Positions 1-64,000 of a DNA stretch of 64,000 nt are shown here, piece by piece. The stretch lies in NCBI RefSeq assembly GCF_019923745.1, contig NZ_JAANOG010000006.1:66716-130715 (forward strand), given 5' to 3'. This DNA comes from Aquirufa aurantiipilula (GTDB lineage: Bacteria; Bacteroidota; Bacteroidia; Cytophagales; Spirosomataceae). How positions within the stretch are numbered: the stretch's first letter is position 1; every line of letters begins with the position of its first letter. The translations under genes and the position numbers were made by a program. Under the pieces are notes generated by a model. The model was not told where the DNA came from and did no database searches. It worked only from the letters and a program-made list of their open reading frames with translations.

Positions 1-1
1 T

Positions 2-280
2 GGAGAACTAGGCCATTGGATTATGGCCCAACAAATTTTATCCTATTTAGGTCAAAAAAACATACTTCAATTCCCATCGGTTAGCGATGCATTATCACCC
101 ATCAAAGACCCTAATACCTTCTTTCAATTAATAGTCAAACGACATAATCTGATGAAAGATGCCTGGCTTAGTTCCACAGGACATCTTCGGCCAGAAATGA
201 AAAAAGGACTTCCTTTGATGGAAGCCCTTACTTTATCTTTGGAGATAGACAAACAGATAGAAGCCTTGCTTGCTCCTTAG
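2..280 (+). CDS. C-terminal fragment of an unrecognised protein
   Basis: The reading frame is open from base 2, with codons for ELGHW before the first ATG at 23, so the gene very likely begins upstream of the window and only the last 93 or so residues are seen. The visible part is mostly helical, has no signal peptide or membrane segment and no motif I recognise. It ends with GLPLMEALTLSLEIDKQIEA, which looks like a terminal helix. Its stop overlaps the stop of the convergent phosphoesterase gene by 4 bases. Function is not assigned. Confidence 0.55.
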   Translation, partial: GELGHWIMAQQILSYLGQKNILQFPSVSDALSPIKDPNTFFQLIVKRHNLMKDAWLSSTGHLRPEMKKGLPLMEALTLSLEIDKQIEALLAP

Positions 281-1197
281 TCGACCATCAGCTGCTCAAA
301 CAAAAATAATTGTGAGGATTTGGGGTCCACTTTTATCCTTACTGCTTCCATATCAGCCTCACCAAAAACCTGCAAACGGGTAAAATTCAAAATCGTCGAT
401 TTCTTGTCTGGCATCAATAATGGCTTCTCAATCAATAAACGATGTGAGTCTCCATTAATCCATAAAACTGGTTTTCCATAAGCCCTGGTTAAGGCTGTAA
501 GCTTCTCCACGATTTGGGTAAAACCAGTAGGAACAGCACCATGGTAAAACATATCTGCTTGGGTGAAAAAAACTAGGCCCATTTTAGAGTTAGCCTTTGC
601 AAAAACTTCTTCCAACCACGCTTCATTCGCTTTTTCCCGCTCATTAAATTCGGTGTTATCGGCATTGGCTCCTTTCAAATTATTGTTGGAACCCACTAAG
701 TGTATCGTGGCAAACTGTATCCCGCCATATTCCCACGCATTATTTTCAACATAATTGGCAAAGGATGGATTTTCTGATTGAGAAACTAATTTAATTTTCT
801 TCTTTCCAAAGCTTTCTTTCTTAGCAAAAAACACTTTTCTCAACTCCTTCAACCGCTCATTCGGATCAAATTCTCCTGCTGCTTTGCGATTACAATCCGT
901 CCATTCATTATCCCCTGGTGTATAAACCAACGGCTGGTCAAATGTCTCAAAATATTGATGGATTTTATAAAAGTACTCGGTAGAGCAGGGGGTTGAGCCT
1001 GATTTGATATCCCCAACATGTACACTAAAAACAGGCTTTTCTTGGTTGATTTTTTTAATTACTCCCTCAAATCTCCCATAATCTTCAGGCAGCTTATAAG
1101 GCATATCTCCAAAGGCAATGAAATCAAATTTTTTGCTTTGGGCAAAGCTGCTAATCCCCAATAGAAGGCTGAAAAGGAAGGTGTATAAAAATTTCAT
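277..1197 (-). CDS. Secreted calcineurin-like metallophosphoesterase
   Basis: 306 residues with a clear signal peptide (residues 1-19, ending SSFAQ), so it is exported. Metal-site motifs of the calcineurin-like phosphoesterase fold are visible in order: FGDMPY, VHVGDIKSG, TPGDNEWTDC (the GDNE step) and NGDSHRLL near the end. Such enzymes hydrolyse phosphomonoesters or diesters with a two-metal centre; the substrate cannot be told. It starts 9 bases after the stop of the sterol-desaturase-like gene, so the two are probably cotranscribed. Convergent with the fragment at the window edge. Family assignment is firm, substrate unknown. Confidence 0.8.
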   Translation of the reverse strand: MKFLYTFLFSLLLGISSFAQSKKFDFIAFGDMPYKLPEDYGRFEGVIKKINQEKPVFSVHVGDIKSGSTPCSTEYFYKIHQYFETFDQPLVYTPGDNEWTDCNRKAAGEFDPNERLKELRKVFFAKKESFGKKKIKLVSQSENPSFANYVENNAWEYGGIQFATIHLVGSNNNLKGANADNTEFNEREKANEAWLEEVFAKANSKMGLVFFTQADMFYHGAVPTGFTQIVEKLTALTRAYGKPVLWINGDSHRLLIEKPLLMPDKKSTILNFTRLQVFGEADMEAVRIKVDPKSSQLFLFEQLMVD

Positions 1198-1206
1198 AAG
1201 ATAGGT

Positions 1207-2037
1207 TTATTGTTTCTGTTTTACTTTTTCAAAAGCGGAATCATAGTCTTCCCTCAAAGTACCCATTACTCGGTCCCAAAATAGAAGATATAAACCATAA
1301 TTCCCTTTGAAATATTTATGGTGCTGATTATGACTTACCGAGGTATTAATCCATTTTCCAATCCAAGATTTTGAAAATCCAGCGGGGTATAATTCCCAAC
1401 CCAAATGGCCATAGGCATTGTAAATAATGGAAAAAAAGAAAAACAAAAATAAATGACTTTGATGTATGGGAATTGTAAAGACAAAAAGCACAAAAACACC
1501 TGTCTCCACGATGGATTCTAAGGGGTGAAAAGCATAGGCTGCCCAAGGAGATGGATTGGTCGACAAATGATGCACTTTGTGCACCCATTTAAAAATACTA
1601 GGATGATGCATGATACGATGCGCCCAATAGAAATAGGTATCGTGCATTAAAAACATCAACAAATAGGCAAACCAATAATAGCCCCAACCCATGCCATCCA
1701 TCCGATCATATAAAGTGGTATAAGGGCGAACAGCAGGATTTTGAACAATGAAAATGGGTACCGCAGCAAAAAGGATGATAGTCCCTAAAGAATACCCTAT
1801 TTCACGAAAGTAATCATTCAATTTGGGATAAGCTGCTTGAATTTTTTTACTGGAAAAACCCTTTCTGAAAAGAACATAGAAAATCAAGAAATAGATGCCG
1901 GCTACCAAATAGTATCTACTCCCAATACTAAATAAAATTTGAAGAAATTTTTCTAAGGTCATCGGTCTAATTTTGCCTAGTAAAAATATGGAATTCAGGT
2001 GGCTTAAAAAACTTTGATGGAGTGAATTCAAACTCAT
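1207..2037 (-). CDS. Sterol desaturase / fatty acid hydroxylase family membrane protein
   Basis: 276 residues with several hydrophobic segments and the histidine clusters of the membrane di-iron oxygenases: HDTYFYWAHRIMHH, then HKVHH, then HNQHH near the C terminus. These ligate two irons in sterol C5/C4 oxidases, fatty acid hydroxylases and related lipid-modifying enzymes, so a membrane lipid hydroxylase or desaturase is expected; the lipid is unknown. The start is uncertain. ATG at 2037 gives 25 extra polar residues, whereas ATG at 1962 (MTLEKFLQ) begins just before the first membrane helix. Probably the first gene of a two-gene unit with the downstream phosphoesterase. Confidence 0.85.
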   Translation of the reverse strand: MSLNSLHQSFLSHLNSIFLLGKIRPMTLEKFLQILFSIGSRYYLVAGIYFLIFYVLFRKGFSSKKIQAAYPKLNDYFREIGYSLGTIILFAAVPIFIVQNPAVRPYTTLYDRMDGMGWGYYWFAYLLMFLMHDTYFYWAHRIMHHPSIFKWVHKVHHLSTNPSPWAAYAFHPLESIVETGVFVLFVFTIPIHQSHLFLFFFFSIIYNAYGHLGWELYPAGFSKSWIGKWINTSVSHNQHHKYFKGNYGLYLLFWDRVMGTLREDYDSAFEKVKQKQ

Positions 2038-2110
2038 TCTTCAAATTTTAAAATTTATGAAACAGAAAAGCCTAGATTAGCGTTACCAATATGCTTCCTT
2101 ATCCCATCAC

Positions 2111-3229
2111 ATGAGTCAAGAAAATAAAAGGGCTTTCTATTTTAAACTCTATGAGCCTGAAAATCAGAGCCCTTTCGATAAGCTCTTTGCGATTTTCAAA
2201 GAATTGATTGTTCATACTTCCGGTGATTTAGATGAAGCGATCGACTGGCTTCGGGAATTAGACAAGGAATATCAACTGACCGATGAGGCCTATACCATCG
2301 ACGATTTTATCGAAGACCTGAAAAAAAGAGGTTATATCCTCGATGAAACCAAAGAAGACGGAAGTCCGGGTTTAGGCATTACAGCCAAAACAGAAAGAGC
2401 CATCCGCCAGCAAGCACTGGATACCATTTTTGGCGACCTAAAACGCAGTGGTTCGGGGAATCATAAAAGTAAGCATCCCGGTTCCGGAGACGAACATACG
2501 GGCGAGTTCAGAGAATATCGTTTTGGGGATAGTTTAGAGAAAATATCCTTGACAGAGAGTTTGAGAAATGCCCAAATCAATCACGGCATGGACCAATTCC
2601 AATTAAGTGAAGAGGACTTAGTGGTGGAGGAATCCTTGCATAAATCCCAAATGAGTACCGTGCTCATGATAGACATCAGTCATAGCATGATTTTGTATGG
2701 AGAAGACCGCATTACCCCTGCCAAAAAGGTAGCCATGGCCTTGGCGGAGCTCATTACCACTCGTTATCCCAAAGACACTTTGGATATTTTAGTATTTGGT
2801 AATGATGCCTGGAGTATTTCTATCAAAGATTTGCCCTATCTCAAAGTAGGTCCTTACCATACCAATACGGTGGCTGGTTTACAGTTGTCCATGGATATTT
2901 TGAGAAGAAAAAGAAATACCAACAAACAGATCTTCATGATTACTGACGGTAAGCCTAGCTGCGTGAAATTACCGAATGGAGAATATTATATGAATAGCAA
3001 TGGCCTCGACGAATACATTGTGGATAAATGCTATACCCAGGCCCAACAAGCCCGAAAATTGCATATTCCCATCACCACTTTCATGATTGCGCGGGATCAA
3101 TACCTGCAGCGCTTCGTGAATGAATTTACCCAAGCCAACCAAGGAAAAGCATTTTATACCGGATTAAAAGGTTTGGGGGAAATGATCTTTGAAGACTACG
3201 AAACGAATCGAAAAAAACGCATTAAATAA
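2111..3229 (+). CDS. VWA domain protein paired with an AAA+ chelatase-like ATPase
   Basis: 372 residues, no signal peptide, cytoplasmic. The N-terminal half (1-180) is acidic and helical, with a Gly/Ser/His-rich linker near 110-130. The C-terminal half is a von Willebrand A domain with an intact MIDAS: D188-I-S-H-S192, a Thr in the GPYHTNT segment and an Asp in MITDGKPS. Six bases downstream starts an AAA+ ATPase of the MoxR/Mg-chelatase type. Such AAA+/VWA pairs act as metal-insertion or protein-remodelling chaperones; the client is not encoded next door, so the target is open. Family call firm, role inferred. Confidence 0.8.
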   Translation: MSQENKRAFYFKLYEPENQSPFDKLFAIFKELIVHTSGDLDEAIDWLRELDKEYQLTDEAYTIDDFIEDLKKRGYILDETKEDGSPGLGITAKTERAIRQQALDTIFGDLKRSGSGNHKSKHPGSGDEHTGEFREYRFGDSLEKISLTESLRNAQINHGMDQFQLSEEDLVVEESLHKSQMSTVLMIDISHSMILYGEDRITPAKKVAMALAELITTRYPKDTLDILVFGNDAWSISIKDLPYLKVGPYHTNTVAGLQLSMDILRRKRNTNKQIFMITDGKPSCVKLPNGEYYMNSNGLDEYIVDKCYTQAQQARKLHIPITTFMIARDQYLQRFVNEFTQANQGKAFYTGLKGLGEMIFEDYETNRKKRIK

Positions 3230-3235
3230 AGCCAC

Positions 3236-4678
3236 ATGTCAATGAACACAATTGCCACTTTAGGAGAACTAAAAAAATCAGGATATACCAGCAGAGGCAT
3301 CAAGGATGAATTAAGACAAAATTTGATCGCTAAAATCAAAGCGGGCATAACGCCATTTGAAGGGGTGCATGGTTTTGAACATACCGTTATTCCTGAATTA
3401 GAAAGAGCTATTTTGTCCAGACATAACATTAACCTACTGGGTCTTCGTGGACAAGCAAAAACTCGCTTGGCTCGCTTGATGGTCAGCCTATTGGATGAGT
3501 ATATTCCCTTTGTCAGTGGTTCTGAAATCAATGATGATCCCTTCCAGCCTATCTCCCGATATGCCAAAGATTTGATAGCCGAAAAAGGAGACGCTACCCC
3601 CATTTCTTGGTTGCACCGCGATGAACGTTTCTTCGAAAAACTAGCCACGCCAGATGTGACTGTGGCAGACCTAATTGGAGACGTTGACCCCATCAAAGCA
3701 GCTAATTTGAAGTTGTCCTATGCCGATGACCGAGTGATACATTTTGGAATGATTCCTTGTGCCAATCGCTGTATTTTCGTCATCAATGAATTACCCGATT
3801 TACAAGCCCGTATCCAAGTGGCCTTGTTCAATATTCTACAAGAAGGGGATATTCAAATCCGCGGCTTCAAATTGCGTATGCCTTTGGATTTGCAATTCAT
3901 TTTCACAGCGAATCCGGAAGATTATACCAACCGTGGAAGTATCGTGACCCCATTGAAAGACCGTATTGGATCTCAAATCTTAACGCATTATCCAGAGAGT
4001 ATCGAAATTGCTAAAACCATTACGGCCCAAGAAGCTAAGCTGGAGAAAGAGCAAAAAGACCGTGTCTATGTGCCTGAATTGGCCATGGATATTTTGGAGC
4101 AAATCAGTTTTGTGGCTAGAGATAGTGAGTTTGTAGATGCCAAAAGTGGTGTTAGTGCGCGTATGAGCATTACAGCTTTAGAAAACCTGATGAGCGCTGC
4201 TGAAAGACGTTCATTACGTGCGGGAGATGATCATACTTCTTTACGATTGTCGGATTTTATGGGCATAGTCCCTTCCATCACCGGAAAAGTGGAGTTAGTC
4301 TATGAAGGCGAACAAGAAGGTGCGGCAGAAGTAGCCCAACAATTAATCAGTCAGGCGGTGCACCATTTTTTCCCGAACTATTTCCCTAAAATAGAGAAGC
4401 TGCACAAAAAAGATTTGGTAAGTCCTTATGACCCTCTATTGGAATACATCTTTACCGAAGGCGGCGTGGTGATTACGGATGATTGCTCGGATGCCGAATA
4501 CCAAAGTAGCTTAGACTCCATTAAACCTTTGGGTGATTTACTAAAAAAATACATCCCAAAAGTAAAAAAAGAAGATCGCTATTTCATGAAAGAACTAGTC
4601 CTTTGGGGATTAGCCGAATACCGTAAATTAAGCAAGGAACGCATTACGGAAGGGTATCAGTTTAAGGATTTGCTTTAA
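3236..4678 (+). CDS. AAA+ ATPase, magnesium chelatase subunit I / MoxR-like
   Basis: 480 residues. Walker A is GLRGQAKT at 69-76; the Walker B position is CIFVINELPDL with Asn184-Glu185 where most AAA+ proteins have Asp-Glu; sensor 1 is IFTANPED, and an arginine-finger region follows (TPLKDRIGS). The C-terminal part (about 290-480) is a helical lid plus extension. The ATP-site layout is that of the chelatase branch (BchI, MoxR). It directly follows the VWA gene and almost certainly works with it as a two-component ATPase/VWA machine. ATG at 3236 is followed by a second ATG at 3242; either may be used. Not a true cobalto- or magnesium-chelatase operon, as no large subunit is nearby. Confidence 0.82.
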   Translation: MSMNTIATLGELKKSGYTSRGIKDELRQNLIAKIKAGITPFEGVHGFEHTVIPELERAILSRHNINLLGLRGQAKTRLARLMVSLLDEYIPFVSGSEINDDPFQPISRYAKDLIAEKGDATPISWLHRDERFFEKLATPDVTVADLIGDVDPIKAANLKLSYADDRVIHFGMIPCANRCIFVINELPDLQARIQVALFNILQEGDIQIRGFKLRMPLDLQFIFTANPEDYTNRGSIVTPLKDRIGSQILTHYPESIEIAKTITAQEAKLEKEQKDRVYVPELAMDILEQISFVARDSEFVDAKSGVSARMSITALENLMSAAERRSLRAGDDHTSLRLSDFMGIVPSITGKVELVYEGEQEGAAEVAQQLISQAVHHFFPNYFPKIEKLHKKDLVSPYDPLLEYIFTEGGVVITDDCSDAEYQSSLDSIKPLGDLLKKYIPKVKKEDRYFMKELVLWGLAEYRKLSKERITEGYQFKDLL

Positions 4679-4682
4679 TAGG

Positions 4683-4818
4683 TATTAGTTATTAGGGTTT
4701 AGTGTTTAGAATGTTTAATTTGTGGTGACTTTGTTATTAAGCAATGATAAGGCTCTCCTTAAAATTCCTCTTTCTGCATTGCATTTAATACCTAATAACT
4801 AAACCCTAATAACTAATA
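4683..4818. repeat. Pair of perfect 21-base inverted repeats between convergent genes
   Basis: Bases 4683-4703 (starting TATTAGTTATTAGGGT) and 4798-4818 are exact reverse complements, 94 bases apart. An extra copy of the core CCTAATAACT lies at 4791-4800. The right arm overlaps the TAG stop of the minus-strand oxidoreductase gene. The loop is long for a terminator. The layout, short terminal inverted repeats around about 95 bases of noncoding DNA, could be a small MITE-like element, but I see no clear target-site duplication. Confidence 0.6.
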
Positions 4819-6459
4819 AGAAACCACCTGCCCATCTTTTAAAAGTCGTTCTTTCAATAGCGAATAAGGCACTTGCTGGGTGCTAGTTTTTTGCTGGATG
4901 GCTAATACGGCTGCGGTGGCAGCGGATTGACCTAATATCATAAAGACAGGTTCCATGCGGATCGATCCATAAGCGATGTGCGAGCTGGAAAGACAAACAG
5001 GCACCAATAAATTTTGACATTCCTGCTCTTTAGGAACAATGGAGCCATAACTAATGGAATAAGGTTTATCTGGATGCACCCCAATATCTCCTTCATTTTG
5101 AACATAACCATCCGCCGTCACAAATCGCTGGGCATTATGTGCGTCCAAGGAATAGGAGCCCATGCCAATCGGTTCTTCGATCTTCGTTTTTCCCAATGCA
5201 TCCGCCTCTTTCATAACGTATTTGCCCAGCATTCTTCTTGCCTCTCTCACATATAATTGATGCGGCCAGCCCCCATTATCTTTAAATTCATCTTTGGCTA
5301 AACCCCAGGTTTTCATGCGTTCCTGAACTTCTGAAGGCACTCTTGGGTCATTTTGCAAGAAATACATCAATCCCTTTTGGTATAATTCATGTTCCTTAAT
5401 GATCGCTTTTCTACGTGCATAAGTAGCCTCTGGATAATCGTAGTTTTTACCTATGAAATCGGTACTAAACGGTCCATGATTATTGGTATCTGTCTTTCGG
5501 TTAGGTATGGCATCAAACTTATCAAAGGTCTCTCGCCAACCGCTTTCAAAAACCCGGGCATACAGTGTATATCGATCTGGATTATATCCTTCAGGCTTAG
5601 GAAAAGCAATCCGGTTGTCGGGGTGATTGCTCAAACACATCCGAAAACAGTAAGCTTGGATTTTATGATCTCCCGAACCATTCGGTCCTGGTTTTTCCGT
5701 GGATACTTCGGGCAATAAACCGCTGCTTGGGTCATTGGCAACCTTAAACGGACTAATCTTCGATTTGAAATAATGTCCATGCTGAAATACTCCAACCTGC
5801 ACCCCATTCCACTTTTCTCCATACACCGAATTCGCCTCTCTACCGACATGATACTTAACCCCTGCTAAGGCCATCAAGTCGCCCTCATATGTAGCATCAA
5901 TGAACATTTTACCGATAAATCGTTTCTTGGACAGGGTTGTTATCTCCTGAATTTTGGCATCTTTTAAACGAATGCCTTGCCGACTCCTGTCCAAAAATTC
6001 CTCTCGCAAAACCTGAATTTGGTATTCTTTAACCAAATCTTCCATCACCTGCTCCGCGGCATGTGGCTCAAAAATCCACATGGTTTTATTGGCGCCATCC
6101 ATCGCCACAGTTCCTTGGCCCTTATTGCCAAACTGCGATTTCTTTTCCCAAAGCCAGTTTTCTTCCTTTTGATAATGCTGATAAATACGTTGATAAAATT
6201 CTCTTGATAAACCTCCAATCACCTCTTTGTTTCCAGTATCTGAAAAGCCCAAACCGCCAGAAGTTAATCCACCCAAATGTTTGTCGGGCGATACGACGAT
6301 AACACTATGCCCCATTTTTTTCACTTGTACCGCTGCAATGATGGCCGAAGCATTTCCACCATATACAATTACATCGGCAGAATAGGTGCTTTTTTGTGCC
6401 CAAGTAGGTAGAAAAAGACAAGTAAGAAATACTACAATTAGAACCTTATAAACTTTCAT
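4813..6459 (-). CDS. Secreted FAD-dependent oxidoreductase (FAD_oxidored family)
   Basis: 548 residues with an N-terminal signal peptide (1-21, ending TWAQ). The dinucleotide-binding strand-turn-helix follows at once (DVIVYGGNASAIIAAVQ, a GxxxxA variant), then HLGGLTSGGLG and a mid-protein FIDATYEGDLMALAG motif, all typical of the FAD_oxidored family common in Planctomycetes and Bacteroidota. The substrate is likely an extracellular or periplasmic small molecule or sugar derivative, but this cannot be read from sequence. It is the last gene of the unit running from 13283, 25 bases after the DUF1501 gene. The 3' end overlaps a 21-base inverted repeat. Confidence 0.8.
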   Translation of the reverse strand: MKVYKVLIVVFLTCLFLPTWAQKSTYSADVIVYGGNASAIIAAVQVKKMGHSVIVVSPDKHLGGLTSGGLGFSDTGNKEVIGGLSREFYQRIYQHYQKEENWLWEKKSQFGNKGQGTVAMDGANKTMWIFEPHAAEQVMEDLVKEYQIQVLREEFLDRSRQGIRLKDAKIQEITTLSKKRFIGKMFIDATYEGDLMALAGVKYHVGREANSVYGEKWNGVQVGVFQHGHYFKSKISPFKVANDPSSGLLPEVSTEKPGPNGSGDHKIQAYCFRMCLSNHPDNRIAFPKPEGYNPDRYTLYARVFESGWRETFDKFDAIPNRKTDTNNHGPFSTDFIGKNYDYPEATYARRKAIIKEHELYQKGLMYFLQNDPRVPSEVQERMKTWGLAKDEFKDNGGWPHQLYVREARRMLGKYVMKEADALGKTKIEEPIGMGSYSLDAHNAQRFVTADGYVQNEGDIGVHPDKPYSISYGSIVPKEQECQNLLVPVCLSSSHIAYGSIRMEPVFMILGQSAATAAVLAIQQKTSTQQVPYSLLKERLLKDGQVVSY

Positions 6460-6484
6460 AATTTGTCAACATAAGATGAAAAAA

Positions 6485-7969
6485 CTAGGCCAGAATCCCT
6501 TTGACCAATTTGCCATGCACGTCGGTTAATCGGAACCTACGACCCTGGTATTTATACACTAATTGCTCATGGTCAATGCCCATCAAATGCAACAAAGTAG
6601 CCTGAAAATCATGCACGTGCACGGGGTCTTTGACGATATTATAACTGAAATCATCCGTCTGGCCAAAAGTCGTTCCCGCCTTCACTCCAGCTCCTGCCAT
6701 CCACATGCTAAAGCACTTAGGATGATGATCTCGTCCATAACCTGTTGGCGATAATTTCCCTTGAGAATAAACCGTTCTACCAAACTCCCCACCCCAAATC
6801 ACCAAGGTATCTTCCAGCATACCTCTACGCTTTAAATCCATGATTAAAGCTGCAGTAGCTTGATCGGTTTGCTTGCACTGATTAACGATGTTTTTAGGCA
6901 AACTATCGTGATGATCCCAGCCTTGATGATAGAGCTGAACAAAACGCACATCTTTTTCCAATAGCTTTCTAGCTAACAAGCAATTGGCGGCAAAGCTTCC
7001 TTTATCTCGACTGTTGGGTCCATACAAATCAAACACTTCCTGTGGCTCATCCGAAACATCCATCACTTCGGGAACCGAGGTTTGCATTTTGAAAGCCATT
7101 TCATATTGGGCTATGCGCGCATCTACTTCTGGATCACCCCAAGATTCATTTTGCAATTGGTTCAATTGCTTCAAATACTCCAACATTTCTTGACGATCCT
7201 TGCCATCGTATCCTTCGGGATTTGATAGGAATAAAACAGGGTCTTTACTCGATCTAAATTGAACACCTTGATGCTCCGAAGGCAAAAATCCATTTCCCCA
7301 AAGTCGGGCATATAATGGCTGATCTTTAGACGCATCCTTAGATACCATGACAATGAATGCAGGCAAGTTTTGATTCTCTGAACCTAAACCATAACTTAAC
7401 CAAGAACCGATGGATGGTCGACCGGGTAATTGATGTCCAGTCTGAAAAAAGGTAATCGCTGGGTCATGGTTGATTTGTTCGGTAAACATGGATTTGATTA
7501 CGCACAATTCATCCACCACCTGAGCTGTATATGGCAATAAATCACTCACCCAAGTTTGACTTTGACCATACTGCCTGAACCCATAGGCAGAAGCTGCCAC
7601 AGGCAAAATAGCCTGATTAGCACTCATCCCCGTTAAGCGCTGACCTTTGCGAATAGAATCGGGCAAATCCTGACCCATCCGTTTAGTCAATTCAGGTTTA
7701 TAATCCCAGGTTTCAAACTGGGACGGGCCTCCGCTCATGAATAAATACACCACTCGTTTCGCCTTGGGCGCTATTCTAGGTAAGGCAGACATTATTTGTT
7801 GTTCCAAAGATTGGCCTTGTGCCTGATGGGAAGCCAACAAACCATTCAAGGCTATGGCTCCAAAACCCATGGCTGTCTTCTTCAAAAAATCCCGTCGGTC
7901 TAGTCCCCAATTAAGCTTTTCCAAATCGGGATGCGATAAACGAAATGGATCGGTATGTTGATGTCCCAT
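6485..7969 (-). CDS. DUF1501 protein with Tat-type signal
   Basis: 494 residues from the ATG at 7969 (MGHQHTDPF). An in-frame ATG at 7996 would overlap the upstream gene by 23 bases and is less likely. Residues near 25-50 hold a twin-arginine signal, DRRDFLKKTAMGFG, so a folded, probably cofactor- or metal-bearing protein is exported. The remainder matches DUF1501, a member of the alkaline-phosphatase/sulfatase-like superfamily (LFMSGGPSQFETWD; WGGEFGRT; GRDHH). DUF1501 genes nearly always sit beside DUF1549/DUF1553 cytochromes, as here; the biochemical role of the pair is not established. Confidence 0.85.
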   Translation of the reverse strand: MGHQHTDPFRLSHPDLEKLNWGLDRRDFLKKTAMGFGAIALNGLLASHQAQGQSLEQQIMSALPRIAPKAKRVVYLFMSGGPSQFETWDYKPELTKRMGQDLPDSIRKGQRLTGMSANQAILPVAASAYGFRQYGQSQTWVSDLLPYTAQVVDELCVIKSMFTEQINHDPAITFFQTGHQLPGRPSIGSWLSYGLGSENQNLPAFIVMVSKDASKDQPLYARLWGNGFLPSEHQGVQFRSSKDPVLFLSNPEGYDGKDRQEMLEYLKQLNQLQNESWGDPEVDARIAQYEMAFKMQTSVPEVMDVSDEPQEVFDLYGPNSRDKGSFAANCLLARKLLEKDVRFVQLYHQGWDHHDSLPKNIVNQCKQTDQATAALIMDLKRRGMLEDTLVIWGGEFGRTVYSQGKLSPTGYGRDHHPKCFSMWMAGAGVKAGTTFGQTDDFSYNIVKDPVHVHDFQATLLHLMGIDHEQLVYKYQGRRFRLTDVHGKLVKGILA

Positions 7970-7973
7970 AATT

Positions 7974-10900
7974 TTATCGTTTAGTAAGGCTAGCATCTGA
8001 ATTCATGATGGCACTGGCTACCACTGCATTGGCTGCTACTAGGTTGCCATCCATATTTCCTTGTACTCGCTTCATTCCTGCTTGCAGCCAGCCTTTAGCT
8101 TTTCTTGCATCTTGCTGAAAACGAACCAAACTTTTTCTTTGCAAGTCGACCAGCAAAGCCAATTCCTTTTCCGATGCTTCCCGACTAGTCAGTTTTTTAA
8201 AGGTCATTTGTATGGCTTTGTTAACATCTTTCTCTGCGGCCATTTGTTCGCCCAATATCTTGGCTGCTTCCAAAAAGGTAGGATCATTCAAACCTACTAG
8301 CGCCTGTAATGGTGTATTGGTTTTTTGTCGACGGACCAAACAAGAACTTCTTGCCGGGGCATCAAATGTAGCTAATGTAGGGTTCGGAACGGATCGCTTC
8401 ACGACTACATACAAACTTCTACGATATACTGCTGAAGTGGTATCTTGTTTGTAATGGGAGCTATTGATTTCCCATAAACCATCGGGTTGATAAGGATAGA
8501 CACTTTTTCCACCAATTTTTTGTACCAATAAACCACTGGCTTGAAGGGCATTATCTCGAATCATTTCTGCACTTAATCGGACGGAGGGGCCTCTCGCTAA
8601 TAAACGATTTTCTGGGTCTTTTTCCCTTTGTTCGGTTGTAGCTTTTGAATCTTGTTGGTAGGTTTCCGACATCACCATTTGCTTCATCATTTGTTTGATA
8701 TTCCAACCAGATTCTCGGAATTGGATAGCCAATGCGTCTAATAATTCGGGGTGGGAAGGCATTTCTCCCTGGTTTCCAAAGTCTTCGGACGTTTTGACGA
8801 TACCAGTCCCAAAAAAGTTTTGCCAAAAGCGATTTACGGCCACACGAGCAGTCAAGGGATTATTTTCATGAGTTAACCATTGTGCTAAGCCGAGTCTATT
8901 CTTCGGTAAGTTGGCTGGAAATGGTAAAATCTTTTGAGGGGTATTCGGAAATACTTCTTCTCCTCTGGCATCGTATTGACCACGTTGAAGCAAAAATGAT
9001 TTTTTGGGCTGCGGCATTTCTTGCATGATCATTACCTCCTCTATTTTCTCTGAGGAATCAGCCAAAGCTGTGCGCCAATGTTTGATTTCTTTAGATAAAG
9101 CCAATTGGTTACTATCCAAATTCTGTTTGAAATACGCCCGAAAAGCTTCGCCTTGGGGGTTAGTCCATTGGTCTTGCGATTTGTAGACTAACTCTTTCCA
9201 AGAGGCTCTTTGAGCTAAAATTTGTATTTCATAAGGAATAAGTTCCCGATTATAAATGGCTACTTCATCGGCTTTGCCACCTTTAAAGCCAAGGCCTCGC
9301 CACCATCCCCCAATTTGCAAACCCAATTCATTTTTGGAGAAATAAATAATGTCTTTATACAGCTGATCAATGACCGTTTCCATGTCCGACTTTTCGCCAT
9401 CGACGAACAAATTAAATCCAGCAGCTTTCGAAGAACCATCATAAGTCAGGGTTAGGTGTATCCATTGGTCTCGTGGGATATCTGATTTCATCACCTTATT
9501 GATGGCATTCGATGGAGCGGTATGTGCCATGTTGATTTCCAGTCGATTGTTTTTTAAATAGACATGAAAACCCTTGAAATTATACAGTCGCTCCGCATTA
9601 CTTTTATGAAAAATTACGCCTTCTTTCATGTCTTTGGGAATATTTACCCACATGGCTATGGTAAATGGTTCCGACTTTCTAAACACTCCAGCAGGGCTTA
9701 AATCTGCATAAATATCCCCATCAAAAGCCAAACCTTGCCCCTGCTTTCCTTTCACAAAAACGGGTTGATCGCCCGTCTTGCCTGATTCTCGCTTGATCAC
9801 AGCGACATGCTTATCGTTCAGTCTATTTTTCAATGCCGCATCCAAATCAAAATAAGCCACCAAGCCAAGTTGAGGTATGATATCTACTGCCAATTTTTCA
9901 TGGCCTTTGCTCTTTATCCAATTTTGAAAAGGGGCATTGGATGCAGGAATTTGATTCATTTTTTCCTCCATCGTAAGAATCTTGGTTTGAATGAACTTCA
10001 ACACCTCATCTTTTTCTTTGGTAGGTAACATCAAAGTAGGCGTAGGCAAATCATCGGAATAGGAAATTTGTCCCGCTTCACGAACATTATTAAAAAAGCT
10101 GAATAGCTCGTAATAGTTTTTCTGAGAAATAGGGTCGTATTTATGATCATGGCAACGAGCACAACCTGTGGAAATTGCCATAAATGCCTCTCCAAAAGTA
10201 TTGGTTCTGTCAATCACATATTCTGCTTGAAACTCTTCCTCTACAATGCCTCCCTCCGTATTTTGGGGATGATTTCGATTAAATCCAGTGGCAATCAACA
10301 TGTCCTTGCTGGGATTGGGCATTAAATCTCCGGCCAATTGCTGATGTATGAAGGTATCATAAGGCATATTGTTATTAAAAGCCTTAATGACCCAATCGCG
10401 GTAGGGCGACATATCACGTATACGGTCCACGGTATAGCCATGAGAATCTGCAAAACGCGCTAAATCCAACCAATCAACGGCCATTTTTTCGCCAAAATGA
10501 GGAGAAGCAAGCAGTCGATCTACCTGCTTTTCATACGCATTCGGGGTATTGTCTGCAAGAAAATTATCTAGTTCAGAGATACTGGGAGCAAGACCCGTTA
10601 AATCAAAAGATAGCCGACGAAGCAGTAATGCTTTGGAGGCTTTGGCACTTATTTTTATTGACTCCTTTTCTAGTTTTGTTTGCACCCAGTAATCAATCAC
10701 ATTCATCCCCTTTTTAGATTCCGGGATAATATGTTTCACCGGTTTAACAAAAGCCCAATGTGGTTTGTAAACGGCTCCGTCTTGAATCCATTTTAGGAGA
10801 ATGGCTTTTTCCTTGGCGGATAAACTCAAGTGAGATTTTGGCTCAGGCATGACATAACTCGGGTCTTTGGAAAGAATACGATGTGCCAATTCGCTCTTTT

Positions 10901-11186
10901 GTAGATTACCCGGTGTGATAGCCACTTTACCTGGACTTTCTGGCAATTTGGCATAGGCATTCTCTGGCAAATCAAGTCGCAAGCCCGCTTTTTGTTTCGC
11001 TTTATCAGGGCCATGACAAGCAAAGCATTTGTCGGACAATATCGGTTTAATATGAATATTGAAGTCCAGAGCGGTGGGAAGTTGACGATATTCCATAGCC
11101 ACATCGGCTGGCATAGGCAAGCTTTTAGGTGGCTTAGCGGCCATCAAAAAACAAAGTGGAAATATCAAAAACCCATACCTTTTCAT
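7974..11186 (-). CDS. PVC-type c-cytochrome: PSCyt1-DUF1549-LamG-DUF1553
   Basis: 1070 residues with a signal peptide (1-17). Domain order: a planctomycete cytochrome-c-like domain at about 40-130 with heme motif C54-F-A-C57-H58; DUF1549 at about 160-370 containing a second motif CARCH; a LamG/concanavalin-like beta-sandwich at about 455-645, which often binds carbohydrate; and DUF1553 at about 750-1040. It is exported and probably carries heme in the periplasm or on the surface. It lies 3 bases after the DUF2231-cytochrome gene and 4 bases before DUF1501, so the three are translated from one message. The domain set is characteristic of Planctomycetes/Verrucomicrobia and also found in some Cytophagales. 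Substrate unknown. Confidence 0.88.
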   Translation of the reverse strand: MKRYGFLIFPLCFLMAAKPPKSLPMPADVAMEYRQLPTALDFNIHIKPILSDKCFACHGPDKAKQKAGLRLDLPENAYAKLPESPGKVAITPGNLQKSELAHRILSKDPSYVMPEPKSHLSLSAKEKAILLKWIQDGAVYKPHWAFVKPVKHIIPESKKGMNVIDYWVQTKLEKESIKISAKASKALLLRRLSFDLTGLAPSISELDNFLADNTPNAYEKQVDRLLASPHFGEKMAVDWLDLARFADSHGYTVDRIRDMSPYRDWVIKAFNNNMPYDTFIHQQLAGDLMPNPSKDMLIATGFNRNHPQNTEGGIVEEEFQAEYVIDRTNTFGEAFMAISTGCARCHDHKYDPISQKNYYELFSFFNNVREAGQISYSDDLPTPTLMLPTKEKDEVLKFIQTKILTMEEKMNQIPASNAPFQNWIKSKGHEKLAVDIIPQLGLVAYFDLDAALKNRLNDKHVAVIKRESGKTGDQPVFVKGKQGQGLAFDGDIYADLSPAGVFRKSEPFTIAMWVNIPKDMKEGVIFHKSNAERLYNFKGFHVYLKNNRLEINMAHTAPSNAINKVMKSDIPRDQWIHLTLTYDGSSKAAGFNLFVDGEKSDMETVIDQLYKDIIYFSKNELGLQIGGWWRGLGFKGGKADEVAIYNRELIPYEIQILAQRASWKELVYKSQDQWTNPQGEAFRAYFKQNLDSNQLALSKEIKHWRTALADSSEKIEEVMIMQEMPQPKKSFLLQRGQYDARGEEVFPNTPQKILPFPANLPKNRLGLAQWLTHENNPLTARVAVNRFWQNFFGTGIVKTSEDFGNQGEMPSHPELLDALAIQFRESGWNIKQMMKQMVMSETYQQDSKATTEQREKDPENRLLARGPSVRLSAEMIRDNALQASGLLVQKIGGKSVYPYQPDGLWEINSSHYKQDTTSAVYRRSLYVVVKRSVPNPTLATFDAPARSSCLVRRQKTNTPLQALVGLNDPTFLEAAKILGEQMAAEKDVNKAIQMTFKKLTSREASEKELALLVDLQRKSLVRFQQDARKAKGWLQAGMKRVQGNMDGNLVAANAVVASAIMNSDASLTKR

Positions 11187-11189
11187 ACG

Positions 11190-12551
11190 CTATTTTATTG
11201 CTTTCAAACGATTTGTATCTGGCGGACTAAATTGAAATTTGCCTTCCACAATAGATACGTCGGGGCGGGCTGTTTTCAATCGTTGTAAACCTTCTTGACT
11301 AAGCTTACTCTGCCAAATATAAAGAACTTTTAATGCCTTCATCGCAACAATGGCTTTTATCCCCTGGTCAGAAATCCCTGTACCATAGAGATTTAACTGA
11401 CTTAGATGAGGTAATTGCCCCAAATGTTCTAAATCAGCATCTTGAACATTACTTTGTTCTAGATTCAGTTGCTGAAGGTTCTTAAAATTCAAAAGATCTT
11501 CCACTTGGATGTCTTGTCTTTTAGATAATTTAATTTGTAAAACTTGTTTTTGTAAAGCACTTGTCGCTTGCCAAACTTTTGGATCCAGACGCTTAATATT
11601 GACAAAATTTAAGCTCAAACCGCCGTTCGAGGATGGATAGGGGCTAATACTAATGCCTTGTTTTTTTGCTTCTAGCAGGGCTTCATCGGATGCGGGTTTT
11701 ATAGGCAGAGGCAGAGGCATTGCATGCAATGACTTTACAGTCGCATGCAATGACTCTGCCTCTGACTCACCAAAAGGAGCACCCATTTCAATCCATCTTT
11801 TAATGATGTCAATCTGCCTTGAGTTCAGTTGTTTTTTACCTTCTGGAGGCATGTGTAAATCATCGTCTTCTGGCAAAATCAAATAACTATATAAATGACT
11901 TTTTAGCGGATTTCCTGCATGTAAGATTAGGCCTTCCTTTCCGCCTTTTTTGATAAAAGTCTTGGTATCCAAACGTAGTTTTCCTTTCTGTTTTTTACTC
12001 GAATGACATTGAAAGCAATGGCTTTTTAAAATGGGTAAAACTTCTTGCTCAAATGGATTATTTCCTTTCATGCGAACCACTTCAATTGCGGTATCCAGTT
12101 CGACTTTCTGTTGAATTGTATCTATGGTGGAAAGGCTCAATTTCTTCACAGGAGAATTTGTCTTTTTACTGGCAAATAAATAGTTAGATCCATAGGTAAG
12201 CTCACCACCTAAATGACCCGTGATAGCTATAGCAATGAGTAAAACAAGGCTAATGATTTTTTGATAAGCTTGAAAAAAATAAAGAATGATGGCACAAATG
12301 CTTGTTCCTATTCCCCACCATTGATGGGCTAAACCATCTCCTTTTTCATACTCACCTGAATTGGATAAAAGAAAGCCAGAAATAGCGGCCAATATAGCTG
12401 CGATAGTCCCCAACAAAAGTAGGATAGAAATGGAGGATTGGGTTTCAGTCTTCCGAATAGCCTGCAACCAAATCATGACACAAGCTAAAACCAATATCCC
12501 AATGGGAAAGTGTACTAAAAAGGGATGAAAATGGCCTAACAAATCAATCAT
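11190..12551 (-). CDS. DUF2231 membrane domain + c-type cytochrome + leucine-rich repeats
   Basis: 453 residues. Four transmembrane helices of the DUF2231 type occupy residues 8-117 (starts IDLLGHFHPFLVHFPIG). A PSCyt1-like cytochrome domain follows, with heme motif C179-F-Q-C182-H183 and a distal MPPEGK segment. A short linker holds an in-frame palindrome (residues about 263-282). The C terminus (about 310-450) has leucine-rich repeats of ribonuclease-inhibitor type (LQQLNLEQSNVQDADLEHL). It could pass electrons between a membrane quinone pool or partner and the secreted cytochrome encoded next. That role is inferred; the domain reading is firm. Confidence 0.85.
   Translation of the reverse strand: MIDLLGHFHPFLVHFPIGILVLACVMIWLQAIRKTETQSSISILLLLGTIAAILAAISGFLLSNSGEYEKGDGLAHQWWGIGTSICAIILYFFQAYQKIISLVLLIAIAITGHLGGELTYGSNYLFASKKTNSPVKKLSLSTIDTIQQKVELDTAIEVVRMKGNNPFEQEVLPILKSHCFQCHSSKKQKGKLRLDTKTFIKKGGKEGLILHAGNPLKSHLYSYLILPEDDDLHMPPEGKKQLNSRQIDIIKRWIEMGAPFGESEAESLHATVKSLHAMPLPLPIKPASDEALLEAKKQGISISPYPSSNGGLSLNFVNIKRLDPKVWQATSALQKQVLQIKLSKRQDIQVEDLLNFKNLQQLNLEQSNVQDADLEHLGQLPHLSQLNLYGTGISDQGIKAIVAMKALKVLYIWQSKLSQEGLQRLKTARPDVSIVEGKFQFSPPDTNRLKAIK
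11706..11764. repeat. In-frame palindrome inside the DUF2231-cytochrome gene
   Basis: Arms 11706-11727 and 11743-11764 are reverse complements over 22 bases with one mismatch (core GCATTGCATGC), separated by 15 bases. In the protein it encodes residues 263-282, SEAESLHATVKSLHAMPLPL, exactly in the linker between cytochrome and leucine-rich domains. The segment is internally repetitive at the DNA level (two copies of CATTGCATGC-like sequence) and looks inserted. Confidence 0.75.
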
Positions 12552-12560
12552 TGAGGAAAA

Positions 12561-13283
12561 TTATTTATGATCCAATAATTCCCTTCTGGACCAAGCCTCA
12601 TCCATGGCGCCTCCTGTAGATTTTTGGCCTTTATGTCGCCAAATTCCATCCTGAATTTGAAAATCAAATATCAATTTTTTGCCAATACTCGAACTGGCTT
12701 TGGTAAAAAATACAATCTCTTCTGTATAGTTATTTGCTTGAGTACTATAAAAGCCTCCGCCTGTACCAAAAAATTGTTTTGTTTGAACATTGTAAGCAAT
12801 CCATTGGAAAGCATTCCCAGTATGCATTTTCATGGTTCTCCTTGGGAAAAAAGGATTCGGTCTTCGCGACATAATATCGCCCGAAAAATTCCCCACAATA
12901 ATCCATGCACCTTTCATTTTCCCAGACTCCCCTTTGTCCATCGGGGTATAAACAAGTTGTTCTAGTTGAATTTGTCTCTTTTTCTTTTGAAAAGTAATCT
13001 TTTTCAATTGACCCACTTGTAAAGAATCCTGCGAATTCCACTCTTGTTGAATTTCCAATTCCTTCCCTTTCATTCGATACGTTCCGCCGTAAGTTGCAAT
13101 CAGCTTATGGCTATTTGTTTCAAATTGGGTAAAACTAAGCAGTTGATCTGTAACTAAAAGCCAACTAGTTACATCTCCTTGCGTATTGGACCAAGAACCT
13201 TCAATGAATTTTTGTGCTTGAATAAAACATGGATACACCAATAAGGCACATACCAAAAAGATTCGTGCTAGCTGTTTCATCAT
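12561..13283 (-). CDS. Secreted protein of unknown function
   Basis: 240 residues with a signal peptide (1-23, ending CFIQAQ). The mature part is rich in beta-strand-like alternations and aromatic residues, with two segments of similar shape (SWSNTQGDVTSWLLVT near 29 and GNFSGDIMSRR near 132), compatible with a lipocalin-like barrel. I do not recognise the family. It is the first gene of the five-gene minus-strand unit (9-base gap to the DUF2231-cytochrome gene), so it may bind the substrate or act as an accessory of that system. A second ATG lies one codon downstream of the first. Divergent from the pentapeptide-repeat gene. Confidence 0.7.
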   Translation of the reverse strand: MMKQLARIFLVCALLVYPCFIQAQKFIEGSWSNTQGDVTSWLLVTDQLLSFTQFETNSHKLIATYGGTYRMKGKELEIQQEWNSQDSLQVGQLKKITFQKKKRQIQLEQLVYTPMDKGESGKMKGAWIIVGNFSGDIMSRRPNPFFPRRTMKMHTGNAFQWIAYNVQTKQFFGTGGGFYSTQANNYTEEIVFFTKASSSIGKKLIFDFQIQDGIWRHKGQKSTGGAMDEAWSRRELLDHK

Positions 13284-13411
13284 GGGAAAATAGGTTTTAA
13301 ATCTGGCCTAATTTACAATCTTTTTCTGAATCCCCTAGCCTTAGGAAAGAGTATTGAAGGTGGAATTTCTCCTTAAATTTCTTGTAAATTAGCTGTTTAA
13401 ATCTACCCCTT

Positions 13412-13978
13412 ATGGAAAACCGATTTCAAGAAACATTTGAGAAGAAATATTACACTGTGGAGGGGTTCCCGAAAGGAGAATATGAAGCTTGTATATTTAA
13501 GCATTGTGATTTCGCTCAATTGGATTTATCGGAATATTCGTTCATCAATTGTCAGTTCCAAGATTGCAACCTTAGCCTTGTCAAGATGGGAAATACCAAA
13601 TGGCAACATGTGACCTTTGAGAATTGCCGCTTGCAAGGTTTGCATTTTGAATACGCCAACCCTTTTTTATTTGAGGTACACTTTGACCATTGCTTTTTAA
13701 ATCTATCATCATTTTATCAGCGACAAATGAAAAAGGCAAAATTTAAACATTGCTCATTGCATGAAGTCGATTTCGGAAATGCCAATTTGAGCGAGGCTAT
13801 TTTTGAAGAATGTGATTTGTTGCATGCGCAATTTGACCAAACTAATTTAGAAAAGGCCGACTTCAGAACATCGTATCATTTTGAGATAAATCCTCAAATT
13901 AATCGAATCAAAAAAGCCAAATTTTCTAAATCAAGTCTAGCAGGTTTATTGACGAGCTTTGGCATCATCATTGATTAA
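13412..13978 (+). CDS. Pentapeptide repeat protein
   Basis: 188 residues with repeated A(D/N)LXX-like and (F/C)-x-x-C pentapeptides along most of its length: FKHCDFAQLDLSEYSF, FINCQFQDCNLS, FENCRLQGLHFEYANP, FKHCSLHEVDFGNANLSEA, FEECDLLHAQFDQTNLEKADF. These form a right-handed quadrilateral beta-helix. Its length and mid-protein irregularity are similar to Qnr/MfpA-type DNA-gyrase-protecting proteins, but most pentapeptide proteins have other or unknown roles, so I do not name it. Cytoplasmic (no signal). Its 3' end overlaps the convergent DUF1569 gene by 33 bases. Confidence 0.82.
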   Translation: MENRFQETFEKKYYTVEGFPKGEYEACIFKHCDFAQLDLSEYSFINCQFQDCNLSLVKMGNTKWQHVTFENCRLQGLHFEYANPFLFEVHFDHCFLNLSSFYQRQMKKAKFKHCSLHEVDFGNANLSEAIFEECDLLHAQFDQTNLEKADFRTSYHFEINPQINRIKKAKFSKSSLAGLLTSFGIIID

Positions 13979-14449
13979 TTCCGCCATTATTTTTAAGTGA
14001 TGGTGAGTATGGATTCTCAAAAAATAATGGGTGTCCTTTAGATCCAAATCTCCAAAAATAAAATGGTGAAAATAGGTTTTAGTTGGTAGGGTCTTCATCT
14101 CTTCCAATAATTGATGCACCTTGGCCAGCGAATCCTTTACACATTGATCCGTTACATGTAAATCCGTTACATGTAACGGATCAATGTGTAAAGGATCAAC
14201 ATACTTCGGGGCTTTCACACGACCCCTTGGAATTTTTTGAGTAAAAAATATCCATGCTCTTCTCCAATTAAATACCCAGCGGTAACTATTGATATCGGAT
14301 TTTTTTAGGGCACTTATGATACTGATCATCACCAACAGACAATGTTCAATATGCCAGCCAACTGAGCCCTCAGAAATATGGGGATTAGTCACATGCATAT
14401 GAGACATGTTTTCTTCCAACTGTTGAACTTGCCTTTCTAATGATTCCAT
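13946..14449 (-). CDS. DUF1569 / DinB-superfamily protein with a palindromic insert
   Basis: 167 residues. The DinB-like four-helix layout with conserved histidines is visible: GWHIEHCLLVM near 31, then KIPRGRVKAPK, then FHHFIFGDL and HTHHHLKIM near the C terminus, where His residues normally bind a metal. Residues 85-106, DPLHIDPLHVTDLHVTDQCVKD, are encoded by a perfect 65-base hairpin and look like an insert; without it the length would be about 145, nearer what I expect of the family. The 5' end overlaps the upstream acetyltransferase by 13 bases and the 3' end overlaps the pentapeptide gene. Function unknown. Confidence 0.75.
   Translation of the reverse strand: MESLERQVQQLEENMSHMHVTNPHISEGSVGWHIEHCLLVMISIISALKKSDINSYRWVFNWRRAWIFFTQKIPRGRVKAPKYVDPLHIDPLHVTDLHVTDQCVKDSLAKVHQLLEEMKTLPTKTYFHHFIFGDLDLKDTHYFLRIHTHHHLKIMAELINDDAKARQ
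14132..14196. repeat. Perfect 29-bp-arm palindrome inside the DUF1569 gene
   Basis: Left arm 14132-14160 and right arm 14168-14196 are exact reverse complements with a 7-base loop (AATCCGT). The inner part is itself built of GTTACATGTAAC-like self-complementary units. It encodes residues 85-106 of the DUF1569 protein in frame, without a stop. Such a long perfect hairpin is not expected from coding constraint. Confidence 0.9.
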
Positions 14450-14940
14450 GGGTCTTTTTTATACACAAGTAATTGTTGATGATCTCGTACTATGCTCCTT
14501 TCAAATGTCAAACTTAGGTGTAGTAATAAGCGTATGGAGCGCACATTATCCTCTAAGGTAGTAGCGAATATAGGTGCTTTTTGATTGGCAAAATAATCCT
14601 CCAATACTAAACTAGCGGCTTCATAAGCATAGCCCTTCCCAAAATGAGACGGTAAAAAAGCAAAACCGATATCCGGTTGAGGTAAATAATCTCTTTGAAC
14701 CAGGGAAATAATTCCAAGAGGAATATCGGCAGATTGAAGAAATACCACTCGATAATGAATCCCAGGATTATCGCGCAATTTGGTACAAAAATCCTCGGCT
14801 TCGAGTAAGGTTCTTACACCTCTATCTCCTATAAACTGAATAAATCCAGGAGTATTCAATAATTCCAGTAAAAATGAGGCATCATTAAGACCTAGATCTT
14901 TAACATATAATCGTTGACTTTTTAATAGCTTGACCACCAT
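14437..14940 (-). CDS. GNAT family N-acetyltransferase (RimJ/RimL type)
   Basis: 167 residues. It has the RimJ/RimL-like N terminus (SQRLYVKDLGLNDASFLLEL), a central acceptor-site strand (DIPLGIISLVQRDYLPQPDIGFAFLP) and the acetyl-CoA loop GKGYAYEAASLVLEDYF, followed by the N-x-x-S-I-R-L-L motif (DNVRSIRLLLHLSL) typical of the family. It transfers acetyl to an amine; the target may be a ribosomal protein N terminus or a small molecule and cannot be told. It overlaps the following DUF1569 gene by 13 bases, so they are probably coupled. Confidence 0.85.
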   Translation of the reverse strand: MVVKLLKSQRLYVKDLGLNDASFLLELLNTPGFIQFIGDRGVRTLLEAEDFCTKLRDNPGIHYRVVFLQSADIPLGIISLVQRDYLPQPDIGFAFLPSHFGKGYAYEAASLVLEDYFANQKAPIFATTLEDNVRSIRLLLHLSLTFERSIVRDHQQLLVYKKDPWNH

Positions 14941-14951
14941 AGATAAAAGGA

Positions 14952-14968
14952 TGGGGCTAAAAGCCCCA
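14952..14968 (-). terminator. GC hairpin downstream of hemN
   Basis: The stem TGGGGCT/AGCCCCA (7 bp, 3-base loop) lies 70 bases past the hemN stop and before the acetyltransferase gene. In the minus direction it is followed by a short T-rich stretch. Plausible, though not strong, intrinsic terminator. Confidence 0.5.
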
Positions 14969-15036
14969 AATAATTTCTGTAAAGAAAATAAAAAATCTCG
15001 TAGGGTTGTAAGTTGATGAAGCTAAGATGTTTTTGT

Positions 15037-16401
15037 TTAAACGGCTTGACTAAACTTCAGGGTAGCATGCTCGTCGGATAATAGTTTTAAGTCAAATGCC
15101 TTACAAACATTTCGAACAAAGTTGGCTCCTGTGGTAGTCAGAGTTAAACCTTGATAATCCCATTGAATTAATCCGTCTTCTTCTAATTCTGCTAAATAGG
15201 GAAAACTATATAATTCTAAGGTTGGAATATCTTCGGATCTAAATTGGGTCTTACCATTACAAGCAACATCCAAAATATATTGTCGCATGGCTTGATCTGT
15301 ATCAGTCAAAAAATACCCTTTAAATACAGCTAATTTTCCTTGTTTGACTTCCTCATAGTAATCATGAATTGTTTTTTTATTTTGTGCAAAGCCATAAAAA
15401 ACATCACTGATACTAGAAACACCTAAACCCAAAACCATGCCAGTTTGTTGGACAGTATATCCCATAAAATTACGGTGCAATGTCCCCTGTTCTTTGATTT
15501 TATACATCAAATCATCAGGCAAAGCAAAATGGTCCATCCCAATATCTTGATATCCTTGGGCTAGAAAAAGACTTCGACCCAATTGGTACAAAGCTAATTT
15601 TTCGGGAGCTGATGGTAAATCATTTTCGTCGAATAAGCGCTGCCCTCGACTTGTCCATGGCACGTGTGCATAACTGTAAAACGCTATTCTATCAGGACGT
15701 AAAGAAATGGCATCTTGAATCGTCTTTTCGATACGATCGATGGTTTGGAGAGGAAGGCCATAAACCAAATCAATATTGACTGATTCATAACCAATTTCCC
15801 TAGCCCACTGAACCACTTGTTGGACATTTTCCTGAGGTTGAATACGGTTTATCACTTGTTGAACTTCAGGATTACTGTCTTGCATTCCAAAACTCACCCG
15901 ATTAAAACCGAGATCAAATAAGGTCTTTAAATGAGCATAAGTGGTATTATTGGGGTGGCCTTCAAAGCTAAATTCATGCTCATCAGCAACCTGAGAATCC
16001 GAAAGGATGGTTTGAATTAAGCGTTGTAAATTTTCTGGTGAAAAAAATGTAGGTGTGCCTCCACCTAAATGAAACTCCCTAATTAAAGGAGTGGAAGACA
16101 TTTGTTGGCGGTATAATTGCCATTCTTTCAACACCACCTCGATATATTCGTCTTCTACTTTGTGGTTGGTGGTAATGCGTTTATTACAACCACAAAAGGT
16201 ACACATACTTTCACAAAAAGGAAGGTGAATATAGAGGCTGATTCCTTGGGAAACATTGCATTCCTCAAATCGCAAAGAAAAAGCTGATTTCCACTGATTA
16301 GCATCTATTTGATTATCCCAATATGGCACCGTTGGATAACTTGTGTATCGCGGAATTGGGACATTGTATTTATTCAGTAAAGTGGTATCAATTGGACTCA
16401 T
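15037..16401 (-). CDS. hemN: Oxygen-independent coproporphyrinogen III oxidase
   Basis: 454 residues, the usual HemN length. The radical-SAM cluster motif is C63-E-S-M-C67-T-F-C70-G-C72, followed by the SAM-binding GGGTPTF and the HemN landmarks FGMQDSNPEVQQVI and DLVYGLPLQT. The C-terminal HemN domain is present (AQGYQDIGMDHFALPDD; NFMGYTVQQ). It converts coproporphyrinogen III to protoporphyrinogen IX in heme synthesis without oxygen; hemB is encoded 45 kb away in this window. The full HemN N-terminal segment (IPRYTSYPTVPYW) separates it from HemW-like paralogues. Monocistronic by appearance, flanked by hairpins. Confidence 0.95.
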   Translation of the reverse strand: MSPIDTTLLNKYNVPIPRYTSYPTVPYWDNQIDANQWKSAFSLRFEECNVSQGISLYIHLPFCESMCTFCGCNKRITTNHKVEDEYIEVVLKEWQLYRQQMSSTPLIREFHLGGGTPTFFSPENLQRLIQTILSDSQVADEHEFSFEGHPNNTTYAHLKTLFDLGFNRVSFGMQDSNPEVQQVINRIQPQENVQQVVQWAREIGYESVNIDLVYGLPLQTIDRIEKTIQDAISLRPDRIAFYSYAHVPWTSRGQRLFDENDLPSAPEKLALYQLGRSLFLAQGYQDIGMDHFALPDDLMYKIKEQGTLHRNFMGYTVQQTGMVLGLGVSSISDVFYGFAQNKKTIHDYYEEVKQGKLAVFKGYFLTDTDQAMRQYILDVACNGKTQFRSEDIPTLELYSFPYLAELEEDGLIQWDYQGLTLTTTGANFVRNVCKAFDLKLLSDEHATLKFSQAV

Positions 16402-16454
16402 TTTTAGCTTTTTCTGGGTGATCTGTCAGCTTCATTTAAATCTGTAAATCTGGG

Positions 16455-16487
16455 AGATTTGTCAACTTTTGAAAAGTTGACAAATCT
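16455..16487. repeat. Dispersed palindrome, family AGATTTGTCAACTTTT (copy 1)
   Basis: Perfect 16-1-16 palindrome with arm AGATTTGTCAACTTTT and central G. It lies between the stop of the DsbA-like gene and the start of hemN, both minus strand. The same sequence recurs at 36688-36720 with only the central base changed, and a variant at 49446-49477. It could act as a terminator for the DsbA-like gene. Confidence 0.88.
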
Positions 16488-16575
16488 AAGTTGACATGCC
16501 AATGTGGACAAAACTACTCAGATTGGCTGGTTTGATTCCTGAGAAAAGTACCAATTACTTGATAAAAAACTGATA

Positions 16576-17217
16576 TTAATCATGTTCCGCAGCTTGGCGA
16601 AGCGTATCCAAGAATACCTGCAAAGGCTGCGCTCCTGGGATTCCATATCGACGATTGAACACGAAAAATGGTACACCTTTCAAGCCCAAGCTAATCCCTT
16701 CCTGCGTATCCTGTCTTACTCGATAAGCCAATTCATCATTCACCAAAGCTGCTAAAATGGCCTCTTTTTCTAATCCTACCGATTCCCCAATAGCCACCAA
16801 ATCCGTTTCTAAGGCCAAGTTTTTCCCCTCCACAAAATAGGCTTCAAAAAGCTTTTCCTCGATTTCATTATCCTTTTTTTGCTCTTTGGCCAACTGAATT
16901 AACTGATGTGCTTTCATGGAATTGGCAACCACCAAACGATCAAACTGGTAATTCAATCCTACATGAGCAGCCATATCAGCTACATTTTGGTGCATCTCCT
17001 TCGATTTCTCCACACTGATTCCCTTACGATCCGCTAAGTATTCATAAATATTCACTGGCTCCTCGAAATGCATCGGAATGCTAGGATCCAGTTGATAACT
17101 TTTCCATTCAATTTCAATCGCTGTGTTAGAATCAAATTGTTCCAACGCCTTTTCTAAATGTCGTTTTCCGATGTAACAAAAGGGACACATGATATCACTC
17201 CAAATTTCTATTTTCAT
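16576..17217 (-). CDS. DsbA family oxidoreductase (FrnE-like)
   Basis: 213 residues, no signal peptide, so cytoplasmic. Starts directly with the thioredoxin-fold strand and active site IWSDIMCPFCYIG (C11-P-F-C14). The helical insert and the cis-Pro-region GLKGVPFFVFN are those of the FrnE/2-hydroxychromene-2-carboxylate isomerase-like group (LEKALEQF; MKAHQLIQLAKEQ). FrnE-type proteins act in cytosolic thiol-disulfide exchange, often under oxidative stress, or in polyketide tailoring; the first is more likely here because no polyketide genes are near. Confidence 0.88.
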   Translation of the reverse strand: MKIEIWSDIMCPFCYIGKRHLEKALEQFDSNTAIEIEWKSYQLDPSIPMHFEEPVNIYEYLADRKGISVEKSKEMHQNVADMAAHVGLNYQFDRLVVANSMKAHQLIQLAKEQKKDNEIEEKLFEAYFVEGKNLALETDLVAIGESVGLEKEAILAALVNDELAYRVRQDTQEGISLGLKGVPFFVFNRRYGIPGAQPLQVFLDTLRQAAEHD

Positions 17218-17331
17218 CTTGGCTAGTTTAATGTTCCAAAACCGAATTTCGCATATAAAAAGTTCCGATTCGAATATTTGAGTAAATTGTACAAAGCAAC
17301 TTTAGCTTTTAACCAACTCAATCATCAAGCC

Positions 17332-17682
17332 ATGAAACCTCTCCCATTCAGCATTGCCTATTTTTATCTCTTCCTTTCTATTGTTGGAGGTTCAATCACT
17401 TTTTATTTTGTTTGGCTAGGTATGCAAGAACAAAACGGAAATTTTGACGTCATGCAATTTGTTCAAAGTACATGGACCAGTTATTATGCCAAAAGTTTAA
17501 CTTTCGATTTCTGGACAGGAACCACAGCAGGGACTTTTTTCATGCTGGTGGAAGGCTATCGATTGCAAATGAAAAATAAAGGGTTGTATATCTTGGCAAC
17601 TTTTCTGATAGGCTACGCTTTTGCATTCCCTCTTTTCTTGTTTTTCAGACATAAAAAAATATCACTCACACCCGCAATATGA
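17332..17682 (+). CDS. DUF2834-like small membrane protein
   Basis: 116 residues from ATG 17332 (MKPLPFSIAYFYLF). A TTG 54 bases upstream is in frame but would add a polar stretch before the first helix, so I prefer the ATG. Three hydrophobic segments (about 7-28, 55-75 and 86-108) surround a conserved-looking FDFWTGTTAGTFFMLVEGYR stretch, as in DUF2834 proteins. Function unknown. Its stop overlaps the next gene's ATG by 4 bases (ATGA), so the two are translationally coupled. Confidence 0.7.
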   Translation: MKPLPFSIAYFYLFLSIVGGSITFYFVWLGMQEQNGNFDVMQFVQSTWTSYYAKSLTFDFWTGTTAGTFFMLVEGYRLQMKNKGLYILATFLIGYAFAFPLFLFFRHKKISLTPAI

Positions 17683-18365
17683 AACATTGGCTATACTTAT
17701 TGATTCTTTCCCCAATTTCTCTATTTGCTCAAGATACTCTGCTAGTTCAGCATGTTACCGACTTCACCATCGATGGTCAAGCGACCCATATGGCTTGGCA
17801 ACAAAGCAAATGGTATCCTTTACCCGCTAGGAATGAATTAGCTAAGGAACTGGAAACTAGATTTAAAATCCTGTATTCCGACAAAGGTATGTATGTGTAT
17901 TTGGAGGGTAAAGACCGAAAAATAAGCACAACTTTTCAGAACGATTTTGAAGATTTATACCAAGCAGATGTATTCGAAGTGTTTTTCCATCCAAATCCTT
18001 CTGTGCCTCTTTATTTTGAATATGAAATCAATCCTTTGGAAAAAGAACTCGTCTTAATGGTACCAAATTCGAATGGCAAATTTTACGGTTGGTTACCCTG
18101 GCATTATGAAGGAGAAAGAAAAGTTCAAAAGAAGGTTTCTTTCAAACACATTCCAGGTGGCACAGGTGCTTGGTCAGCTGAACTATTTATCCCTTTCACT
18201 TTGCTCACTCCCTTAGAAAATGTTCCAGCAAAACCAGGATCCATATGGAAAGGCAATTTTTGTAGGCTAGATTATGATTCAGGAAAAATGGCGAAATGGT
18301 CCTGGTCTCCATTGCCAGGTACATTCCACGACTATAAAAAATATGGGGTCTTTCTGTTTAAATAG
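17679..18365 (+). CDS. Secreted CBM9-like carbohydrate-binding / DOMON-fold protein
   Basis: 228 residues, signal peptide 1-17 (LFAQ). The rest matches a single CBM9-like beta-sandwich: an opening FTIDGQATHMAWQQSKWYPL, FKILYSDKGMYVYLEGKD, ADVFEVFFHP, YFEYEINPL and a closing W-SPLPGTFHDYKKYGVFLF. Such stand-alone CBM9-like proteins in Bacteroidota are thought to bind sugars or saccharide ends outside the cell; catalysis is not evident. Coupled to the small membrane protein upstream. A hairpin overlapping the stop separates it from the convergent PIG-L gene. Confidence 0.78.
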   Translation: MKHWLYLLILSPISLFAQDTLLVQHVTDFTIDGQATHMAWQQSKWYPLPARNELAKELETRFKILYSDKGMYVYLEGKDRKISTTFQNDFEDLYQADVFEVFFHPNPSVPLYFEYEINPLEKELVLMVPNSNGKFYGWLPWHYEGERKVQKKVSFKHIPGGTGAWSAELFIPFTLLTPLENVPAKPGSIWKGNFCRLDYDSGKMAKWSWSPLPGTFHDYKKYGVFLFK

Positions 18366-18373
18366 ACCCCATA
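18342..18373. terminator. Bidirectional hairpin between convergent genes
   Basis: TATGGGGTCT (18342-18351) pairs perfectly with AGACCCCATA (18364-18373) over 10 bp with a 12-base loop. It overlaps the stop codon of the CBM9-like gene and ends 3 bases from the stop of the convergent PIG-L gene. A shared terminator is the simplest reading; T-runs are weak. Confidence 0.6.
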
Positions 18374-18375
18374 CC

Positions 18376-19254
18376 TTATTTCCCTAGCATAGGAAATAAT
18401 CGACGAATATCTTGTTCCGTTGGTTGCGTTCCGTATTCACAAATTTCAAATGCTTCGGCATATTTAGCTTGATCAGCACGGGATTTACCGTACCATTTTT
18501 CTAAGGTTTTTCTTACCTCAGGATTGGGTGCTTGAACTCGTTTAGCCAATAAATACTCCTTGTGTTTGGCCGGATCTTTTGGCACCTCATTTTCGTAGTT
18601 TCCTATCCAAGGCAACCACTCATAAAATTGAGATTGATGAGCATCTAAGCCAGCTAATTTTTTGTCCAGAACTGGTGTTATATCGACAGCAATATCTGCT
18701 TGAAAAGGATTAGGCTTTTTGAAATTATCTTGAAAATACAAGAATACTGGGTTCTTTCTCAAGGGTTCTACATCAGGTGCCACATTGGGCACACCTACCA
18801 TAAAGGCTGCATCTTGAACCAAAACGCCCGTATATCGGTGATCAGGATGGTAGTCATTTGAGCGTGGAGCAATCACCACATCTGCTTTCCATTCTCGTAT
18901 TTTTCGGATGATTTGCAAACGAATTTCTAAACTAGGTAAAAGCTCCCCATCATGATTATCCAATACATCATAGGAAACACCTAATCTGCGAGCCACCTCT
19001 TTGGTTTCTGCAATTCTTCTTTTTGCCAACATCCCTCCACCTTCTGTTTGATGTCCTGCATCTCCATTGGTAACTGATACAAATTTAACATGATGGCCCA
19101 TAGCCACAAACAAGGCCGCCGTTCCTCCGCTCTTGATATCGCAATCATCCGGATGCGCACCTATCATGATAATTTGCAATGGGCGATCTTGCGCACTAAT
19201 GTTCCAAGTGACTACACAGGCCATTAAAACGGTTAAAAGAATTCCTTTTTTCAT
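18376..19254 (-). CDS. Secreted PIG-L family deacetylase
   Basis: 292 residues with signal peptide 1-21 (ISAQ). The zinc-site motif is AHPDD (H34-P-D36-D37), with the third ligand in YHPDHRYTG. PIG-L enzymes deacetylate N-acetylglucosamine-containing glycolipids or glycosides; being exported, this one probably acts on an environmental or cell-surface glycan. It begins 12 bases after the GH31 gene, so the two form an operon that may first trim a glycoside and then deacetylate it (inference). Confidence 0.88.
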   Translation of the reverse strand: MKKGILLTVLMACVVTWNISAQDRPLQIIMIGAHPDDCDIKSGGTAALFVAMGHHVKFVSVTNGDAGHQTEGGGMLAKRRIAETKEVARRLGVSYDVLDNHDGELLPSLEIRLQIIRKIREWKADVVIAPRSNDYHPDHRYTGVLVQDAAFMVGVPNVAPDVEPLRKNPVFLYFQDNFKKPNPFQADIAVDITPVLDKKLAGLDAHQSQFYEWLPWIGNYENEVPKDPAKHKEYLLAKRVQAPNPEVRKTLEKWYGKSRADQAKYAEAFEICEYGTQPTEQDIRRLFPMLGK

Positions 19255-19266
19255 CTGTTATTCAGT

Positions 19267-21417
19267 TTATTTTGTCATAAATGTCCAAGTAATTTCAGGC
19301 AAATACCCAAAGTTCGAATGAGGAGCTACTTGTTTTGGATAAGCTTCTAATTGCCCATTGCTTCCTTGTTTCACCCCAAATTCAGTCCAACTATGAGCGC
19401 CCTTTTCAAAATTGAAAGTCCGGCCGTCATCATCGTATAATTTCCAAGTACCTGCTTTCTGACCATAATGTCGAATTTCTAAAGCAAATGCTTGTCCGTC
19501 TTTGGGGGCTTGTCGGTGTACTGGCACCATGGGAATCAATGCCCCATCTTTGACAAAAAGAGGAATCTTATCTAAACTTGGGCTAATCTGTATTTTTTGA
19601 TTTTCACCAGCTAATTTCCCAGTATAAAAGTCATACCATTTCCCTTCAGGTAAATAAACTTCGCGCGTTTTCTCTCCCGCAAACATAGGTGCCACTAAGA
19701 TAAAATCGCCCATCATGTACTGATCCTTGATATCGTTTTTAACACTCATTCCATAAGGATTTTCCGTTGCATCCACCTTCCCCTTGGCCCCCTGAGGTTT
19801 GTAGCCAAATCCATCTACTAGATTCATCGCTCTAAAAGGAGGCTTCCCTTCAAAACGATACTGGGCAAAGGTCGTGTAGAGATATGGAAGTAGTTGCATC
19901 CGTAAATTCGCCACATCACTAACTGCTTTTTCTACTTCAGGAAAAGACCATGGTTTTGTCCCATCCGACCAAGCATTCAACATGGCCATGGGCGAAAAAC
20001 AAACTGATTGCATCCTTCTAACCCATTCCTCTGCCGATTTAGATGCTCTAACTTCTGGTGTCCAAAGCACTCCAATAAAACTAGAATTAACTAATGCCGT
20101 TATAAAATCTTTGTGGCTATAATAATCATTGTAAATCACATAGGGCAAAGAACTTGAACCCGCATTGGAAGCACGGATCAAACCATAGGTTCTTTTGTTT
20201 TTCTCCTTGTACCAAGAACTAGTCATTTCTTGTACCATCAAACCATATATTTGTCGCATCTGTTCGGCACTCGTTCCAGATGGAAACGTGGCCACATCTG
20301 GCCAAATCCAATTGTCGTATCCATCAACCTCATCGATTTTATAGCCTCCCACGCCAATATCCAAATGGTTTTTTACAAAATGATCCTTGACTAATTTTCT
20401 TGCCTGGGGCAAAGTAAAATCTGGAACTATTCCATTCCAAACTAGGTGGGAACCCGTGTATTTTTTCATTCCTGCATACAAGGAAGACTTCGGCGAAATA
20501 TAAGGATTCAACCAGAGATTGGCCGATAAGCCCATGCGGGCTAAGGTATCTAAAAAGGCTTTGGGACGAGGAAAACGACCCGGATCCCATTCAAAAGTAC
20601 AAGGATAAGACGCAGAATGCCAGCCTGGTTCTACACCAATAAAATCCAAAGGAAATTGATGTGTTTCAAAGCTCTTTGCCTCCTTGATGATGTCATCTTG
20701 ACTAAACAAAGTCGGAACTCGTTGGGTAAAACCTAATCCCCATTTAGGTGGCAAATAACCTCCACCATTGAATAAATTATACCGCTGAACTACCTGCATA
20801 GGACTTGGTCCAGCAAAAACATATATACTAGCTCCATCGGCAGGAATCAAGACTTCCAACACATCTGAAGGGGGTTGTGAATCCCAATTTTTATCCGAAT
20901 TTCGATCTTGTATGGGAGCTGGACGCTTGGCGTCAGCACGGACATTAGATCCCGCATAAACTGTCATATAAGACGCAGCGTCGATTAAAACACCATAACC
21001 TTTGGATGAAACATAAAAAGGAACTGGTGCATGGGTGCGTCCATTATCTTTTCCCCCATAATGGTCTACATGCAAGTTTAAAATCCGTCCTCGTTGATTG
21101 ACCGTTTGAAAATTCAATCCCAAACCAAAAACCTGCTCCTCTTGACTCAAAGGAAAACGAAGGTATATTTTTTTATCAATTAGCTGAATTTTGATGTCCT
21201 CTTTCGACAAAGGGAATTTTTCATTGGGCAACTTGCCTAATGCTTCATGAAGGGCATTAGCGCCCGCTGCTTGGAGTAAACTGATATGGCGGGGATTCCC
21301 TATTTGCGTTTTCCAAACACCTGGCTGAACTTCTTTCCACAGACTTCCCTTTTGAGCAAAAAGAGATAAAGAAAAAAATAGATAAATAATGGTCCCCAAA
21401 TTGCGCATTGGATTCAT
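19267..21417 (-). CDS. Secreted glycoside hydrolase family 31
   Basis: 716 residues with an N-terminal signal (MRNLGTIIYLFFSLSLFAQ). The GH31 layout is clear: an N-terminal beta-sandwich (EEQVFGLGLNFQ; VPFYVSSKGYGVLID), a TIM barrel with GYLPPKWGLGF and ANLWLNPYISP, and the nucleophile segment GYKIDEVDGYDNW near residue 360, then LPYLYTTFAQY and a C-terminal beta-domain. GH31 covers alpha-glucosidases, alpha-xylosidases and others; the specificity is not readable. The EVDGYDNW context differs from the classic WxDMNE of alpha-glucosidases. Operonic with the PIG-L deacetylase. Start may be 21417 or the ATG at 21408. Confidence 0.9.
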   Translation of the reverse strand: MNPMRNLGTIIYLFFSLSLFAQKGSLWKEVQPGVWKTQIGNPRHISLLQAAGANALHEALGKLPNEKFPLSKEDIKIQLIDKKIYLRFPLSQEEQVFGLGLNFQTVNQRGRILNLHVDHYGGKDNGRTHAPVPFYVSSKGYGVLIDAASYMTVYAGSNVRADAKRPAPIQDRNSDKNWDSQPPSDVLEVLIPADGASIYVFAGPSPMQVVQRYNLFNGGGYLPPKWGLGFTQRVPTLFSQDDIIKEAKSFETHQFPLDFIGVEPGWHSASYPCTFEWDPGRFPRPKAFLDTLARMGLSANLWLNPYISPKSSLYAGMKKYTGSHLVWNGIVPDFTLPQARKLVKDHFVKNHLDIGVGGYKIDEVDGYDNWIWPDVATFPSGTSAEQMRQIYGLMVQEMTSSWYKEKNKRTYGLIRASNAGSSSLPYVIYNDYYSHKDFITALVNSSFIGVLWTPEVRASKSAEEWVRRMQSVCFSPMAMLNAWSDGTKPWSFPEVEKAVSDVANLRMQLLPYLYTTFAQYRFEGKPPFRAMNLVDGFGYKPQGAKGKVDATENPYGMSVKNDIKDQYMMGDFILVAPMFAGEKTREVYLPEGKWYDFYTGKLAGENQKIQISPSLDKIPLFVKDGALIPMVPVHRQAPKDGQAFALEIRHYGQKAGTWKLYDDDGRTFNFEKGAHSWTEFGVKQGSNGQLEAYPKQVAPHSNFGYLPEITWTFMTK

Positions 21418-21612
21418 GTTTTAAAGGCTTAGAGATTCAAATATGTCCAAATATTCATGGAAGAACAAATCAACCTAATTTTGCCTGCTATTGACCGGAT
21501 TCTCTAGTCATTCATGATATGAAATCTCATTCATTTTCTAACCAGAGACCATTTGTCATAATTCATGCCTCATTTTGAAATATTTAATCTTATTTTGGTC
21601 AAAAGGCTTATC

Positions 21613-21987
21613 ATGAAATATCTGTTAAAACTAGAATCTTTAGGCTTATTTGCCTTGAGTATTTGGGCATACATGGAGTTTTTCCCAAATCAATGGGGCA
21701 CATTTGCTTGGCTGATTTTAGCTCCTGACCTTTCATTTTTAGCTGTTGTCCTTTCAAAAAAATTAGGACTACAAGCCTATAATCTATTTCATCACCAAGG
21801 AATAATCGCTTTGGGGATTCTGCTTGGTGGTATTGGACACATACCACTTCTTCTACAAATAAGCCTCATTTTTATGGCGCATAGCACCATCGATAGGGTG
21901 CTAGGATATGGCTTAAAATTAGAAAGTTTCGAGCACACACATTTAGGATGGATAGGAAAAAGTAAGTTCAAAAACCATGAGCAATAG
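21613..21987 (+). CDS. DUF4260 membrane protein
   Basis: 124 residues from ATG 21613 (MKYLLKLESLGLF); an in-frame ATG at 21565 would add 16 residues and is less likely. Contains the DUF4260 signature regions LESLGLFALSIWAY, LAPDLSFLA, YNLFHHQGI and the C-terminal HSTIDRVLGYGLKLESFEHTH. Three to four membrane helices. Function is not known for the family. Overlaps the TfoX-C gene by 11 bases. Confidence 0.8.
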   Translation: MKYLLKLESLGLFALSIWAYMEFFPNQWGTFAWLILAPDLSFLAVVLSKKLGLQAYNLFHHQGIIALGILLGGIGHIPLLLQISLIFMAHSTIDRVLGYGLKLESFEHTHLGWIGKSKFKNHEQ

Positions 21988-22234
21988 ACGCCTCGAAGAT
22001 ATTCGCAATTTTGGCCCATATACCACAGGTATTCTCAACCAAATTGGTATTTATACCGAACAAGATTTATTATCGACCGATTATCTGAGCATCTCCGAAA
22101 AACTAGTAGAAAAAGGTATTCAACCTAATTTAAACATCTTCTATGGAATTGAAATGGCCTTACAAGGTAAAGTTTGGACCGAAATTACTGGGCAAGAAAA
22201 ACAAGAAATCAAACAATTATTGGGCCGAAAATAA
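21977..22234 (+). CDS. TfoX C-terminal domain protein
   Basis: 85 residues forming only the TfoX/Sxy C-terminal domain (RRLEDIRNFGPYTTGILNQIG, a helix-hairpin-helix-like start, and a GIEMALQGKVW segment). In Proteobacteria the full protein is a competence coactivator; stand-alone C-terminal domains are widespread and their role is not known. I would not infer competence from it. Its 5' end overlaps DUF4260. Confidence 0.75.
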   Translation: MSNRRLEDIRNFGPYTTGILNQIGIYTEQDLLSTDYLSISEKLVEKGIQPNLNIFYGIEMALQGKVWTEITGQEKQEIKQLLGRK

Positions 22235-22294
22235 AAGCCATTCGGTAAATATTTAGTCGACCCTACAGCCATTCTAAGCATTTTGATGTAGTTT

Positions 22295-22321
22295 AGATTC
22301 ATCGAATAGACGAATCTTTTT
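22295..22321 (+). terminator. Possible weak terminator after the TfoX-C gene
   Basis: AGATTCATC and GACGAATCT pair with one mismatch around a 5-base loop and are followed by five T. It ends only 7 bases before the next gene's ATG, so it could equally be a leader structure. Confidence 0.35.
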
Positions 22322-22327
22322 AAACAT

Positions 22328-22645
22328 ATGGAAACTAAATATTTATTACATCACGTATTCTTTTGGTTAAATAACCCTGAGTCTACGGAGGACCGAAACA
22401 AGCTCATTGAAGGATTAAACACCCTTAAAGGCATTGATGCCATCCAAAAAATACACATTGGGGTATTGGCTTCCACTGAAAAAAGAGATGTAGTGGATAC
22501 TTCATGGGACGTATCAGAATTGATGTTTTTTGAAAATGAAAAAGATCAAAAAATATATCAAGACCACCTCATTCACCAAGATTTTGTTAAAAACTACAGC
22601 CATTTATGGAAAAAAGTCGTGGTTTTTGATGCGCAAGACGTATAA
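22328..22645 (+). CDS. Dabb (stress-responsive alpha/beta barrel) protein
   Basis: 105 residues. Ferredoxin-like Dabb domain: begins with HHVFFWLNNPESTEDRNKLIEGL, has IQKIHIGV in the second strand and VSELMFFENEKDQKIYQDH followed by HQDFVKNYSHLWKKVVVFD. Dabb proteins dimerise; most in Bacteroidota have no assigned function. Followed by a clear intrinsic terminator. Confidence 0.85.
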   Translation: METKYLLHHVFFWLNNPESTEDRNKLIEGLNTLKGIDAIQKIHIGVLASTEKRDVVDTSWDVSELMFFENEKDQKIYQDHLIHQDFVKNYSHLWKKVVVFDAQDV

Positions 22646-22656
22646 TAAATCTCCTT

Positions 22657-22683
22657 AAAAGAGCCTTTAGGGGCTCTTTTTTT
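22657..22683 (+). terminator. Rho-independent terminator
   Basis: Stem AAAAGAGCC/GGCTCTTTT (9 bp) with a 6-base loop and a continuing run of T, 12 bases after the Dabb gene stop. Typical intrinsic terminator. Confidence 0.85.
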
Positions 22684-22694
22684 AAACCTATACC

Positions 22695-23408
22695 ATGAAA
22701 ATAACACGTTGGATAGGCCTGATGGCCTGCTTTCTTGGCTTTAGTATTCAGGCTTTGAGTCAAGCTTCACAAACTGATTACTTACAAGAAATCAAACAAG
22801 AGTTGGTCAAAGAATGGCCAAAAAATCGCATAATCAATTTAGTATTCCACGGGCATTCTGTTCCAGCGGGATATTTCAAAACCCCTGTAGTAAATACCTT
22901 AGGAGCTTATCCCTACCAAGTATTAAAGTCGCTCAAGGAGCAATACCCTTTTGCAGCCATTAACATCATCAATACATCCATAGGTGGGGAAAACGCGGAA
23001 AAAGGGGCCGCTAGGTTTGAACAAGATGTTTTGAGCCATCGTCCAGACGTCATTTTTATAGATTATGTCCTCAATGATCGAGGGATTGGTTTAGAAAGAG
23101 CTAAAAATGCATGGGTAAAAATGATTCAAATGGCTCAATCAAAGGGAATCAAGGTCATATTATTAAGTGCCTCACCGGACCAAAGGGTAGATATTTTAGA
23201 TACAAATTCCATTTTAGACCAGCATGGTCAGCAAGTCCAAGAATTAGCTAAAACTCATCAGGTAGGTTTTGTGGATACATATACACTTTTTCGGAATCAA
23301 GTGAAGGCTTCTACTCCTATTTCAGACTTGATGTCGCAAGTAAATCACCCCAATGAAAAAGGGCACGCATTGATTTCTACTGAGTTGATGAAATTTTTCA
23401 ATAGGTAA
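22695..23408 (+). CDS. Secreted SGNH/GDSL-type hydrolase
   Basis: 237 residues with a signal peptide (1-22, IQALSQ). SGNH blocks are altered but recognisable: block I GHSVPAGYFKT (Ser nucleophile in a GHS context), block II IGGENAEKG (Gly), block III DYVLNDRG (Asn), and block V NHPNEKGH with the Asp/His-type pair reduced to N-H. These are esterases or acetylxylan/rhamnogalacturonan-acetylesterase-like enzymes, so glycan deacetylation outside the cytoplasm is likely. Starts 12 bases after a terminator, so it probably has its own promoter within the hairpin region. Confidence 0.8.
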   Translation: MKITRWIGLMACFLGFSIQALSQASQTDYLQEIKQELVKEWPKNRIINLVFHGHSVPAGYFKTPVVNTLGAYPYQVLKSLKEQYPFAAINIINTSIGGENAEKGAARFEQDVLSHRPDVIFIDYVLNDRGIGLERAKNAWVKMIQMAQSKGIKVILLSASPDQRVDILDTNSILDQHGQQVQELAKTHQVGFVDTYTLFRNQVKASTPISDLMSQVNHPNEKGHALISTELMKFFNR

Positions 23409-23547
23409 GGCAACTTTGGCTACTAAAAATGGTACGCAACTACTTCCAGTCCAACGAATTCCTAACTATGATTTCTTGTGTGATTATAGAAGATTGTAAT
23501 TAAAAGGCAAAATGCCCCATCAAATTCTATATTTAAAAATAAAACGA

Positions 23548-23555
23548 TAATTTTG
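23548..23555 (+). promoter_or_regulatory. Bacteroidota-type -7 element before the glycan cluster
   Basis: TAATTTTG fits the TANNTTTG consensus, 30 bases before the first epimerase ATG. No exact TTG is seen at the ideal -33 distance, so confidence is moderate. Confidence 0.5.
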
Positions 23556-23585
23556 TCTTTGATTTAATCCAATTATTTAAGCTAC

Positions 23586-24641
23586 ATGTCAAAAAAATTA
23601 ATGGTTACCGGTTCTCTGGGATTAATTGGTTCAGAAGTGAGCGAATATTTCTTAGAAAAGGGCTGGGAAGTGCACGGAATAGACAACAATCAAAGAGCCG
23701 TATTTTTTGGTTCACAAGGTGACAATTCGACGAACCAAGATCGATTAGCCAAGTTTGGAAATTCCTATCAGCATCATACAATCGACATTCGCGACCGTCA
23801 AGCTGTCCTAGATTTAATCCCGAAAATAAGTCCTGATGCCATTGTGCACACTGCTGCACAACCTAGTCATGACCGAGCAGCTTCTATTCCATTTGAAGAC
23901 TTCGATACCAATGCCGTTGGTACATTTAATTTATTAGAATCCTTGCGCAGATACAGTACTTCGGTACCATTTGTTCATTTATCTACCAATAAAGTGTACG
24001 GCGATGCTCCCAATTTCATCCCAATGAAAGAATTGGAAACACGCTTTGACTATGATGATGATACCTATGAACATGGTATTGCGGAAAGCTTTAGCATTGA
24101 CCAATCCAAACACTCGCTTTTTGGTGCATCCAAAGTATCAGCTGATATTTCAGTTCAAGAATATGGACGTTATTTTAACATGCCAACTGCCTGTTTGCGT
24201 GGTGGTTGTTTAACCGGACCTAACCATGCGGGAGTGGAATTACATGGCTTTCTTAGCTATTTGATTAAATGCAATTTAGAACAAAAAGAATACACCGTTT
24301 TTGGATATAAAGGGAAACAGGTACGAGATAATATACACTCTTATGATGTAGCCAGATTCATTGAGGAATTTATCCAAGCCCCTCGTGTAGCTGAAGTTTA
24401 TAACATCGGAGGAGGAAAAGCTAATTCGGTTTCTATTTTAGAAGCTTTTGATATTATTTCTAAGATTAGCGGTATTCCCATGAAATATAAATACGATGAA
24501 ACCAATCGCATAGGTGATCATATTTGCTACTACTCTGACTTGCGTAAAATGAAGTCTCATTATCCAAATTGGGACATAACTAAATCTTTGGAAGACGTGT
24601 TCCAAGATATTTACAACCGTTACATGGAAGCCAAAGCATAA
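23586..24641 (+). CDS. NAD-dependent sugar epimerase, CDP-paratose 2-epimerase-like
   Basis: 351 residues, extended SDR. Rossmann motif TGSLGLIGS near residues 8-16; [15 protein letters not shown] in the substrate region; [16 protein letters not shown] and a [17 protein letters not shown] segment as in RfbE/Tyv-type CDP-paratose epimerases. At the usual Tyr-x-x-x-Lys site it reads [10 protein letters not shown], i.e. Phe for Tyr. Product: a CDP- or NDP-bound deoxyhexose or related sugar for surface glycan. First gene of a five-gene plus-strand cluster; its stop overlaps the next ATG (ATAATGA). Confidence 0.82.
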
Positions 24642-25705
24642 TGAAGATACTCATCACTGGGGGTTGTGGTTTTGTCGGCTCAAATTTAGCGGCTCTTTTC
24701 AAACAACATCTTGTTGATTGTGAAGTTTATTGCCTAGATAATTTGTCGAGAAGAGGTTCAGAATTAAACCTCAATAAAATCCTTCCGCTAGGAGTAAAAT
24801 TTGTTCACGGTGATGTCCGAATCAAAACGGATTTTGATCGAATTCCAAAAGTAGATGTGGTCATTGATGCGGCGGCAGAACCTTCTGTACTAGCAGGCAG
24901 TCAGGCTGGTGAATTGGAATATTTAATTGATACCAATTTAAACGGGACCATCAATACACTGTATTTTGCCAAAAAACATCAAGCAGCATTTATCTTTCTT
25001 TCGACTAGTCGGGTATATCCTTACAACAGTTTATCCGACATTCAATACCAAAAAGAGGAAAAGCGTTTTGTTTTATCCCATCAACAAGCCTATGAAGGGC
25101 TCAGTGAAAAAGGAGTAGCAGAAAATTTTCCATTAGCGGGATTGAGGTCATTATATGGCGCTACTAAGCTTTCTTCAGAATACATCATTCAAGAATTTGC
25201 GCATAATTTTGTAATCCCAACGGTCATTAATCGTTGTGGCGTTTTAAGTGGTCCATACCAAATGGGCAAAATTGACCAAGGGGTTATTGTACTCTGGATG
25301 GCTAAACACTTTTGGAATAAATCACTTTCCTACATTGGTTTTGGGGGAAATGGCCAACAAATTCGAGATGTACTGCACGTCAAAGATTTGTTCCGATTGG
25401 TCCTATGGCAAATTCAGCACCTAGATTTACACCATGGTCAAATATTCAATGTGGGGGGAGGGCTAGAGAACAGTGTTTCCTTAGCTGAATTAACTGAACT
25501 TTGCGTTCAAATTACAGGAAATAAGATTCCGATTAGTTCTTCTGCAGAAAACCGACCGGGAGATCTACCAATTTATATCACGGATAATAGTCGAATTACC
25601 GATTTCAGCCAGTGGAAACCTGAAATAAGTGTCCCTACTTTATTGGAAGAGGTTCATGATTGGTTTATTCAGGATCAAGCATTTCTACAACCCATTTTAT
25701 CCTAG
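24641..25705 (+). CDS. NAD-dependent sugar epimerase/dehydratase (paratose-epimerase-like)
   Basis: 354 residues, related to the previous gene but with the full catalytic set: TGGCGFVGSN at 7-16, FLSTSRVYP, and SLYGATKLSSEYII with Tyr and Lys in place. INRCGVLSGPYQMGK and QQIRDVLHVKDL match the CDP-paratose/tyvelose branch. Overlaps the upstream gene's stop by one base and ends 4 bases before the glycosyltransferase. Two successive epimerases suggest a two-step modification of one nucleotide sugar, or two different sugars; which one is not decidable. Confidence 0.82.
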   Translation: MKILITGGCGFVGSNLAALFKQHLVDCEVYCLDNLSRRGSELNLNKILPLGVKFVHGDVRIKTDFDRIPKVDVVIDAAAEPSVLAGSQAGELEYLIDTNLNGTINTLYFAKKHQAAFIFLSTSRVYPYNSLSDIQYQKEEKRFVLSHQQAYEGLSEKGVAENFPLAGLRSLYGATKLSSEYIIQEFAHNFVIPTVINRCGVLSGPYQMGKIDQGVIVLWMAKHFWNKSLSYIGFGGNGQQIRDVLHVKDLFRLVLWQIQHLDLHHGQIFNVGGGLENSVSLAELTELCVQITGNKIPISSSAENRPGDLPIYITDNSRITDFSQWKPEISVPTLLEEVHDWFIQDQAFLQPILS

Positions 25706-25709
25706 AGGT

Positions 25710-26447
25710 ATGTCCCAACTGAGTATAGTCATACCCGCTTATAATGAAGAAGGTTCCATTGTTGAAACATTGGAATCCTTGTATGCAGCTCTACAAGAAG
25801 CAAAAATAGACCATGAGATTGTGGTAGTAAACGACAATTCCAAGGATCAAACGCTGGTAATTTTAGAGAATTTACAAAAGAGCATACCCAGTTTAACCAT
25901 TTATACCAACCCTGGGCCTAATGGTTTTGGTTATGCGATACGGTATGGATTAGAGCGTTTCAAAGGAGATATCGTAGCCGTAATGATGGCAGACCTTTCA
26001 GATGACCCACAAGATCTCATTGCTTTTTACCGTTTAATGGTAGAAAAAAACCTAGATTGTGTTTTTGGTTCTCGATTCATCAAGGGCGGGACAACCTATG
26101 ATTATCCCAAGCATAAATACATCATTAATCGCTTTGCAAATACCTTGATTCGATTTTTGGTGGGAATTCCATACAATGATTCTACCAATGCCTTCAAAAT
26201 GTACCGAAAAAATACCATTGAAGGACTTAAACCCTTTCTTTCGGCACATTTTAACTTGACCATTGAATTACCTTTAAAAGCCATCATTCGGGGATATTCG
26301 TATGAGGTTTTGCCCAACTCTTGGCGCAACAGAAAAGCTGGACAATCCAATTTGAAAATCAAAGAAATGGGAAGTCGATACTTGTTCATCTTACTCTATA
26401 TTTTGATTGAAAAATACCTTTCTCGAAACGATTATTTGAAAAAATAA
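25710..26447 (+). CDS. Glycosyltransferase family 2 (dolichyl-phosphate-mannose-synthase-like)
   Basis: 245 residues from ATG 25710 (MSQLSIVIPAYNEEGS); an upstream in-frame ATG at 25629 lies inside the previous gene and is rejected. GT-A fold markers: IVIPAYNEEGSI, EIVVVNDNSKDQT, and the metal/nucleotide motif MADLSDDPQDL, then GSRFIKGG. The DPM1-like shape without C-terminal helices suggests transfer of a sugar to a polyprenyl phosphate, which would then feed the two polytopic membrane proteins encoded next (inference: they could be the GT-C type acceptor enzymes). Confidence 0.88.
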   Translation: MSQLSIVIPAYNEEGSIVETLESLYAALQEAKIDHEIVVVNDNSKDQTLVILENLQKSIPSLTIYTNPGPNGFGYAIRYGLERFKGDIVAVMMADLSDDPQDLIAFYRLMVEKNLDCVFGSRFIKGGTTYDYPKHKYIINRFANTLIRFLVGIPYNDSTNAFKMYRKNTIEGLKPFLSAHFNLTIELPLKAIIRGYSYEVLPNSWRNRKAGQSNLKIKEMGSRYLFILLYILIEKYLSRNDYLKK

Positions 26448-28034
26448 ATGCTTCCAATACTTCCATCAACCATGCGCTTACATGAAAAAATTGCTTGGTT
26501 TTTGGCCATGGGAGGAATACTATTTTTCCATTTTTATCGATTACAACAGTATACCCTAAATTTCCCCAATTGGGGAGATGATTATGCTTTTTTGGAATTA
26601 TTGGACTACGTTCAAAAGCATTCCTGGAGAGAGAACATCGACTACATTTTTCATTTCCATAATAACATACATCGAATAGCCTATTCAAGGACATGGATTC
26701 TTGTGCAATATACCTTATTGGGGAATTTGAATTTTAAAACGGCGATCATTCTGGCCAATGTCCAGATGCTATTCATTATCATTCCTTTCCATTGGTTCTT
26801 GAAAAAAATCAAACGCTCAGCATGGCATTTACTAGGTATATCCGCTTTATTGTTTGCCCCATTTGGGAATTTAGATAACTATAATTTAGTCGGGGTTTTA
26901 CAACATACTAGTTCCATCCTTTTTTTAGTATGGATTGCCTACGGATTATTTTACTCGGAAAATGCAGTATGGGTCATCATTTTAGCCTTATTGTATCCAT
27001 TTGTATCGACAGAAGGAATTGCTTTTTTACCCATGGTAGGCTATGTACTTTGGTCCAAAAAATCTGCTCTAAAAATCCCATTCACCGTTTTATCTGTAGC
27101 AGTAATCGTTTTCTATTTTCACGATTATGTAGGAGACGGCAGCTCATCTGGAAAGCTATCTTGGAACTTCGTCAAAGGACTTTTTATTTTTATGGGAAAC
27201 TGGGCTCTCCCTGTTTCAGATTCATTTAGAACTTGGTTGAATTTGTTGGCGGGGGTTCCAATAGTACTTTATTTTATTTGGAAAATAGTGGGTTCTTTTC
27301 GAATCAACATCACATTTCCATCTTTGATATTTCTTCAAATCGCCGCTACTGGCTTTTTAATTAGCTATGGAAGAGCGGGCATGGGTAATTTAGAGCTCAT
27401 TGCCATTTCTGATCGCTTTTTATTATATGGAAATACCCTATTGATGGCCATGTATTGTTCGTTGATTTTGCCTAAGCAACAGTTACTCCGACTCCCTTGG
27501 GCTTTATTACTATCGGGAACATGGTTGCTAGCTTCATTTTTTATGGCAAGAAGACCCATGCAGGAAATGAATCAGCGCTGGACAGCAGACCTGCTCGGAG
27601 CTTATTATTTTCAAACTTCATCGGCTTACGAATGTCCTCCACAAACTATGCAATTATTAAAAGCCCCAATTTTCAAATTTGATGGAGAAAATATTCCAAA
27701 GCAATTACCCTTGTTTGAGATTCAAAATATACCTGAAATCAAGCCCAGCTCAATTCGAATTCAGGATGGTCGATTATCTTTGTCGTGGAATCAGCTTCCT
27801 GAAAAAATAGATATAACAGAACGAAGGTTTGTGGTAATAAGACAAGAAGATGTGCCTAGAAAAAAATATTTCATCACATCCTTGTCAAATGACTATCTTG
27901 ATCGTGTCAAGCACAGTAATTTATTGATTTTCAATACTTTGCCGATATCCCACTTTCAAGTATTTTTATTAAATTTACCAAATAATCAAAATACTAATTA
28001 CCAATATTTATCATCCCTAACTATTACTAATTAA
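26448..28034 (+). CDS. Polytopic membrane protein of unknown family, glycan cluster
   Basis: 528 residues, about ten hydrophobic segments from residue 15 to about 370, then a soluble tail. Begins directly after the glycosyltransferase stop (second ATG at 26472 possible). An early, probably extracytoplasmic loop has NWGDDYAF and, 40 residues on, HFHNNIHRIAYSR; the same pattern (W-x-DD, then NN-x-HRI) occurs in the next gene. Acidic pairs in the first loop are typical of GT-C glycosyltransferases using lipid-linked donors, so a GT-C-like transferase is my best guess. I do not recognise a named family. Confidence 0.72.
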   Translation: MLPILPSTMRLHEKIAWFLAMGGILFFHFYRLQQYTLNFPNWGDDYAFLELLDYVQKHSWRENIDYIFHFHNNIHRIAYSRTWILVQYTLLGNLNFKTAIILANVQMLFIIIPFHWFLKKIKRSAWHLLGISALLFAPFGNLDNYNLVGVLQHTSSILFLVWIAYGLFYSENAVWVIILALLYPFVSTEGIAFLPMVGYVLWSKKSALKIPFTVLSVAVIVFYFHDYVGDGSSSGKLSWNFVKGLFIFMGNWALPVSDSFRTWLNLLAGVPIVLYFIWKIVGSFRINITFPSLIFLQIAATGFLISYGRAGMGNLELIAISDRFLLYGNTLLMAMYCSLILPKQQLLRLPWALLLSGTWLLASFFMARRPMQEMNQRWTADLLGAYYFQTSSAYECPPQTMQLLKAPIFKFDGENIPKQLPLFEIQNIPEIKPSSIRIQDGRLSLSWNQLPEKIDITERRFVVIRQEDVPRKKYFITSLSNDYLDRVKHSNLLIFNTLPISHFQVFLLNLPNNQNTNYQYLSSLTITN

Positions 28035-28052
28035 GGACCACTCCATCAATAA

Positions 28053-29390
28053 ATGCCTTCCTTTCCACGCATAAAACTTATTTCTTTTTTACTTGGATTA
28101 ATACCTTTTGTATTTTTCACGTGGTCATTATTTACCTTCTCCATCAATATTCCATGGCTTGATGATTTTGAGGCGCCCATGACCATTCGAGCTTGGTTTG
28201 CCCAACCAGATTGGTTTGATCGAGTAAAAATGATTTGGTTTCCGAACAATGAACATCGGATTGTGACACTAAGATTGTGGGTGATGGTTCATTACTTTGT
28301 ATTTCACACCTTGGATTTGAAAGCTTTATTGCTTACTTCTCATATATATATCATCATCATCTTCGTATTGTTTTGGCATAATTTACCGGTAAAAAATCGC
28401 TGGTGGTACTTTTTGCCAATTCCATTTCTCTATTTAAACTTTCAATACCACTTAAATACTTTTTGGTTCATTGTTTCGATACAAAGAAACTTAGTTATAG
28501 GTTTTGGCTTTTTAGCCATGTATTGTTTGAGTAAAGGCAGCTTAAAATTATTCATAACGGGAATATGTTGTACCATGTTAGCCTGCTTATCTAATTCTGA
28601 TGGATTACTTTTCATTGCTGCAGGAGGAATGATACTTTTAACCAAATTTGACGTAAAAAAACTAGGTATTTGGATTGGCGTATTCATCACTTTTTTGATT
28701 TTATTCTTCTGGAATTACCCAAGTATGGGATCAAATCAAAACGGCCTAATCTATTTGGCGGGGCATCCATGGCAAAGTATTCAAGGCTTTTTTGTGTTTT
28801 TGGGAGGCTCAGCAGACTATTTTAATGAACAAGATTCAAAAGTCCGTTTGGTCTTTAGTTTCGCCATGGGTTTATTATTATTCATCATCATCATTGGGGG
28901 ATTTCAGCGCTGGGTATTTGTCAAAGCAGAAAAAAAATATGCAAGTTTTTGGCAGCGGTGGACATCGGGAGAGTTAGCCAATAAACATCAACTTTTTTTA
29001 GCAGGATGCCTTACATTTTGTATTTTGAATGGGGTATTACTGGCCCTACTACGATCTAAATCTGGGCCCTTTGTCTTCCTAATTGGGAATTATAAAATTA
29101 TTGCCACATTGGCCATGTTACTGACTTATGTCTTGGCTAGCCATCTTGTTTCCTCAAATTTCACTATGAAATTGGTTCTTCCTGTAGCTGTTTTGTTTTG
29201 GCTTAGTTCAATTATTACCTATTACCCAGCTATAAAAAACCGAAAAGAATTCCTCCTAAACGATTATCAAACGTTCATTCATGATAAACAAGGCTTAGGT
29301 TTCAGTAAGGAAAATGTGAAAAAATATGAACTCCATCTCATGATGGTCCAAATGCTCGATAAAGGGGAATATATCCCTAGTACTAAGTAA
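28053..29390 (+). CDS. Second polytopic membrane protein, paralogue of the previous
   Basis: 445 residues, about ten membrane segments. The N-terminal part parallels the upstream gene: IPWLDDFEAP and FPNNEHRIVTLRLWVMVH, followed by comparable helices (LDLKALLLTSHIY versus LNFKTAIILANVQ). Lacks the long C-terminal tail of its neighbour. Same suggestion of a GT-C-like lipid-sugar-dependent transferase or a flippase-like protein. Gap to the upstream stop is 18 bases; it is the last gene of the cluster, followed by a palindromic repeat. Confidence 0.72.
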   Translation: MPSFPRIKLISFLLGLIPFVFFTWSLFTFSINIPWLDDFEAPMTIRAWFAQPDWFDRVKMIWFPNNEHRIVTLRLWVMVHYFVFHTLDLKALLLTSHIYIIIIFVLFWHNLPVKNRWWYFLPIPFLYLNFQYHLNTFWFIVSIQRNLVIGFGFLAMYCLSKGSLKLFITGICCTMLACLSNSDGLLFIAAGGMILLTKFDVKKLGIWIGVFITFLILFFWNYPSMGSNQNGLIYLAGHPWQSIQGFFVFLGGSADYFNEQDSKVRLVFSFAMGLLLFIIIIGGFQRWVFVKAEKKYASFWQRWTSGELANKHQLFLAGCLTFCILNGVLLALLRSKSGPFVFLIGNYKIIATLAMLLTYVLASHLVSSNFTMKLVLPVAVLFWLSSIITYYPAIKNRKEFLLNDYQTFIHDKQGLGFSKENVKKYELHLMMVQMLDKGEYIPSTK

Positions 29391-29457
29391 TTGATATTCT
29401 ACTAGTTTTATCAATACATTGATTGGGCAATTCCAAAAAAATACCTAATTTTCCCTT

Positions 29458-29490
29458 AACGCTGTCAAGGTTTAAAACCTTGACAGCGTT
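29458..29490. repeat. Dispersed palindrome, family AACGCTGTCAAGGTT (copy 1)
   Basis: Perfect 16-1-16 palindrome (left arm AACGCTGTCAAGGTTT), between the glycan cluster and the DoxX-like gene. Three more copies lie at 29958, 58072 and 58822. Arm order here is CGCTGTC outermost. Confidence 0.88.
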
Positions 29491-29531
29491 GCCAAAATCC
29501 CAACTTTTTACTTACCCTAAAACCCTAACTC

Positions 29532-29894
29532 ATGAAGTACGTGAAACTAATTCCAACCATTTTATTGGCCTTTTTATTTTTATTTGGGGGCATTAATTTT
29601 TTCTTTGAATTTGTGCCAACCCCTCCAATGTCAGGAAATCAAGCCGTCTTTTTTAATCTGATGGTTCCAACTGGATTTATGAGAATCGTTAAAATATTAG
29701 AAATCGTTGGTGCTGTATTATTACTAATTCCTTCTAAAAGAGCCCTTTCATTATTAATTCTCAGTCCAATTGCCCTAAATATCTTTCTCTTAGAATTATT
29801 CGTTCTAGGTGGATTAGGTGCTGGGCCTCTATTAATTATCTTAATTGGAATTATCGCTTACCAAGAATTTGATAAGTTTAAGGCATTGCTGTAG
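29532..29894 (+). CDS. DoxX-like small membrane protein
   Basis: 120 residues, four hydrophobic segments (about 7-25, 50-65, 68-85, 90-110). The shape and the FLFGGINFFFEF and MRIVKILEIVGAVLLLIP stretches resemble DoxX/DUF417-like quinol-oxidase-associated or thiosulfate-related membrane proteins. No catalytic residue set is visible; function unknown. It is bracketed by two copies of the CGCTGTCAAGG palindrome, one 42 bases before its ATG and one 64 bases after its stop. Confidence 0.7.
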   Translation: MKYVKLIPTILLAFLFLFGGINFFFEFVPTPPMSGNQAVFFNLMVPTGFMRIVKILEIVGAVLLLIPSKRALSLLILSPIALNIFLLELFVLGGLGAGPLLIILIGIIAYQEFDKFKALL

Positions 29895-29957
29895 CCATTT
29901 TTCAAATGGTTTACGTATCCAACTAATTGGACAATAAACCTAATTTTAAATTCGTTC

Positions 29958-29996
29958 GAACAACGCTGTCAAGGTTTGGAACCTTGACAGCGTTGT
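29958..29996. repeat. Dispersed palindrome, family AACGCTGTCAAGGTT (copy 2)
   Basis: Perfect 18-base arms (AACAACGCTGTCAAGGTT and complement) around TGG, then T-rich sequence. It lies between convergent genes (DoxX-like and thrC), so it would also serve as a shared terminator. Confidence 0.88.
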
Positions 29997-30007
29997 TTTA
30001 AAAACTC

Positions 30008-31318
30008 CTAATTCCCTAATAAATACTGTTTAAAACCAGCATAATCAGTTCCCAATGAAGTAGCTACTTTTTCTAAACTTAAAAGAGCAGATAAACGCTC
30101 AGGAATCGGTACCTCACTTTCCAAAGTTGATTCAACTGTTGGTAAAAATTTAGCATAATGTGCCGTCGACAATAATATTCCTGTAAATTCTTCATTAACC
30201 ACTTCTTTATATTGTTGCAAACCATCATAAGCCACAGCTGTATGTGGACACATAACATACCCTGTCCTATCATACACTTCTTTCATTCTTACCTTGGTTT
30301 GCTCATCATTCGTAAAGTATCCTTTTACCAATTCCTTTACAGATCCCCAATTTTCGCCAGCCAACAATTTCATACGTATGAAATTGGATGGATTCCCTAC
30401 ATCCATCGCATTGGATAATGTCTCCACGCTAGTTTTGGGTTGATATTCCCCAGTTTTTAAATATTCAGGAACTACCTTGTTTTCATTACAAGCCGCCACA
30501 AATGCCTTTACTGGTAATCCCATGCGATAAGCCATTAATCCTGCACTTAAATTGCCAAAATTACCGCTTGGAACACTGAATACTATGGGCATTTTTAATC
30601 CCTTTCTTTTAGCTTCAGCATAAGCAGCAAAATAATAGAAAGATTGTGGGATTAATCGGGAAATATTGATAGAATTGGCTGATGCCAAATTAAACTTAGC
30701 TCTCAATTCTTCATCCAAAAAAGCTTGCTTAACTAGGCTTTGGCAATCATCAAAAGTGCCATTTATTTCTAAAGCGTGGACATTACCCCCCAAGGTCGTT
30801 AATTGCTTTTCCTGAATATCCGAAACCTTTCCTTTGGGATAAAGTATCGTCACGGAAATCCCAGGGGTATTAAAAAAACCTTGAGCCACGGCTCCACCTG
30901 TATCTCCAGATGTAGCTACTAAAATGCGTATTTCTCTTTTCGACTTCAACAAATAATGCGACATGATTGCCGCCATGAAGCGAGCTCCAAAATCTTTAAA
31001 AGCCATGGATGGGCCATGAAACAATTCCAAGACCTCTACATCCTTTTCTAAGTCAAATAAAGGGGCTTCAAACGTCATCGATTGACTAATAATTCCATGA
31101 ATTTCTTCCTTGCTTAGATCAGCCCCTAATAAATGTTGGCATACCGCCTCCGCTATTTCTTGAAAACTTTTCTCCTGAATAGTTTCAAAAAATGAAGGAT
31201 CCATCTTTTCAATAGACAATGGCATATACAAACCATTATCAGGTGGCAATCCACGAAATATGGCTTCCTCTAAAGACACGTCTGGACTCTGATGTTGTGT
31301 ACTATATAACTTCATCAC
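30008..31318 (-). CDS. thrC: Threonine synthase
   Basis: 436 residues. N terminus MKLYSTQHQSPDVSLEEA and GLPPDNGLYMP are typical; the pyridoxal-phosphate lysine lies in MAFKDFGARFM, the phosphate-cup region in LVATSGDTGGAVAQGFF, and SVPSGNFGNLSAG follows. It converts O-phosphohomoserine to threonine. Last gene of the minus-strand run from the M28 peptidase, 41 bases after comB; other threonine genes are not in the window. A second ATG one codon after the first may be used. Confidence 0.96.
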   Translation of the reverse strand: MMKLYSTQHQSPDVSLEEAIFRGLPPDNGLYMPLSIEKMDPSFFETIQEKSFQEIAEAVCQHLLGADLSKEEIHGIISQSMTFEAPLFDLEKDVEVLELFHGPSMAFKDFGARFMAAIMSHYLLKSKREIRILVATSGDTGGAVAQGFFNTPGISVTILYPKGKVSDIQEKQLTTLGGNVHALEINGTFDDCQSLVKQAFLDEELRAKFNLASANSINISRLIPQSFYYFAAYAEAKRKGLKMPIVFSVPSGNFGNLSAGLMAYRMGLPVKAFVAACNENKVVPEYLKTGEYQPKTSVETLSNAMDVGNPSNFIRMKLLAGENWGSVKELVKGYFTNDEQTKVRMKEVYDRTGYVMCPHTAVAYDGLQQYKEVVNEEFTGILLSTAHYAKFLPTVESTLESEVPIPERLSALLSLEKVATSLGTDYAGFKQYLLGN

Positions 31319-31359
31319 CTTATTATTAATTAGGCCTTACACCTACTTCATCATTTTAC

Positions 31360-32064
31360 TTATTTCAATACCAATTTATTGCCTTTTAAACCTGGCAAAA
31401 TTGGGTACACATCCCTCTCTAAACAGAAACTAATATCCTTTTCTATACCCAATCCCAACAATCGATTTACGTGAGAAGAACCCTTCACGGCTTGCAATAA
31501 ATTAGCCGATGCCTCCCGATATGTACCCAAAGCCATCATAGCAGCGTCATCGGCCACATGATAAGAACCTTGTAATAAATCAATCAGCGCTCCCGCAAAT
31601 AGGGTATCCTCCAAATTGGGCTTCCCCTTCCAGCCTGCACAAACAATTAAAGCATCGCCTTCCCATTTTTTCAATGCCTCCGCAACACGTGAAATATTTA
31701 AAAATGCCCCCACAAAAAGTGCCGGTGATTTTCTGGACTTTCTAATTGCAACAGTTCCATTGGTCGTTGTTACACAAATCTTAGCTCCCTTCACCTTGTC
31801 TACTTGATAACTAAAGGGGGAGTTATCAAAATCAAAACCCTCTGGAGTGACTCCATTTCTTTCAGCTGAAGTCAAATAACCTTTCGCTCCATAAGCACTA
31901 CAAAGGTCCATTTTCTCCACAGGAATGATCTCCTTAGCTCCATGAGCAAAAGCTGTCACCATGCAAGAGGTTGCTCTAAAAATATCCACAACCACTACCG
32001 CTAAAGAAGGAACATCATACAAATGAATGAGTTCTGGCGACAAACAAACGTCGATTTTTCTCAT
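31360..32064 (-). CDS. comB: 2-phosphosulfolactate phosphatase family protein
   Basis: 234 residues. ComB-family landmarks: DIFRATSCMVTAFAHGAKEI near the N terminus, NSPFSY, TTTNGTVAI and VCAGWKGKPNLEDTLFAGAL. In methanogens ComB makes sulfolactate on the way to coenzyme M; bacterial members are common where no coenzyme M is made, so the true substrate in this organism may differ. Gap of 8 bases to gcvT upstream suggests cotranscription. Confidence 0.85.
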   Translation of the reverse strand: MRKIDVCLSPELIHLYDVPSLAVVVVDIFRATSCMVTAFAHGAKEIIPVEKMDLCSAYGAKGYLTSAERNGVTPEGFDFDNSPFSYQVDKVKGAKICVTTTNGTVAIRKSRKSPALFVGAFLNISRVAEALKKWEGDALIVCAGWKGKPNLEDTLFAGALIDLLQGSYHVADDAAMMALGTYREASANLLQAVKGSSHVNRLLGLGIEKDISFCLERDVYPILPGLKGNKLVLK

Positions 32065-32072
32065 AATACTCC

Positions 32073-33161
32073 TTAAATAAATGGCATTTTAACAACTACA
32101 GCCTTCAATGATTTATCTCGAATCTGTACATAAATTTCCGTCCCCACTTTGGCATATTCTGTCTTCACATAACCCATGCCTATACCTTTTGATAAATTAG
32201 GCGATTGGGTTCCTGAGGTAACTTCTCCAATGTATTCTCCTGCTTCATTCACGATTGGATAATGTTGACGAGGAATTCCGCGGTCAATCATCTCAAATCC
32301 AACTAATTTTTTCTTAGCCCCTTCCGCCTTTATTTTGGCATGGATATCCGAGGCTATAAAGTTCTTATTAAATGAAGTTATCCAACTCAATCCTGCCTCA
32401 ATGGGTGAAGTAGTATCATCAATATCATGTCCATACAAACAATAACCCATTTCAGTGCGTAAAGTATCTCGAGCGCCTAATCCAATCGGCTTAATTCCAA
32501 ACTCGGAACCTGCTTCAAAAATCGCATTCCACATAGCTAGTGCTTGCTCGTTTTTGACATAAATCTCAAATCCTCCTGCACCAGTATATCCTGTATTAGA
32601 AATAATTACCTCATCTATTCCAGCCATTTGACCTATTTTAAAGGAATAATAAGGCATTGATAATAAATCTACTCCTGTCAATTTTTGTAATGCTAAAATT
32701 GCTTTAGGCCCTTGAACCGCGAACAAACTATACTCATCACTTTGGTTTGTCATCTCTACACCAAAGCTATTATGCGAAGAAATCCAATTCCAATCCTTTT
32801 CAATATTGGAAGCATTCACCACCAACATATATTCATTTTCCTTTACTCGGTAAACCAATAAATCATCGACAATTCCACCCTGGTCATTTGGTAAGCAGCT
32901 GTATTGAACTTTACCATCCACCAATTTAGAAGCATCATTGGAACAAACATATTGAATCAAATCCAATGCCCTTTCCCCTTTCAAATAAAACTCTCCCATG
33001 TGGCTCACGTCAAAAACACCCACCTGTTGACGAACACAAATATGTTCCTCAATCAAATTGGTATATAAAACAGGCATATTAAATCCTGCAAAAGGCACCA
33101 TTTTTGCTCCTAATGCTACGTGGGTATCGTTCAGATGAACGTGTTGTAATTGTTCTGACAT
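32073..33161 (-). CDS. gcvT: Glycine cleavage system aminomethyltransferase (T protein)
   Basis: 362 residues, full length. GcvT motifs: [40 protein letters not shown], the folate-site [36 protein letters not shown], and [19 protein letters not shown]. It transfers the methylene group from the aminomethyl-lipoyl H protein to tetrahydrofolate. H and P proteins are not nearby. It begins one base after the M28 peptidase stop, so translation is likely coupled. Confidence 0.96.
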
Positions 33162-33162
33162 A

Positions 33163-34173
33163 TTATTCTCGATATAAAACTTGTAATAAAGTTTGCCCTA
33201 CTGCTTGTAAGGTTTTAGGATCTATAATGGATAAATTATCTCCATGGGTATGATGATAGGGGCCAAAAATATCTCCCATACTTCCGGGTGCTTGTGGCCG
33301 CAAATCAATAATATCAATCATTTGAATTTTTGCTACTTCATTCACCGCTGTATGGTCGTCGGTTATTCCTGGACCCTCTTCTTGAAGAAATAAATGCCCA
33401 AATCCTAAATCAGCTGCAGCTGACCAAATGGATCGAACCACTGTAGGTGCATATTGCATGGAACCATATTCCTGAGGAAATACAGCCCCTTTAGCTCCTA
33501 CCATATCCAATAAAATTCCATAAAAAGGACGGTAATTTTGTGGGAAAATATGAGCAGCCCAATACTGAGAACCCAAAGCCCAAGTATTTTGAATATTAGT
33601 ATCTACTCCATGTGGTTCGCCTGTATCTTCTAAATCAAAAAATAGAAAATCTACTCCAACGGATGGTTTTTTTGAACTAGAAGATAGTTGCCGTGCCAAT
33701 TCTATCATCACACCAACACCACTTCCTCCATCATTGGCTGCGTCTATTGGCTCATTTTTTCGAATGGAGTCCTTATCTGCTACCGCTCTAGAATCCCAAT
33801 GGGCCGCCAATAAAATTCGTTTCCCAATTTCTGGTTGAAACTGGGCCATGATATTGGTTCCCTTTAGTACTTTTCCTGCGTAATTTGTGGCGGTAAATGG
33901 CTGAGTACTCACTTGTAAACCATAGGATTTTAGTTTCGCTATCATCCATTCTTGGCATTTTTGATGTGCATTTGTTCCAGGCACCCTAGGCCCAAAATCT
34001 ACTTGCTGCTTGACATAGGCATAGGCGGAGTCTGCGTTAAAAGTAGGCGTTTCAACCAAAGTAGGTGTTGACGTATTCTCTTCACTTACTTGATTTGAAG
34101 ATTGAAACCAATAAACTAAGCCTGTTAGAACAAAGACTAGCAACAATAATAGAGCAATCCTAGATCGATTCAT
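33163..34173 (-). CDS. M28 family zinc peptidase / glutaminyl-cyclase-like
   Basis: 336 residues with a membrane anchor or uncleaved signal at 7-24, then a Thr/Ser/Glu-rich linker. The zinc-site motifs are those of the glutaminyl cyclase branch of M28: [29 protein letters not shown], and [12 protein letters not shown], with DDHTAVNEV near the end. Bacterial members cyclise N-terminal glutamine or act as aminopeptidases on the outside of the inner membrane or periplasm. Which of the two is not certain from sequence. Confidence 0.88.
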
Positions 34174-34367
34174 GAATAATAGGAAAAAACAAGCTCAAAA
34201 GTACTAAATAGAATTAGGATTAGAGAATGATGCTAGGGAATTAATCCCATCCTACGACATTTTACTAGATTGACATCTATCAACACATCACATTTGAAAT
34301 ACTAACATAGATTCAAGCGCTACCAAGGAAATAAACAGCTGATAATCATTCTATAGGTAAAAACCCG

Positions 34368-34375
34368 TACCTTCG
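34368..34375 (+). promoter_or_regulatory. Possible -7 element before rnr
   Basis: TACCTTCG is one base from TANNTTTG and lies 23 bases before the rnr ATG, at the loop of a small ACCCG/CGGGT hairpin. The 224-base divergent region between the M28 gene and rnr holds no other clear signal. Confidence 0.3.
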
Positions 34376-34398
34376 GGTAAGTTTTAAATATCATTTAT

Positions 34399-36660
34399 AT
34401 GCCAACTTCCCCTAAGGAACAACGTTTTTTGGCTAGTTTACAAAAAGACATCCTAGAGTTTTTTGAATTGAACGACTATCGTTCTTATTCGATTAACCAA
34501 ATTCATAAGGCTTTTGCCATTCGTGACCGTAAAACCAAAGAGCTATATGCTGATTTGGTACAAAAGCTTGTTATAGAAAATCGTTTGATCCGTCAATCGG
34601 ATGGTAATTACCGTTTCGATAATGAATCATTTCAAATTGAAGGCCGCGTTGATCATGTCAATGCCCGTTTCGCTTTTGTTATTCCTGATGATGGAAGTAA
34701 AGATGTGTGGGTGGCTACGGCAGATTTGATGAATGCAAAAGATGGAGATCGTGTTCGCGTTCAAGCTAGAAGACCTTCAGAGAAAAAGAAAAACGACCGC
34801 CCAGAAGGTGAGGTTGTCGAGATTCTAGAAAGAAAATCATACGAAATCGTAGGAGTCATCCAAGTAACTCCACACTATTCATTCCTCATTCCAGATTCCA
34901 AAAAAATCTATGAGGATATATACATTCCAAAAACAGAGACATTACAAGCCAATCACTTAGACAAAGTGATCGTAGAGGTTACTAGATGGGGAACCCCTGG
35001 CAAAAAAGCGGAGGGAAGAGTTATCAAAATATTAGGTAAAGCGGGAGAAAATGAGACTGAAATGCACTCCATTTTGGCGGAATTTGGCTTGCCTTATGAG
35101 TTCCCAGAAATGGTTGAATTGGCCGCAGAAGCTATTTCTACAGAAATTACGAAAGAGGAAATCAAAAAAAGAAAGGATCTTCGTAAGATCCTAAGTTTTA
35201 CCATTGACCCCAAAGATGCCAAAGACTTTGATGATGCAATTAGTTATCAAAAATTGGCTAATGGTAATACAGAAATCGGTGTTCACATTGCTGATGTTTC
35301 CCACTATGTAAAACCGGGAAGTATTTTGGATCAAGAAGCATTTCGAAGAGCAACCTCTGTTTATTTGGTAGACCGAGTAGTACCTATGCTGCCTGAAAAA
35401 CTATCCAATGGTTTATGCTCTTTGAGGCCCAACGAAGACAAATTAACGTTCTCCACCCTTTTGGAGTTTGACCCCAATGGCATAATCGTGAAAGAGTGGT
35501 TCGGTAGAACAGTCATTCATTCTGATCGTAGATTTGCTTACGAAGAAGCACAAGTATTAATTGAAAATGATGGGGAGGAAATCGATGCTTATGAACCTGT
35601 CATCAAAGATTTGAATCGTATCGCCAAAAAACTGCGTGATTTCAGATTCAAGCATGGTTCGGTCAATTTTGAAACAGTTGAAGTAAAATTTGAACTAGAT
35701 GAAAATGGCACTCCTCTGGCAGTATTTCCAAGAGAGCGAAAGGATGCCCATAAGTTAATCGAGGAATTCATGTTGATGGCCAATAAAAAAGTGGCTGAAT
35801 ACGTGCATGAATTGAAAAAAACGGAACCACGCAATACGATGGTTTACCGAGTTCACGAAGCTCCAGACCCAGAAAAATTACGTGTTTTTTCAGCTTTTGC
35901 TAAGAAATTTGGGTATCAAGTATCAACCGAGCCTAAGCAAGTTTCTCAGTCATTCAATGCCCTAATGGAAAATGTAGAGGGCAAAGCAGAAGAACATGTA
36001 TTACAAAGTTTAGCGGTAAGAACCATGTCAAAAGCTCGTTACAGTACAGATGCAGTCGGACACTTTGGCTTAGCATTCCCTTTTTACTCACACTTTACTA
36101 GTCCGATTCGTCGCTATCCTGATGTCATGACACATCGATTATTGCAACTTTACTTGGACAAAGGCGCTTCCCCTGAAAGGGCTCCTTTGGAAATTCAATG
36201 TAAGCATTGTTCGGATAGAGAAAAATTAGCTGCCGATGCTGAAAGAGCTTCTGTGAAGTACAAGCAAGTAGAGTACATGTCCTTGCATGAACCGCAAATT
36301 TTTGACGGAATCATTACAGGTGTCACTGAATTCGGAATCTTTGTGGAAATTGGTGAAACCTCTTGCGAAGGTTTAGTGAGAATGGTCGACTTAAACGACG
36401 ACTATTACGATTTAGACAAAGAGAATTACCGCATTATAGGTAAATCCAATGGTCGCGTTTTCTCTTTTGGAGATGCAGTAAAAGTGAAAGTTCGGGATAC
36501 GAATTTGGCTAAAAGAACGATTGACCTAGAGTTAATTGGCATGAAATCGGGCGGTGACCGTTTTGGGAATAACCGTATTCGACGCAGAGAAGGTAGACCC
36601 GCCAACGTGATTCCAAGAGGCAAAGATCGCAGAAATAATATTGGTCGAAAAAGAAGGTAG
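34399..36660 (+). CDS. rnr: Ribonuclease R
   Basis: 753 residues. Order: N-terminal helical/winged-helix region (1-70), cold-shock domains (about 75-225), RNB catalytic domain with DPKDAKDFDDAI (catalytic Asp residues) and FYSHFTSPIRRYPD, then an S1 domain (FDGIITGVTEFGIFVEIGE) and a basic Arg/Lys-rich tail (RFGNNRIRRREGRP). It degrades structured RNA 3'-5' with trans-translation and stress roles. The gene ends inside a tetranucleotide repeat, so the C-terminal few codons lie next to slippage-prone DNA. Confidence 0.96.
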   Translation: MPTSPKEQRFLASLQKDILEFFELNDYRSYSINQIHKAFAIRDRKTKELYADLVQKLVIENRLIRQSDGNYRFDNESFQIEGRVDHVNARFAFVIPDDGSKDVWVATADLMNAKDGDRVRVQARRPSEKKKNDRPEGEVVEILERKSYEIVGVIQVTPHYSFLIPDSKKIYEDIYIPKTETLQANHLDKVIVEVTRWGTPGKKAEGRVIKILGKAGENETEMHSILAEFGLPYEFPEMVELAAEAISTEITKEEIKKRKDLRKILSFTIDPKDAKDFDDAISYQKLANGNTEIGVHIADVSHYVKPGSILDQEAFRRATSVYLVDRVVPMLPEKLSNGLCSLRPNEDKLTFSTLLEFDPNGIIVKEWFGRTVIHSDRRFAYEEAQVLIENDGEEIDAYEPVIKDLNRIAKKLRDFRFKHGSVNFETVEVKFELDENGTPLAVFPRERKDAHKLIEEFMLMANKKVAEYVHELKKTEPRNTMVYRVHEAPDPEKLRVFSAFAKKFGYQVSTEPKQVSQSFNALMENVEGKAEEHVLQSLAVRTMSKARYSTDAVGHFGLAFPFYSHFTSPIRRYPDVMTHRLLQLYLDKGASPERAPLEIQCKHCSDREKLAADAERASVKYKQVEYMSLHEPQIFDGIITGVTEFGIFVEIGETSCEGLVRMVDLNDDYYDLDKENYRIIGKSNGRVFSFGDAVKVKVRDTNLAKRTIDLELIGMKSGGDRFGNNRIRRREGRPANVIPRGKDRRNNIGRKRR

Positions 36661-36687
36661 GTAAGTAAGTAGGTAGGTGGGTAGGTA
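36655..36687. repeat. GTAG/GTAA tetranucleotide tract at the rnr 3' end
   Basis: Imperfect GTAG/GTAA/GTGG tetramer repeats run across the rnr stop codon and up to the neighbouring palindrome. Length is likely to vary by slippage. Confidence 0.7.
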
Positions 36688-36720
36688 AGATTTGTCAACT
36701 TTTAAAAAGTTGACAAATCT
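36688..36720. repeat. Dispersed palindrome, family AGATTTGTCAACTTTT (copy 2)
   Basis: Perfect 16-1-16 palindrome identical to the copy at 16455 except for the central base, between convergent rnr and aldo/keto reductase genes. It is followed by two tandem AATTGACAAATCT-like half-units up to about 36740, showing partial duplication of an arm. Confidence 0.88.
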
Positions 36721-36821
36721 AATTGACAAATCTAATTGACTCTAATTGAATACATCTTTCAACAAGCTGCTTACTAAGCTAAGCAGAAAATGAATGAAAA
36801 AGCTTCCAACAAATTGATAAT

Positions 36822-37727
36822 TTAATCATGTACCACTGGCGAAGGACGCGTAGTATGGTATAATTCATACCAATCTTGGTGATCCAATTTGACGCTAAAG
36901 GAATTCACAATATTGCGAATACGCTTCTCTTCCAAAGTACCAATCAAAGGCAAAGCCCCCAATTTGACAATCCAGGCTACCGCAATGGATTCAATATTGC
37001 TTTCATACTTCTCTGCCATTTCTACCAACTTCTTACGCACCTTCAAGGCTAACTCGTCTGTTCCATGTTCTATGCGCCCCCCAGCTAATGGAGACACCGC
37101 CAATGGACGCATGTATTTTTGCTTCACATAATCCAATGCACCATTGTCCAGCGCAGAAGTATTCAATAAGTTTAAATCAATGTGGTTTGAAACCACAGGA
37201 ATAGATAAAAACGACTCCAATAATTGGTGCTGATACACCGAGAAATTTGAAACACCGATATTCTTCACCTTGCCTGAGCTTTTTAACTTCTCCAAAGCTA
37301 AAACCGTACTTTCTAAATCCGAAAGTGGGTCTAATTGATCTAATAAAAAAACATCCAAATAATCCGTCTGCAAATTTCTCAACGAGTTTTCTACGCTCGT
37401 CGTGATGTGCTGAGCCGAACTATCCACATGTCTCACTCGAATCTCTGGCTTAGATGGATCTGGTATATTAACTCCGCATTTGGAAAACAACACCACATCA
37501 CTGCGTTTAAACGATTTATTGGCAAGCACCTTTCCAAAAAGACTTTCGCAGCTATAGTTTCCATAACGATCTGCATGGTCAAAAGTGTTAATGCCAAGCT
37601 CCAAACACAAATGAACAATTTGGTCCATGTCTTTTAAACTGTTGGCACTTTCCTTTTCCCATCTCCAAAAACCATAAATAGCTGGAGATACTTTTGGGCC
37701 GGCGTCACTCAAATAAATCTTTTCCAT
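36822..37727 (-). CDS. Aldo/keto reductase
   Basis: 301 residues, TIM-barrel NAD(P)H-dependent reductase. Catalytic tetrad region FDHADRYGNYSCE (Asp/Tyr), Lys in VVLFSKCGV, His in HVDSSAQHI, and FLLDQLDPL; NIGVSNFS and SPLAGGRIEHG match the YdhF-like AKR group. Substrate is probably a small carbonyl or sugar aldehyde; not further resolvable. Four bases after the GmhB-like gene, so they may be cotranscribed. Confidence 0.9.
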   Translation of the reverse strand: MEKIYLSDAGPKVSPAIYGFWRWEKESANSLKDMDQIVHLCLELGINTFDHADRYGNYSCESLFGKVLANKSFKRSDVVLFSKCGVNIPDPSKPEIRVRHVDSSAQHITTSVENSLRNLQTDYLDVFLLDQLDPLSDLESTVLALEKLKSSGKVKNIGVSNFSVYQHQLLESFLSIPVVSNHIDLNLLNTSALDNGALDYVKQKYMRPLAVSPLAGGRIEHGTDELALKVRKKLVEMAEKYESNIESIAVAWIVKLGALPLIGTLEEKRIRNIVNSFSVKLDHQDWYELYHTTRPSPVVHD

Positions 37728-37731
37728 ATTT

Positions 37732-38244
37732 CTACGATAATATAATGTTAGATGCTGCTAATAAATCTTTCACTAAAAATGTTGCTTGCGTTGGCGTTCC
37801 TTCTTCCGCAATTCGAATAGTCCGAAGTCCTGCCCTAGTGCCTGCTAATATATCCCGTTCATGATCTCCTACCATAAATGATTGGGATATGTCCACCTCA
37901 TACTTAGCCGCAGCTTTCTCAATTAATAAAGAACCAGGCTTCCTTGTCAAGGAAGCACTATCATGCAATTCATGGTAAGGACAATAATACAAATCATCCA
38001 ATGCGCCTCCACATGCCTCCTGTATCGCATCATGAATAATCTGCACATCTTTCCTCTCGTAAATACCTTTGGCAATACCACTTTGATTCGTAATAACGAT
38101 CAACAAATAGCCCGCTTCTTTCAATGCTCTCAAAGCCTCCACAACCCCCTCCGGAATAATAAAATGACCAAGATGGTATACGTAATCAACACGGTCTACA
38201 TTCAGCACGCCATCCCGATCCAAAAAAACACATTTATGACTCAT
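37732..38244 (-). CDS. gmhB: HAD-IIIA phosphatase, GmhB-like, without the zinc cysteines
   Basis: 170 residues. HAD motifs: FLDRDGVLN (Asp nucleophile and second Asp), VITNQSGIAKG, and FMVGDHERDI. These are the hallmark of D-glycero-D-manno-heptose-1,7-bisphosphate phosphatase and histidinol phosphatase relatives. GmhB has a C-P-x-H...C-x-C-R-K-P zinc loop; here it is YYCPYHELHDSASLTRKPG, keeping C-P-Y-H and R-K-P but lacking both later Cys. The role in heptose synthesis is therefore likely but should be checked. Two bases after the small membrane protein gene. Confidence 0.75.
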   Translation of the reverse strand: MSHKCVFLDRDGVLNVDRVDYVYHLGHFIIPEGVVEALRALKEAGYLLIVITNQSGIAKGIYERKDVQIIHDAIQEACGGALDDLYYCPYHELHDSASLTRKPGSLLIEKAAAKYEVDISQSFMVGDHERDILAGTRAGLRTIRIAEEGTPTQATFLVKDLLAASNIILS

Positions 38245-38245
38245 A

Positions 38246-38683
38246 TTACGCTAAACGACTCCAAGGAATACGACTTAAAATCAAAAGCAAAGCAATACCA
38301 AATAACAACCAAGCATTCTTGTGCTTTTGTGCATCAGCAATCGCTTTCTTGTTTTTTGAATAAGCCACTGTTACCAAAATAGCAGCTATGATATTCACGG
38401 TGATATGCTCCACAGCAATCAATCTAACCGCTGGATCTTTCATCGCAGCACCAAAATCAGCAAAAGCAGCTTGTGTCACTGGACTAAAAACAAAATACAA
38501 TAACAAGCCAATCAATAGCTGAGTATGCACAGAAATCAAGAAAAATAAGCCTGATTTTCTGTCGGATTCTGTAAATGGAGATCCTGATTGTGCCCCTTTA
38601 AAACCTCGGTAAATGGCTAAAATTCCAAGTATCAGAACAAGCCAACGTAAATACGAGTGTACATTCAATAAAATAGCATACAT
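38246..38683 (-). CDS. Four-helix membrane protein, unknown function
   Basis: 145 residues with four hydrophobic segments (about 10-25, 47-65, 90-108, 121-138) and conserved-looking His residues (NVHSYLRWLV, SVHTQLLIG, AVEHITVNI). Three histidines spread on three helices suggest heme or metal binding as in cytochrome b561-like proteins; such genes in Bacteroidota are often labelled cytochrome B, but I cannot confirm it. It begins a three-gene minus-strand run with gmhB-like and aldo/keto reductase genes. Confidence 0.65.
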   Translation of the reverse strand: MYAILLNVHSYLRWLVLILGILAIYRGFKGAQSGSPFTESDRKSGLFFLISVHTQLLIGLLLYFVFSPVTQAAFADFGAAMKDPAVRLIAVEHITVNIIAAILVTVAYSKNKKAIADAQKHKNAWLLFGIALLLILSRIPWSRLA

Positions 38684-38766
38684 AATGTGGTAGTTTTAGT
38701 TATTTACAAAGATACAAATTCCCTTAAGATGCCCGACCGCTTTCAAATTAATCCTTGAATTTTCTT

Positions 38767-38774
38767 TACCTTTG
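38767..38774 (+). promoter_or_regulatory. -7 element TACCTTTG before DUF983
   Basis: Perfect TANNTTTG match, 19 bases before ATG 38794. A T-rich TTTC lies near the -33 distance. Its position downstream of the alternative TTG start at 38755 is the reason I reject that start. Confidence 0.65.
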
Positions 38775-38793
38775 TCCCTTTAAAACAGAATAT

Positions 38794-39192
38794 ATGTCAG
38801 ATCCATCCAAATTAGCCGCCGTTGTTAAGGCGCGCTGCCCTCAATGCCATGAAGGCAGAATTTTTACTCATAAGTGGTGGAATTTACTGAAGTTTAGCGA
38901 AATGCACGAGCATTGTCCATCTTGTGGATTACGCTATGAGGTTGAACCCGGATTCTTCTTTGGTGCTATGTACATTTCTTATGCCTTTACCGTAGGCATC
39001 ATGATCGTTGGAGGCATCATCATCTACAATTTCTTTGGTGATCCTTCCGCTGAGGGTTATATCATTCCAATTACCTTAGTTTCTTTACTCATGGTCCCAT
39101 TCAACTTCCGAATGGCGCGTGTCCTTTTCATACACCTGTTTTCTATGGTAAAATATAAAAGTGACGCTGCTGGTACAGCATCTACTAAATAA
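38794..39192 (+). CDS. DUF983 zinc-ribbon membrane protein
   Basis: 132 residues from ATG 38794 (MSDPSKLAAVV). Two C-x-x-C knuckles in the N-terminal cytoplasmic part (RCPQCHEG and HCPSCGLR) precede two membrane helices (about 60-80 and 90-110), the DUF983 layout. Function unknown; a role in cytochrome-oxidase or envelope biogenesis has been suggested for other members. Stop codon overlaps the LptG-like start (TAATG). Confidence 0.85.
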   Translation: MSDPSKLAAVVKARCPQCHEGRIFTHKWWNLLKFSEMHEHCPSCGLRYEVEPGFFFGAMYISYAFTVGIMIVGGIIIYNFFGDPSAEGYIIPITLVSLLMVPFNFRMARVLFIHLFSMVKYKSDAAGTASTK

Positions 39193-40268
39193 TGAAAATA
39201 CTGGATCTCTACATTCTGAAAAAATTTCTGAAAACGTATGTTTTCGCTGTTTTTTTAATTGTATTGATTGTCATGGTGATTGACTACACAGAAAAAATCG
39301 ATGATTTTATCCGTAAGCAAGCTCCCTTGAATGAGATCCTTTTTGATTATTACTTGAATTTTATCCCCTATTGGGCTAACTACATTAGTCCCTTAATGGT
39401 ATTTATTGCTACGGTTTTCTTTACCGCTAACCTAGCGGCCAAAACCGAAATCATTGCCATACTAAGTTCTGGTGTTAGTTTCACGCGTCTTATGAGACCC
39501 TATTTAATTGGGTCAAGTATTGTGGCTATTGGAACCTTCATCATGATTGGTTGGATTGTTCCCAATGCCAATAAAATTCGAGTACCTTTTGAGCATAGAT
39601 ACATCAACAATACCTATTTCTTTGATAAGCGGGATGTTCACATCAAAATTGCTCCAGAGATTTATGCCTACATTGAAAGTTACGACAATAGTACCAATAC
39701 CGGCTATCGTTTCAGTTTAGAACGTATTTCCAATAATGAGATCAAAGAAAAATTAATGTCTGACCACATTACTTGGGATTCTGTTCGCAAGAAATGGACG
39801 ATTCACGATTATCGAATCCGAACTTTGGTAGGCAAAAAACCAGGTATTGTTTTTGGTTCAAAAATCGATACTACACTCAACCTATATCCCAAAGACTTTC
39901 AGAATAAGCACCTTTTGCACGAGACTTTTACGCTTCCTGAATTGGAAAGACATATTCAACTTGTTCGTTCACGAGGAGCCGATGGTATCGAAATTTTCTT
40001 AATTGAAAAATACTTACGCTTTGCGAATCCCTTTTCAGTCATCATCCTCACCATCATTGGCTTTTTAGTTTCTGCACGAAAATCTCGTGGTGGCGTCGGT
40101 TTTCAAATTGCTTTAGGTTTCTCATTGGCCTTCGTCTATATCCTTTTCTTCATGATGAGTAAAGGTATTGCCGAAGGCGGGGGCATGCCTCCACTTTTAG
40201 CCGTTTGGTTACCCAACATTATTTTTGGTGGCATTGGTATTGGTCTCTATTATACCCTTCCTAGATAA
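39192..40268 (+). CDS. LptF/LptG-family permease
   Basis: 358 residues. Six membrane helices in the 3+3 arrangement (about 10-30, 58-80, 100-125, then 275-355) around a periplasmic beta-jellyroll domain of about 140 residues, as in LptF/LptG. N terminus KILDLYILKKFLKTYVFAVF is typical. It would extract lipopolysaccharide from the inner membrane together with a partner LptF and the LptB ATPase, neither of which is in this window. Overlaps neighbours by one base on both sides, so translation is coupled. Confidence 0.9.
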   Translation: MKILDLYILKKFLKTYVFAVFLIVLIVMVIDYTEKIDDFIRKQAPLNEILFDYYLNFIPYWANYISPLMVFIATVFFTANLAAKTEIIAILSSGVSFTRLMRPYLIGSSIVAIGTFIMIGWIVPNANKIRVPFEHRYINNTYFFDKRDVHIKIAPEIYAYIESYDNSTNTGYRFSLERISNNEIKEKLMSDHITWDSVRKKWTIHDYRIRTLVGKKPGIVFGSKIDTTLNLYPKDFQNKHLLHETFTLPELERHIQLVRSRGADGIEIFLIEKYLRFANPFSVIILTIIGFLVSARKSRGGVGFQIALGFSLAFVYILFFMMSKGIAEGGGMPPLLAVWLPNIIFGGIGIGLYYTLPR

Positions 40269-41152
40269 TGAGACAGGCCCCACGATTTATTGACTATCTG
40301 AAGATTCACTTCATTGTAGTCTTATATGCCTTTACCGCCATTCTTGGTAATGCTACCCAAGCAAATGCCCTCAGCATCGTATTTTTTCGATGTGTTATTA
40401 GTTCTATCTTTTTGCTGGCCATCCTGCGTATTCAACAAGTCAGTTTTCAAGTACCTAAGAAAATCCTGTATCAATGGATTTTAAACGGCCTTTTCATTGC
40501 GCTACATTGGCTCTTATTTTTTGGCGCTGCCAAAGTATCCACCGTAGCCATGTGTTTAGCTGGGTTATCAACCCAAACTTTTTGGACCAGCTTGTTGGAA
40601 CCATGGACCAAAAAAGAAAAAATCAAGCGGGTAGAAGTCTTTTTAGGGGTCTTAGTTATCATAGCTCTAATCATCATTTTTTCCGTAGAACAGGCTCAAG
40701 CATTGGGACTCCTCATGGGCATCGCCTCTGGTTTTTTTGGCGCACTTTTTTCCGTTATCAATGGAAAATATACCCACCAATATGACCCTCGTCTCATAAC
40801 AGTTTACGAAATGATTACCGCTGGCATAATCACAGGAATTGTATGGCTATATGGATTTTCTAGCCAAATGAATCACTTTATGCCTTTGGGCCTAGATTGG
40901 CTTTGGATCAGTATATTGGCTATTGTTTGTACAGTTTATGCTTACACAGAAACCATCCGCTTATACCGCGTATTCTCCGTTTTCTCTATTAACCTAGTGA
41001 TTACTCTGGAGCCCGTATATGGTATCTTATTAGCTGTTTTTATCTTTGGAAGCAAAGAAATTATGCATTCCGGATTTTATTGGGGAACAGCACTTTTGGT
41101 CATGACTGTTATGATTCATCCCTTCTTGATAAAATCAGGTAAAAAAGAGTAA
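40268..41152 (+). CDS. EamA/DMT-family transporter
   Basis: 294 residues, ten membrane segments formed by two EamA repeats of five (first repeat starts IHFIVVLYAFTAILGN, second after about 145). Drug/metabolite transporter superfamily; exports or imports an unknown small metabolite. Overlap with the LptG-like gene (TAATG) suggests a shared transcript with DUF983 and LptG. Confidence 0.88.
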   Translation: MRQAPRFIDYLKIHFIVVLYAFTAILGNATQANALSIVFFRCVISSIFLLAILRIQQVSFQVPKKILYQWILNGLFIALHWLLFFGAAKVSTVAMCLAGLSTQTFWTSLLEPWTKKEKIKRVEVFLGVLVIIALIIIFSVEQAQALGLLMGIASGFFGALFSVINGKYTHQYDPRLITVYEMITAGIITGIVWLYGFSSQMNHFMPLGLDWLWISILAIVCTVYAYTETIRLYRVFSVFSINLVITLEPVYGILLAVFIFGSKEIMHSGFYWGTALLVMTVMIHPFLIKSGKKE

Positions 41153-41229
41153 AAAAATTCGCATATTGCCTTTTAATAAAACGTGTGAAGCTGAATGCAT
41201 CACTCACATTATTCATTATACTATCTACT

Positions 41230-42342
41230 ATGAAAAAATTTAACGTTGCCATTGTCGGCCTAGGTTTTGGAGCCGAATTTATCCCCATTTATTTAAAGCA
41301 CCCTTTGGCTAATATGTATGCCATCTGCCAAAGAAACGAGGAAAAACTAAATTCAATTGGCGACGCGTATGGAATTGAAACTCGGTATACCGACTTTGAA
41401 AAACTACTTCAAGATCCCAATGTCGATGTAGTACATATCAACTCTCCTATCCATTTACATGCCCAACAAACTCTCCAAGCTTTATTAGCAGGTAAGCACG
41501 TAGCTTGTACCGTTCCTATGGCTACCACAGTAGAAGAGTGCAAAGCGATCGTAGAGGCTAGTCGTAAAATGGGCAAAAAATACATGATGATGGAAACGGT
41601 GGTTTACTCCCGTGAGTTTCTTTACATCAAAGAATTATATGAAAAAGGAGAACTAGGAAAGATTCAATTCTTGAAAGGTTCCCACCAACAAGACATGGAT
41701 GGATGGCCAGATTATTGGCCTGGCTTACCTCCTATGCATTATGCAACTCACTGCGTAGGACCTGTAGCAGGTTTACTTCGTTTAGAAGCAGAATATGTCT
41801 CTTGTTTTGGTTCTGGGACCATCCGTGAAGAGTTAATTCAACATTATAACTCGCCATTTGCAGTAGAGTCTGCCCATATCAAATTCCGTAATTCAGACCT
41901 GAGTGCCGTGGTTTACCGCTCACTTTTTGATGTGGCACGACAATACCGAGAAAGTTTTGAAGTTTATGGTTCTAAAAAAAGCGTGGAATGGCCTTTGATT
42001 GAAGGAGAAGAATTAGTCGTACATACAGCCAAAAAACCAGAACCAGAAATTCCAGAAAAAGTAGCAACCCCTGATTTTGCGCATTATTTGCCAGAAGAAA
42101 TTCAACGATTTACCACCAAAGGGGTTTACGACGAAAATGAAAATACCCACCTTTCCTTTACCCAAGGAGGAGGCCATGGCGGATCTCACCCGCATTTAGT
42201 CAATGAATTTTTACAAGCACTAGCTCAAGACCGTGATCCATTCCCAAATGCACCTCAGTCGGCCAACTGGACTTCTGTCGGCATTTTAGCACATGAATCT
42301 GCTCTTCAAGGTGGCAAAATCATTGAAATCCCTGAATTTTAA
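41230..42342 (+). CDS. Gfo/Idh/MocA family oxidoreductase
   Basis: 370 residues from ATG 41230 (MKKFNVAIVGLGFGAEF); an in-frame GTG 45 bases upstream is rejected. NAD(P) Rossmann motif VGLGFG, DVVHINSPIHLH, GKHVACTVPMATT with the EKP-like motif replaced by VPMAT, and the substrate side with THCVGP. The lysine of the classic E-K-P motif is absent, which occurs in some MocA subfamilies. It ends 22 bases before the ThuA/dehydrogenase gene, so both probably act on the same carbohydrate. Confidence 0.85.
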   Translation: MKKFNVAIVGLGFGAEFIPIYLKHPLANMYAICQRNEEKLNSIGDAYGIETRYTDFEKLLQDPNVDVVHINSPIHLHAQQTLQALLAGKHVACTVPMATTVEECKAIVEASRKMGKKYMMMETVVYSREFLYIKELYEKGELGKIQFLKGSHQQDMDGWPDYWPGLPPMHYATHCVGPVAGLLRLEAEYVSCFGSGTIREELIQHYNSPFAVESAHIKFRNSDLSAVVYRSLFDVARQYRESFEVYGSKKSVEWPLIEGEELVVHTAKKPEPEIPEKVATPDFAHYLPEEIQRFTTKGVYDENENTHLSFTQGGGHGGSHPHLVNEFLQALAQDRDPFPNAPQSANWTSVGILAHESALQGGKIIEIPEF

Positions 42343-42364
42343 TCCTTTCGAATAGGCAAAACAC

Positions 42365-45300
42365 ATGAAAAAATTTACTTGTTTCCTTTTATTATTGGCT
42401 GCTTCCTTTCAGCTTTTGGCACAAAACCAAAAGCCAAGAAGACTAGAAATGCTTTTTTTAGGAGATCGTGGTCATCATAAACCGCTTGACCGCTTTCCAT
42501 CATTGCAATCGGCACTTGGTGTTAAAGGCATTAATTTAACCTATACCGAGTCTTTGAAAGACCTAAATCCAAACTATCTAAACAAGTTTGATGGTTTAAT
42601 CATTTTTGCCAATCATGATTCCATTCCAAAACCCCAAGAAAAAGCATTGTTGGATTACATCGGTTCGGGTCATGGTCTCGTAGCCCTTCACTGCGCTTCT
42701 TTCTGTTTTAGAAACTCTCCAGAATATGTGAAAATGGTAGGCGGTCAATTTTGGCGTCACAAAATGGATTCTATTCAAATTCAAAATGTTCAGCCTCAAC
42801 ACCCTGTTTTAAAAGGTTTCCCTGGTATCAAAACCGTGGATGAAACCTATTTGCACAGCCAATTACAAGCCGACAATAACGTGATTCAGTCACGTATCAT
42901 CGGGCCTGAACAAGCCAAAGACAAGCCGGGTCAAGCCACTGAGCCTTATACTTGGGTTCGTACTTATGGCAAAGGAAATGTCTTCTACACTGCCTATGGA
43001 CACGACGAGAGAACTTGGGAAACGACTGGTTTCCAAACCTTAGTAGAACAAGGAATTTTGTATGCTGTTGGTAAAGAAAAAGCCACTTTATTAGAAAACT
43101 TAAAATTAGCTCCTTTGTCTTATCGCGAAGCTAATTTGCCTAATTATGAAAAAAGACAAGGACCACAGTTGCAGCAATTGCCTTTGAGCCCAGAGGAATC
43201 CGTTAAATACATTCAAATCCCCGTTGATTTTAACCTAACCGTTTTTGCCGCAGAACCTGATGTCATGCACCCGATTGCTATGGCTTGGGATGAGAAAGGT
43301 CGCTTATTTGTTTTGATCACCAAAGACTATCCCAACGAACGTAAAAACTCTGGGGGTAGCGACTATATTTTAATGTGTGAGGATACCAACAACGACGGTA
43401 AAGCAGATAAATTTTCCCGATTTGCGGAAGGTTTAAGTATTCCAACAGGTATGGTATTTGCTAATGGAGGATTAATTGTTTCTCAAGCACCACATATCCT
43501 ATTTTTAAAGGATACCAACGGAGATGATAAAGCTGATGTGAAACAAGAATTAATCACAGGTTTTGGAACGGGTGATACCCATGCAGGGCCATCTAACTTA
43601 CATTATGGTTTCGACAACTGGATTTGGGGATCCGTAGGATACTCTGGCTTTAAAGGAAAAGTAGGAAGCGATTCTCTGAATTTTGGAAATGCGTTTTTCC
43701 GCTTTAAACCAGATGGTTCTAAAATGGAACATGTAACCAATACTTCTAACAATACCTGGGGATTTGATTTCAACGAAGCTGGAGATGCTTTTGGATCTAC
43801 CGCCAATAACTCACATGGTTGGTATATTCCTATACCTCACAAAAATATCTGGCAAGCTCCGTATTCTTTCAATGGTAGCAAGAGTACAGATACGCACAAA
43901 GACATGAAGTCCATCACCAAAAAAGTACGTCAAGTGGACGTATTTGGTGGATTTACGGCTGCAGCTGGTCATAATTTCTATTCAGCAAGATCCTTCCCTA
44001 AAAAGTATTGGAATAAAATCGCTTTCGTTTCAGAGCCAACAGGGCACGTAGTGCACCAAAATAACCTAGTACAATCAGGAAGTGATTTTAATGATGTAGA
44101 AGCATTCAATTTATTGGCAGGTGCCGATGAATGGGTTTCACCCGTATTTGCTCAAGTTGGCCCAGACGGAGCCGTTTGGATCGCAGATTGGTATAGTTTC
44201 ATCATTCAACATAATCCAGTTCCAAGAGGATTTGCTAATGGAACCGGTAATGCTTACGAAACAGACTTACGTGATTATACTCATGGACGAATCTACCGTG
44301 TAGGATGGAATCAAGCTCCTGCTTACCAGCCTATTAGCTTGTCAGCCAATGATCCTGCTGCCTGCATTAAAGCCTTATCTAATTCCAATTTATTCTGGCG
44401 TTTACATGCGCAAAGATTGTTGGTGGAGCGTGGCAAAAAAGACATTGTTCCCGCTTTACTCACATTAATTGCAAACAAAAAAGTAGATGAATTGGGATTA
44501 AATGTAGGAGCTATTCATGCCTTAAGAACATTAGAAGGATTACAAGCATTGGAATTACCAAGTGTAAAAGCAGCATTAAGTCTTGCATTAAACCATCCAA
44601 GTGCTGCAGTACGTAAAAATGCGGTTCAAATTTTACCTAGAACACAAGCCTGGGCTAAGGTTTTGGTACAGAAAAACGTATTAAACGACAAAGATACCTT
44701 GGTAGCTTTACATGCTGTTTTAGCAAGCATTGAAATGCCCGAAAGTGCCGAATTGAACAAAGCTATGGACGCGAAAATTGCGAAAGAGCAAAATAACCGT
44801 GATCGCTGGTTACCAGAAGCTTATTCAGCATGGACCATGGCTAAAGGTGGCCAAAGAATGAAGGATTTCATCGTAACTGAAGGAAAGAGAAAACCTGTTG
44901 CCACCGCTGAAAAAGTAGGAAAAGAATTGAATAACCCAAGTGTGGATGGAAACAGCAAAGGACTAGATTTAGTAGTGACTGAGGTCCAAATCAAAGGGGG
45001 ACAATTCAAATTGAGAGAGAATAGTTCCTTTGTTATTCGTATCAAAAACAAAGGAGATCAGGCTTTAGAAAAAGGAAAAGTTTTACCTGTATTCTTGAAG
45101 ATTGAAGGTATGGGTCGTCGGATCGACATGGAGTCATTCACTTTTATGGATGGTGTAGCTCCAGGAGAAACGGTTTCTGTAACGAAAAATACGAATGGTC
45201 CTTGGACGGGTAATTTTGGTTGGAGTGCCGATGTAGCGGGTTCTTACAACATGGAGATTCAAATTGACAAAACAGGGGCATTGCCAGAAGCAGTACGTAA

Positions 45301-46015
45301 TAACAACACATACCGCAAAGCGCTGGAAGTTAGTGGACCAAGCTCATTGAATGTTTACATGATGGAAAAAATCTTCCGTGGTGGTGCATCTGTTTGGTCT
45401 GGAGATGAATTAGTGAATGCCTTAAAAAGTATTGAAATCATCGAGTCTCCTGCTTTTGGAGCTGCTTTGAAAGGTGCTTCCGCAACTTGGAATGCAAGAA
45501 AAGATCCAAAATTATCTGCCGACAATTTGGCCTATTTCAAAAAAATTGGTTCGTCTATTCGTCCTAGTGATTTTGATTATTATGAGCGTTTAGCGGCAAC
45601 TTGGAAAATCGAAATTGCCAATAATGCTGGCTCAGCGAATGTGGTTAGAAAGGTCATCAAAACAGTGAAAGAAGCGATGCAATTTGACATTCGTGAATTC
45701 AGTGTTCCAGCCGGAGCCAATGTGGAAATCATCTTTGAAAACATTGACGCTATGCAGCACAATTTGGTGATAGGTCAAATGGGAAGCCAAGAGAAAATTG
45801 GTTTAGCGGCTGATAAGATGATTACCGCAGCAGATGGAGCTCAAAAGAATTATATACCCAATATACCTGAGGTGATTGCTTATACTGCTTTAGTGGATCC
45901 AGATGGAAGAGCTAAATTGGTATTTAAAGCTCCTGCTACCAAAGGCAATTACCCTTATTTATGTACATTCCCGGGTCACTGGAGAATCATGAATGGAGTA
46001 ATGAAAGTAGAATAA
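42365..46015 (+). CDS. Secreted ThuA - membrane-bound-dehydrogenase - HEAT - CARDB - cupredoxin protein
   Basis: 1216 residues with signal peptide 1-19. In order: ThuA-like domain (about 27-235; GLVALHCASFCF), a PVC-type glucose/sorbosone-dehydrogenase-like beta-propeller (about 280-650; DTNNDGKADKF and DTNGDDKADVK calcium-loop-like repeats), HEAT-like helices (660-800), a CARDB-like beta-domain (about 860-990), and a C-terminal cupredoxin. Copper ligands appear to be His in AMQHN, Cys1200, His1205 and Met1209 (CTFPGHWRIM). No C-x-x-C-H is present, so the copper domain stands where related PVC proteins carry heme. Likely a periplasmic sugar dehydrogenase with its own electron acceptor. Confidence 0.88.
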   Translation: MKKFTCFLLLLAASFQLLAQNQKPRRLEMLFLGDRGHHKPLDRFPSLQSALGVKGINLTYTESLKDLNPNYLNKFDGLIIFANHDSIPKPQEKALLDYIGSGHGLVALHCASFCFRNSPEYVKMVGGQFWRHKMDSIQIQNVQPQHPVLKGFPGIKTVDETYLHSQLQADNNVIQSRIIGPEQAKDKPGQATEPYTWVRTYGKGNVFYTAYGHDERTWETTGFQTLVEQGILYAVGKEKATLLENLKLAPLSYREANLPNYEKRQGPQLQQLPLSPEESVKYIQIPVDFNLTVFAAEPDVMHPIAMAWDEKGRLFVLITKDYPNERKNSGGSDYILMCEDTNNDGKADKFSRFAEGLSIPTGMVFANGGLIVSQAPHILFLKDTNGDDKADVKQELITGFGTGDTHAGPSNLHYGFDNWIWGSVGYSGFKGKVGSDSLNFGNAFFRFKPDGSKMEHVTNTSNNTWGFDFNEAGDAFGSTANNSHGWYIPIPHKNIWQAPYSFNGSKSTDTHKDMKSITKKVRQVDVFGGFTAAAGHNFYSARSFPKKYWNKIAFVSEPTGHVVHQNNLVQSGSDFNDVEAFNLLAGADEWVSPVFAQVGPDGAVWIADWYSFIIQHNPVPRGFANGTGNAYETDLRDYTHGRIYRVGWNQAPAYQPISLSANDPAACIKALSNSNLFWRLHAQRLLVERGKKDIVPALLTLIANKKVDELGLNVGAIHALRTLEGLQALELPSVKAALSLALNHPSAAVRKNAVQILPRTQAWAKVLVQKNVLNDKDTLVALHAVLASIEMPESAELNKAMDAKIAKEQNNRDRWLPEAYSAWTMAKGGQRMKDFIVTEGKRKPVATAEKVGKELNNPSVDGNSKGLDLVVTEVQIKGGQFKLRENSSFVIRIKNKGDQALEKGKVLPVFLKIEGMGRRIDMESFTFMDGVAPGETVSVTKNTNGPWTGNFGWSADVAGSYNMEIQIDKTGALPEAVRNNNTYRKALEVSGPSSLNVYMMEKIFRGGASVWSGDELVNALKSIEIIESPAFGAALKGASATWNARKDPKLSADNLAYFKKIGSSIRPSDFDYYERLAATWKIEIANNAGSANVVRKVIKTVKEAMQFDIREFSVPAGANVEIIFENIDAMQHNLVIGQMGSQEKIGLAADKMITAADGAQKNYIPNIPEVIAYTALVDPDGRAKLVFKAPATKGNYPYLCTFPGHWRIMNGVMKVE

Positions 46016-46034
46016 TCCAAAATCAATTATTAAG

Positions 46035-46071
46035 AAGCGGTACATGTGAACTCATGTACCGCTTTATTTTT
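46035..46071 (+). terminator. Strong intrinsic terminator
   Basis: A perfect 12-bp stem (AAGCGGTACATG / CATGTACCGCTT) with a 6-base loop, followed by T-rich sequence, 19 bases after the 1216-residue protein's stop. Confidence 0.9.
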
Positions 46072-46075
46072 TCCC

Positions 46076-46083
46076 TACCTTTG
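46076..46083 (+). promoter_or_regulatory. -7 element TACCTTTG directly before tgt
   Basis: Exact TANNTTTG match ending 4 bases before the tgt ATG at 46088, immediately after the preceding terminator. Transcription would begin at or very near the start codon, so the message may be leaderless. Confidence 0.6.
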
Positions 46084-46087
46084 TGGC

Positions 46088-47221
46088 ATGAAATTTGAGA
46101 TTCAATCCACAGATGCCCATTCCAAGGCAAGAGCCGGTAGCTTAAGCACCGACCACGGTACTATTCAAACCCCCATTTTTATGCCTGTTGGCACGGCGGG
46201 TACCGTAAAAGGAGTTCATATTTCCGAATTAACGGATCCCATTAAAGCCCAAATTATTTTAGGCAATACCTACCACCTGTACCTAAGACCTGGTTTAGAG
46301 GTAATAGAAGCTGCTGGTGGACTACACAAATTCAATTCTTGGAATGGCCCTATCTTAACCGATTCAGGTGGATATCAAGTATATTCTTTGGCAGACACAG
46401 GTAGAAAAATCGTAGAGGAAGGAGTCAAATTTAAGTCGCATATCGACGGTAGTACGCATTTTTTTAGTCCCGAATCCGTGATGGATATCCAAAGAACCAT
46501 TGGTGCGGACATCATGATGGCCTTTGATGAATGCACGCCATATCCGTGCACCTACGAATATGCCCGTAAATCCATGGAAATGACCCACCGCTGGTTAGAT
46601 CGCTGCATCAATAGATTCGAAGCCACAGAGCCCAAATATGGGCATAACCAAGCTTTGTTCCCTATCGTTCAAGGTAGCGTATACAAAGATCTTCGTAAAA
46701 TTTCTGCTGAATACATTGCCGAGAAAGGCGCATTTGGCAATGCCATTGGTGGCCTATCGGTAGGAGAACCCGTCGAGGATATGTATGAAATGGCAGATGA
46801 GGTAACAGATATCTTGCCAAAAGACAAGCCTCGCTATTTAATGGGAGTGGGAACACCGGCCAATATTTTAGAAGGAATCGCCTTGGGAATTGATATGTTT
46901 GACTGCGTAATGCCTACACGCAATGCAAGAAACGGTATGATTTTCACGACACAAGGTATCATCAACATCAAAAACGAAAAGTGGAAATCTGACTTTTCTG
47001 TCATAGACCCAGCTTTTGCGGATACCCTGCATGGCCAATACAGCAAAGCCTATGTTCGGCATTTGATTCGTTGTGAAGAAATGCTGGGTGCCATGATTGC
47101 CAGCGTATGCAATTTGCGCTTTTACCTATGGTTAGTAGGTGAAGCACGCAAAGAAATTGTTCAAGGAAGTTTCACTTCTTGGAAGAATCGCATGATTCCG
47201 CAGCTCATGCAACGTCTATAA
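46088..47221 (+). CDS. tgt: Queuine/preQ1 tRNA-ribosyltransferase, lacking the zinc cysteines
   Basis: 377 residues from ATG 46088, close to the 375 of well-studied Tgt; the upstream in-frame GTG at 46046 lies inside a terminator and is rejected. Catalytic features are intact: TPIFMPVGT, ILTDSGGYQVYSL (acid/base Asp), IGGLSVGEP, FDCVMPTRNARNG (nucleophile Asp). The usual C-x-C-x-x-C zinc segment is replaced by IDPAFADTLHGQYSKAY, with the His of YVRHL retained. It exchanges guanine for preQ1 at position 34 of tRNA-Asn/Asp/His/Tyr. Convergent and abutting the Lrp-type regulator, with no bases between. Confidence 0.95.
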   Translation: MKFEIQSTDAHSKARAGSLSTDHGTIQTPIFMPVGTAGTVKGVHISELTDPIKAQIILGNTYHLYLRPGLEVIEAAGGLHKFNSWNGPILTDSGGYQVYSLADTGRKIVEEGVKFKSHIDGSTHFFSPESVMDIQRTIGADIMMAFDECTPYPCTYEYARKSMEMTHRWLDRCINRFEATEPKYGHNQALFPIVQGSVYKDLRKISAEYIAEKGAFGNAIGGLSVGEPVEDMYEMADEVTDILPKDKPRYLMGVGTPANILEGIALGIDMFDCVMPTRNARNGMIFTTQGIINIKNEKWKSDFSVIDPAFADTLHGQYSKAYVRHLIRCEEMLGAMIASVCNLRFYLWLVGEARKEIVQGSFTSWKNRMIPQLMQRL

Positions 47222-47692
47222 TCAAGGAATTGGTAAAACTTTTGATTCTTTAAAAGTCGATAAAATCACCATGGTCGAAGTAGCTGATACCTCTTCGATT
47301 TCATTGATTTTTTCCAACATTAATTTCTGATAAGTGGAGATATCTTTGGAGATAATCTTCAACATAAAATCCCCTGCACCCGTCACGTGATGGCATTCAA
47401 TCACCTCAGGTATTTGGTTGATTTGTCGAACAAATGACTCCGTCACTTGCTTCTTGTGGCCTGTTAAAGTCACTGTAACAAAAGTAGTTACACCTAAACC
47501 TACTTTATCGCGGTCCACTTGGGCATGGTAGCTTTGGATGATTCCAAGACTCTCTAATTTCTTGACACGTTCCAAAGTAGGGGCTGGAGAAAGGCCTATT
47601 TCCTTCGACAATTGGGCGTTGGTAATTTTGGCATTTTGTTGCAAAATTTCCAGCAGTTTGTGATCGGTTTGATCGAGTTTTGTGATGTTCAT
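47222..47692 (-). CDS. Lrp/AsnC family transcriptional regulator
   Basis: 156 residues. Winged HTH at 1-60 (LDQTDHKLLEILQQNAKITNAQLSKEIGLSPAPTLERVKKLE is the diagnostic N terminus, quoted in part only: HTH core NAQLSKEIGLSPAPTLERVK), then the RAM ligand-binding domain with VTGAGDFMLKI. Binds an amino acid and regulates its metabolism; which one is not evident. The gene stop is adjacent to the stop of tgt. Confidence 0.9.
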   Translation of the reverse strand: MNITKLDQTDHKLLEILQQNAKITNAQLSKEIGLSPAPTLERVKKLESLGIIQSYHAQVDRDKVGLGVTTFVTVTLTGHKKQVTESFVRQINQIPEVIECHHVTGAGDFMLKIISKDISTYQKLMLEKINEIEEVSATSTMVILSTFKESKVLPIP

Positions 47693-47746
47693 GGAATGTT
47701 AGAAAAAACAAAATTATAGAATATTTAAGGGAAATTTACGTTTCCT

Positions 47747-47778
47747 CTTGCATAAATAAGCAAAGGTTCTTAATTTTG
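47747..47778 (+). promoter_or_regulatory. Promoter of the tRNA-Gly/tRNA-Leu pair
   Basis: CTTG at 47747-47750 and TAATTTTG at 47771-47778, 20 bases apart, fit the Bacteroidota -33/-7 consensus. The tRNA-Gly 5' end is 12 bases beyond. Confidence 0.75.
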
Positions 47779-47790
47779 CCCCACGAAAAT

Positions 47791-47866
47791 GCGAAAGTAG
47801 CTCAGCTGGTAGAGCGCGACCTTGCCAAGGTCGAGGTCGCGGGTTCGAACCCCGTCTTTCGCTCCA
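47791..47866 (+). tRNA. tRNA-Gly (GCC)
   Basis: 76 nt including CCA. Acceptor GCGAAAG/CTTTCGC, D-arm GCTCAGCTGGTAGAGC, anticodon stem-loop CGACC-TTGCCAA-GGTCG (anticodon GCC), T-arm GGGTTCGAACCCC, discriminator T followed by encoded CCA. Cloverleaf is complete. Confidence 0.95.
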
Positions 47867-47871
47867 CTTGG

Positions 47872-47889
47872 AAGCACCCCTCGGTGCTT
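47872..47889 (+). terminator. Small hairpin between the two tRNAs
   Basis: AAGCACC/GGTGCTT stem (7 bp) with a 4-base loop and a short T tail. May be a processing or partial termination signal. Confidence 0.5.
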
Positions 47890-47906
47890 TTGAGTTTTAC
47901 AGGGCC

Positions 47907-47992
47907 GCCTGGGTGGTGGAACTGGTAGACACGCAGGACTTAAAATCCTGTGAGCCGAAACGCTCGTATGGGTTCGATTCCCATCCCAGGTA
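47907..47992 (+). tRNA. tRNA-Leu (TAA)
   Basis: 86 nt with the long variable arm of class II tRNAs. Acceptor GCCTGGG/CCCAGGT, D-arm GGTGGAACTGGTAGACAC, anticodon arm CAGGA-CTTAAAA-TCCTG (anticodon TAA), variable arm TGAGCCGAAACGCTCG, T-arm ATGGGTTCGATTCCCAT. CCA is not encoded (sequence after the discriminator is CGA), unlike the neighbouring tRNA-Gly. Confidence 0.93.
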
Positions 47993-48006
47993 CGATAATC
48001 GACAAT

Positions 48007-48036
48007 AACCCTTCCAAGCAATTGGAGGGGTTTTTT
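48007..48036 (+). terminator. Strong terminator after tRNA-Leu
   Basis: 11-bp stem AACCCTTCCAA/TTGGAGGGGTT (one G-T pair) with GCAA tetraloop of the GNRA type, followed by a run of T. Confidence 0.9.
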
Positions 48037-48133
48037 GTTGGTATAGAGGGTAATAAAGTCCCTTTAGTAGACCTCATTATTTTTCTTCCAGAATTCCCAT
48101 TATCTTGGGTTAAATTCATTAACCATTTGACCC

Positions 48134-49399
48134 ATGAAAAAAAGTTTATTTACCCTCATCTTAATCAGCATCAGCTTGACCCATTACGGGCAAGTTCTTT
48201 CTCCGATCATTAAGCCACATCCAAGTATAGACAATCAACGATTGGCCTATGTAGATACTGTTTTGAAACACTATGTAGATAAAAATTGGTTGACTGGCGC
48301 AGTGACCATCGTGATAAAAGACAATCAAGTAGTCCACTATAAAGGGCACGGCTATGCCGACTTAGCCTCCAAAAAGCCCATGCCTGCCGATGCCATTTTC
48401 CGCATCATGAGTCAAACCAAAGGCATTACCAGCGTAGGCATCATGCAACTCTATGAAAAAGGGAAATTTAATCTGGATCAATCCATTGGCGATTTTATCC
48501 CAGAATTCAAGAAGCCTAAAGTCATCCAAGATTATAATCCTGCCGATACCAGTTTCACCTTCATTAACGCCAAAAGAGAAATTACTTTTCGAGACTTATT
48601 AACACATAGCTCTGGAATTGGATATGCTGACATTGGTTCTGAGCGCATGAAGGCAATTTATGCCAAAGCTGGGGTTCCTTCGGGACTTGGAACTTTCCGT
48701 GCCAATTTGTTAGAAAAAATGAAAATTCTAGGCAAACTACCTTTGGAACATCAACCCGGGGAGAAATTTACCTATGGCCTCAATACCGATTTATTGGGAT
48801 GCCTCATTGAGGTCATCAGTGGCCAAAGTTTGGATGAATACCTTCAGAAAAACATCTTTGATCCTCTGGGAATGAAGGATACCTATTTCAATGTTCCAGC
48901 TGAAAAGGCGAGTAGACTTCCCAGCGTATATACCGAAGACGCGCAGAAAAATGTCATTGCTTGGGCGCCAACATTTCGGAATATCAACCCCAACTATCCT
49001 TTGGATAAAAAATCGTATTTCTCTGGTGGGGCCGGACTTTCCTCCACGGCTTTTGACTATGCCATTTTCTTACAAATGCTGCTTAATGGGGGTAAATACA
49101 ATGGAAAACAGATTTTAGGAAGAAGAACAGTAGAGCTTATGACCAGTCCGCAGTTGGATTTCATCAAAGATGGGGCTGATAATTTTGGACTTGGCTTTTC
49201 CATTACTTCCGAAAAATCCAGCCATTTACATGGTAGAAATAAAGGCTCTTTTAACTGGGGAGGCTATTATGGGACCACCTATTGGGCTGATCCAAAAGAA
49301 AACATGATTTGCCTCATCATGACCCAGCATACTCCTAACTCGCATGGAGATTATAGCAGAAAGGTTGAAAATATCATTTATAGCAGTTTGCTGCGCTAA
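48134..49399 (+). CDS. Secreted serine hydrolase, class C beta-lactamase family
   Basis: 421 residues with signal peptide 1-19 (LTHYGQ). Active-site Ser-x-x-Lys is in RIMSQTKGITS, the Tyr-x-Asn element in FTYGLNTDLLG, and the third element (KTG-like) near HGRNKGSFNWGG. This is the S12/EstB-like group that includes esterases, D-peptidases and penicillin-binding-like enzymes; there is no reason to expect resistance. Followed by the palindrome at 49446. Confidence 0.88.
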   Translation: MKKSLFTLILISISLTHYGQVLSPIIKPHPSIDNQRLAYVDTVLKHYVDKNWLTGAVTIVIKDNQVVHYKGHGYADLASKKPMPADAIFRIMSQTKGITSVGIMQLYEKGKFNLDQSIGDFIPEFKKPKVIQDYNPADTSFTFINAKREITFRDLLTHSSGIGYADIGSERMKAIYAKAGVPSGLGTFRANLLEKMKILGKLPLEHQPGEKFTYGLNTDLLGCLIEVISGQSLDEYLQKNIFDPLGMKDTYFNVPAEKASRLPSVYTEDAQKNVIAWAPTFRNINPNYPLDKKSYFSGGAGLSSTAFDYAIFLQMLLNGGKYNGKQILGRRTVELMTSPQLDFIKDGADNFGLGFSITSEKSSHLHGRNKGSFNWGGYYGTTYWADPKENMICLIMTQHTPNSHGDYSRKVENIIYSSLLR

Positions 49400-49445
49400 G
49401 ATTTGTCAAGCTCGAATTGTCGCCGTAGATTTGATTTGTCAACTT

Positions 49446-49477
49446 AGATTTGTCAAATTTTAAAATTTGACAAATCT
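49446..49477. repeat. Dispersed palindrome, family AGATTTGTCAA (copy 3, variant)
   Basis: Perfect 16-base arms (AGATTTGTCAAATTTT), no central base. Bases 49399-49450 before it contain degenerate direct repeats of AGATTTGTCAA, so the element is partly duplicated here. Located just 3' of the serine hydrolase gene. Confidence 0.85.
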
Positions 49478-49489
49478 TGTATTTATATC

Positions 49490-50491
49490 ATGCAAAAAAT
49501 TGTCCTTACCATTTGCTCTATTAATTATTTAGCACAAGCTAAATCATTGGGCGATTCTCTTCTACAGCATAATCCGGACTATACCTTTTTAATTGGTTTA
49601 GTGGATCGTTTGGACCAATCCAGCATTGATAAATCCCAATTGCCTGCCTATCCTTTGATTGAATTACATAGCATTGGAATCGAGGATCTAGACGAGCTTT
49701 GTGAGAAGTACAATATCACGGAGTTAAACACCGCTGTGAAACCTTTTTTCATGGAATATGTGTACAATACCTATCCTGAAGCAGAGATTTTACATTATTT
49801 TGATCCAGATATTTTGGTTTTTCAAGCGCTTACAGAGATTGAAACGCCCCTTAAAAACCATAGTCTTGTTCTTACTCCCCACATTGTAAGTCCGTATCCA
49901 GACACCTCTCGTCCACAAGAAACGGATTTGTTGAATACCGGTATTTTTAACTTAGGATTCCTGGGTACGAAACGTAGTCCTAATACGCTAGCCTTTTTAC
50001 ATTGGTGGAAAGAACGCCTCCGCGATCAATGCTACATCGATTTAGCCAATGGTATGTTTGTCGATCAATTGTGGGTGAATTTTGCTCCCGTTTATTTTGA
50101 TGATGTGTACATTAGTCGGCATCTGGGTCTAAACATGGCCTATTGGAATCTACACGAAAGAACCTTGACAGGAGAAAATATTCCATATTCTGTCAATGAT
50201 GCAGTACCCCTCATCTTTTTCCATTTCTCTGGTTATCATCCAGAAAACCCTACGGAAATATCCAAATACCAAAATCGCTATACCTTTCAGGAAAAGCCCG
50301 ATGTGGCAACAATTTTCGACCAATACGCGCAGATTTTGATTAAAAATGGACATGAGATGTACAAGAAATTTCCTTGTTTTTACATCAAAGCTCCTGCTCC
50401 AAAACCTAGGAAACGATTTTTACGCGTTAGAAAGTACCTAAGCCTCCCTTTCCAAAAGGTCATTAACTTCATTGATAAGGTTCAGATTTAA
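49490..50491 (+). CDS. Nucleotide-sugar-dependent glycosyltransferase (GT-A fold)
   Basis: 333 residues, no signal peptide. N-terminal strand KIVLTICSINYLAQAKSLGDSL, then AVKPFFMEY and the D-x-D-like metal motif HYFDPDILVF (Asp-Pro-Asp), then TPHIVSPYP and NTGIFNLGFLG with LHWWKERL. This matches a GT8-like/unclassified GT-A group used in surface polysaccharide synthesis. Basic C terminus (RKRFLRVRK) may bind membrane. Substrate unknown. Start 12 bases after a palindrome. Confidence 0.82.
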   Translation: MQKIVLTICSINYLAQAKSLGDSLLQHNPDYTFLIGLVDRLDQSSIDKSQLPAYPLIELHSIGIEDLDELCEKYNITELNTAVKPFFMEYVYNTYPEAEILHYFDPDILVFQALTEIETPLKNHSLVLTPHIVSPYPDTSRPQETDLLNTGIFNLGFLGTKRSPNTLAFLHWWKERLRDQCYIDLANGMFVDQLWVNFAPVYFDDVYISRHLGLNMAYWNLHERTLTGENIPYSVNDAVPLIFFHFSGYHPENPTEISKYQNRYTFQEKPDVATIFDQYAQILIKNGHEMYKKFPCFYIKAPAPKPRKRFLRVRKYLSLPFQKVINFIDKVQI

Positions 50492-50586
50492 AAAGCTATT
50501 GCCTTAATCATTTGATAGCAATTCCCTAACAATTAGGTAATATTTCTGTGTGTTCTTTGTGCTGCAATAGGCTAAAAGAATCATAC

Positions 50587-50880
50587 ATGTTAGTTTTTCT
50601 CTACCTGTTTTTCATTACCTTCTCAGAGCCCCAAACTATTCATGGGCATATCAAGGATCAGAGCGGAAACCCACTTGCTGGAGTTAGGATTGATATGAAT
50701 CACTGCAAGACCTTCAGTGATAACAATGGAGATTTTACCATCAAATCCGCAACAGAAAATTGCCAAATTAGATTTTCAGCTATTGGATATACTACAAACA
50801 TCCAATCTGTGAAAGCACTTCAACATGAATTGAACGTTTTCTTGAAAGAGCAAAGCCCGGAAATAAGCCAGCAACCTTAA
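50587..50880 (+). CDS. Small exported CarboxypepD_reg-like protein
   Basis: 97 residues from ATG 50587 (MLVFLYLFFITFSEPQ); an in-frame GTG at 50548 is rejected. Signal-like N terminus, then one carboxypeptidase-regulatory-like beta domain: HGHIKDQSGNPLAGVRIDMN, FSDNNGDFTIKS and IRFSAIGYTT. Normally this domain precedes TonB-dependent receptor barrels; here it stands alone. Ends exactly at the stop of the convergent OmpA gene. Function unknown. Confidence 0.72.
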   Translation: MLVFLYLFFITFSEPQTIHGHIKDQSGNPLAGVRIDMNHCKTFSDNNGDFTIKSATENCQIRFSAIGYTTNIQSVKALQHELNVFLKEQSPEISQQP

Positions 50881-52521
50881 TTACAAGATGGCAAATTCCA
50901 CTCGGCGATTCATTTGTCGGCCTTCTTCGGTTGAATTATCAGCCTTAGGCTTCGTTTTACCATAGCCCTTGGTTCTTATTCGGTCTGACTTGACTCCTAG
51001 GTTGATTAAGTAATTTTTAACCGCGTCAGCGCGATCTTGAGATAACTTATTATTCAATTCATCTGAGCCTGTATTGTCTGTATGTCCAGATATTTCAATT
51101 TGCAGCGTGGCATTTTCTTGCATCACTTGAACAATACGTTTCAATTCCGGATCTGATTCAGCTGTCAAAGTCGCTTTTCCCGTTTCAAAAAATAAGTTAT
51201 TGATGGTCATACTTGACCCTTTAGCTATAGGAGCCATCACTAAATCACGCTCATCCAATTCCAAATAACGGCCTCTCAATTTACTTAAGTCAATGTTGAT
51301 TGAACTTGGCAAAAATCCTTTGGCTTTGGCGGTTATTCCATAGTTAACACCGTAAGGTAATACTAACTTATACAAACCCGTTTTAGGATCAGGCTTGGCT
51401 ATACCAATGGTTTTACCCGTTTTTAAATCCTCGTAACTGATATTTGTCTCATCGGGAACCTTGCCTGTTTGTGGGTCTAACACTCGGCCAGAAACCAAAA
51501 CAACGGCTTCCGACTGTTCGCTGGAAACGGATCTAGGGCTTCCTTTGACATCCTGCTGGGCTAATACTGGTTTTTCCTCCGTTTTAGGTTCTACTGACTT
51601 AACAGGTGTAGGTACTTCTGATTCCGCTTCTATGGCAATCCGAAAGATGTCTTTTTTCCCTAAAGAACTTTTGGAAGACAAAAAATAGGCAAAATCTCCT
51701 TTAGCAGATAAGCTATAATAGGCATCGTATTCTTCCGTATTGATTGGCCCACCTAAATTGATGGGTGTTCGCCAATTGGTCCAACTATTATCCAAGCGCT
51801 TCGACATATAAATATCTTGACTTCCTTGACCTCCTGGTCTATCCGAAGAAAAGTAAAGTGTCTTACCATCAGCCGCTAAAAATGGGGTTGTTTCCGAGTG
51901 ATCCGTATTAATGCTTCTTCCCAAATTCTTGGGCTCAGTCCATTTCCCATCATTCAAAAAACTGACATATAAATCATCTCGATCCGAATTCTTTTTCTCT
52001 GAGAAAGCCAACAATAGAGCCTTTCCATCCATGGTTAAATAGGCATATTCATTCTTTCCTCGGCTCAATTTTTCGTAATCGGGAATATCCAATTTTTCAG
52101 GAATGGACCAGGAATTCAACGTCTTTTTCGATATGGAAAAACCCCTAGTTTCATAGACTCCTTGCACATAAGCTCCCTTCAATAAGATGGTTTGCCCATC
52201 TGGAGAGATCGATAAAATCGTATTGTATTGATCCCGATTTAATACATCAGGCATTCTTTTAGCGGTACTCCACACATCTCCAATGCGTTCACTATACCAA
52301 ATATCCTGTGAACCTGCTATTGTTTCTGACCCTGAAGTTCCATATTTATTAGATGGGTGATTTTTTCTTCCAAAGTACAAGGTCTTGCCATCTGGTGCCA
52401 TCACTGGATTCAATTCCGAATAATCGGAATTAATCGCAGAACCCAAATTTTCAGGTAATTTTTGGGCTTGGATGTCTAGCAGACCAAGGAACAACAAGAA
52501 AAAAATCACATATTTCATCAT
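50881..52521 (-). CDS. OmpA-family protein with PD40 propeller and peptidoglycan-binding domain
   Basis: 546 residues from ATG 52521 (the longer in-frame start at 52578 lies within the LOG gene). Signal peptide to AQ near 20. PD40/WD40-like beta-propeller repeats at about 25-300 (NPVMAPDGKTLYFGRK, TPFLAADGKTLYFSSD), a linker rich in Pro/Lys, a CarboxypepD_reg-like domain (about 340-410), and a C-terminal OmpA domain (NLFFETGKATLTAES; EISGHTDNTGSDELNNKLSQ). Anchors to peptidoglycan in the periplasm. Starts 14 bases after the LOG stop. Confidence 0.92.
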   Translation of the reverse strand: MMKYVIFFLLFLGLLDIQAQKLPENLGSAINSDYSELNPVMAPDGKTLYFGRKNHPSNKYGTSGSETIAGSQDIWYSERIGDVWSTAKRMPDVLNRDQYNTILSISPDGQTILLKGAYVQGVYETRGFSISKKTLNSWSIPEKLDIPDYEKLSRGKNEYAYLTMDGKALLLAFSEKKNSDRDDLYVSFLNDGKWTEPKNLGRSINTDHSETTPFLAADGKTLYFSSDRPGGQGSQDIYMSKRLDNSWTNWRTPINLGGPINTEEYDAYYSLSAKGDFAYFLSSKSSLGKKDIFRIAIEAESEVPTPVKSVEPKTEEKPVLAQQDVKGSPRSVSSEQSEAVVLVSGRVLDPQTGKVPDETNISYEDLKTGKTIGIAKPDPKTGLYKLVLPYGVNYGITAKAKGFLPSSINIDLSKLRGRYLELDERDLVMAPIAKGSSMTINNLFFETGKATLTAESDPELKRIVQVMQENATLQIEISGHTDNTGSDELNNKLSQDRADAVKNYLINLGVKSDRIRTKGYGKTKPKADNSTEEGRQMNRRVEFAIL

Positions 52522-52534
52522 TCTTATATGGACA

Positions 52535-53116
52535 TTAAGCGCGGTAAATCCATTTCTTTTCCATCTTCTCTGGCACATAATCCATCATCCAATCTGCCAA
52601 TTTAGTTGCATCAGATTCCACATGCAAAGCCGTCAAATTACGCTCTTTCAAAAAGCCTTCCTGAATCATATGTTGTAATTGCTGCAACAATAAATCATAA
52701 TAACCGGCTGTATTAAAAATAGCTATAGGCATTTGGTGCAAGTCCAACTGCTTCCAAGTCAACATTTCAAATAATTCGTCAAAAGTCCCAAAACCTCCTG
52801 GCATGGCAATAACCCCGTCAGCCAGCTCGGCCATCAACTGCTTTCTTTCGTGCATGGATTCGGTCACATGGCAGGTCTGAATACCCAAGTGTTTCACTTC
52901 CCAAGGCTCCATAAATGAAGGAATAACGCCGATGACTTCTCCTCCTAAGCGCAGGTATTCGTCGGCCATGACACCCATTAAACCAACACTTCCTGCACCG
53001 AAAATGATGGAGCAATCATGCTTCTTCAATTCTTGAGCTAAACGTTTAACTTCTTGTTCATATACCGGGTTATTCCCCTTTGATGAACCACAGTAAATCA
53101 ATATTTTTTTTGACAT
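52535..53116 (-). CDS. LOG family protein (TIGR00730)
   Basis: 193 residues. Lysine-decarboxylase-fold motifs: YCGSSKGNNPVYE, FGAGSVGLMGVMAD, SMHERKQLM and the signature PGGFGTFDELFE. LOG proteins release free base from nucleoside 5'-monophosphates (phosphoribohydrolase) and are found across bacteria. Sits in a minus-strand run GH3, TIGR01777, LOG, OmpA with gaps of 1-14 bases. Confidence 0.92.
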   Translation of the reverse strand: MSKKILIYCGSSKGNNPVYEQEVKRLAQELKKHDCSIIFGAGSVGLMGVMADEYLRLGGEVIGVIPSFMEPWEVKHLGIQTCHVTESMHERKQLMAELADGVIAMPGGFGTFDELFEMLTWKQLDLHQMPIAIFNTAGYYDLLLQQLQHMIQEGFLKERNLTALHVESDATKLADWMMDYVPEKMEKKWIYRA

Positions 53117-53117
53117 A

Positions 53118-54005
53118 TTAAGGTATTAAATCCTTTAGGGCTTCTGAAAATCGTACAAATCTAAACGAAAAACCGGCTTCTTTCTGTATGCGATTCGAAG
53201 AAACTAAATTTCCGCCTGTTACTAAAAGCGCCATTTCTCCCAACACTAATCGTAAAACAAAAGCAGGAACAGCCGGTAAAAATAAGGGTCTATGCATTGC
53301 TCGGGCTAATTGCTTGTTCAAGTCGGATTGACGAAGCGGTTCAGGTGCCACGGCATTATAAACTCCTTTCATGGATTTTTCTTGTAATGCCCATTGGAAC
53401 ATACTTATTAAATCTTGTAAATGAATCCACGACTGCCACTGTTTCCCCGTTCCAATATTGGCCCCAACAAACCAACGAATCGGTTTTTGTAAAACCGGAA
53501 AAATACCTCCTCCATTTCCCATGACCAAACCAATTCGGAACTTGACAACTCGAATTCCTAAGCCTTCAATACCTTGCAAACTACTTTCCCAAGCTTGTGT
53601 ACAAGTCGCTATAAAATCATGGCCAGGTTCAGAATTTTCCTCACATAATTTTTCTCCTGTATCCGCTCCATAATAACCAATACCAGACGCGGAGACAAGG
53701 GTTTTCACTTGATGTGAATGCTGTTTCAAGGCCTGATACAATATTTGCGAACTCTGTACCCGAGATTGTATTAACTCTTCCTTTCTAGAATCTGTCCAAC
53801 GTTTCTCAGCAATTCCCGCCCCGGCTAAATGTATGATGGCATCCACTCCTTCCAAAGCTCGCCCATCCATTTCTCCTTTGTCAGGATTCCAAAGAAAATC
53901 ACCTCCACGACGGGATAAAATAACTACCTCATGACCACTCTCTTTCAATTGCTTTTGCAATTCTTTCCCGATAAAACCCGTACCCCCAGTGATCAGTATT
54001 TTCAT
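53118..54005 (-). CDS. TIGR01777 family epimerase (YfcH/SDR39U1-like)
   Basis: 295 residues. Atypical extended SDR: TGGTGFIGKELQ at 6-17, AIIHLAGAGIAEKRW, SASGIGYYG, and a C-terminal NAVAPEPLRQSDLNKQLA and HRPLFLPAVPAFVLRLVLGEMA, the diagnostic end of this family. The substrate is unknown in bacteria. One base separates it from the LOG gene and 4 bases from the GH3 gene, so cotranscription is likely. Confidence 0.92.
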   Translation of the reverse strand: MKILITGGTGFIGKELQKQLKESGHEVVILSRRGGDFLWNPDKGEMDGRALEGVDAIIHLAGAGIAEKRWTDSRKEELIQSRVQSSQILYQALKQHSHQVKTLVSASGIGYYGADTGEKLCEENSEPGHDFIATCTQAWESSLQGIEGLGIRVVKFRIGLVMGNGGGIFPVLQKPIRWFVGANIGTGKQWQSWIHLQDLISMFQWALQEKSMKGVYNAVAPEPLRQSDLNKQLARAMHRPLFLPAVPAFVLRLVLGEMALLVTGGNLVSSNRIQKEAGFSFRFVRFSEALKDLIP

Positions 54006-54009
54006 GGAT

Positions 54010-57000
54010 TTAGTTTCCTTTCTTGATGGCTTGATAAATTACTTCATTGATCCCTGTCCTAATATTCATATCACTAATCTTACTATTATTTCGGGTTGGA
54101 TATACCCGATTAGATAAAAAGACATAAACCAAATCATGTGCAGGATCTATCCAAGTATATGTACCCGTAAATCCTGAATGACCAAAACTTTCTGCACTAG
54201 CCGAAGCCGCCGCGGAAATCCCAGGTTTCCTGCGGTCAGGTTTATCAAAACCAATTCCCCTACGCGAGTTCTCATCTATCGAGAATGGATAAGATGACCA
54301 CGTTCTCATGGTTTCTTCCTTGATAAACTGTTGGCCTCCATAATATCCTCTTTGCAAATACATTTGCATCAATTTAGCTAAGTCATTGGCATTCCCAAAT
54401 AAACCAGCATGACCACTTATTCCATCTAAAAGTGCCGCTCCCTCATCATGCACTTTTCCATGAATTAAGGTCTTTCTAAACAAAGAATCGTATTCCGTAG
54501 GCACAATTCTATCCATGGGGAAATGCTTATCTGCCTGGTAAACCAAAGTACTTGCTCCTAAAGGTTTATAAAAAGTGTCCGATAAAAATTCCGTCCACTC
54601 TTTGCCTGACATTCGTGGAGAAACTCGCGGTAAATAGTAGTAAGAAAGATCTGAGTATACATATTCTTTCTTTTCTCTTAAAGGTGAGTTTTTAATAGCG
54701 GCAAACAATTGGCTAGACAAACTGCTATGTCCCCATAAATTATCTGTAATCTTAATCGGATATTCCTCGGAATATTGATAAGAGATCGTTTTGGGTTTCC
54801 AACGAGTAACTTCAGATTTAATGTCCACGCAACTATCCCAAAGCATTTTATACTGCTGCTTAATCAATGCTTTCACACGGTCTTCACCTTGCGTTTTGGT
54901 GATAAATTTCTCCACGACTGTGGTTTTCAAATCTTTTTTGGCAAATCGCTCATTGAATTTCTTACTATGAAAAATCATGTCTGTGCTATCTACATATTCT
55001 TGCCAAAACGGAATCCAAGCTCTTAATCTAGCCTGATGAGTTAGTACATCTATGTATTTCAAATTCGCTTTATTGGATGCTTTTAAATCAGGAATTAAAG
55101 CGCCCATACCTTCTTGAAGTGAAAATTTTCCTTCATCTTCCCATTTCATTAAAGCAGGAATGGAGGTGGATATTTTAGTAATAGAAGCTAAGTCAAAAAT
55201 ATCTGATTTGCGTAATGGAATACTGGATTCATAGGTTTGATTTCCAAAGGCTTTGTGATAAATCACTTTGCCTTCTTTGGCAATTAAAACCACAACACCT
55301 GGGGCTCCTTTTATTTGAATGGCTAATTTGGCTAGAGAATCCACTTGCTTATTTAAGTAGGTACTTTGCAGTCCCACTGCCTCAGGCAAAACGTTGTATT
55401 GTAAACGCGCTAAAGTTGGTGTAGAAACCCCCATTCCGCGAATATACTTGGCATTTAAAGTCACAGGAAATTTCCCCGAAGCGGCCAAACCACCAAAAAT
55501 CAATTGAGCCGCCACTTCTTGTTGGGCTATCCCATCTTGATACATGGTTATCAAAGCAGCGGCTTTTTGCAAGGAATCAAACTTGGTTAGGGTAAAAGCA
55601 TTACCTAGATGCACCACTACAGTCTTAGGGCTTATAAAACGGTCCACCAAGGTTTTGATTGGGGCCTTGATGCTGTAATTATTAGCTGGACGAATGGAAG
55701 TTCCATGAATTCCCAAAAGCACGACATCGTATGCATTTAATTTTGTTTGGGTATTAGCTATCGTAGTATCAGCACTCGTCTCATCTACATAAAAATGATC
55801 CATTTCCATGTAGTTTTGAGCCATTTTTTGAAACTCCGTCGGGAAAGTACTTCCATAATTGGCCTTACCAATAGCTAAAGTGGCCACTTTCAATTGCTGT
55901 AAATTTCGTAAAGGAATCAGATTGTCTGTGTTCTTCAGCACGGTAGCTGTTTTTTCAGCCAATTGTTTATTTAAAACTTCTGAATGAATCGGGTTCAAAT
56001 CCTCAATCAGGTTTTCAAGGACAATGGGTTGATACTGGTCTAAACCTGCCCAGGCCTTGGCATTCAATATTTTCTTAACCCGAAAGTTCAAATCTTCTTC
56101 CGTCAATTCACCAGAAGTAATCGCCTTTTTGATGGCATTAAAAGCAGACGGAACATCCACAAAAGTTTCTAAAATATCATTCCCAGCTAAGATGGCTTTC
56201 ACATTGGCCGTACCTTCTGGAAACATTTTGGTAGCTCCTTTCATGTCCATGGCATCAGTAAATACCAATCCTTCAAATTTCAATTCATCGCGTAATAAAC
56301 CTTTGACAATCGGTTTTGAAAGGGTGGATGCCAAGCTTGCTGTGGTATCTAAAGAAGGAATATTTAAATGCCCTACCATGATACCTTGCAAACCTTTTTG
56401 AATTAATTCACGATAAGGGAATAATTCTAAACTGTCCAATCTGCTTCTACTGTGGCTTAAGATGGGTAGGTCATAATGAGAATCGGTCCCAGTATCACCA
56501 TGACCTGGAAAGTGTTTTGCTGAGGTAATTACTCCTCCTTTTTGAAGACCTCGCATATAGGCCAATGCTTTTTGAGTTACTAGATCACGGTCTTCTCCAA
56601 ATGATCGAAAATTAATGACTGGGTTATTGGGATTATTATTGACATCCACCACAGGTGCATAATTAATATGAACACCCATACGTTTACATTGCTGCGCTAT
56701 TTGAAAACCCATCTTCTCGATCAAGGCATCATTCCCTTGCATAGCTCCGAGCGTCATTTGATAGGGATAACGAACCGTTGAATCCAAACGCATGTTTAAG
56801 CCCCATTCCAAGTCCATACCAATGAAAAGAGGAACTTTGGACATGGCTTGTAATTTATTGACAAGTCTAGCTTGATTAGTAGGATAACCAGCAAAAAACA
56901 CAAATCCACCCACATGATAGTCTCTCACAATGGAATTCAGGCGGGCAGTATCATAAATAGGCCCTGTATTTCCACGAGGCATTAATACTTGACCAATTTT

Positions 57001-57150
57001 TTGGTCTAAGCTTAAAGTAGCATAAACGGAATCCACCCATTTCTGTTTGGCATGAGGAAATAAACTGGATTGCGCCAAGCTAGAAGAAGCGATGCTAACT
57101 AAAAATAAGAGAAGCAGACTTGCGCAGATGGCTTTGATTTGAAGTTTCAT
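54010..57150 (-). CDS. GH3 beta-N-acetylhexosaminidase-like + beta-lactamase fusion, exported
   Basis: 1046 residues with a signal peptide (1-26). Residues about 35-380 are a GH3 domain of the NagZ type: KHFPGHGDTGTDSHYDLP (K212-H213) and FTDAMDMKGAT with the Asp nucleophile. A GH3 C-terminal domain follows (to about 590). Residues about 610-1040 are a class C beta-lactamase/esterase-like domain with S-x-x-K near 655 (DLASITKIST) and YSDLSYYYL. The fusion joins a sugar-cleaving and a serine-hydrolase module and suggests turnover of peptidoglycan fragments in the periplasm. First gene of the minus-strand run to OmpA. Confidence 0.92.
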   Translation of the reverse strand: MKLQIKAICASLLLLFLVSIASSSLAQSSLFPHAKQKWVDSVYATLSLDQKIGQVLMPRGNTGPIYDTARLNSIVRDYHVGGFVFFAGYPTNQARLVNKLQAMSKVPLFIGMDLEWGLNMRLDSTVRYPYQMTLGAMQGNDALIEKMGFQIAQQCKRMGVHINYAPVVDVNNNPNNPVINFRSFGEDRDLVTQKALAYMRGLQKGGVITSAKHFPGHGDTGTDSHYDLPILSHSRSRLDSLELFPYRELIQKGLQGIMVGHLNIPSLDTTASLASTLSKPIVKGLLRDELKFEGLVFTDAMDMKGATKMFPEGTANVKAILAGNDILETFVDVPSAFNAIKKAITSGELTEEDLNFRVKKILNAKAWAGLDQYQPIVLENLIEDLNPIHSEVLNKQLAEKTATVLKNTDNLIPLRNLQQLKVATLAIGKANYGSTFPTEFQKMAQNYMEMDHFYVDETSADTTIANTQTKLNAYDVVLLGIHGTSIRPANNYSIKAPIKTLVDRFISPKTVVVHLGNAFTLTKFDSLQKAAALITMYQDGIAQQEVAAQLIFGGLAASGKFPVTLNAKYIRGMGVSTPTLARLQYNVLPEAVGLQSTYLNKQVDSLAKLAIQIKGAPGVVVLIAKEGKVIYHKAFGNQTYESSIPLRKSDIFDLASITKISTSIPALMKWEDEGKFSLQEGMGALIPDLKASNKANLKYIDVLTHQARLRAWIPFWQEYVDSTDMIFHSKKFNERFAKKDLKTTVVEKFITKTQGEDRVKALIKQQYKMLWDSCVDIKSEVTRWKPKTISYQYSEEYPIKITDNLWGHSSLSSQLFAAIKNSPLREKKEYVYSDLSYYYLPRVSPRMSGKEWTEFLSDTFYKPLGASTLVYQADKHFPMDRIVPTEYDSLFRKTLIHGKVHDEGAALLDGISGHAGLFGNANDLAKLMQMYLQRGYYGGQQFIKEETMRTWSSYPFSIDENSRRGIGFDKPDRRKPGISAAASASAESFGHSGFTGTYTWIDPAHDLVYVFLSNRVYPTRNNSKISDMNIRTGINEVIYQAIKKGN

Positions 57151-57262
57151 GAAACGGTCGAATTTGAAAATACCAAGCTGTGAAAATACGGCAAAAGCCT
57201 GAATCTTTGGGGCTTTGGGATTGATTTTTCGTAGTAATTTTTCTTAAGCCAGAAAGGAATTG

Positions 57263-57270
57263 TAATTTTG
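57263..57270 (+). promoter_or_regulatory. -7 element before tpiA
   Basis: TAATTTTG matches TANNTTTG, 21 bases before ATG 57292. The -33 region has no exact TTG but is T-rich. Confidence 0.55.
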
Positions 57271-57291
57271 CACACCAAAAAAGATGAACGT

Positions 57292-58053
57292 ATGAGAAAA
57301 AAGATTGTTGCAGGAAACTGGAAAATGAATAAAACAGCGGCTGAGGCTGTTGCATTAGCTGCTGAAGTAGCGGCATTAGTAAAATCGGATGTACCATCCA
57401 ACGTACAGGTGATTATGGCACCTCCATCACTGTTTATTTCTGAAGTAAATAAAGCAACTGAAGGAATTACTAATTTATCTGTATCTGCACAAAATTGCCA
57501 TGAAAAGGCTTCTGGTGCCTATACAGGCGAAATTTCTGCTCCTATGTTGGCTTCTGCTGGTGTTCCCTATGTTATTTTAGGACATTCAGAGCGCAGACAG
57601 TATTTTCAAGAAAGTAATGCTCAATTAGCAGCTAAAGTGGATGCTGCATTAGAAAATAAACTGACTCCCATTTTTTGCTGTGGAGAGAGCCTAGAGTTAC
57701 GTGAGGGTGGTGAATTTTTAGCGTTTGTAGCTCAACAATTAACAGAAAGTTTGTTTCATTTAAGTGCTGAGGCATTTGGACAAGTAGTGATTGCTTATGA
57801 GCCAATTTGGGCTATTGGTACTGGATTAACAGCATCTTCTGCTCAAGCTCAAGAAATGCATGCTTATTTACGTCAACATATTGCTGGTAAATACGGTCAG
57901 ACGGTAGCAGATGCTTGTTCTATCTTGTATGGAGGAAGTTGTAATGCACAAAATGCGGCAGAATTATTTGCTTGTGCTGATGTAGATGGTGGATTAATCG
58001 GTGGTGCTTCATTAAAAGCCGGTGATTTCATTACGATTGCTAAGTCTTTCTAA
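57292..58053 (+). CDS. tpiA: Triosephosphate isomerase
   Basis: 253 residues from ATG 57292 (MRKKIVAGNWKMNKT). Active-site features: N-x-K near the start (AGNWKMNKT), His in VILGHSERR and Glu in AYEPIWAIGTG, with the phosphate loop YGGSCNAQN and GGASLKAGDF. Interconverts dihydroxyacetone phosphate and glyceraldehyde 3-phosphate. Followed by a palindrome of the CGCTGTCAAGG family. Confidence 0.97.
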   Translation: MRKKIVAGNWKMNKTAAEAVALAAEVAALVKSDVPSNVQVIMAPPSLFISEVNKATEGITNLSVSAQNCHEKASGAYTGEISAPMLASAGVPYVILGHSERRQYFQESNAQLAAKVDAALENKLTPIFCCGESLELREGGEFLAFVAQQLTESLFHLSAEAFGQVVIAYEPIWAIGTGLTASSAQAQEMHAYLRQHIAGKYGQTVADACSILYGGSCNAQNAAELFACADVDGGLIGGASLKAGDFITIAKSF

Positions 58054-58071
58054 AAAAATTGATTTTTTCTA

Positions 58072-58104
58072 AACCTTGCCAGCGTTCCAAACGCTGTCAA
58101 GGTT
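58072..58104. repeat. Dispersed palindrome, family AACCTTGACAGCGTT (copy 3)
   Basis: Arms of 15 bases around CCA, one mismatch in the left arm (GCC for GAC), arm order reversed relative to copies 1 and 2. Its flanks (TTTCTAAACCTTG before, AACGAAA... and TTTTCTTxTCCAAxAAACTGAT after) are shared with copy 4, so about 80 bases are duplicated around the HAD gene. Confidence 0.85.
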
Positions 58105-58144
58105 AACGAAATTCTTCTTATTTTCTTATCCAACAAACTGATAT

Positions 58145-58822
58145 ATGAAAGTTATCGCCTTTGATGCGGATGATACATTATGGGTCAATGAGCCCTATTT
58201 CAGTGAGGCAGAACAACACTTCTGCCAAATGATGGAAGATTTTCTACCCATTCACAGTACTTCACAGGAGCTTTTCAAAACAGAAATGGATAACCTTGAT
58301 ACCTATGGGTATGGTGTTAAAGGGTTTATGTTGTCCATGATTGAAACTGCCACTCGAATTTCTAAAGGAACAATTGGACTGGATGGAATTGAACGTATTT
58401 TGGCTATTGGAAAAGAATTAATCCATAAGCCGATTGAAATTTTACCGGGTGTGGAAGAAGTATTAGGTGCTTTATCCCAAAAATATCGTTTAGTCGTGGC
58501 AACCAAAGGCGACTTATTGGACCAAGAAAGGAAACTAGCCAAATCTGGATTAGAAAAATACTTCCACCACATTGAAATCATGTCCAACAAAAAGGAACAT
58601 GATTATTTAAAATTAATCCATCATCTAGATATTCAAACAAACGAATTTCTGATGATTGGTAATTCCTTAAAATCGGATATTTTGCCAGTTTTGGCTATTG
58701 GTGGACATGGCATTCATGTACCTTTTCACACGACTTGGGCACATGAACAAGTGTCACATCAGATCATTCATGAAAACTTCCGTGAAGTGAATGAAATGCT
58801 TGAAATTTTGAATTTTCTCTAA
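58145..58822 (+). CDS. HAD-superfamily hydrolase
   Basis: 225 residues. HAD motif I FDADDTLWVN (nucleophile Asp and D+2), motif II VVATKGD (Thr), motif III lysine in the QERKLAKSG region, motif IV MIGNSLKSDI. Helical cap in about 15-90. Phosphatase or beta-phosphoglucomutase-like activity on an unknown substrate. The gene is flanked by two copies of one palindrome, and its stop codon overlaps the second. Confidence 0.85.
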   Translation: MKVIAFDADDTLWVNEPYFSEAEQHFCQMMEDFLPIHSTSQELFKTEMDNLDTYGYGVKGFMLSMIETATRISKGTIGLDGIERILAIGKELIHKPIEILPGVEEVLGALSQKYRLVVATKGDLLDQERKLAKSGLEKYFHHIEIMSNKKEHDYLKLIHHLDIQTNEFLMIGNSLKSDILPVLAIGGHGIHVPFHTTWAHEQVSHQIIHENFREVNEMLEILNFL

Positions 58823-58854
58823 ACCTTGACAGCGTTTGGAACGCTGTCAAGGTT
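58822..58854. repeat. Dispersed palindrome, family AACCTTGACAGCGTT (copy 4)
   Basis: Perfect 15-base arms around TGG. It begins at the last base of the HAD stop codon and lies between convergent HAD and NifU-like genes, so it may double as a terminator. Confidence 0.9.
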
Positions 58855-58891
58855 AACGAAAGATTTGATTTTTTCTTGTCCAAGAAACTGA

Positions 58892-59482
58892 TTAAACACC
58901 TTCGGCGACAACTTCCTTCACCTGAGGGACCATGCGTGTCATTAAAGCCTCAATACCGGCCTTTAAAGTCATGGTAGATGATGGACAACCCGAGCAAGAT
59001 CCTTGCAATAATACTTTTACTTGGCCCGACTCCTCATCAAAAGAATAAAAAGAGATAGCCCCGCCGTCTGATTCAACAGCTGGTTTCACATATTGCTCCA
59101 ATACCTCTTTGATTTTCGCAATCACCTCAGACTCCTCGGCATCAGACTCAGATATAGCACTTTCAGGTAAACTAAAAATCGGGCGCTTCTCTTCAAAATA
59201 CTTTTTCAAATATTGCTTGATTCCAAAAAGTTCATCCTCCCAAAGCACATGTTCCGCTTTTGTTAAAGTGACAAAATTACTTGTGATGAACACGCGTTTC
59301 ACAAAATCAAATCCAAATAAAGCCACAGCTAAAGGTGAATTTTTCTCTTTGGTTAATCCATCAGCGGGTTGAATATAATCAAACGACATGCCATCAGGCA
59401 ATAATTCCACATTGAAAACAAATTTCATGGATTGTGGATTGGGCGTTGACTCGGTGTATATATGTATCTGAGATTGCAGCAT
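58892..59482 (-). CDS. NifU-like iron-sulfur scaffold protein
   Basis: 196 residues. An N-terminal Nfu-N domain (TPNPQSMKFVFN; LFGFDFVKRVFITSNFVTLTK) and a C-terminal NifU domain with the cluster ligands in GSCSGCPSSTMTLKAGIE. Nfu proteins carry [4Fe-4S] or [2Fe-2S] clusters to target enzymes. Terminal gene next to palindrome copy 4; followed upstream by the terminator of rpmA. Confidence 0.92.
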   Translation of the reverse strand: MLQSQIHIYTESTPNPQSMKFVFNVELLPDGMSFDYIQPADGLTKEKNSPLAVALFGFDFVKRVFITSNFVTLTKAEHVLWEDELFGIKQYLKKYFEEKRPIFSLPESAISESDAEESEVIAKIKEVLEQYVKPAVESDGGAISFYSFDEESGQVKVLLQGSCSGCPSSTMTLKAGIEALMTRMVPQVKEVVAEGV

Positions 59483-59532
59483 AGAATTTTTATTTAACCC
59501 AACAAAGGTAGGTGCTTTTTGGTTTCAAACGC

Positions 59533-59564
59533 ACAAAAAAAACCTGATGTAGAAACACCAGGTT
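59533..59564 (-). terminator. Terminator of the rplU-rpmA operon
   Basis: In the minus direction AACCTGGTG/CATCAGGTT pair over 9 bp with a 6-base loop, then a run of T. It lies 23 bases beyond the rpmA stop. Confidence 0.85.
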
Positions 59565-59586
59565 CTTTTAATATCAATCAGACAAA

Positions 59587-60003
59587 TTACTCAGCTGCTG
59601 GAGCTGCTTTCTTTGCTGGAGCTTTCTTTGCTTTTGGAGCTGCTTCTACAGCGGCTTCCACCACTGCTACCTCAGCTTTTGGAGCTGGAGCTGCTTTCTT
59701 CGCTGGAGCTTTAGCAACCGCTGGTTTATCAGCAGCTACTGCACTTGCAGCGATAGGCAATACGTGAACGAAAGAACGGCCTTTAAATCCTTTTTTGAAG
59801 GTTACAACACCATCAGATAAAGCAAATAAAGTATGATCTTTTCCTACACCAACATTCAATCCTGGATTGTGAGCTGTTCCTCTTTGACGAACAATAATGT
59901 TACCTGCGATAACTGCTTGGCCACCAAATAACTTAACGCCAAGTCGTTTACTATGCGATTCGCGACCGTTTTTGGATGATCCGGCCCCTTTTTTATGTGC
60001 CAT
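59587..60003 (-). CDS. rpmA: Large-subunit ribosomal protein bL27 with long Ala/Lys tail
   Basis: 138 residues. The first 85 are a normal bL27 ([36 protein letters not shown]). About 50 extra residues follow, made of repeats such as [13 protein letters not shown] and [10 protein letters not shown], highly basic and Ala/Pro-rich like a histone-H1-type tail. bL27 itself lies near the peptidyl-transferase centre. The tail is not part of the classical protein and may come from repeat expansion. Second gene of the rplU-rpmA operon. Confidence 0.95.
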
Positions 60004-60042
60004 GTTTTATTATGTTAAACGTATAAAACGTTGATTAAACAA

Positions 60043-60357
60043 TTATTTTAAAGAAATTGACTCGATCAAAACCTTCGTCAAATCTTGACGGTGACCATTC
60101 ATTTTTTGGTAACTCTTTCTGCGCTTCTTCTTGAAAACCAAGACTTTCTCGCCACGAACGTGAGCTACAATTTTTCCTGTGATTTTAGCTCCCTCTACAG
60201 TAGGGGCTCCAACGGTCACATCTCCGTCTTTGTCAACAAGTAAAACCTTGTCGAAAACCAGTGCAGCGCCTTCCTCGCCCGCCAAACGGTGGGTATAAAC
60301 GGAACGGTCTTTTTCTACTTTAAATTGCTGCCCGGCAATTTCTACGATTGCGTACAT
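60043..60357 (-). CDS. rplU: Large-subunit ribosomal protein bL21
   Basis: 104 residues, standard length. [34 protein letters not shown] and the C-terminal signature [18 protein letters not shown]. Binds 23S rRNA. First gene of rplU-rpmA, 39 bases apart, with a strong promoter and a 65-base leader. Confidence 0.97.
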
Positions 60358-60383
60358 TCTTTTATGTATTTAAGTGAAACAAT

Positions 60384-60425
60384 CCCACGAGGCTAGGAAT
60401 ACCTTTCAAAAGCCTTTTAAATGGG
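60384..60425 (-). promoter_or_regulatory. Candidate rplU leader structure
   Basis: In the minus-strand leader CCCAT pairs with GTGGG, inside which AGGC pairs with GCCT, and an inner AGG-TATT-CCT hairpin. Nested helices just before rplU could be an autoregulatory L21 site. Seen by eye only. Confidence 0.35.
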
Positions 60426-60429
60426 GGTG

Positions 60430-60460
60430 CAAATATAAAAAGTTATTGGCAAACTTGCAA
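60430..60460 (-). promoter_or_regulatory. Promoter of rplU-rpmA
   Basis: On the minus strand TTG (60458-60460) and TATATTTG (60430-60437) are separated by 20 bases, an excellent match to the Bacteroidota -33/-7 consensus, followed by a leader of about 65 bases. Confidence 0.8.
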
Positions 60461-60483
60461 GTAAGCCCTTGATTTAATTGTGA

Positions 60484-61650
60484 TTAATACACAAACTCAC
60501 CGAATTCACTTCGAATAGTCAACTTCTTGCTTGGAGAAGATTCCACACGACCAATCACTTGAGCTGGTATACCAAAGCTTTGAGAAATCTGAATAATCTG
60601 ATCGGCAAACTTAGGATTAACATAAATCTCCAACCGGTGTCCCATATTGAACACCTGATACATTTCCTGATAACTTGTTCCACTCTCTTTTTGAATCATC
60701 TCAAATAAAGCAGGAACCGGAAATAATTGATCTTTAATGATATGTACTTGATCAACAAAATGCATCACTTTGGTTTGCGCACCACCAGAACAATGGACCA
60801 TACCATGCAAATGTGGACGCAACTCTTCTAATATCGCTTTAATCACCGGAGCATAAGTTCTGGTAGGAGATAAAATCAATTGCCCTACATTCATAGGTGT
60901 ACCCGCAACTGCCTCTTCTAACCTTCTGGAACCGGAATAAACCAAATCACGAGGAACTTGAGGATCAAAACTTTCTGGGTATTGACTCGCTAAATAGTGC
61001 CCTAATACATCATGACGCGCCGATGTCAGGCCATTACTTCCCATTCCACCATTATAAGTTTTCTCATAATTAGCTTGACCATCAGAGGCCAAACCGATGA
61101 TGACATCACCTGCTTGAATATGCTCATTAGAAACTACATCGGAGCGTTTTAAACGAGCTACTACCGTGCTATCCACAATGATGGTTCGTACCAAATCCCC
61201 CACATCTGCCGTTTCTCCTCCGGTACTGTAAATACCTATCCCATTATCACGAAGCATTTGAAGCACCTCTTCCGTACCTTGAATAATCTCAGCAATTACT
61301 TCCCCAGGGATCAAATTTTTATTCCGACCAATCGTGCTGGATAATAACATATGGTCTGTTGCTCCCACACAAATTAAGTCGTCCGTATTCATCACCACCG
61401 CATCCTGTGCAATACCTCTCCAAACAGAAATATCTTCTGTTTCTTTCCAGTAGAGGTATGCCAAAGAGGATTTTGTACCTGCTCCATCCGCATGCATGAT
61501 ATTGCAATATGCCTCATCTCCTCCCAACATATCAGGAGAAATTTTGCAAAATGCTTTTGGGAATAATCCTTTATCTAAGGTCGATATGGCCTTATGTACA
61601 TCGTCTTTTGATGCAGAAACCCCTCTTTGTAAATAACGATCTGAGGACAT
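60484..61650 (-). CDS. purM: AIR synthase (phosphoribosylformylglycinamidine cyclo-ligase)
   Basis: 388 residues. PurM motifs: YLQRGVSASKDDVHKAI, MHADGAGTKSSLAYL, NTDDLICVGA, STGGETADVGD, and the C-terminal MGHRLEIYV. It makes aminoimidazole ribonucleotide in purine synthesis. It begins 4 bases after the hemB stop, so hemB-purM is a short operon. PurM is usually about 345 residues; the extra length is spread rather than a separate domain. Confidence 0.93.
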   Translation of the reverse strand: MSSDRYLQRGVSASKDDVHKAISTLDKGLFPKAFCKISPDMLGGDEAYCNIMHADGAGTKSSLAYLYWKETEDISVWRGIAQDAVVMNTDDLICVGATDHMLLSSTIGRNKNLIPGEVIAEIIQGTEEVLQMLRDNGIGIYSTGGETADVGDLVRTIIVDSTVVARLKRSDVVSNEHIQAGDVIIGLASDGQANYEKTYNGGMGSNGLTSARHDVLGHYLASQYPESFDPQVPRDLVYSGSRRLEEAVAGTPMNVGQLILSPTRTYAPVIKAILEELRPHLHGMVHCSGGAQTKVMHFVDQVHIIKDQLFPVPALFEMIQKESGTSYQEMYQVFNMGHRLEIYVNPKFADQIIQISQSFGIPAQVIGRVESSPSKKLTIRSEFGEFVY

Positions 61651-61654
61651 ATAA

Positions 61655-62626
61655 TTACGCTAATTTTAATTGTGCAAACTCTTTAGCAAAATAGGTCAAA
61701 ATAACCTGAGCTCCTGCTCGCTTAATCGATAATAAACTCTCCAACATAGCCTTTTCTCCATCAATCCAGCCGTTTTGGGCGGCTGCCTTTACCATGGCAT
61801 ATTCTCCTGAAACATTGTAGGCGGCAATCGGTAAATGACTATTTTCTTTCAATAAGGAAATGATATCCAAATAGGCCAAAGCAGGTTTCACCATTAAAAA
61901 ATCAGCCCCCTCCATTTCATCTAATTCTGCCTCAATCAATGCCTCCCGACGATTCGCAGGATTCATTTGATAGGTTTTTTTATCCCCAAACTTAGGCGCA
62001 GATTCCAAGGCATCTCGGAATGGTCCATAAAATGCCGAAGCATATTTAGCCGTATAGGCCATGATGCCCACTTGAGAAAAGCCCGCCTCATCCAAAGCTT
62101 GACGCAAATATCCTACTCGACCATCCATCATGTCCGATGGTCCGATCAATTTGCTTCCTGCCTGTGCCTGAGCAATGGCCATTTTGGCCAATACTGGCAA
62201 GGTTTCATCATTTAAAATCTGACCATCTTTGACGATTCCATCATGCCCATCCGAACTATATGGATCCATCGCCACATCCGTCAATAAGCTGATTTCAGGG
62301 AATCGTTTACTGATTTCATAAATGGATTCCGTGTAAATATTGCCTTTTCTATAACTCTCAGTAGCCATAGAATCCTTTTTAGATTCAGGAATTTGAGGAA
62401 ACAAAGCAAAGGACTGAATACCCAGTTTGACACAGGATTCAATTTCTGCCAACAATAAATCTAAGGTAAACCGATAAATTCCCGGCATGGAAGAAATCTC
62501 CGTTTGGGTATTTTGCCCCTCCATCACAAAAAGCGGAAACATCATATCTTTAACAGATAATCGATTTTCTTCCACCATGGAACGGATTACGGCACTTTGA
62601 CGATTTCTACGAGGTCTTTGCAACAT
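61655..62626 (-). CDS. hemB: Porphobilinogen synthase (delta-aminolevulinic acid dehydratase)
   Basis: 323 residues. Schiff-base lysines lie in MAYTAKYASAFYGPF and FLMVKPALAYLDI. The metal loop reads DVAMDPYSSDGHDG, i.e. the Asp/Ser type rather than the Cys-rich zinc type, so it should use Mg or no catalytic zinc. It joins two 5-aminolevulinate molecules for heme. Upstream 38 bases is the XRE regulator. Confidence 0.97.
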   Translation of the reverse strand: MLQRPRRNRQSAVIRSMVEENRLSVKDMMFPLFVMEGQNTQTEISSMPGIYRFTLDLLLAEIESCVKLGIQSFALFPQIPESKKDSMATESYRKGNIYTESIYEISKRFPEISLLTDVAMDPYSSDGHDGIVKDGQILNDETLPVLAKMAIAQAQAGSKLIGPSDMMDGRVGYLRQALDEAGFSQVGIMAYTAKYASAFYGPFRDALESAPKFGDKKTYQMNPANRREALIEAELDEMEGADFLMVKPALAYLDIISLLKENSHLPIAAYNVSGEYAMVKAAAQNGWIDGEKAMLESLLSIKRAGAQVILTYFAKEFAQLKLA

Positions 62627-62664
62627 GATTGATCCAAATTATTTGCAAAGTTACAGAATAAAAA

Positions 62665-63015
62665 TTAACCCCGTTGCTCCAATTTAGCACTCAGCTCGGC
62701 TATTTTCTTTTGTAAATCCAGAATTAGTCGCAAGGATTCATCAAATTCCTTACGCATCACAAAACTATAGCCCTCACTTGGATTTACATCATTTGTATTA
62801 CCAATGGTCAATGCGGGCTTTTCCATTAGGATTTCTCCTAAATCAAATTCCAAAACCTCCGCAATTTGTTTCATTCGAGATAGATTGGGATCTGTTTGAC
62901 CCCGCTCAATTTTAGAATAAGAAGATGTCGAAATATTTAATTTCATCGCCACGTAATCTTGGCTATATCCTTTATCAGATCTAATTTTTCGAATGCTTTT
63001 TGCGAAGTCTTTCAT
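62665..63015 (-). CDS. XRE-family transcriptional regulator with coiled-coil C terminus
   Basis: 116 residues. HTH_3 domain at 5-60 (IRKIRSDKGYSQDYVAMKLN, then STSSYSKIERGQTDPNLSRMKQIA), typical of Bacteroidota small regulators. Residues about 85-115 are a heptad-like coiled coil (LRLILDLQKKIAELSAKLEQ), probably for dimerisation. Targets unknown; repeats in its own upstream region suggest autoregulation. It is 38 bases before hemB. Confidence 0.9.
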   Translation of the reverse strand: MKDFAKSIRKIRSDKGYSQDYVAMKLNISTSSYSKIERGQTDPNLSRMKQIAEVLEFDLGEILMEKPALTIGNTNDVNPSEGYSFVMRKEFDESLRLILDLQKKIAELSAKLEQRG

Positions 63016-63060
63016 CGCAGTAAAATTCCAAAAGAATTAGAGGATTACTGTGTGCGTAAA

Positions 63061-63117
63061 ATGACATAAAATAAACTTTTATGACATTTACAATCGTTTG
63101 ACGACAAATTTTGTCAT
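63061..63117. promoter_or_regulatory. ATGACAT repeats upstream of the XRE gene
   Basis: ATGACAT occurs at 63061-63067 and 63081-63087, 20 bases apart, and a near-palindrome GACAAA-T-TTTGTC lies at 63103-63115. They fall in the about 110-base region before the regulator start, as expected for an autoregulatory operator. Confidence 0.4.
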
Positions 63118-63124
63118 TTATCAG

Positions 63125-64000
63125 TTACTTGATAAGCCCTTGAAGCCAGTGTTGACAATCTAAGTTAAAATCTTCACTCAATTGATTCAATAATAATCCC
63201 TGATCGGAAGACTCCAATTTCAAACCTACAAAATCCAACAACTCGTTCAATGGGCCTTCCAATGGATCATTTCCCTCTACCCACAGATGCCAAAAATTAG
63301 TCAAACTAGCTTCATACACTTCTTCCACGACTTGGTATACATCCGCTAAAGCATAACCTTGCTGTTTGATACCAAACCTGTCATTCATGAGAACCATGAC
63401 ATCCCGTATCGATTTACGATGCTCAAATTTCTTACGTATCATCAAATCCATTGCCAAAGCAACAATTGCTCCTTTGTAATAAATAGAAACTCGTTTGCCC
63501 GGAATAGCTTTTCCATAGCCGTCCAACCACAAATCAATAGAACTCTCAATCAGCGATTGCTTGGATGCTCCATCCCGCTCAAAATGCAATTTGAGATTCC
63601 CCAAAAGTGATGCTAAATATTCTTCCTTTTGATATACCCCAGAAGCCACTAAAAACCAATCTCCTAAATAAGTGGTCACTCCCTCCACAAACCAGGCCGT
63701 AGGAAAATAAACTTCTTCCGCATATTGATAGGGCCATAATTCCTTAGGTCGAATGGTCGCGATATTCCACACGTGAAACAATTCATGTGAAGCTAAACCA
63801 ATTAAATCATCATATAAATCCCGATCTGGTGGGCCCAAAACCATCATAGTAGAACTTCGATGTTCCACGCCATGGTAAAAAGCCTCCTCCTTTATCCAAT
63901 GCTGAAACCGATATTCACTAACAGGAAAATGTTTCATCCATTCCAACTGGAAAGCCGATATTTTCCGATAGGCTTCCAATAATTTCACTTGAAAAACAGG
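63125..64000 (-). CDS. M61-family metallopeptidase (glycyl aminopeptidase), N-terminal part cut off
   Basis: The last 290 or so residues of an M61 peptidase; the reading frame continues past base 64000, so the start lies outside the window. The zinc site is HELFHVWN with a downstream Glu in WFVEGVTTYLGD; further PLEGPLNELLDFVGLKL, a C-terminal PDZ-like region, is cut short. M61 enzymes remove N-terminal glycine or acidic residues in vitro. Ends about 110 bases before the XRE gene on the same strand. Confidence 0.88.
   Translation of the reverse strand, partial: PVFQVKLLEAYRKISAFQLEWMKHFPVSEYRFQHWIKEEAFYHGVEHRSSTMMVLGPPDRDLYDDLIGLASHELFHVWNIATIRPKELWPYQYAEEVYFPTAWFVEGVTTYLGDWFLVASGVYQKEEYLASLLGNLKLHFERDGASKQSLIESSIDLWLDGYGKAIPGKRVSIYYKGAIVALAMDLMIRKKFEHRKSIRDVMVLMNDRFGIKQQGYALADVYQVVEEVYEASLTNFWHLWVEGNDPLEGPLNELLDFVGLKLESSDQGLLLNQLSEDFNLDCQHWLQGLIK

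What the first reader, a model, noticed from the sequence alone, without database searches (positions are those of the whole stretch)
14132..14196. Perfect 65-nt hairpin inserted in frame in a DinB/DUF1569 gene
The two 29-base arms are exact reverse complements, with a 7-base loop. They translate in frame to DPLHIDPLHVTDLHVTDQCVKD, exactly at a surface-loop position between KAPKYV and DSLAKVHQLLEEM, and the gene stays open. Removing this stretch would give about 145 residues, closer to what I expect of the family. In-gene palindromic insertions that keep the frame are known as RPEs in Rickettsia, but I know of no described family in this phylum. The element is also nested: inner GTTACATGTAAC units are themselves self-complementary.
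Basis: partly seen in the sequence, partly recalled or inferred. Interest (0 to 1): 0.72.

Follow-up and report, generated by a model that had tools for sequence, protein, structure and literature searches.

The report
Perfect coding hairpin in Aquirufa gene
A freshwater bacterium carries a perfect 65-letter DNA hairpin inside an intact protein gene; relatives carry different, shorter or decayed versions at the same spot and a neighbouring gene carries a second hairpin, so it probably grew in place by copying errors in a spare loop of the protein rather than jumping in as one piece.

Summary
The hairpin is real: 30-nt perfect arms, 5-nt loop, window 14132-14196, in frame in an intact DinB-like gene. 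It is not a clean 22-residue insertion. In four close Aquirufa relatives the same linker has 11, 15, 33 (palindromes, some decayed) or 13 residues (none), against 22 here. No second full copy was found in the genome. The DUF2231/PSCyt1 gene 2.4 kb away holds a second in-frame hairpin (11706-11764); 25 nt spanning its loop are inverted relative to relative G024 (25/25 as reverse complement), a template-switch signature. In 1.93 Mb of predicted coding DNA sampled, six in-gene inverted repeats scored 15 or more; three lie in these two genes. A palindrome, ATCCGATGCATGCATCGGAT, links the DUF2231 gene and an intergenic site elsewhere (28 nt identical between two species); outgroup G005 lacks it at both. 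Best explanation: a short coding palindrome in a disordered linker, possibly seeded by a small dispersed repeat in this clade's ancestor, was enlarged and perfected by hairpin-templated copying. The Rickettsia RPE analogy is partly right: palindromic and in frame, but not a unit insertion, and with very few copies.

The parts
13946..14449 (-). DinB-like four-helix protein gene, 167 aa, that carries the hairpin; overlaps the end of the GNAT gene by 13 nt
   Evidence: ORF; Pfam DinB_2 below cut-off; 34 of 59 genomes searched have a homologue; invariant His36, His147, His150, His151 over 20 aligned sequences; model mean pLDDT 83.6
14132..14196 (.). perfect hairpin: arms 14132-14161 and 14167-14196, 5-nt loop 14162-14166
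14162..14181 (.). inner 20-nt perfect palindrome ATCCGTTACATGTAACGGAT; relatives have ATCCGATACATGTATCGGAT (G016, perfect), ATCCGTTACATGTCACCGAT (G033) and ATCCCTTACAAGTAACGGAT (G020) at the same place
14147..14176 (-). 15-nt tandem direct repeat TTACATGTAACGGAT x2 in the coding strand (14162-14176, then 14147-14161); a diverged version is in G020
   Evidence: alignment
14182..14196 (-). outer 15 nt of the coding-strand 5' arm (ATCCTTTACACATTG), absent from G020
14132..14146 (-). outer 15 nt of the coding-strand 3' arm (CAATGTGTAAAGGAT), exact inverted copy of the previous part; G033 lacks this side
11190..12551 (-). DUF2231 / PSCyt1 / leucine-rich-repeat protein gene, 453 aa, with the second in-frame hairpin in its variable linker
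11706..11764 (-). second coding hairpin: 22-nt arms with one mismatch, 15 nt between; encodes SEAESLHATVKSLHAMPLPL
   Evidence: (z -7.44)
11722..11746 (-). 25-nt segment in and beside the loop of the second hairpin, inverted relative to G024 (25/25 as reverse complement) and G020 (21/24)
14437..14940 (-). upstream GNAT acetyltransferase gene, overlapping the DinB-like gene

Best explanation
The hairpin is a coding palindrome that grew and was perfected in place. SHOWN: at this linker, between two helices of a DinB-like protein, four of the five close Aquirufa species with an intact gene carry related but different palindromic or decayed-palindromic codons, and G005 carries none; the linker varies from 11 to 33 residues. 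SHOWN: the neighbouring DUF2231/PSCyt1 gene in this genome has a second hairpin whose loop region is inverted relative to its relatives. INFERRED: during replication the short palindrome (ancestor close to GATCCGTTACATGTAACGGATC) folds into a hairpin, the polymerase switches to the other arm as template and back at short homologies such as GATCC, and so makes arms longer and exactly complementary and sometimes flips a loop; a 15-nt tandem duplication adds further length. Selection keeps only events that preserve frame, here in steps of five codons. INFERRED, less sure: the palindromic seeds were spread to three sites in the ancestor of this clade as a small dispersed repeat (core ATCCGATGCATGCATCGGAT). 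The hairpin itself most likely does nothing useful; it is tolerated because it lies in a disordered loop.
For: Palindrome or its decayed form at the same linker in G000, G016, G020 and G033, none in G005. Linker lengths 22, 33, 15, 11, 13. Folding is species-specific: z -11.95 (G000), -1.86 (G016), -0.64 (G020), -0.25 (G033), +0.80 (G005), as expected of a mutational product and not of a conserved structure. G033 keeps a 28-nt quasi-palindrome with 12 of 14 pairs. The tandem 15-mer is shared with sister species G020. In the DUF2231 gene 25 nt are inverted relative to G024 (25/25) and G020 (21/24); 0 of 1000 shuffles as good for each of these two, 1 of 1000 for G033. Of six in-gene inverted repeats scoring 15 or more in 1,930,801 nt of predicted coding sequence, three are in these two genes; five codon-shuffle replicates gave one in all. 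The linker is disordered in the model. The mechanism is established in E. coli: abstract and passages of PMC7202029; hairpin creation, abstract and opening of PMC8794818; loop inversion in yeast coding DNA, abstract of PMC8604942.
Against: For the DinB hairpin itself the direction of copying is ambiguous: G020 lacks the outer 5' arm whereas G033 lacks the outer 3' arm, so no single event is demonstrated. That the inserted arm is a 15/15 reverse complement of the rest follows from the palindrome and is not independent evidence. The loop inversion is in the neighbouring gene, not in this one. The 28-nt identity between the DUF2231 site of G016 and the intergenic site of G020 needs dispersal between sites, which in-place copying alone does not give. 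Only six close species were available, one genome each.
Confidence: 0.6

Rival explanations
1. A dispersed in-frame palindromic element, working like the Rickettsia palindromic elements: a mobile palindrome landed in the DinB-like and DUF2231 genes and in one intergenic site in the ancestor of the clade; the present hairpin is one of its copies, later altered.
For: ATCCGATGCATGCATCGGAT and its 15-nt unit occur in the DUF2231 gene (G016) and between convergent GH88 and PhyH genes (G000, G020; variants in G016 and G033) on different contigs. Best match between the two sites 28 of 28 nt; 0 of 60 shuffles. DinB palindrome of G016 matches at 18 of 20; 0 of 2000 random palindromes, 2 of 2000 permuted ones and 14 of 2000 with the CA|TG centre fixed score as well. 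At the sites where it could be judged it is absent from outgroup G005: DinB linker, DUF2231 locus (no TGCATGCA, and none in 18 other genus loci), intergenic site. That suggests gain of all three on one branch.
Against: No second full copy of the window's hairpin. The G000 DinB palindrome alone is no closer to the others than chance (score 8; 161 of 2000 random palindromes do as well). Very few copies, no recognisable ends or target-site duplication seen. The shuffles break symmetry and so are a lenient control. The exact pattern gave six stretches in 84,980 genomes, two of them in this clade, so the family is not widespread.
Confidence: 0.25
2. A selected structure: the hairpin in DNA or mRNA has a function, for example a protein-binding palindrome, an mRNA stability or translation-pausing element.
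For: Very stable fold. Perfect palindromes with paired changes between species (CCGTT..AACGG against CCGAT..ATCGG at DinB; CCGAT..ATCGG against CTGAT..ATCAG at the intergenic site).
Against: Stem strength is not conserved: three of five species have no significant fold at the DinB linker (z -0.64, -0.25, +0.80) and G016 is marginal (7 of 200 shuffles). G024 has lost the middle of the DinB gene and the intergenic palindrome.
Confidence: 0.1
3. Assembly or sequencing artefact, such as a fold-back chimera.
For: Perfect palindromes are a known artefact class (recalled); the genome is a draft in 70 contigs and no reads were available.
Against: The arm is in frame, its inner part is shared with four species' linkers at the same place, and a second, imperfect hairpin and an inverted segment lie in a neighbouring gene.
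Confidence: 0.03
4. Chance or protein-level constraint: the codons for a repetitive peptide happen to be self-complementary.
For: Another in-gene inverted repeat (alpha/beta hydrolase, G000:C60:90884-90927) encodes a stretch that is conserved in protein across all six species, so there chance plus constraint suffice.
Against: Expected number of stems of 30 or more about 1e-10 in a genome; five codon-shuffle replicates of the sample reached at most score 16 against 30 observed; the linker peptide is not conserved.
Confidence: 0.02

Closest known systems
Quasipalindrome-associated template-switch mutation (E. coli, yeast)
   Same: Imperfect inverted repeat becomes a perfect one; loop inversion; occurs in coding DNA (passages of PMC7202029; abstract of PMC8604942).
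   Different: The published bacterial assays are of short reporter hairpins. Here the product is a fixed 30-bp perfect stem in a natural gene, with a second case 2.4 kb away and parallel variants in sister species.
Rickettsia palindromic elements (RPE), and the Wolbachia and Methanocaldococcus coding palindromes
   Same: Palindromic sequence in frame within genes and also between genes (passages of PMC2229807, and PMC10969869; the Wolbachia and Methanocaldococcus reports are known here only through passages of PMC2996958).
   Different: RPEs are 105-150 nt and were reported 44 times in R. conorii; here the shared core is 20-28 nt, with about three sites per genome found, and the window's full hairpin is single.
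Coding palindromes of nematomorph mitochondria
   Same: Long perfect inverted repeats in translated genes, gained and lost between species; template switching proposed (Discussion read, PMC6649704).
   Different: There the arms lie in conserved protein regions of mitochondrial genes and reach 284 bp; here the arms are in a disordered linker of a free-living bacterium.
PARCEL (palindromic amphipathic repeat coding elements)
   Same: Tandem repeats whose coding DNA is palindromic; reported also from Salinibacter ruber (passages of PMC2996958).
   Different: PARCELs are 25-residue DUF285-type repeats in membrane or surface proteins; here the unit is 15 nt / 5 residues in a DinB-like protein without such a domain.
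REP elements / RAYT transposases
   Same: 20-40 bp palindromes (abstract as listed, PMC3733652); the genome has a Y1 transposase gene and abundant 33-nt intergenic palindromes.
   Different: REPs are extragenic and high-copy; the motif here is neither, and does not match the 33-nt families.

Membership tests
Template-switch (quasipalindrome) product | inverted repeat more perfect than in relatives at the same site | tested here: met
   perfect 30-nt arms in G000; quasi-palindrome 12 of 14 pairs in G033; z-scores weaker in each of the four relatives
Template-switch (quasipalindrome) product | loop or spacer inversion between arms | tested here: met
   met for the neighbouring DUF2231 hairpin only; cannot be seen for the DinB hairpin, whose loop is 5 nt
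Template-switch (quasipalindrome) product | one dated event with both switch points reconstructed from a near-identical ancestor | tested here: inconclusive
   the nearest species is 80% identical in protein, and G020 and G033 lack opposite outer arms
Rickettsia palindromic element (RPE-like mobile palindrome) | several copies of the element in different genes of one genome | tested here: not met
   no second full copy; the related 20-nt core found at one other site in G000
Rickettsia palindromic element (RPE-like mobile palindrome) | in-frame insertion absent from homologues | tested here: inconclusive
   21 of 21 distant homologues aligned and G005 lack the extra residues, but three close relatives hold related residues of other lengths (26 of 34 homologue-bearing genomes aligned)
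Rickettsia palindromic element (RPE-like mobile palindrome) | same sequence also in intergenic sites | tested here: met
   met for the DUF2231 palindrome (28 nt shared with an intergenic site); for the DinB palindrome only through G016 (18 of 20)
Rickettsia palindromic element (RPE-like mobile palindrome) | length 105-150 nt | tested here: not met
   65 nt
PARCEL | 25-residue DUF285-type repeat | tested here: not met
   Pfam scan shows only weak DinB_2 and DUF1569
REP element | extragenic, high copy number | tested here: not met
   in a gene, single full copy
DinB superfamily (host gene) | four-helix bundle with conserved metal-binding histidines | tested here: inconclusive
   Pfam DinB_2 below its cut-off; invariant His36, His147, His150, His151; best solved structures are YfiT/DinB-like but with E 0.023 or worse; the role of the histidines is recalled, not tested

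The most novel reading that the evidence does not exclude
Aquirufa harbours a minimal dispersed palindrome (20-28 nt, core ATCCGATRCATGYATCGGAT, 15-nt unit) that was spread to at least three sites in the ancestor of one clade, two of them inside genes and in frame, and that since then enlarges and re-perfects itself at each site by hairpin-templated copying. It would be a coding parasite whose 'replication' is the host polymerase's template-switch error, seeded by rare copying between sites, with or without help of the genome's Y1 (RAYT-like) transposase, whose own gene end also carries amplified palindromes.
Probability: 0.25. Interest if true: 0.75.

Novelty: new variant of a known kind. Interest (0 to 1): 0.5.

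Why it matters
Long perfect inverted repeats are rare in translated genes. Here a free-living bacterium shows one being built: sister species hold intermediates at the same codon positions, and a neighbouring gene shows a flipped loop. That makes the question of how new protein segments arise from hairpin copying errors testable by strain sequencing and by a lacZ-type reporter, and gives a middle case between ordinary template-switch mutations and Rickettsia-type selfish coding palindromes.

Tried and rejected
Search for further full copies in the genome: none. A looser unit pattern over 38 genomes of the genus gave scattered hits; of the 30 loci kept (L048-L077) none printed a stem of 9 or more within 80 nt. 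Pattern GATCCG..CGGATC in six genomes: other hits are not palindromic. ATCC(N4)CATG(N4)GGAT with one mismatch in six genomes: the listing was cut in the G016 part; perfect palindromes outside the three sites: one, a terminator in G020. Viral contigs: no match to the exact pattern. Exact pattern in 84,980 genomes: six stretches, two in this clade and four in unrelated bacteria, about what I estimate for chance (my estimate, roughly 4; the tool says that records very near the window's genome may be left out). Considered and dropped: integron attC (core motifs recalled, not matching), RNA-level regulation (not conserved), intrinsic terminator (no T-run; inside a gene). The hydrolase hairpin at G000:C60:90884 is conserved as protein and not a further case. 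Two of the six in-gene hits there (L225, L204) look like terminators inside spurious or over-extended ORFs, judged by eye.

Full report
WHAT IS THERE. The window has a perfect inverted repeat at 14132-14196: 30-nt arms, 5 nt between. It lies inside a 167-aa ORF on the minus strand, 13946-14449, and reads in frame as residues 85-106, DPLHIDPLHVTDLHVTDQCVKD. The protein is DinB-like: Pfam DinB_2 E 6.8e-4, below the curated cut-off; homologues in 34 of 59 genomes searched; invariant histidines at 36, 147, 150 and 151 over 20 aligned sequences; AlphaFold mean pLDDT 83.6 with residues 77-98 below 50, so most of the palindromic stretch is a disordered loop between helix 62-70 and helix 101-118. Foldseek's best solved structures are YfiT and DinB-like proteins but with E 0.023 or worse. 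The single strand folds with z -11.95 as DNA and -50.4 kcal/mol, z -11.44, as RNA.

WHERE IT COMES FROM. The window lies in a 3.08-Mb, 70-contig draft genome. Its genus is inferred to be Aquirufa: relatives G020 and G016, called 'same genus' by the tool, have contigs whose length and match positions agree with NZ_SEWX01000008 (A. nivalisilvae 59G-WUEMPEL) and JAIXWL010000001 (a pond MAG). A tree of 1,701 columns from the genes around the locus (the DUF2231 gene included) gives G000 with G020, then G033, G024, G016 and G005, if rooted on G005; splits 100, 85 and 100.

THE SAME LINKER IN RELATIVES. I aligned 26 of the 34 genomes with a homologue; eight were left out (one with a stop, one broken, six not taken). 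In 21 distant homologues and in G005 the extra residues are missing. In the close clade the linker differs in length and content: G000 22, G020 15, G033 11, G016 33, G005 13 residues. G016 has the perfect palindrome ATCCGATACATGTATCGGAT at this place, G033 ATCCGTTACATGTCACCGAT, G020 ATCCCTTACAAGTAACGGAT. So the palindrome predates this species; the large perfect form is its own. G020 also has a diverged tandem copy of the 15-nt unit TTACATGTAACGGAT that is exact in G000. G020 lacks the outer 5' arm and G033 the outer 3' arm, so the last enlargement cannot be given a direction. In G024 the gene is broken: residues 53-121, linker included, are gone and there are stops.

A SECOND HAIRPIN NEXT DOOR. 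A relaxed scan of the sampled sequence (2,050,002 nt, 1,930,801 predicted coding, six genomes, uneven and including the loci of interest on purpose) gave six in-gene inverted repeats of score 15 or more. They are the DinB hairpin (30), the DUF2231/PSCyt1 gene of the window at 11706-11764 (19), the same gene in G016 (17), a hydrolase (16, conserved as protein in all six species), and two (21 and 15) that look like terminators in spurious ORFs. Five codon-shuffle replicates gave one hit in all, of score 16. The DUF2231 linker folds with z -7.44 in G000, -8.64 in G016, -3.84 in G024, -1.67 in G033, -1.51 in G020, -0.89 in G005. In G000 a 25-nt stretch of it (11722-11746) is the exact reverse complement of the G024 sequence and 21 of 24 of the G020 sequence, while the direct orientation matches at only 12-13 nt, in one arm; for the 19-nt core 0 of 1000 shuffles did as well for G024 and G020, 1 of 1000 for G033. 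The relatives agree with each other, so the inversion is on the G000 branch. Spacer inversion and arm homogenisation are what template switching between inverted repeats does (abstract of PMC8604942; passages of PMC7202029).

A SHARED MOTIF. ATCCGATGCATGCATCGGAT occurs in the DUF2231 gene of G016 and between convergent GH88 and PhyH genes in G000 and G020, with variants in G016 and G033. The best match between DUF2231 and intergenic sites is 28 of 28 nt (G016 against G020; 0 of 60 shuffles; these shuffles do not keep symmetry and are lenient). The DinB palindrome of G016 is 18 of 20 like it: 0 of 2000 random palindromes, 2 of 2000 permuted and 14 of 2000 with fixed centre score as high; the palindrome of G000 itself is no closer than chance (161 of 2000). 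At the intergenic site, of 12 genomes examined, four have the palindrome, G024 has lost or never had it, G005 has an ordinary hairpin, and the 170 nt printed for the other six show none. TGCATGCA is in the DUF2231 locus of five of five clade members and in 0 of 19 others. So the sites were probably filled on the branch after G005 split off; this favours some dispersal, at least between the DUF2231 and the intergenic site.

HOW IT WORKS. I take the common core of the evidence to be hairpin-templated copying in linkers that tolerate change: short coding palindromes are enlarged, made perfect, duplicated in 15-nt steps, flipped or lost. Shown: position, perfection, species-specific variants, loop inversion next door. 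Inferred: the polymerase switch, the microhomology at GATCC, the absence of function. Whether the seeds came from a dispersed element is open; I give that as the chief rival and as the novel case.

WHAT IS KNOWN. Coding palindromes are known from Rickettsia (passages of PMC2229807, and PMC10969869), Wolbachia and Methanocaldococcus (cited in passages of PMC2996958), as PARCELs, reported among others from Salinibacter ruber (same passages; that this genus was long counted with the Bacteroidetes is recalled), and in nematomorph mitochondria (Discussion of PMC6649704). Inverted repeats concentrate outside genes across taxa (passages of PMC13155455; PMC4060949, which also names Azobacteroides among genera with palindromes extremely over-represented in coding sequence). 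My eight paper searches listed no report of coding palindromes in Aquirufa; the listings were cut at 8-25 papers where more matched, and the library lacks most subscription journals, so this is weak evidence of absence.

Noticed in passing
window 16455-16487, 36688-36720, 49446-49477; 29458-29490, 29962-29994, 58072-58104, 58822-58854: Two families of 33-nt palindromes: AGATTTGTCAACTTTnAAAGTTGACAAATCT (9 copies in the 850 kb of G000 sampled) and AACGCTGTCAAGGTTTnAAACCTTGACAGCGTT with variants (7 copies); those scored in the census lie between or at the edge of predicted genes. They also occur in the relatives.
   Followed up: partly
L172-L176 (Y1_Tnp loci of G016, G033, G020, G000, G024): The 33-nt AACGCTG..CAGCGTT palindrome starts about 570-705 nt upstream of the Y1 transposase (RAYT-like) ORF in 5 of 5 of these loci, which are probably orthologous and so may count as one observation.
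   Followed up: partly
L172-L176, downstream of or overlapping the 3' end of the Y1 transposase ORF: A further palindrome family, AGCCATGGATTTAAATCCATGGCT and variants, overlaps or follows the 3' end of the ORF; in G016 and G033 it is amplified downstream in longer repeat units.
   Followed up: partly
G024:C25 (L122 9904-10157): The DinB-like gene is a pseudogene in G024: the middle, including the linker, is deleted and stops are present.
   Followed up: yes
G000:C60:90884-90927 (L096): A 16-nt-arm inverted repeat inside an alpha/beta-hydrolase-like gene; perfect only in G000 but the protein stretch is conserved in six species.
   Followed up: yes
G000:C60:64119-64169: The space between convergent GH88 and PhyH genes consists almost entirely of 15-nt repeats ending in a palindrome, different in each species.
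   Followed up: yes
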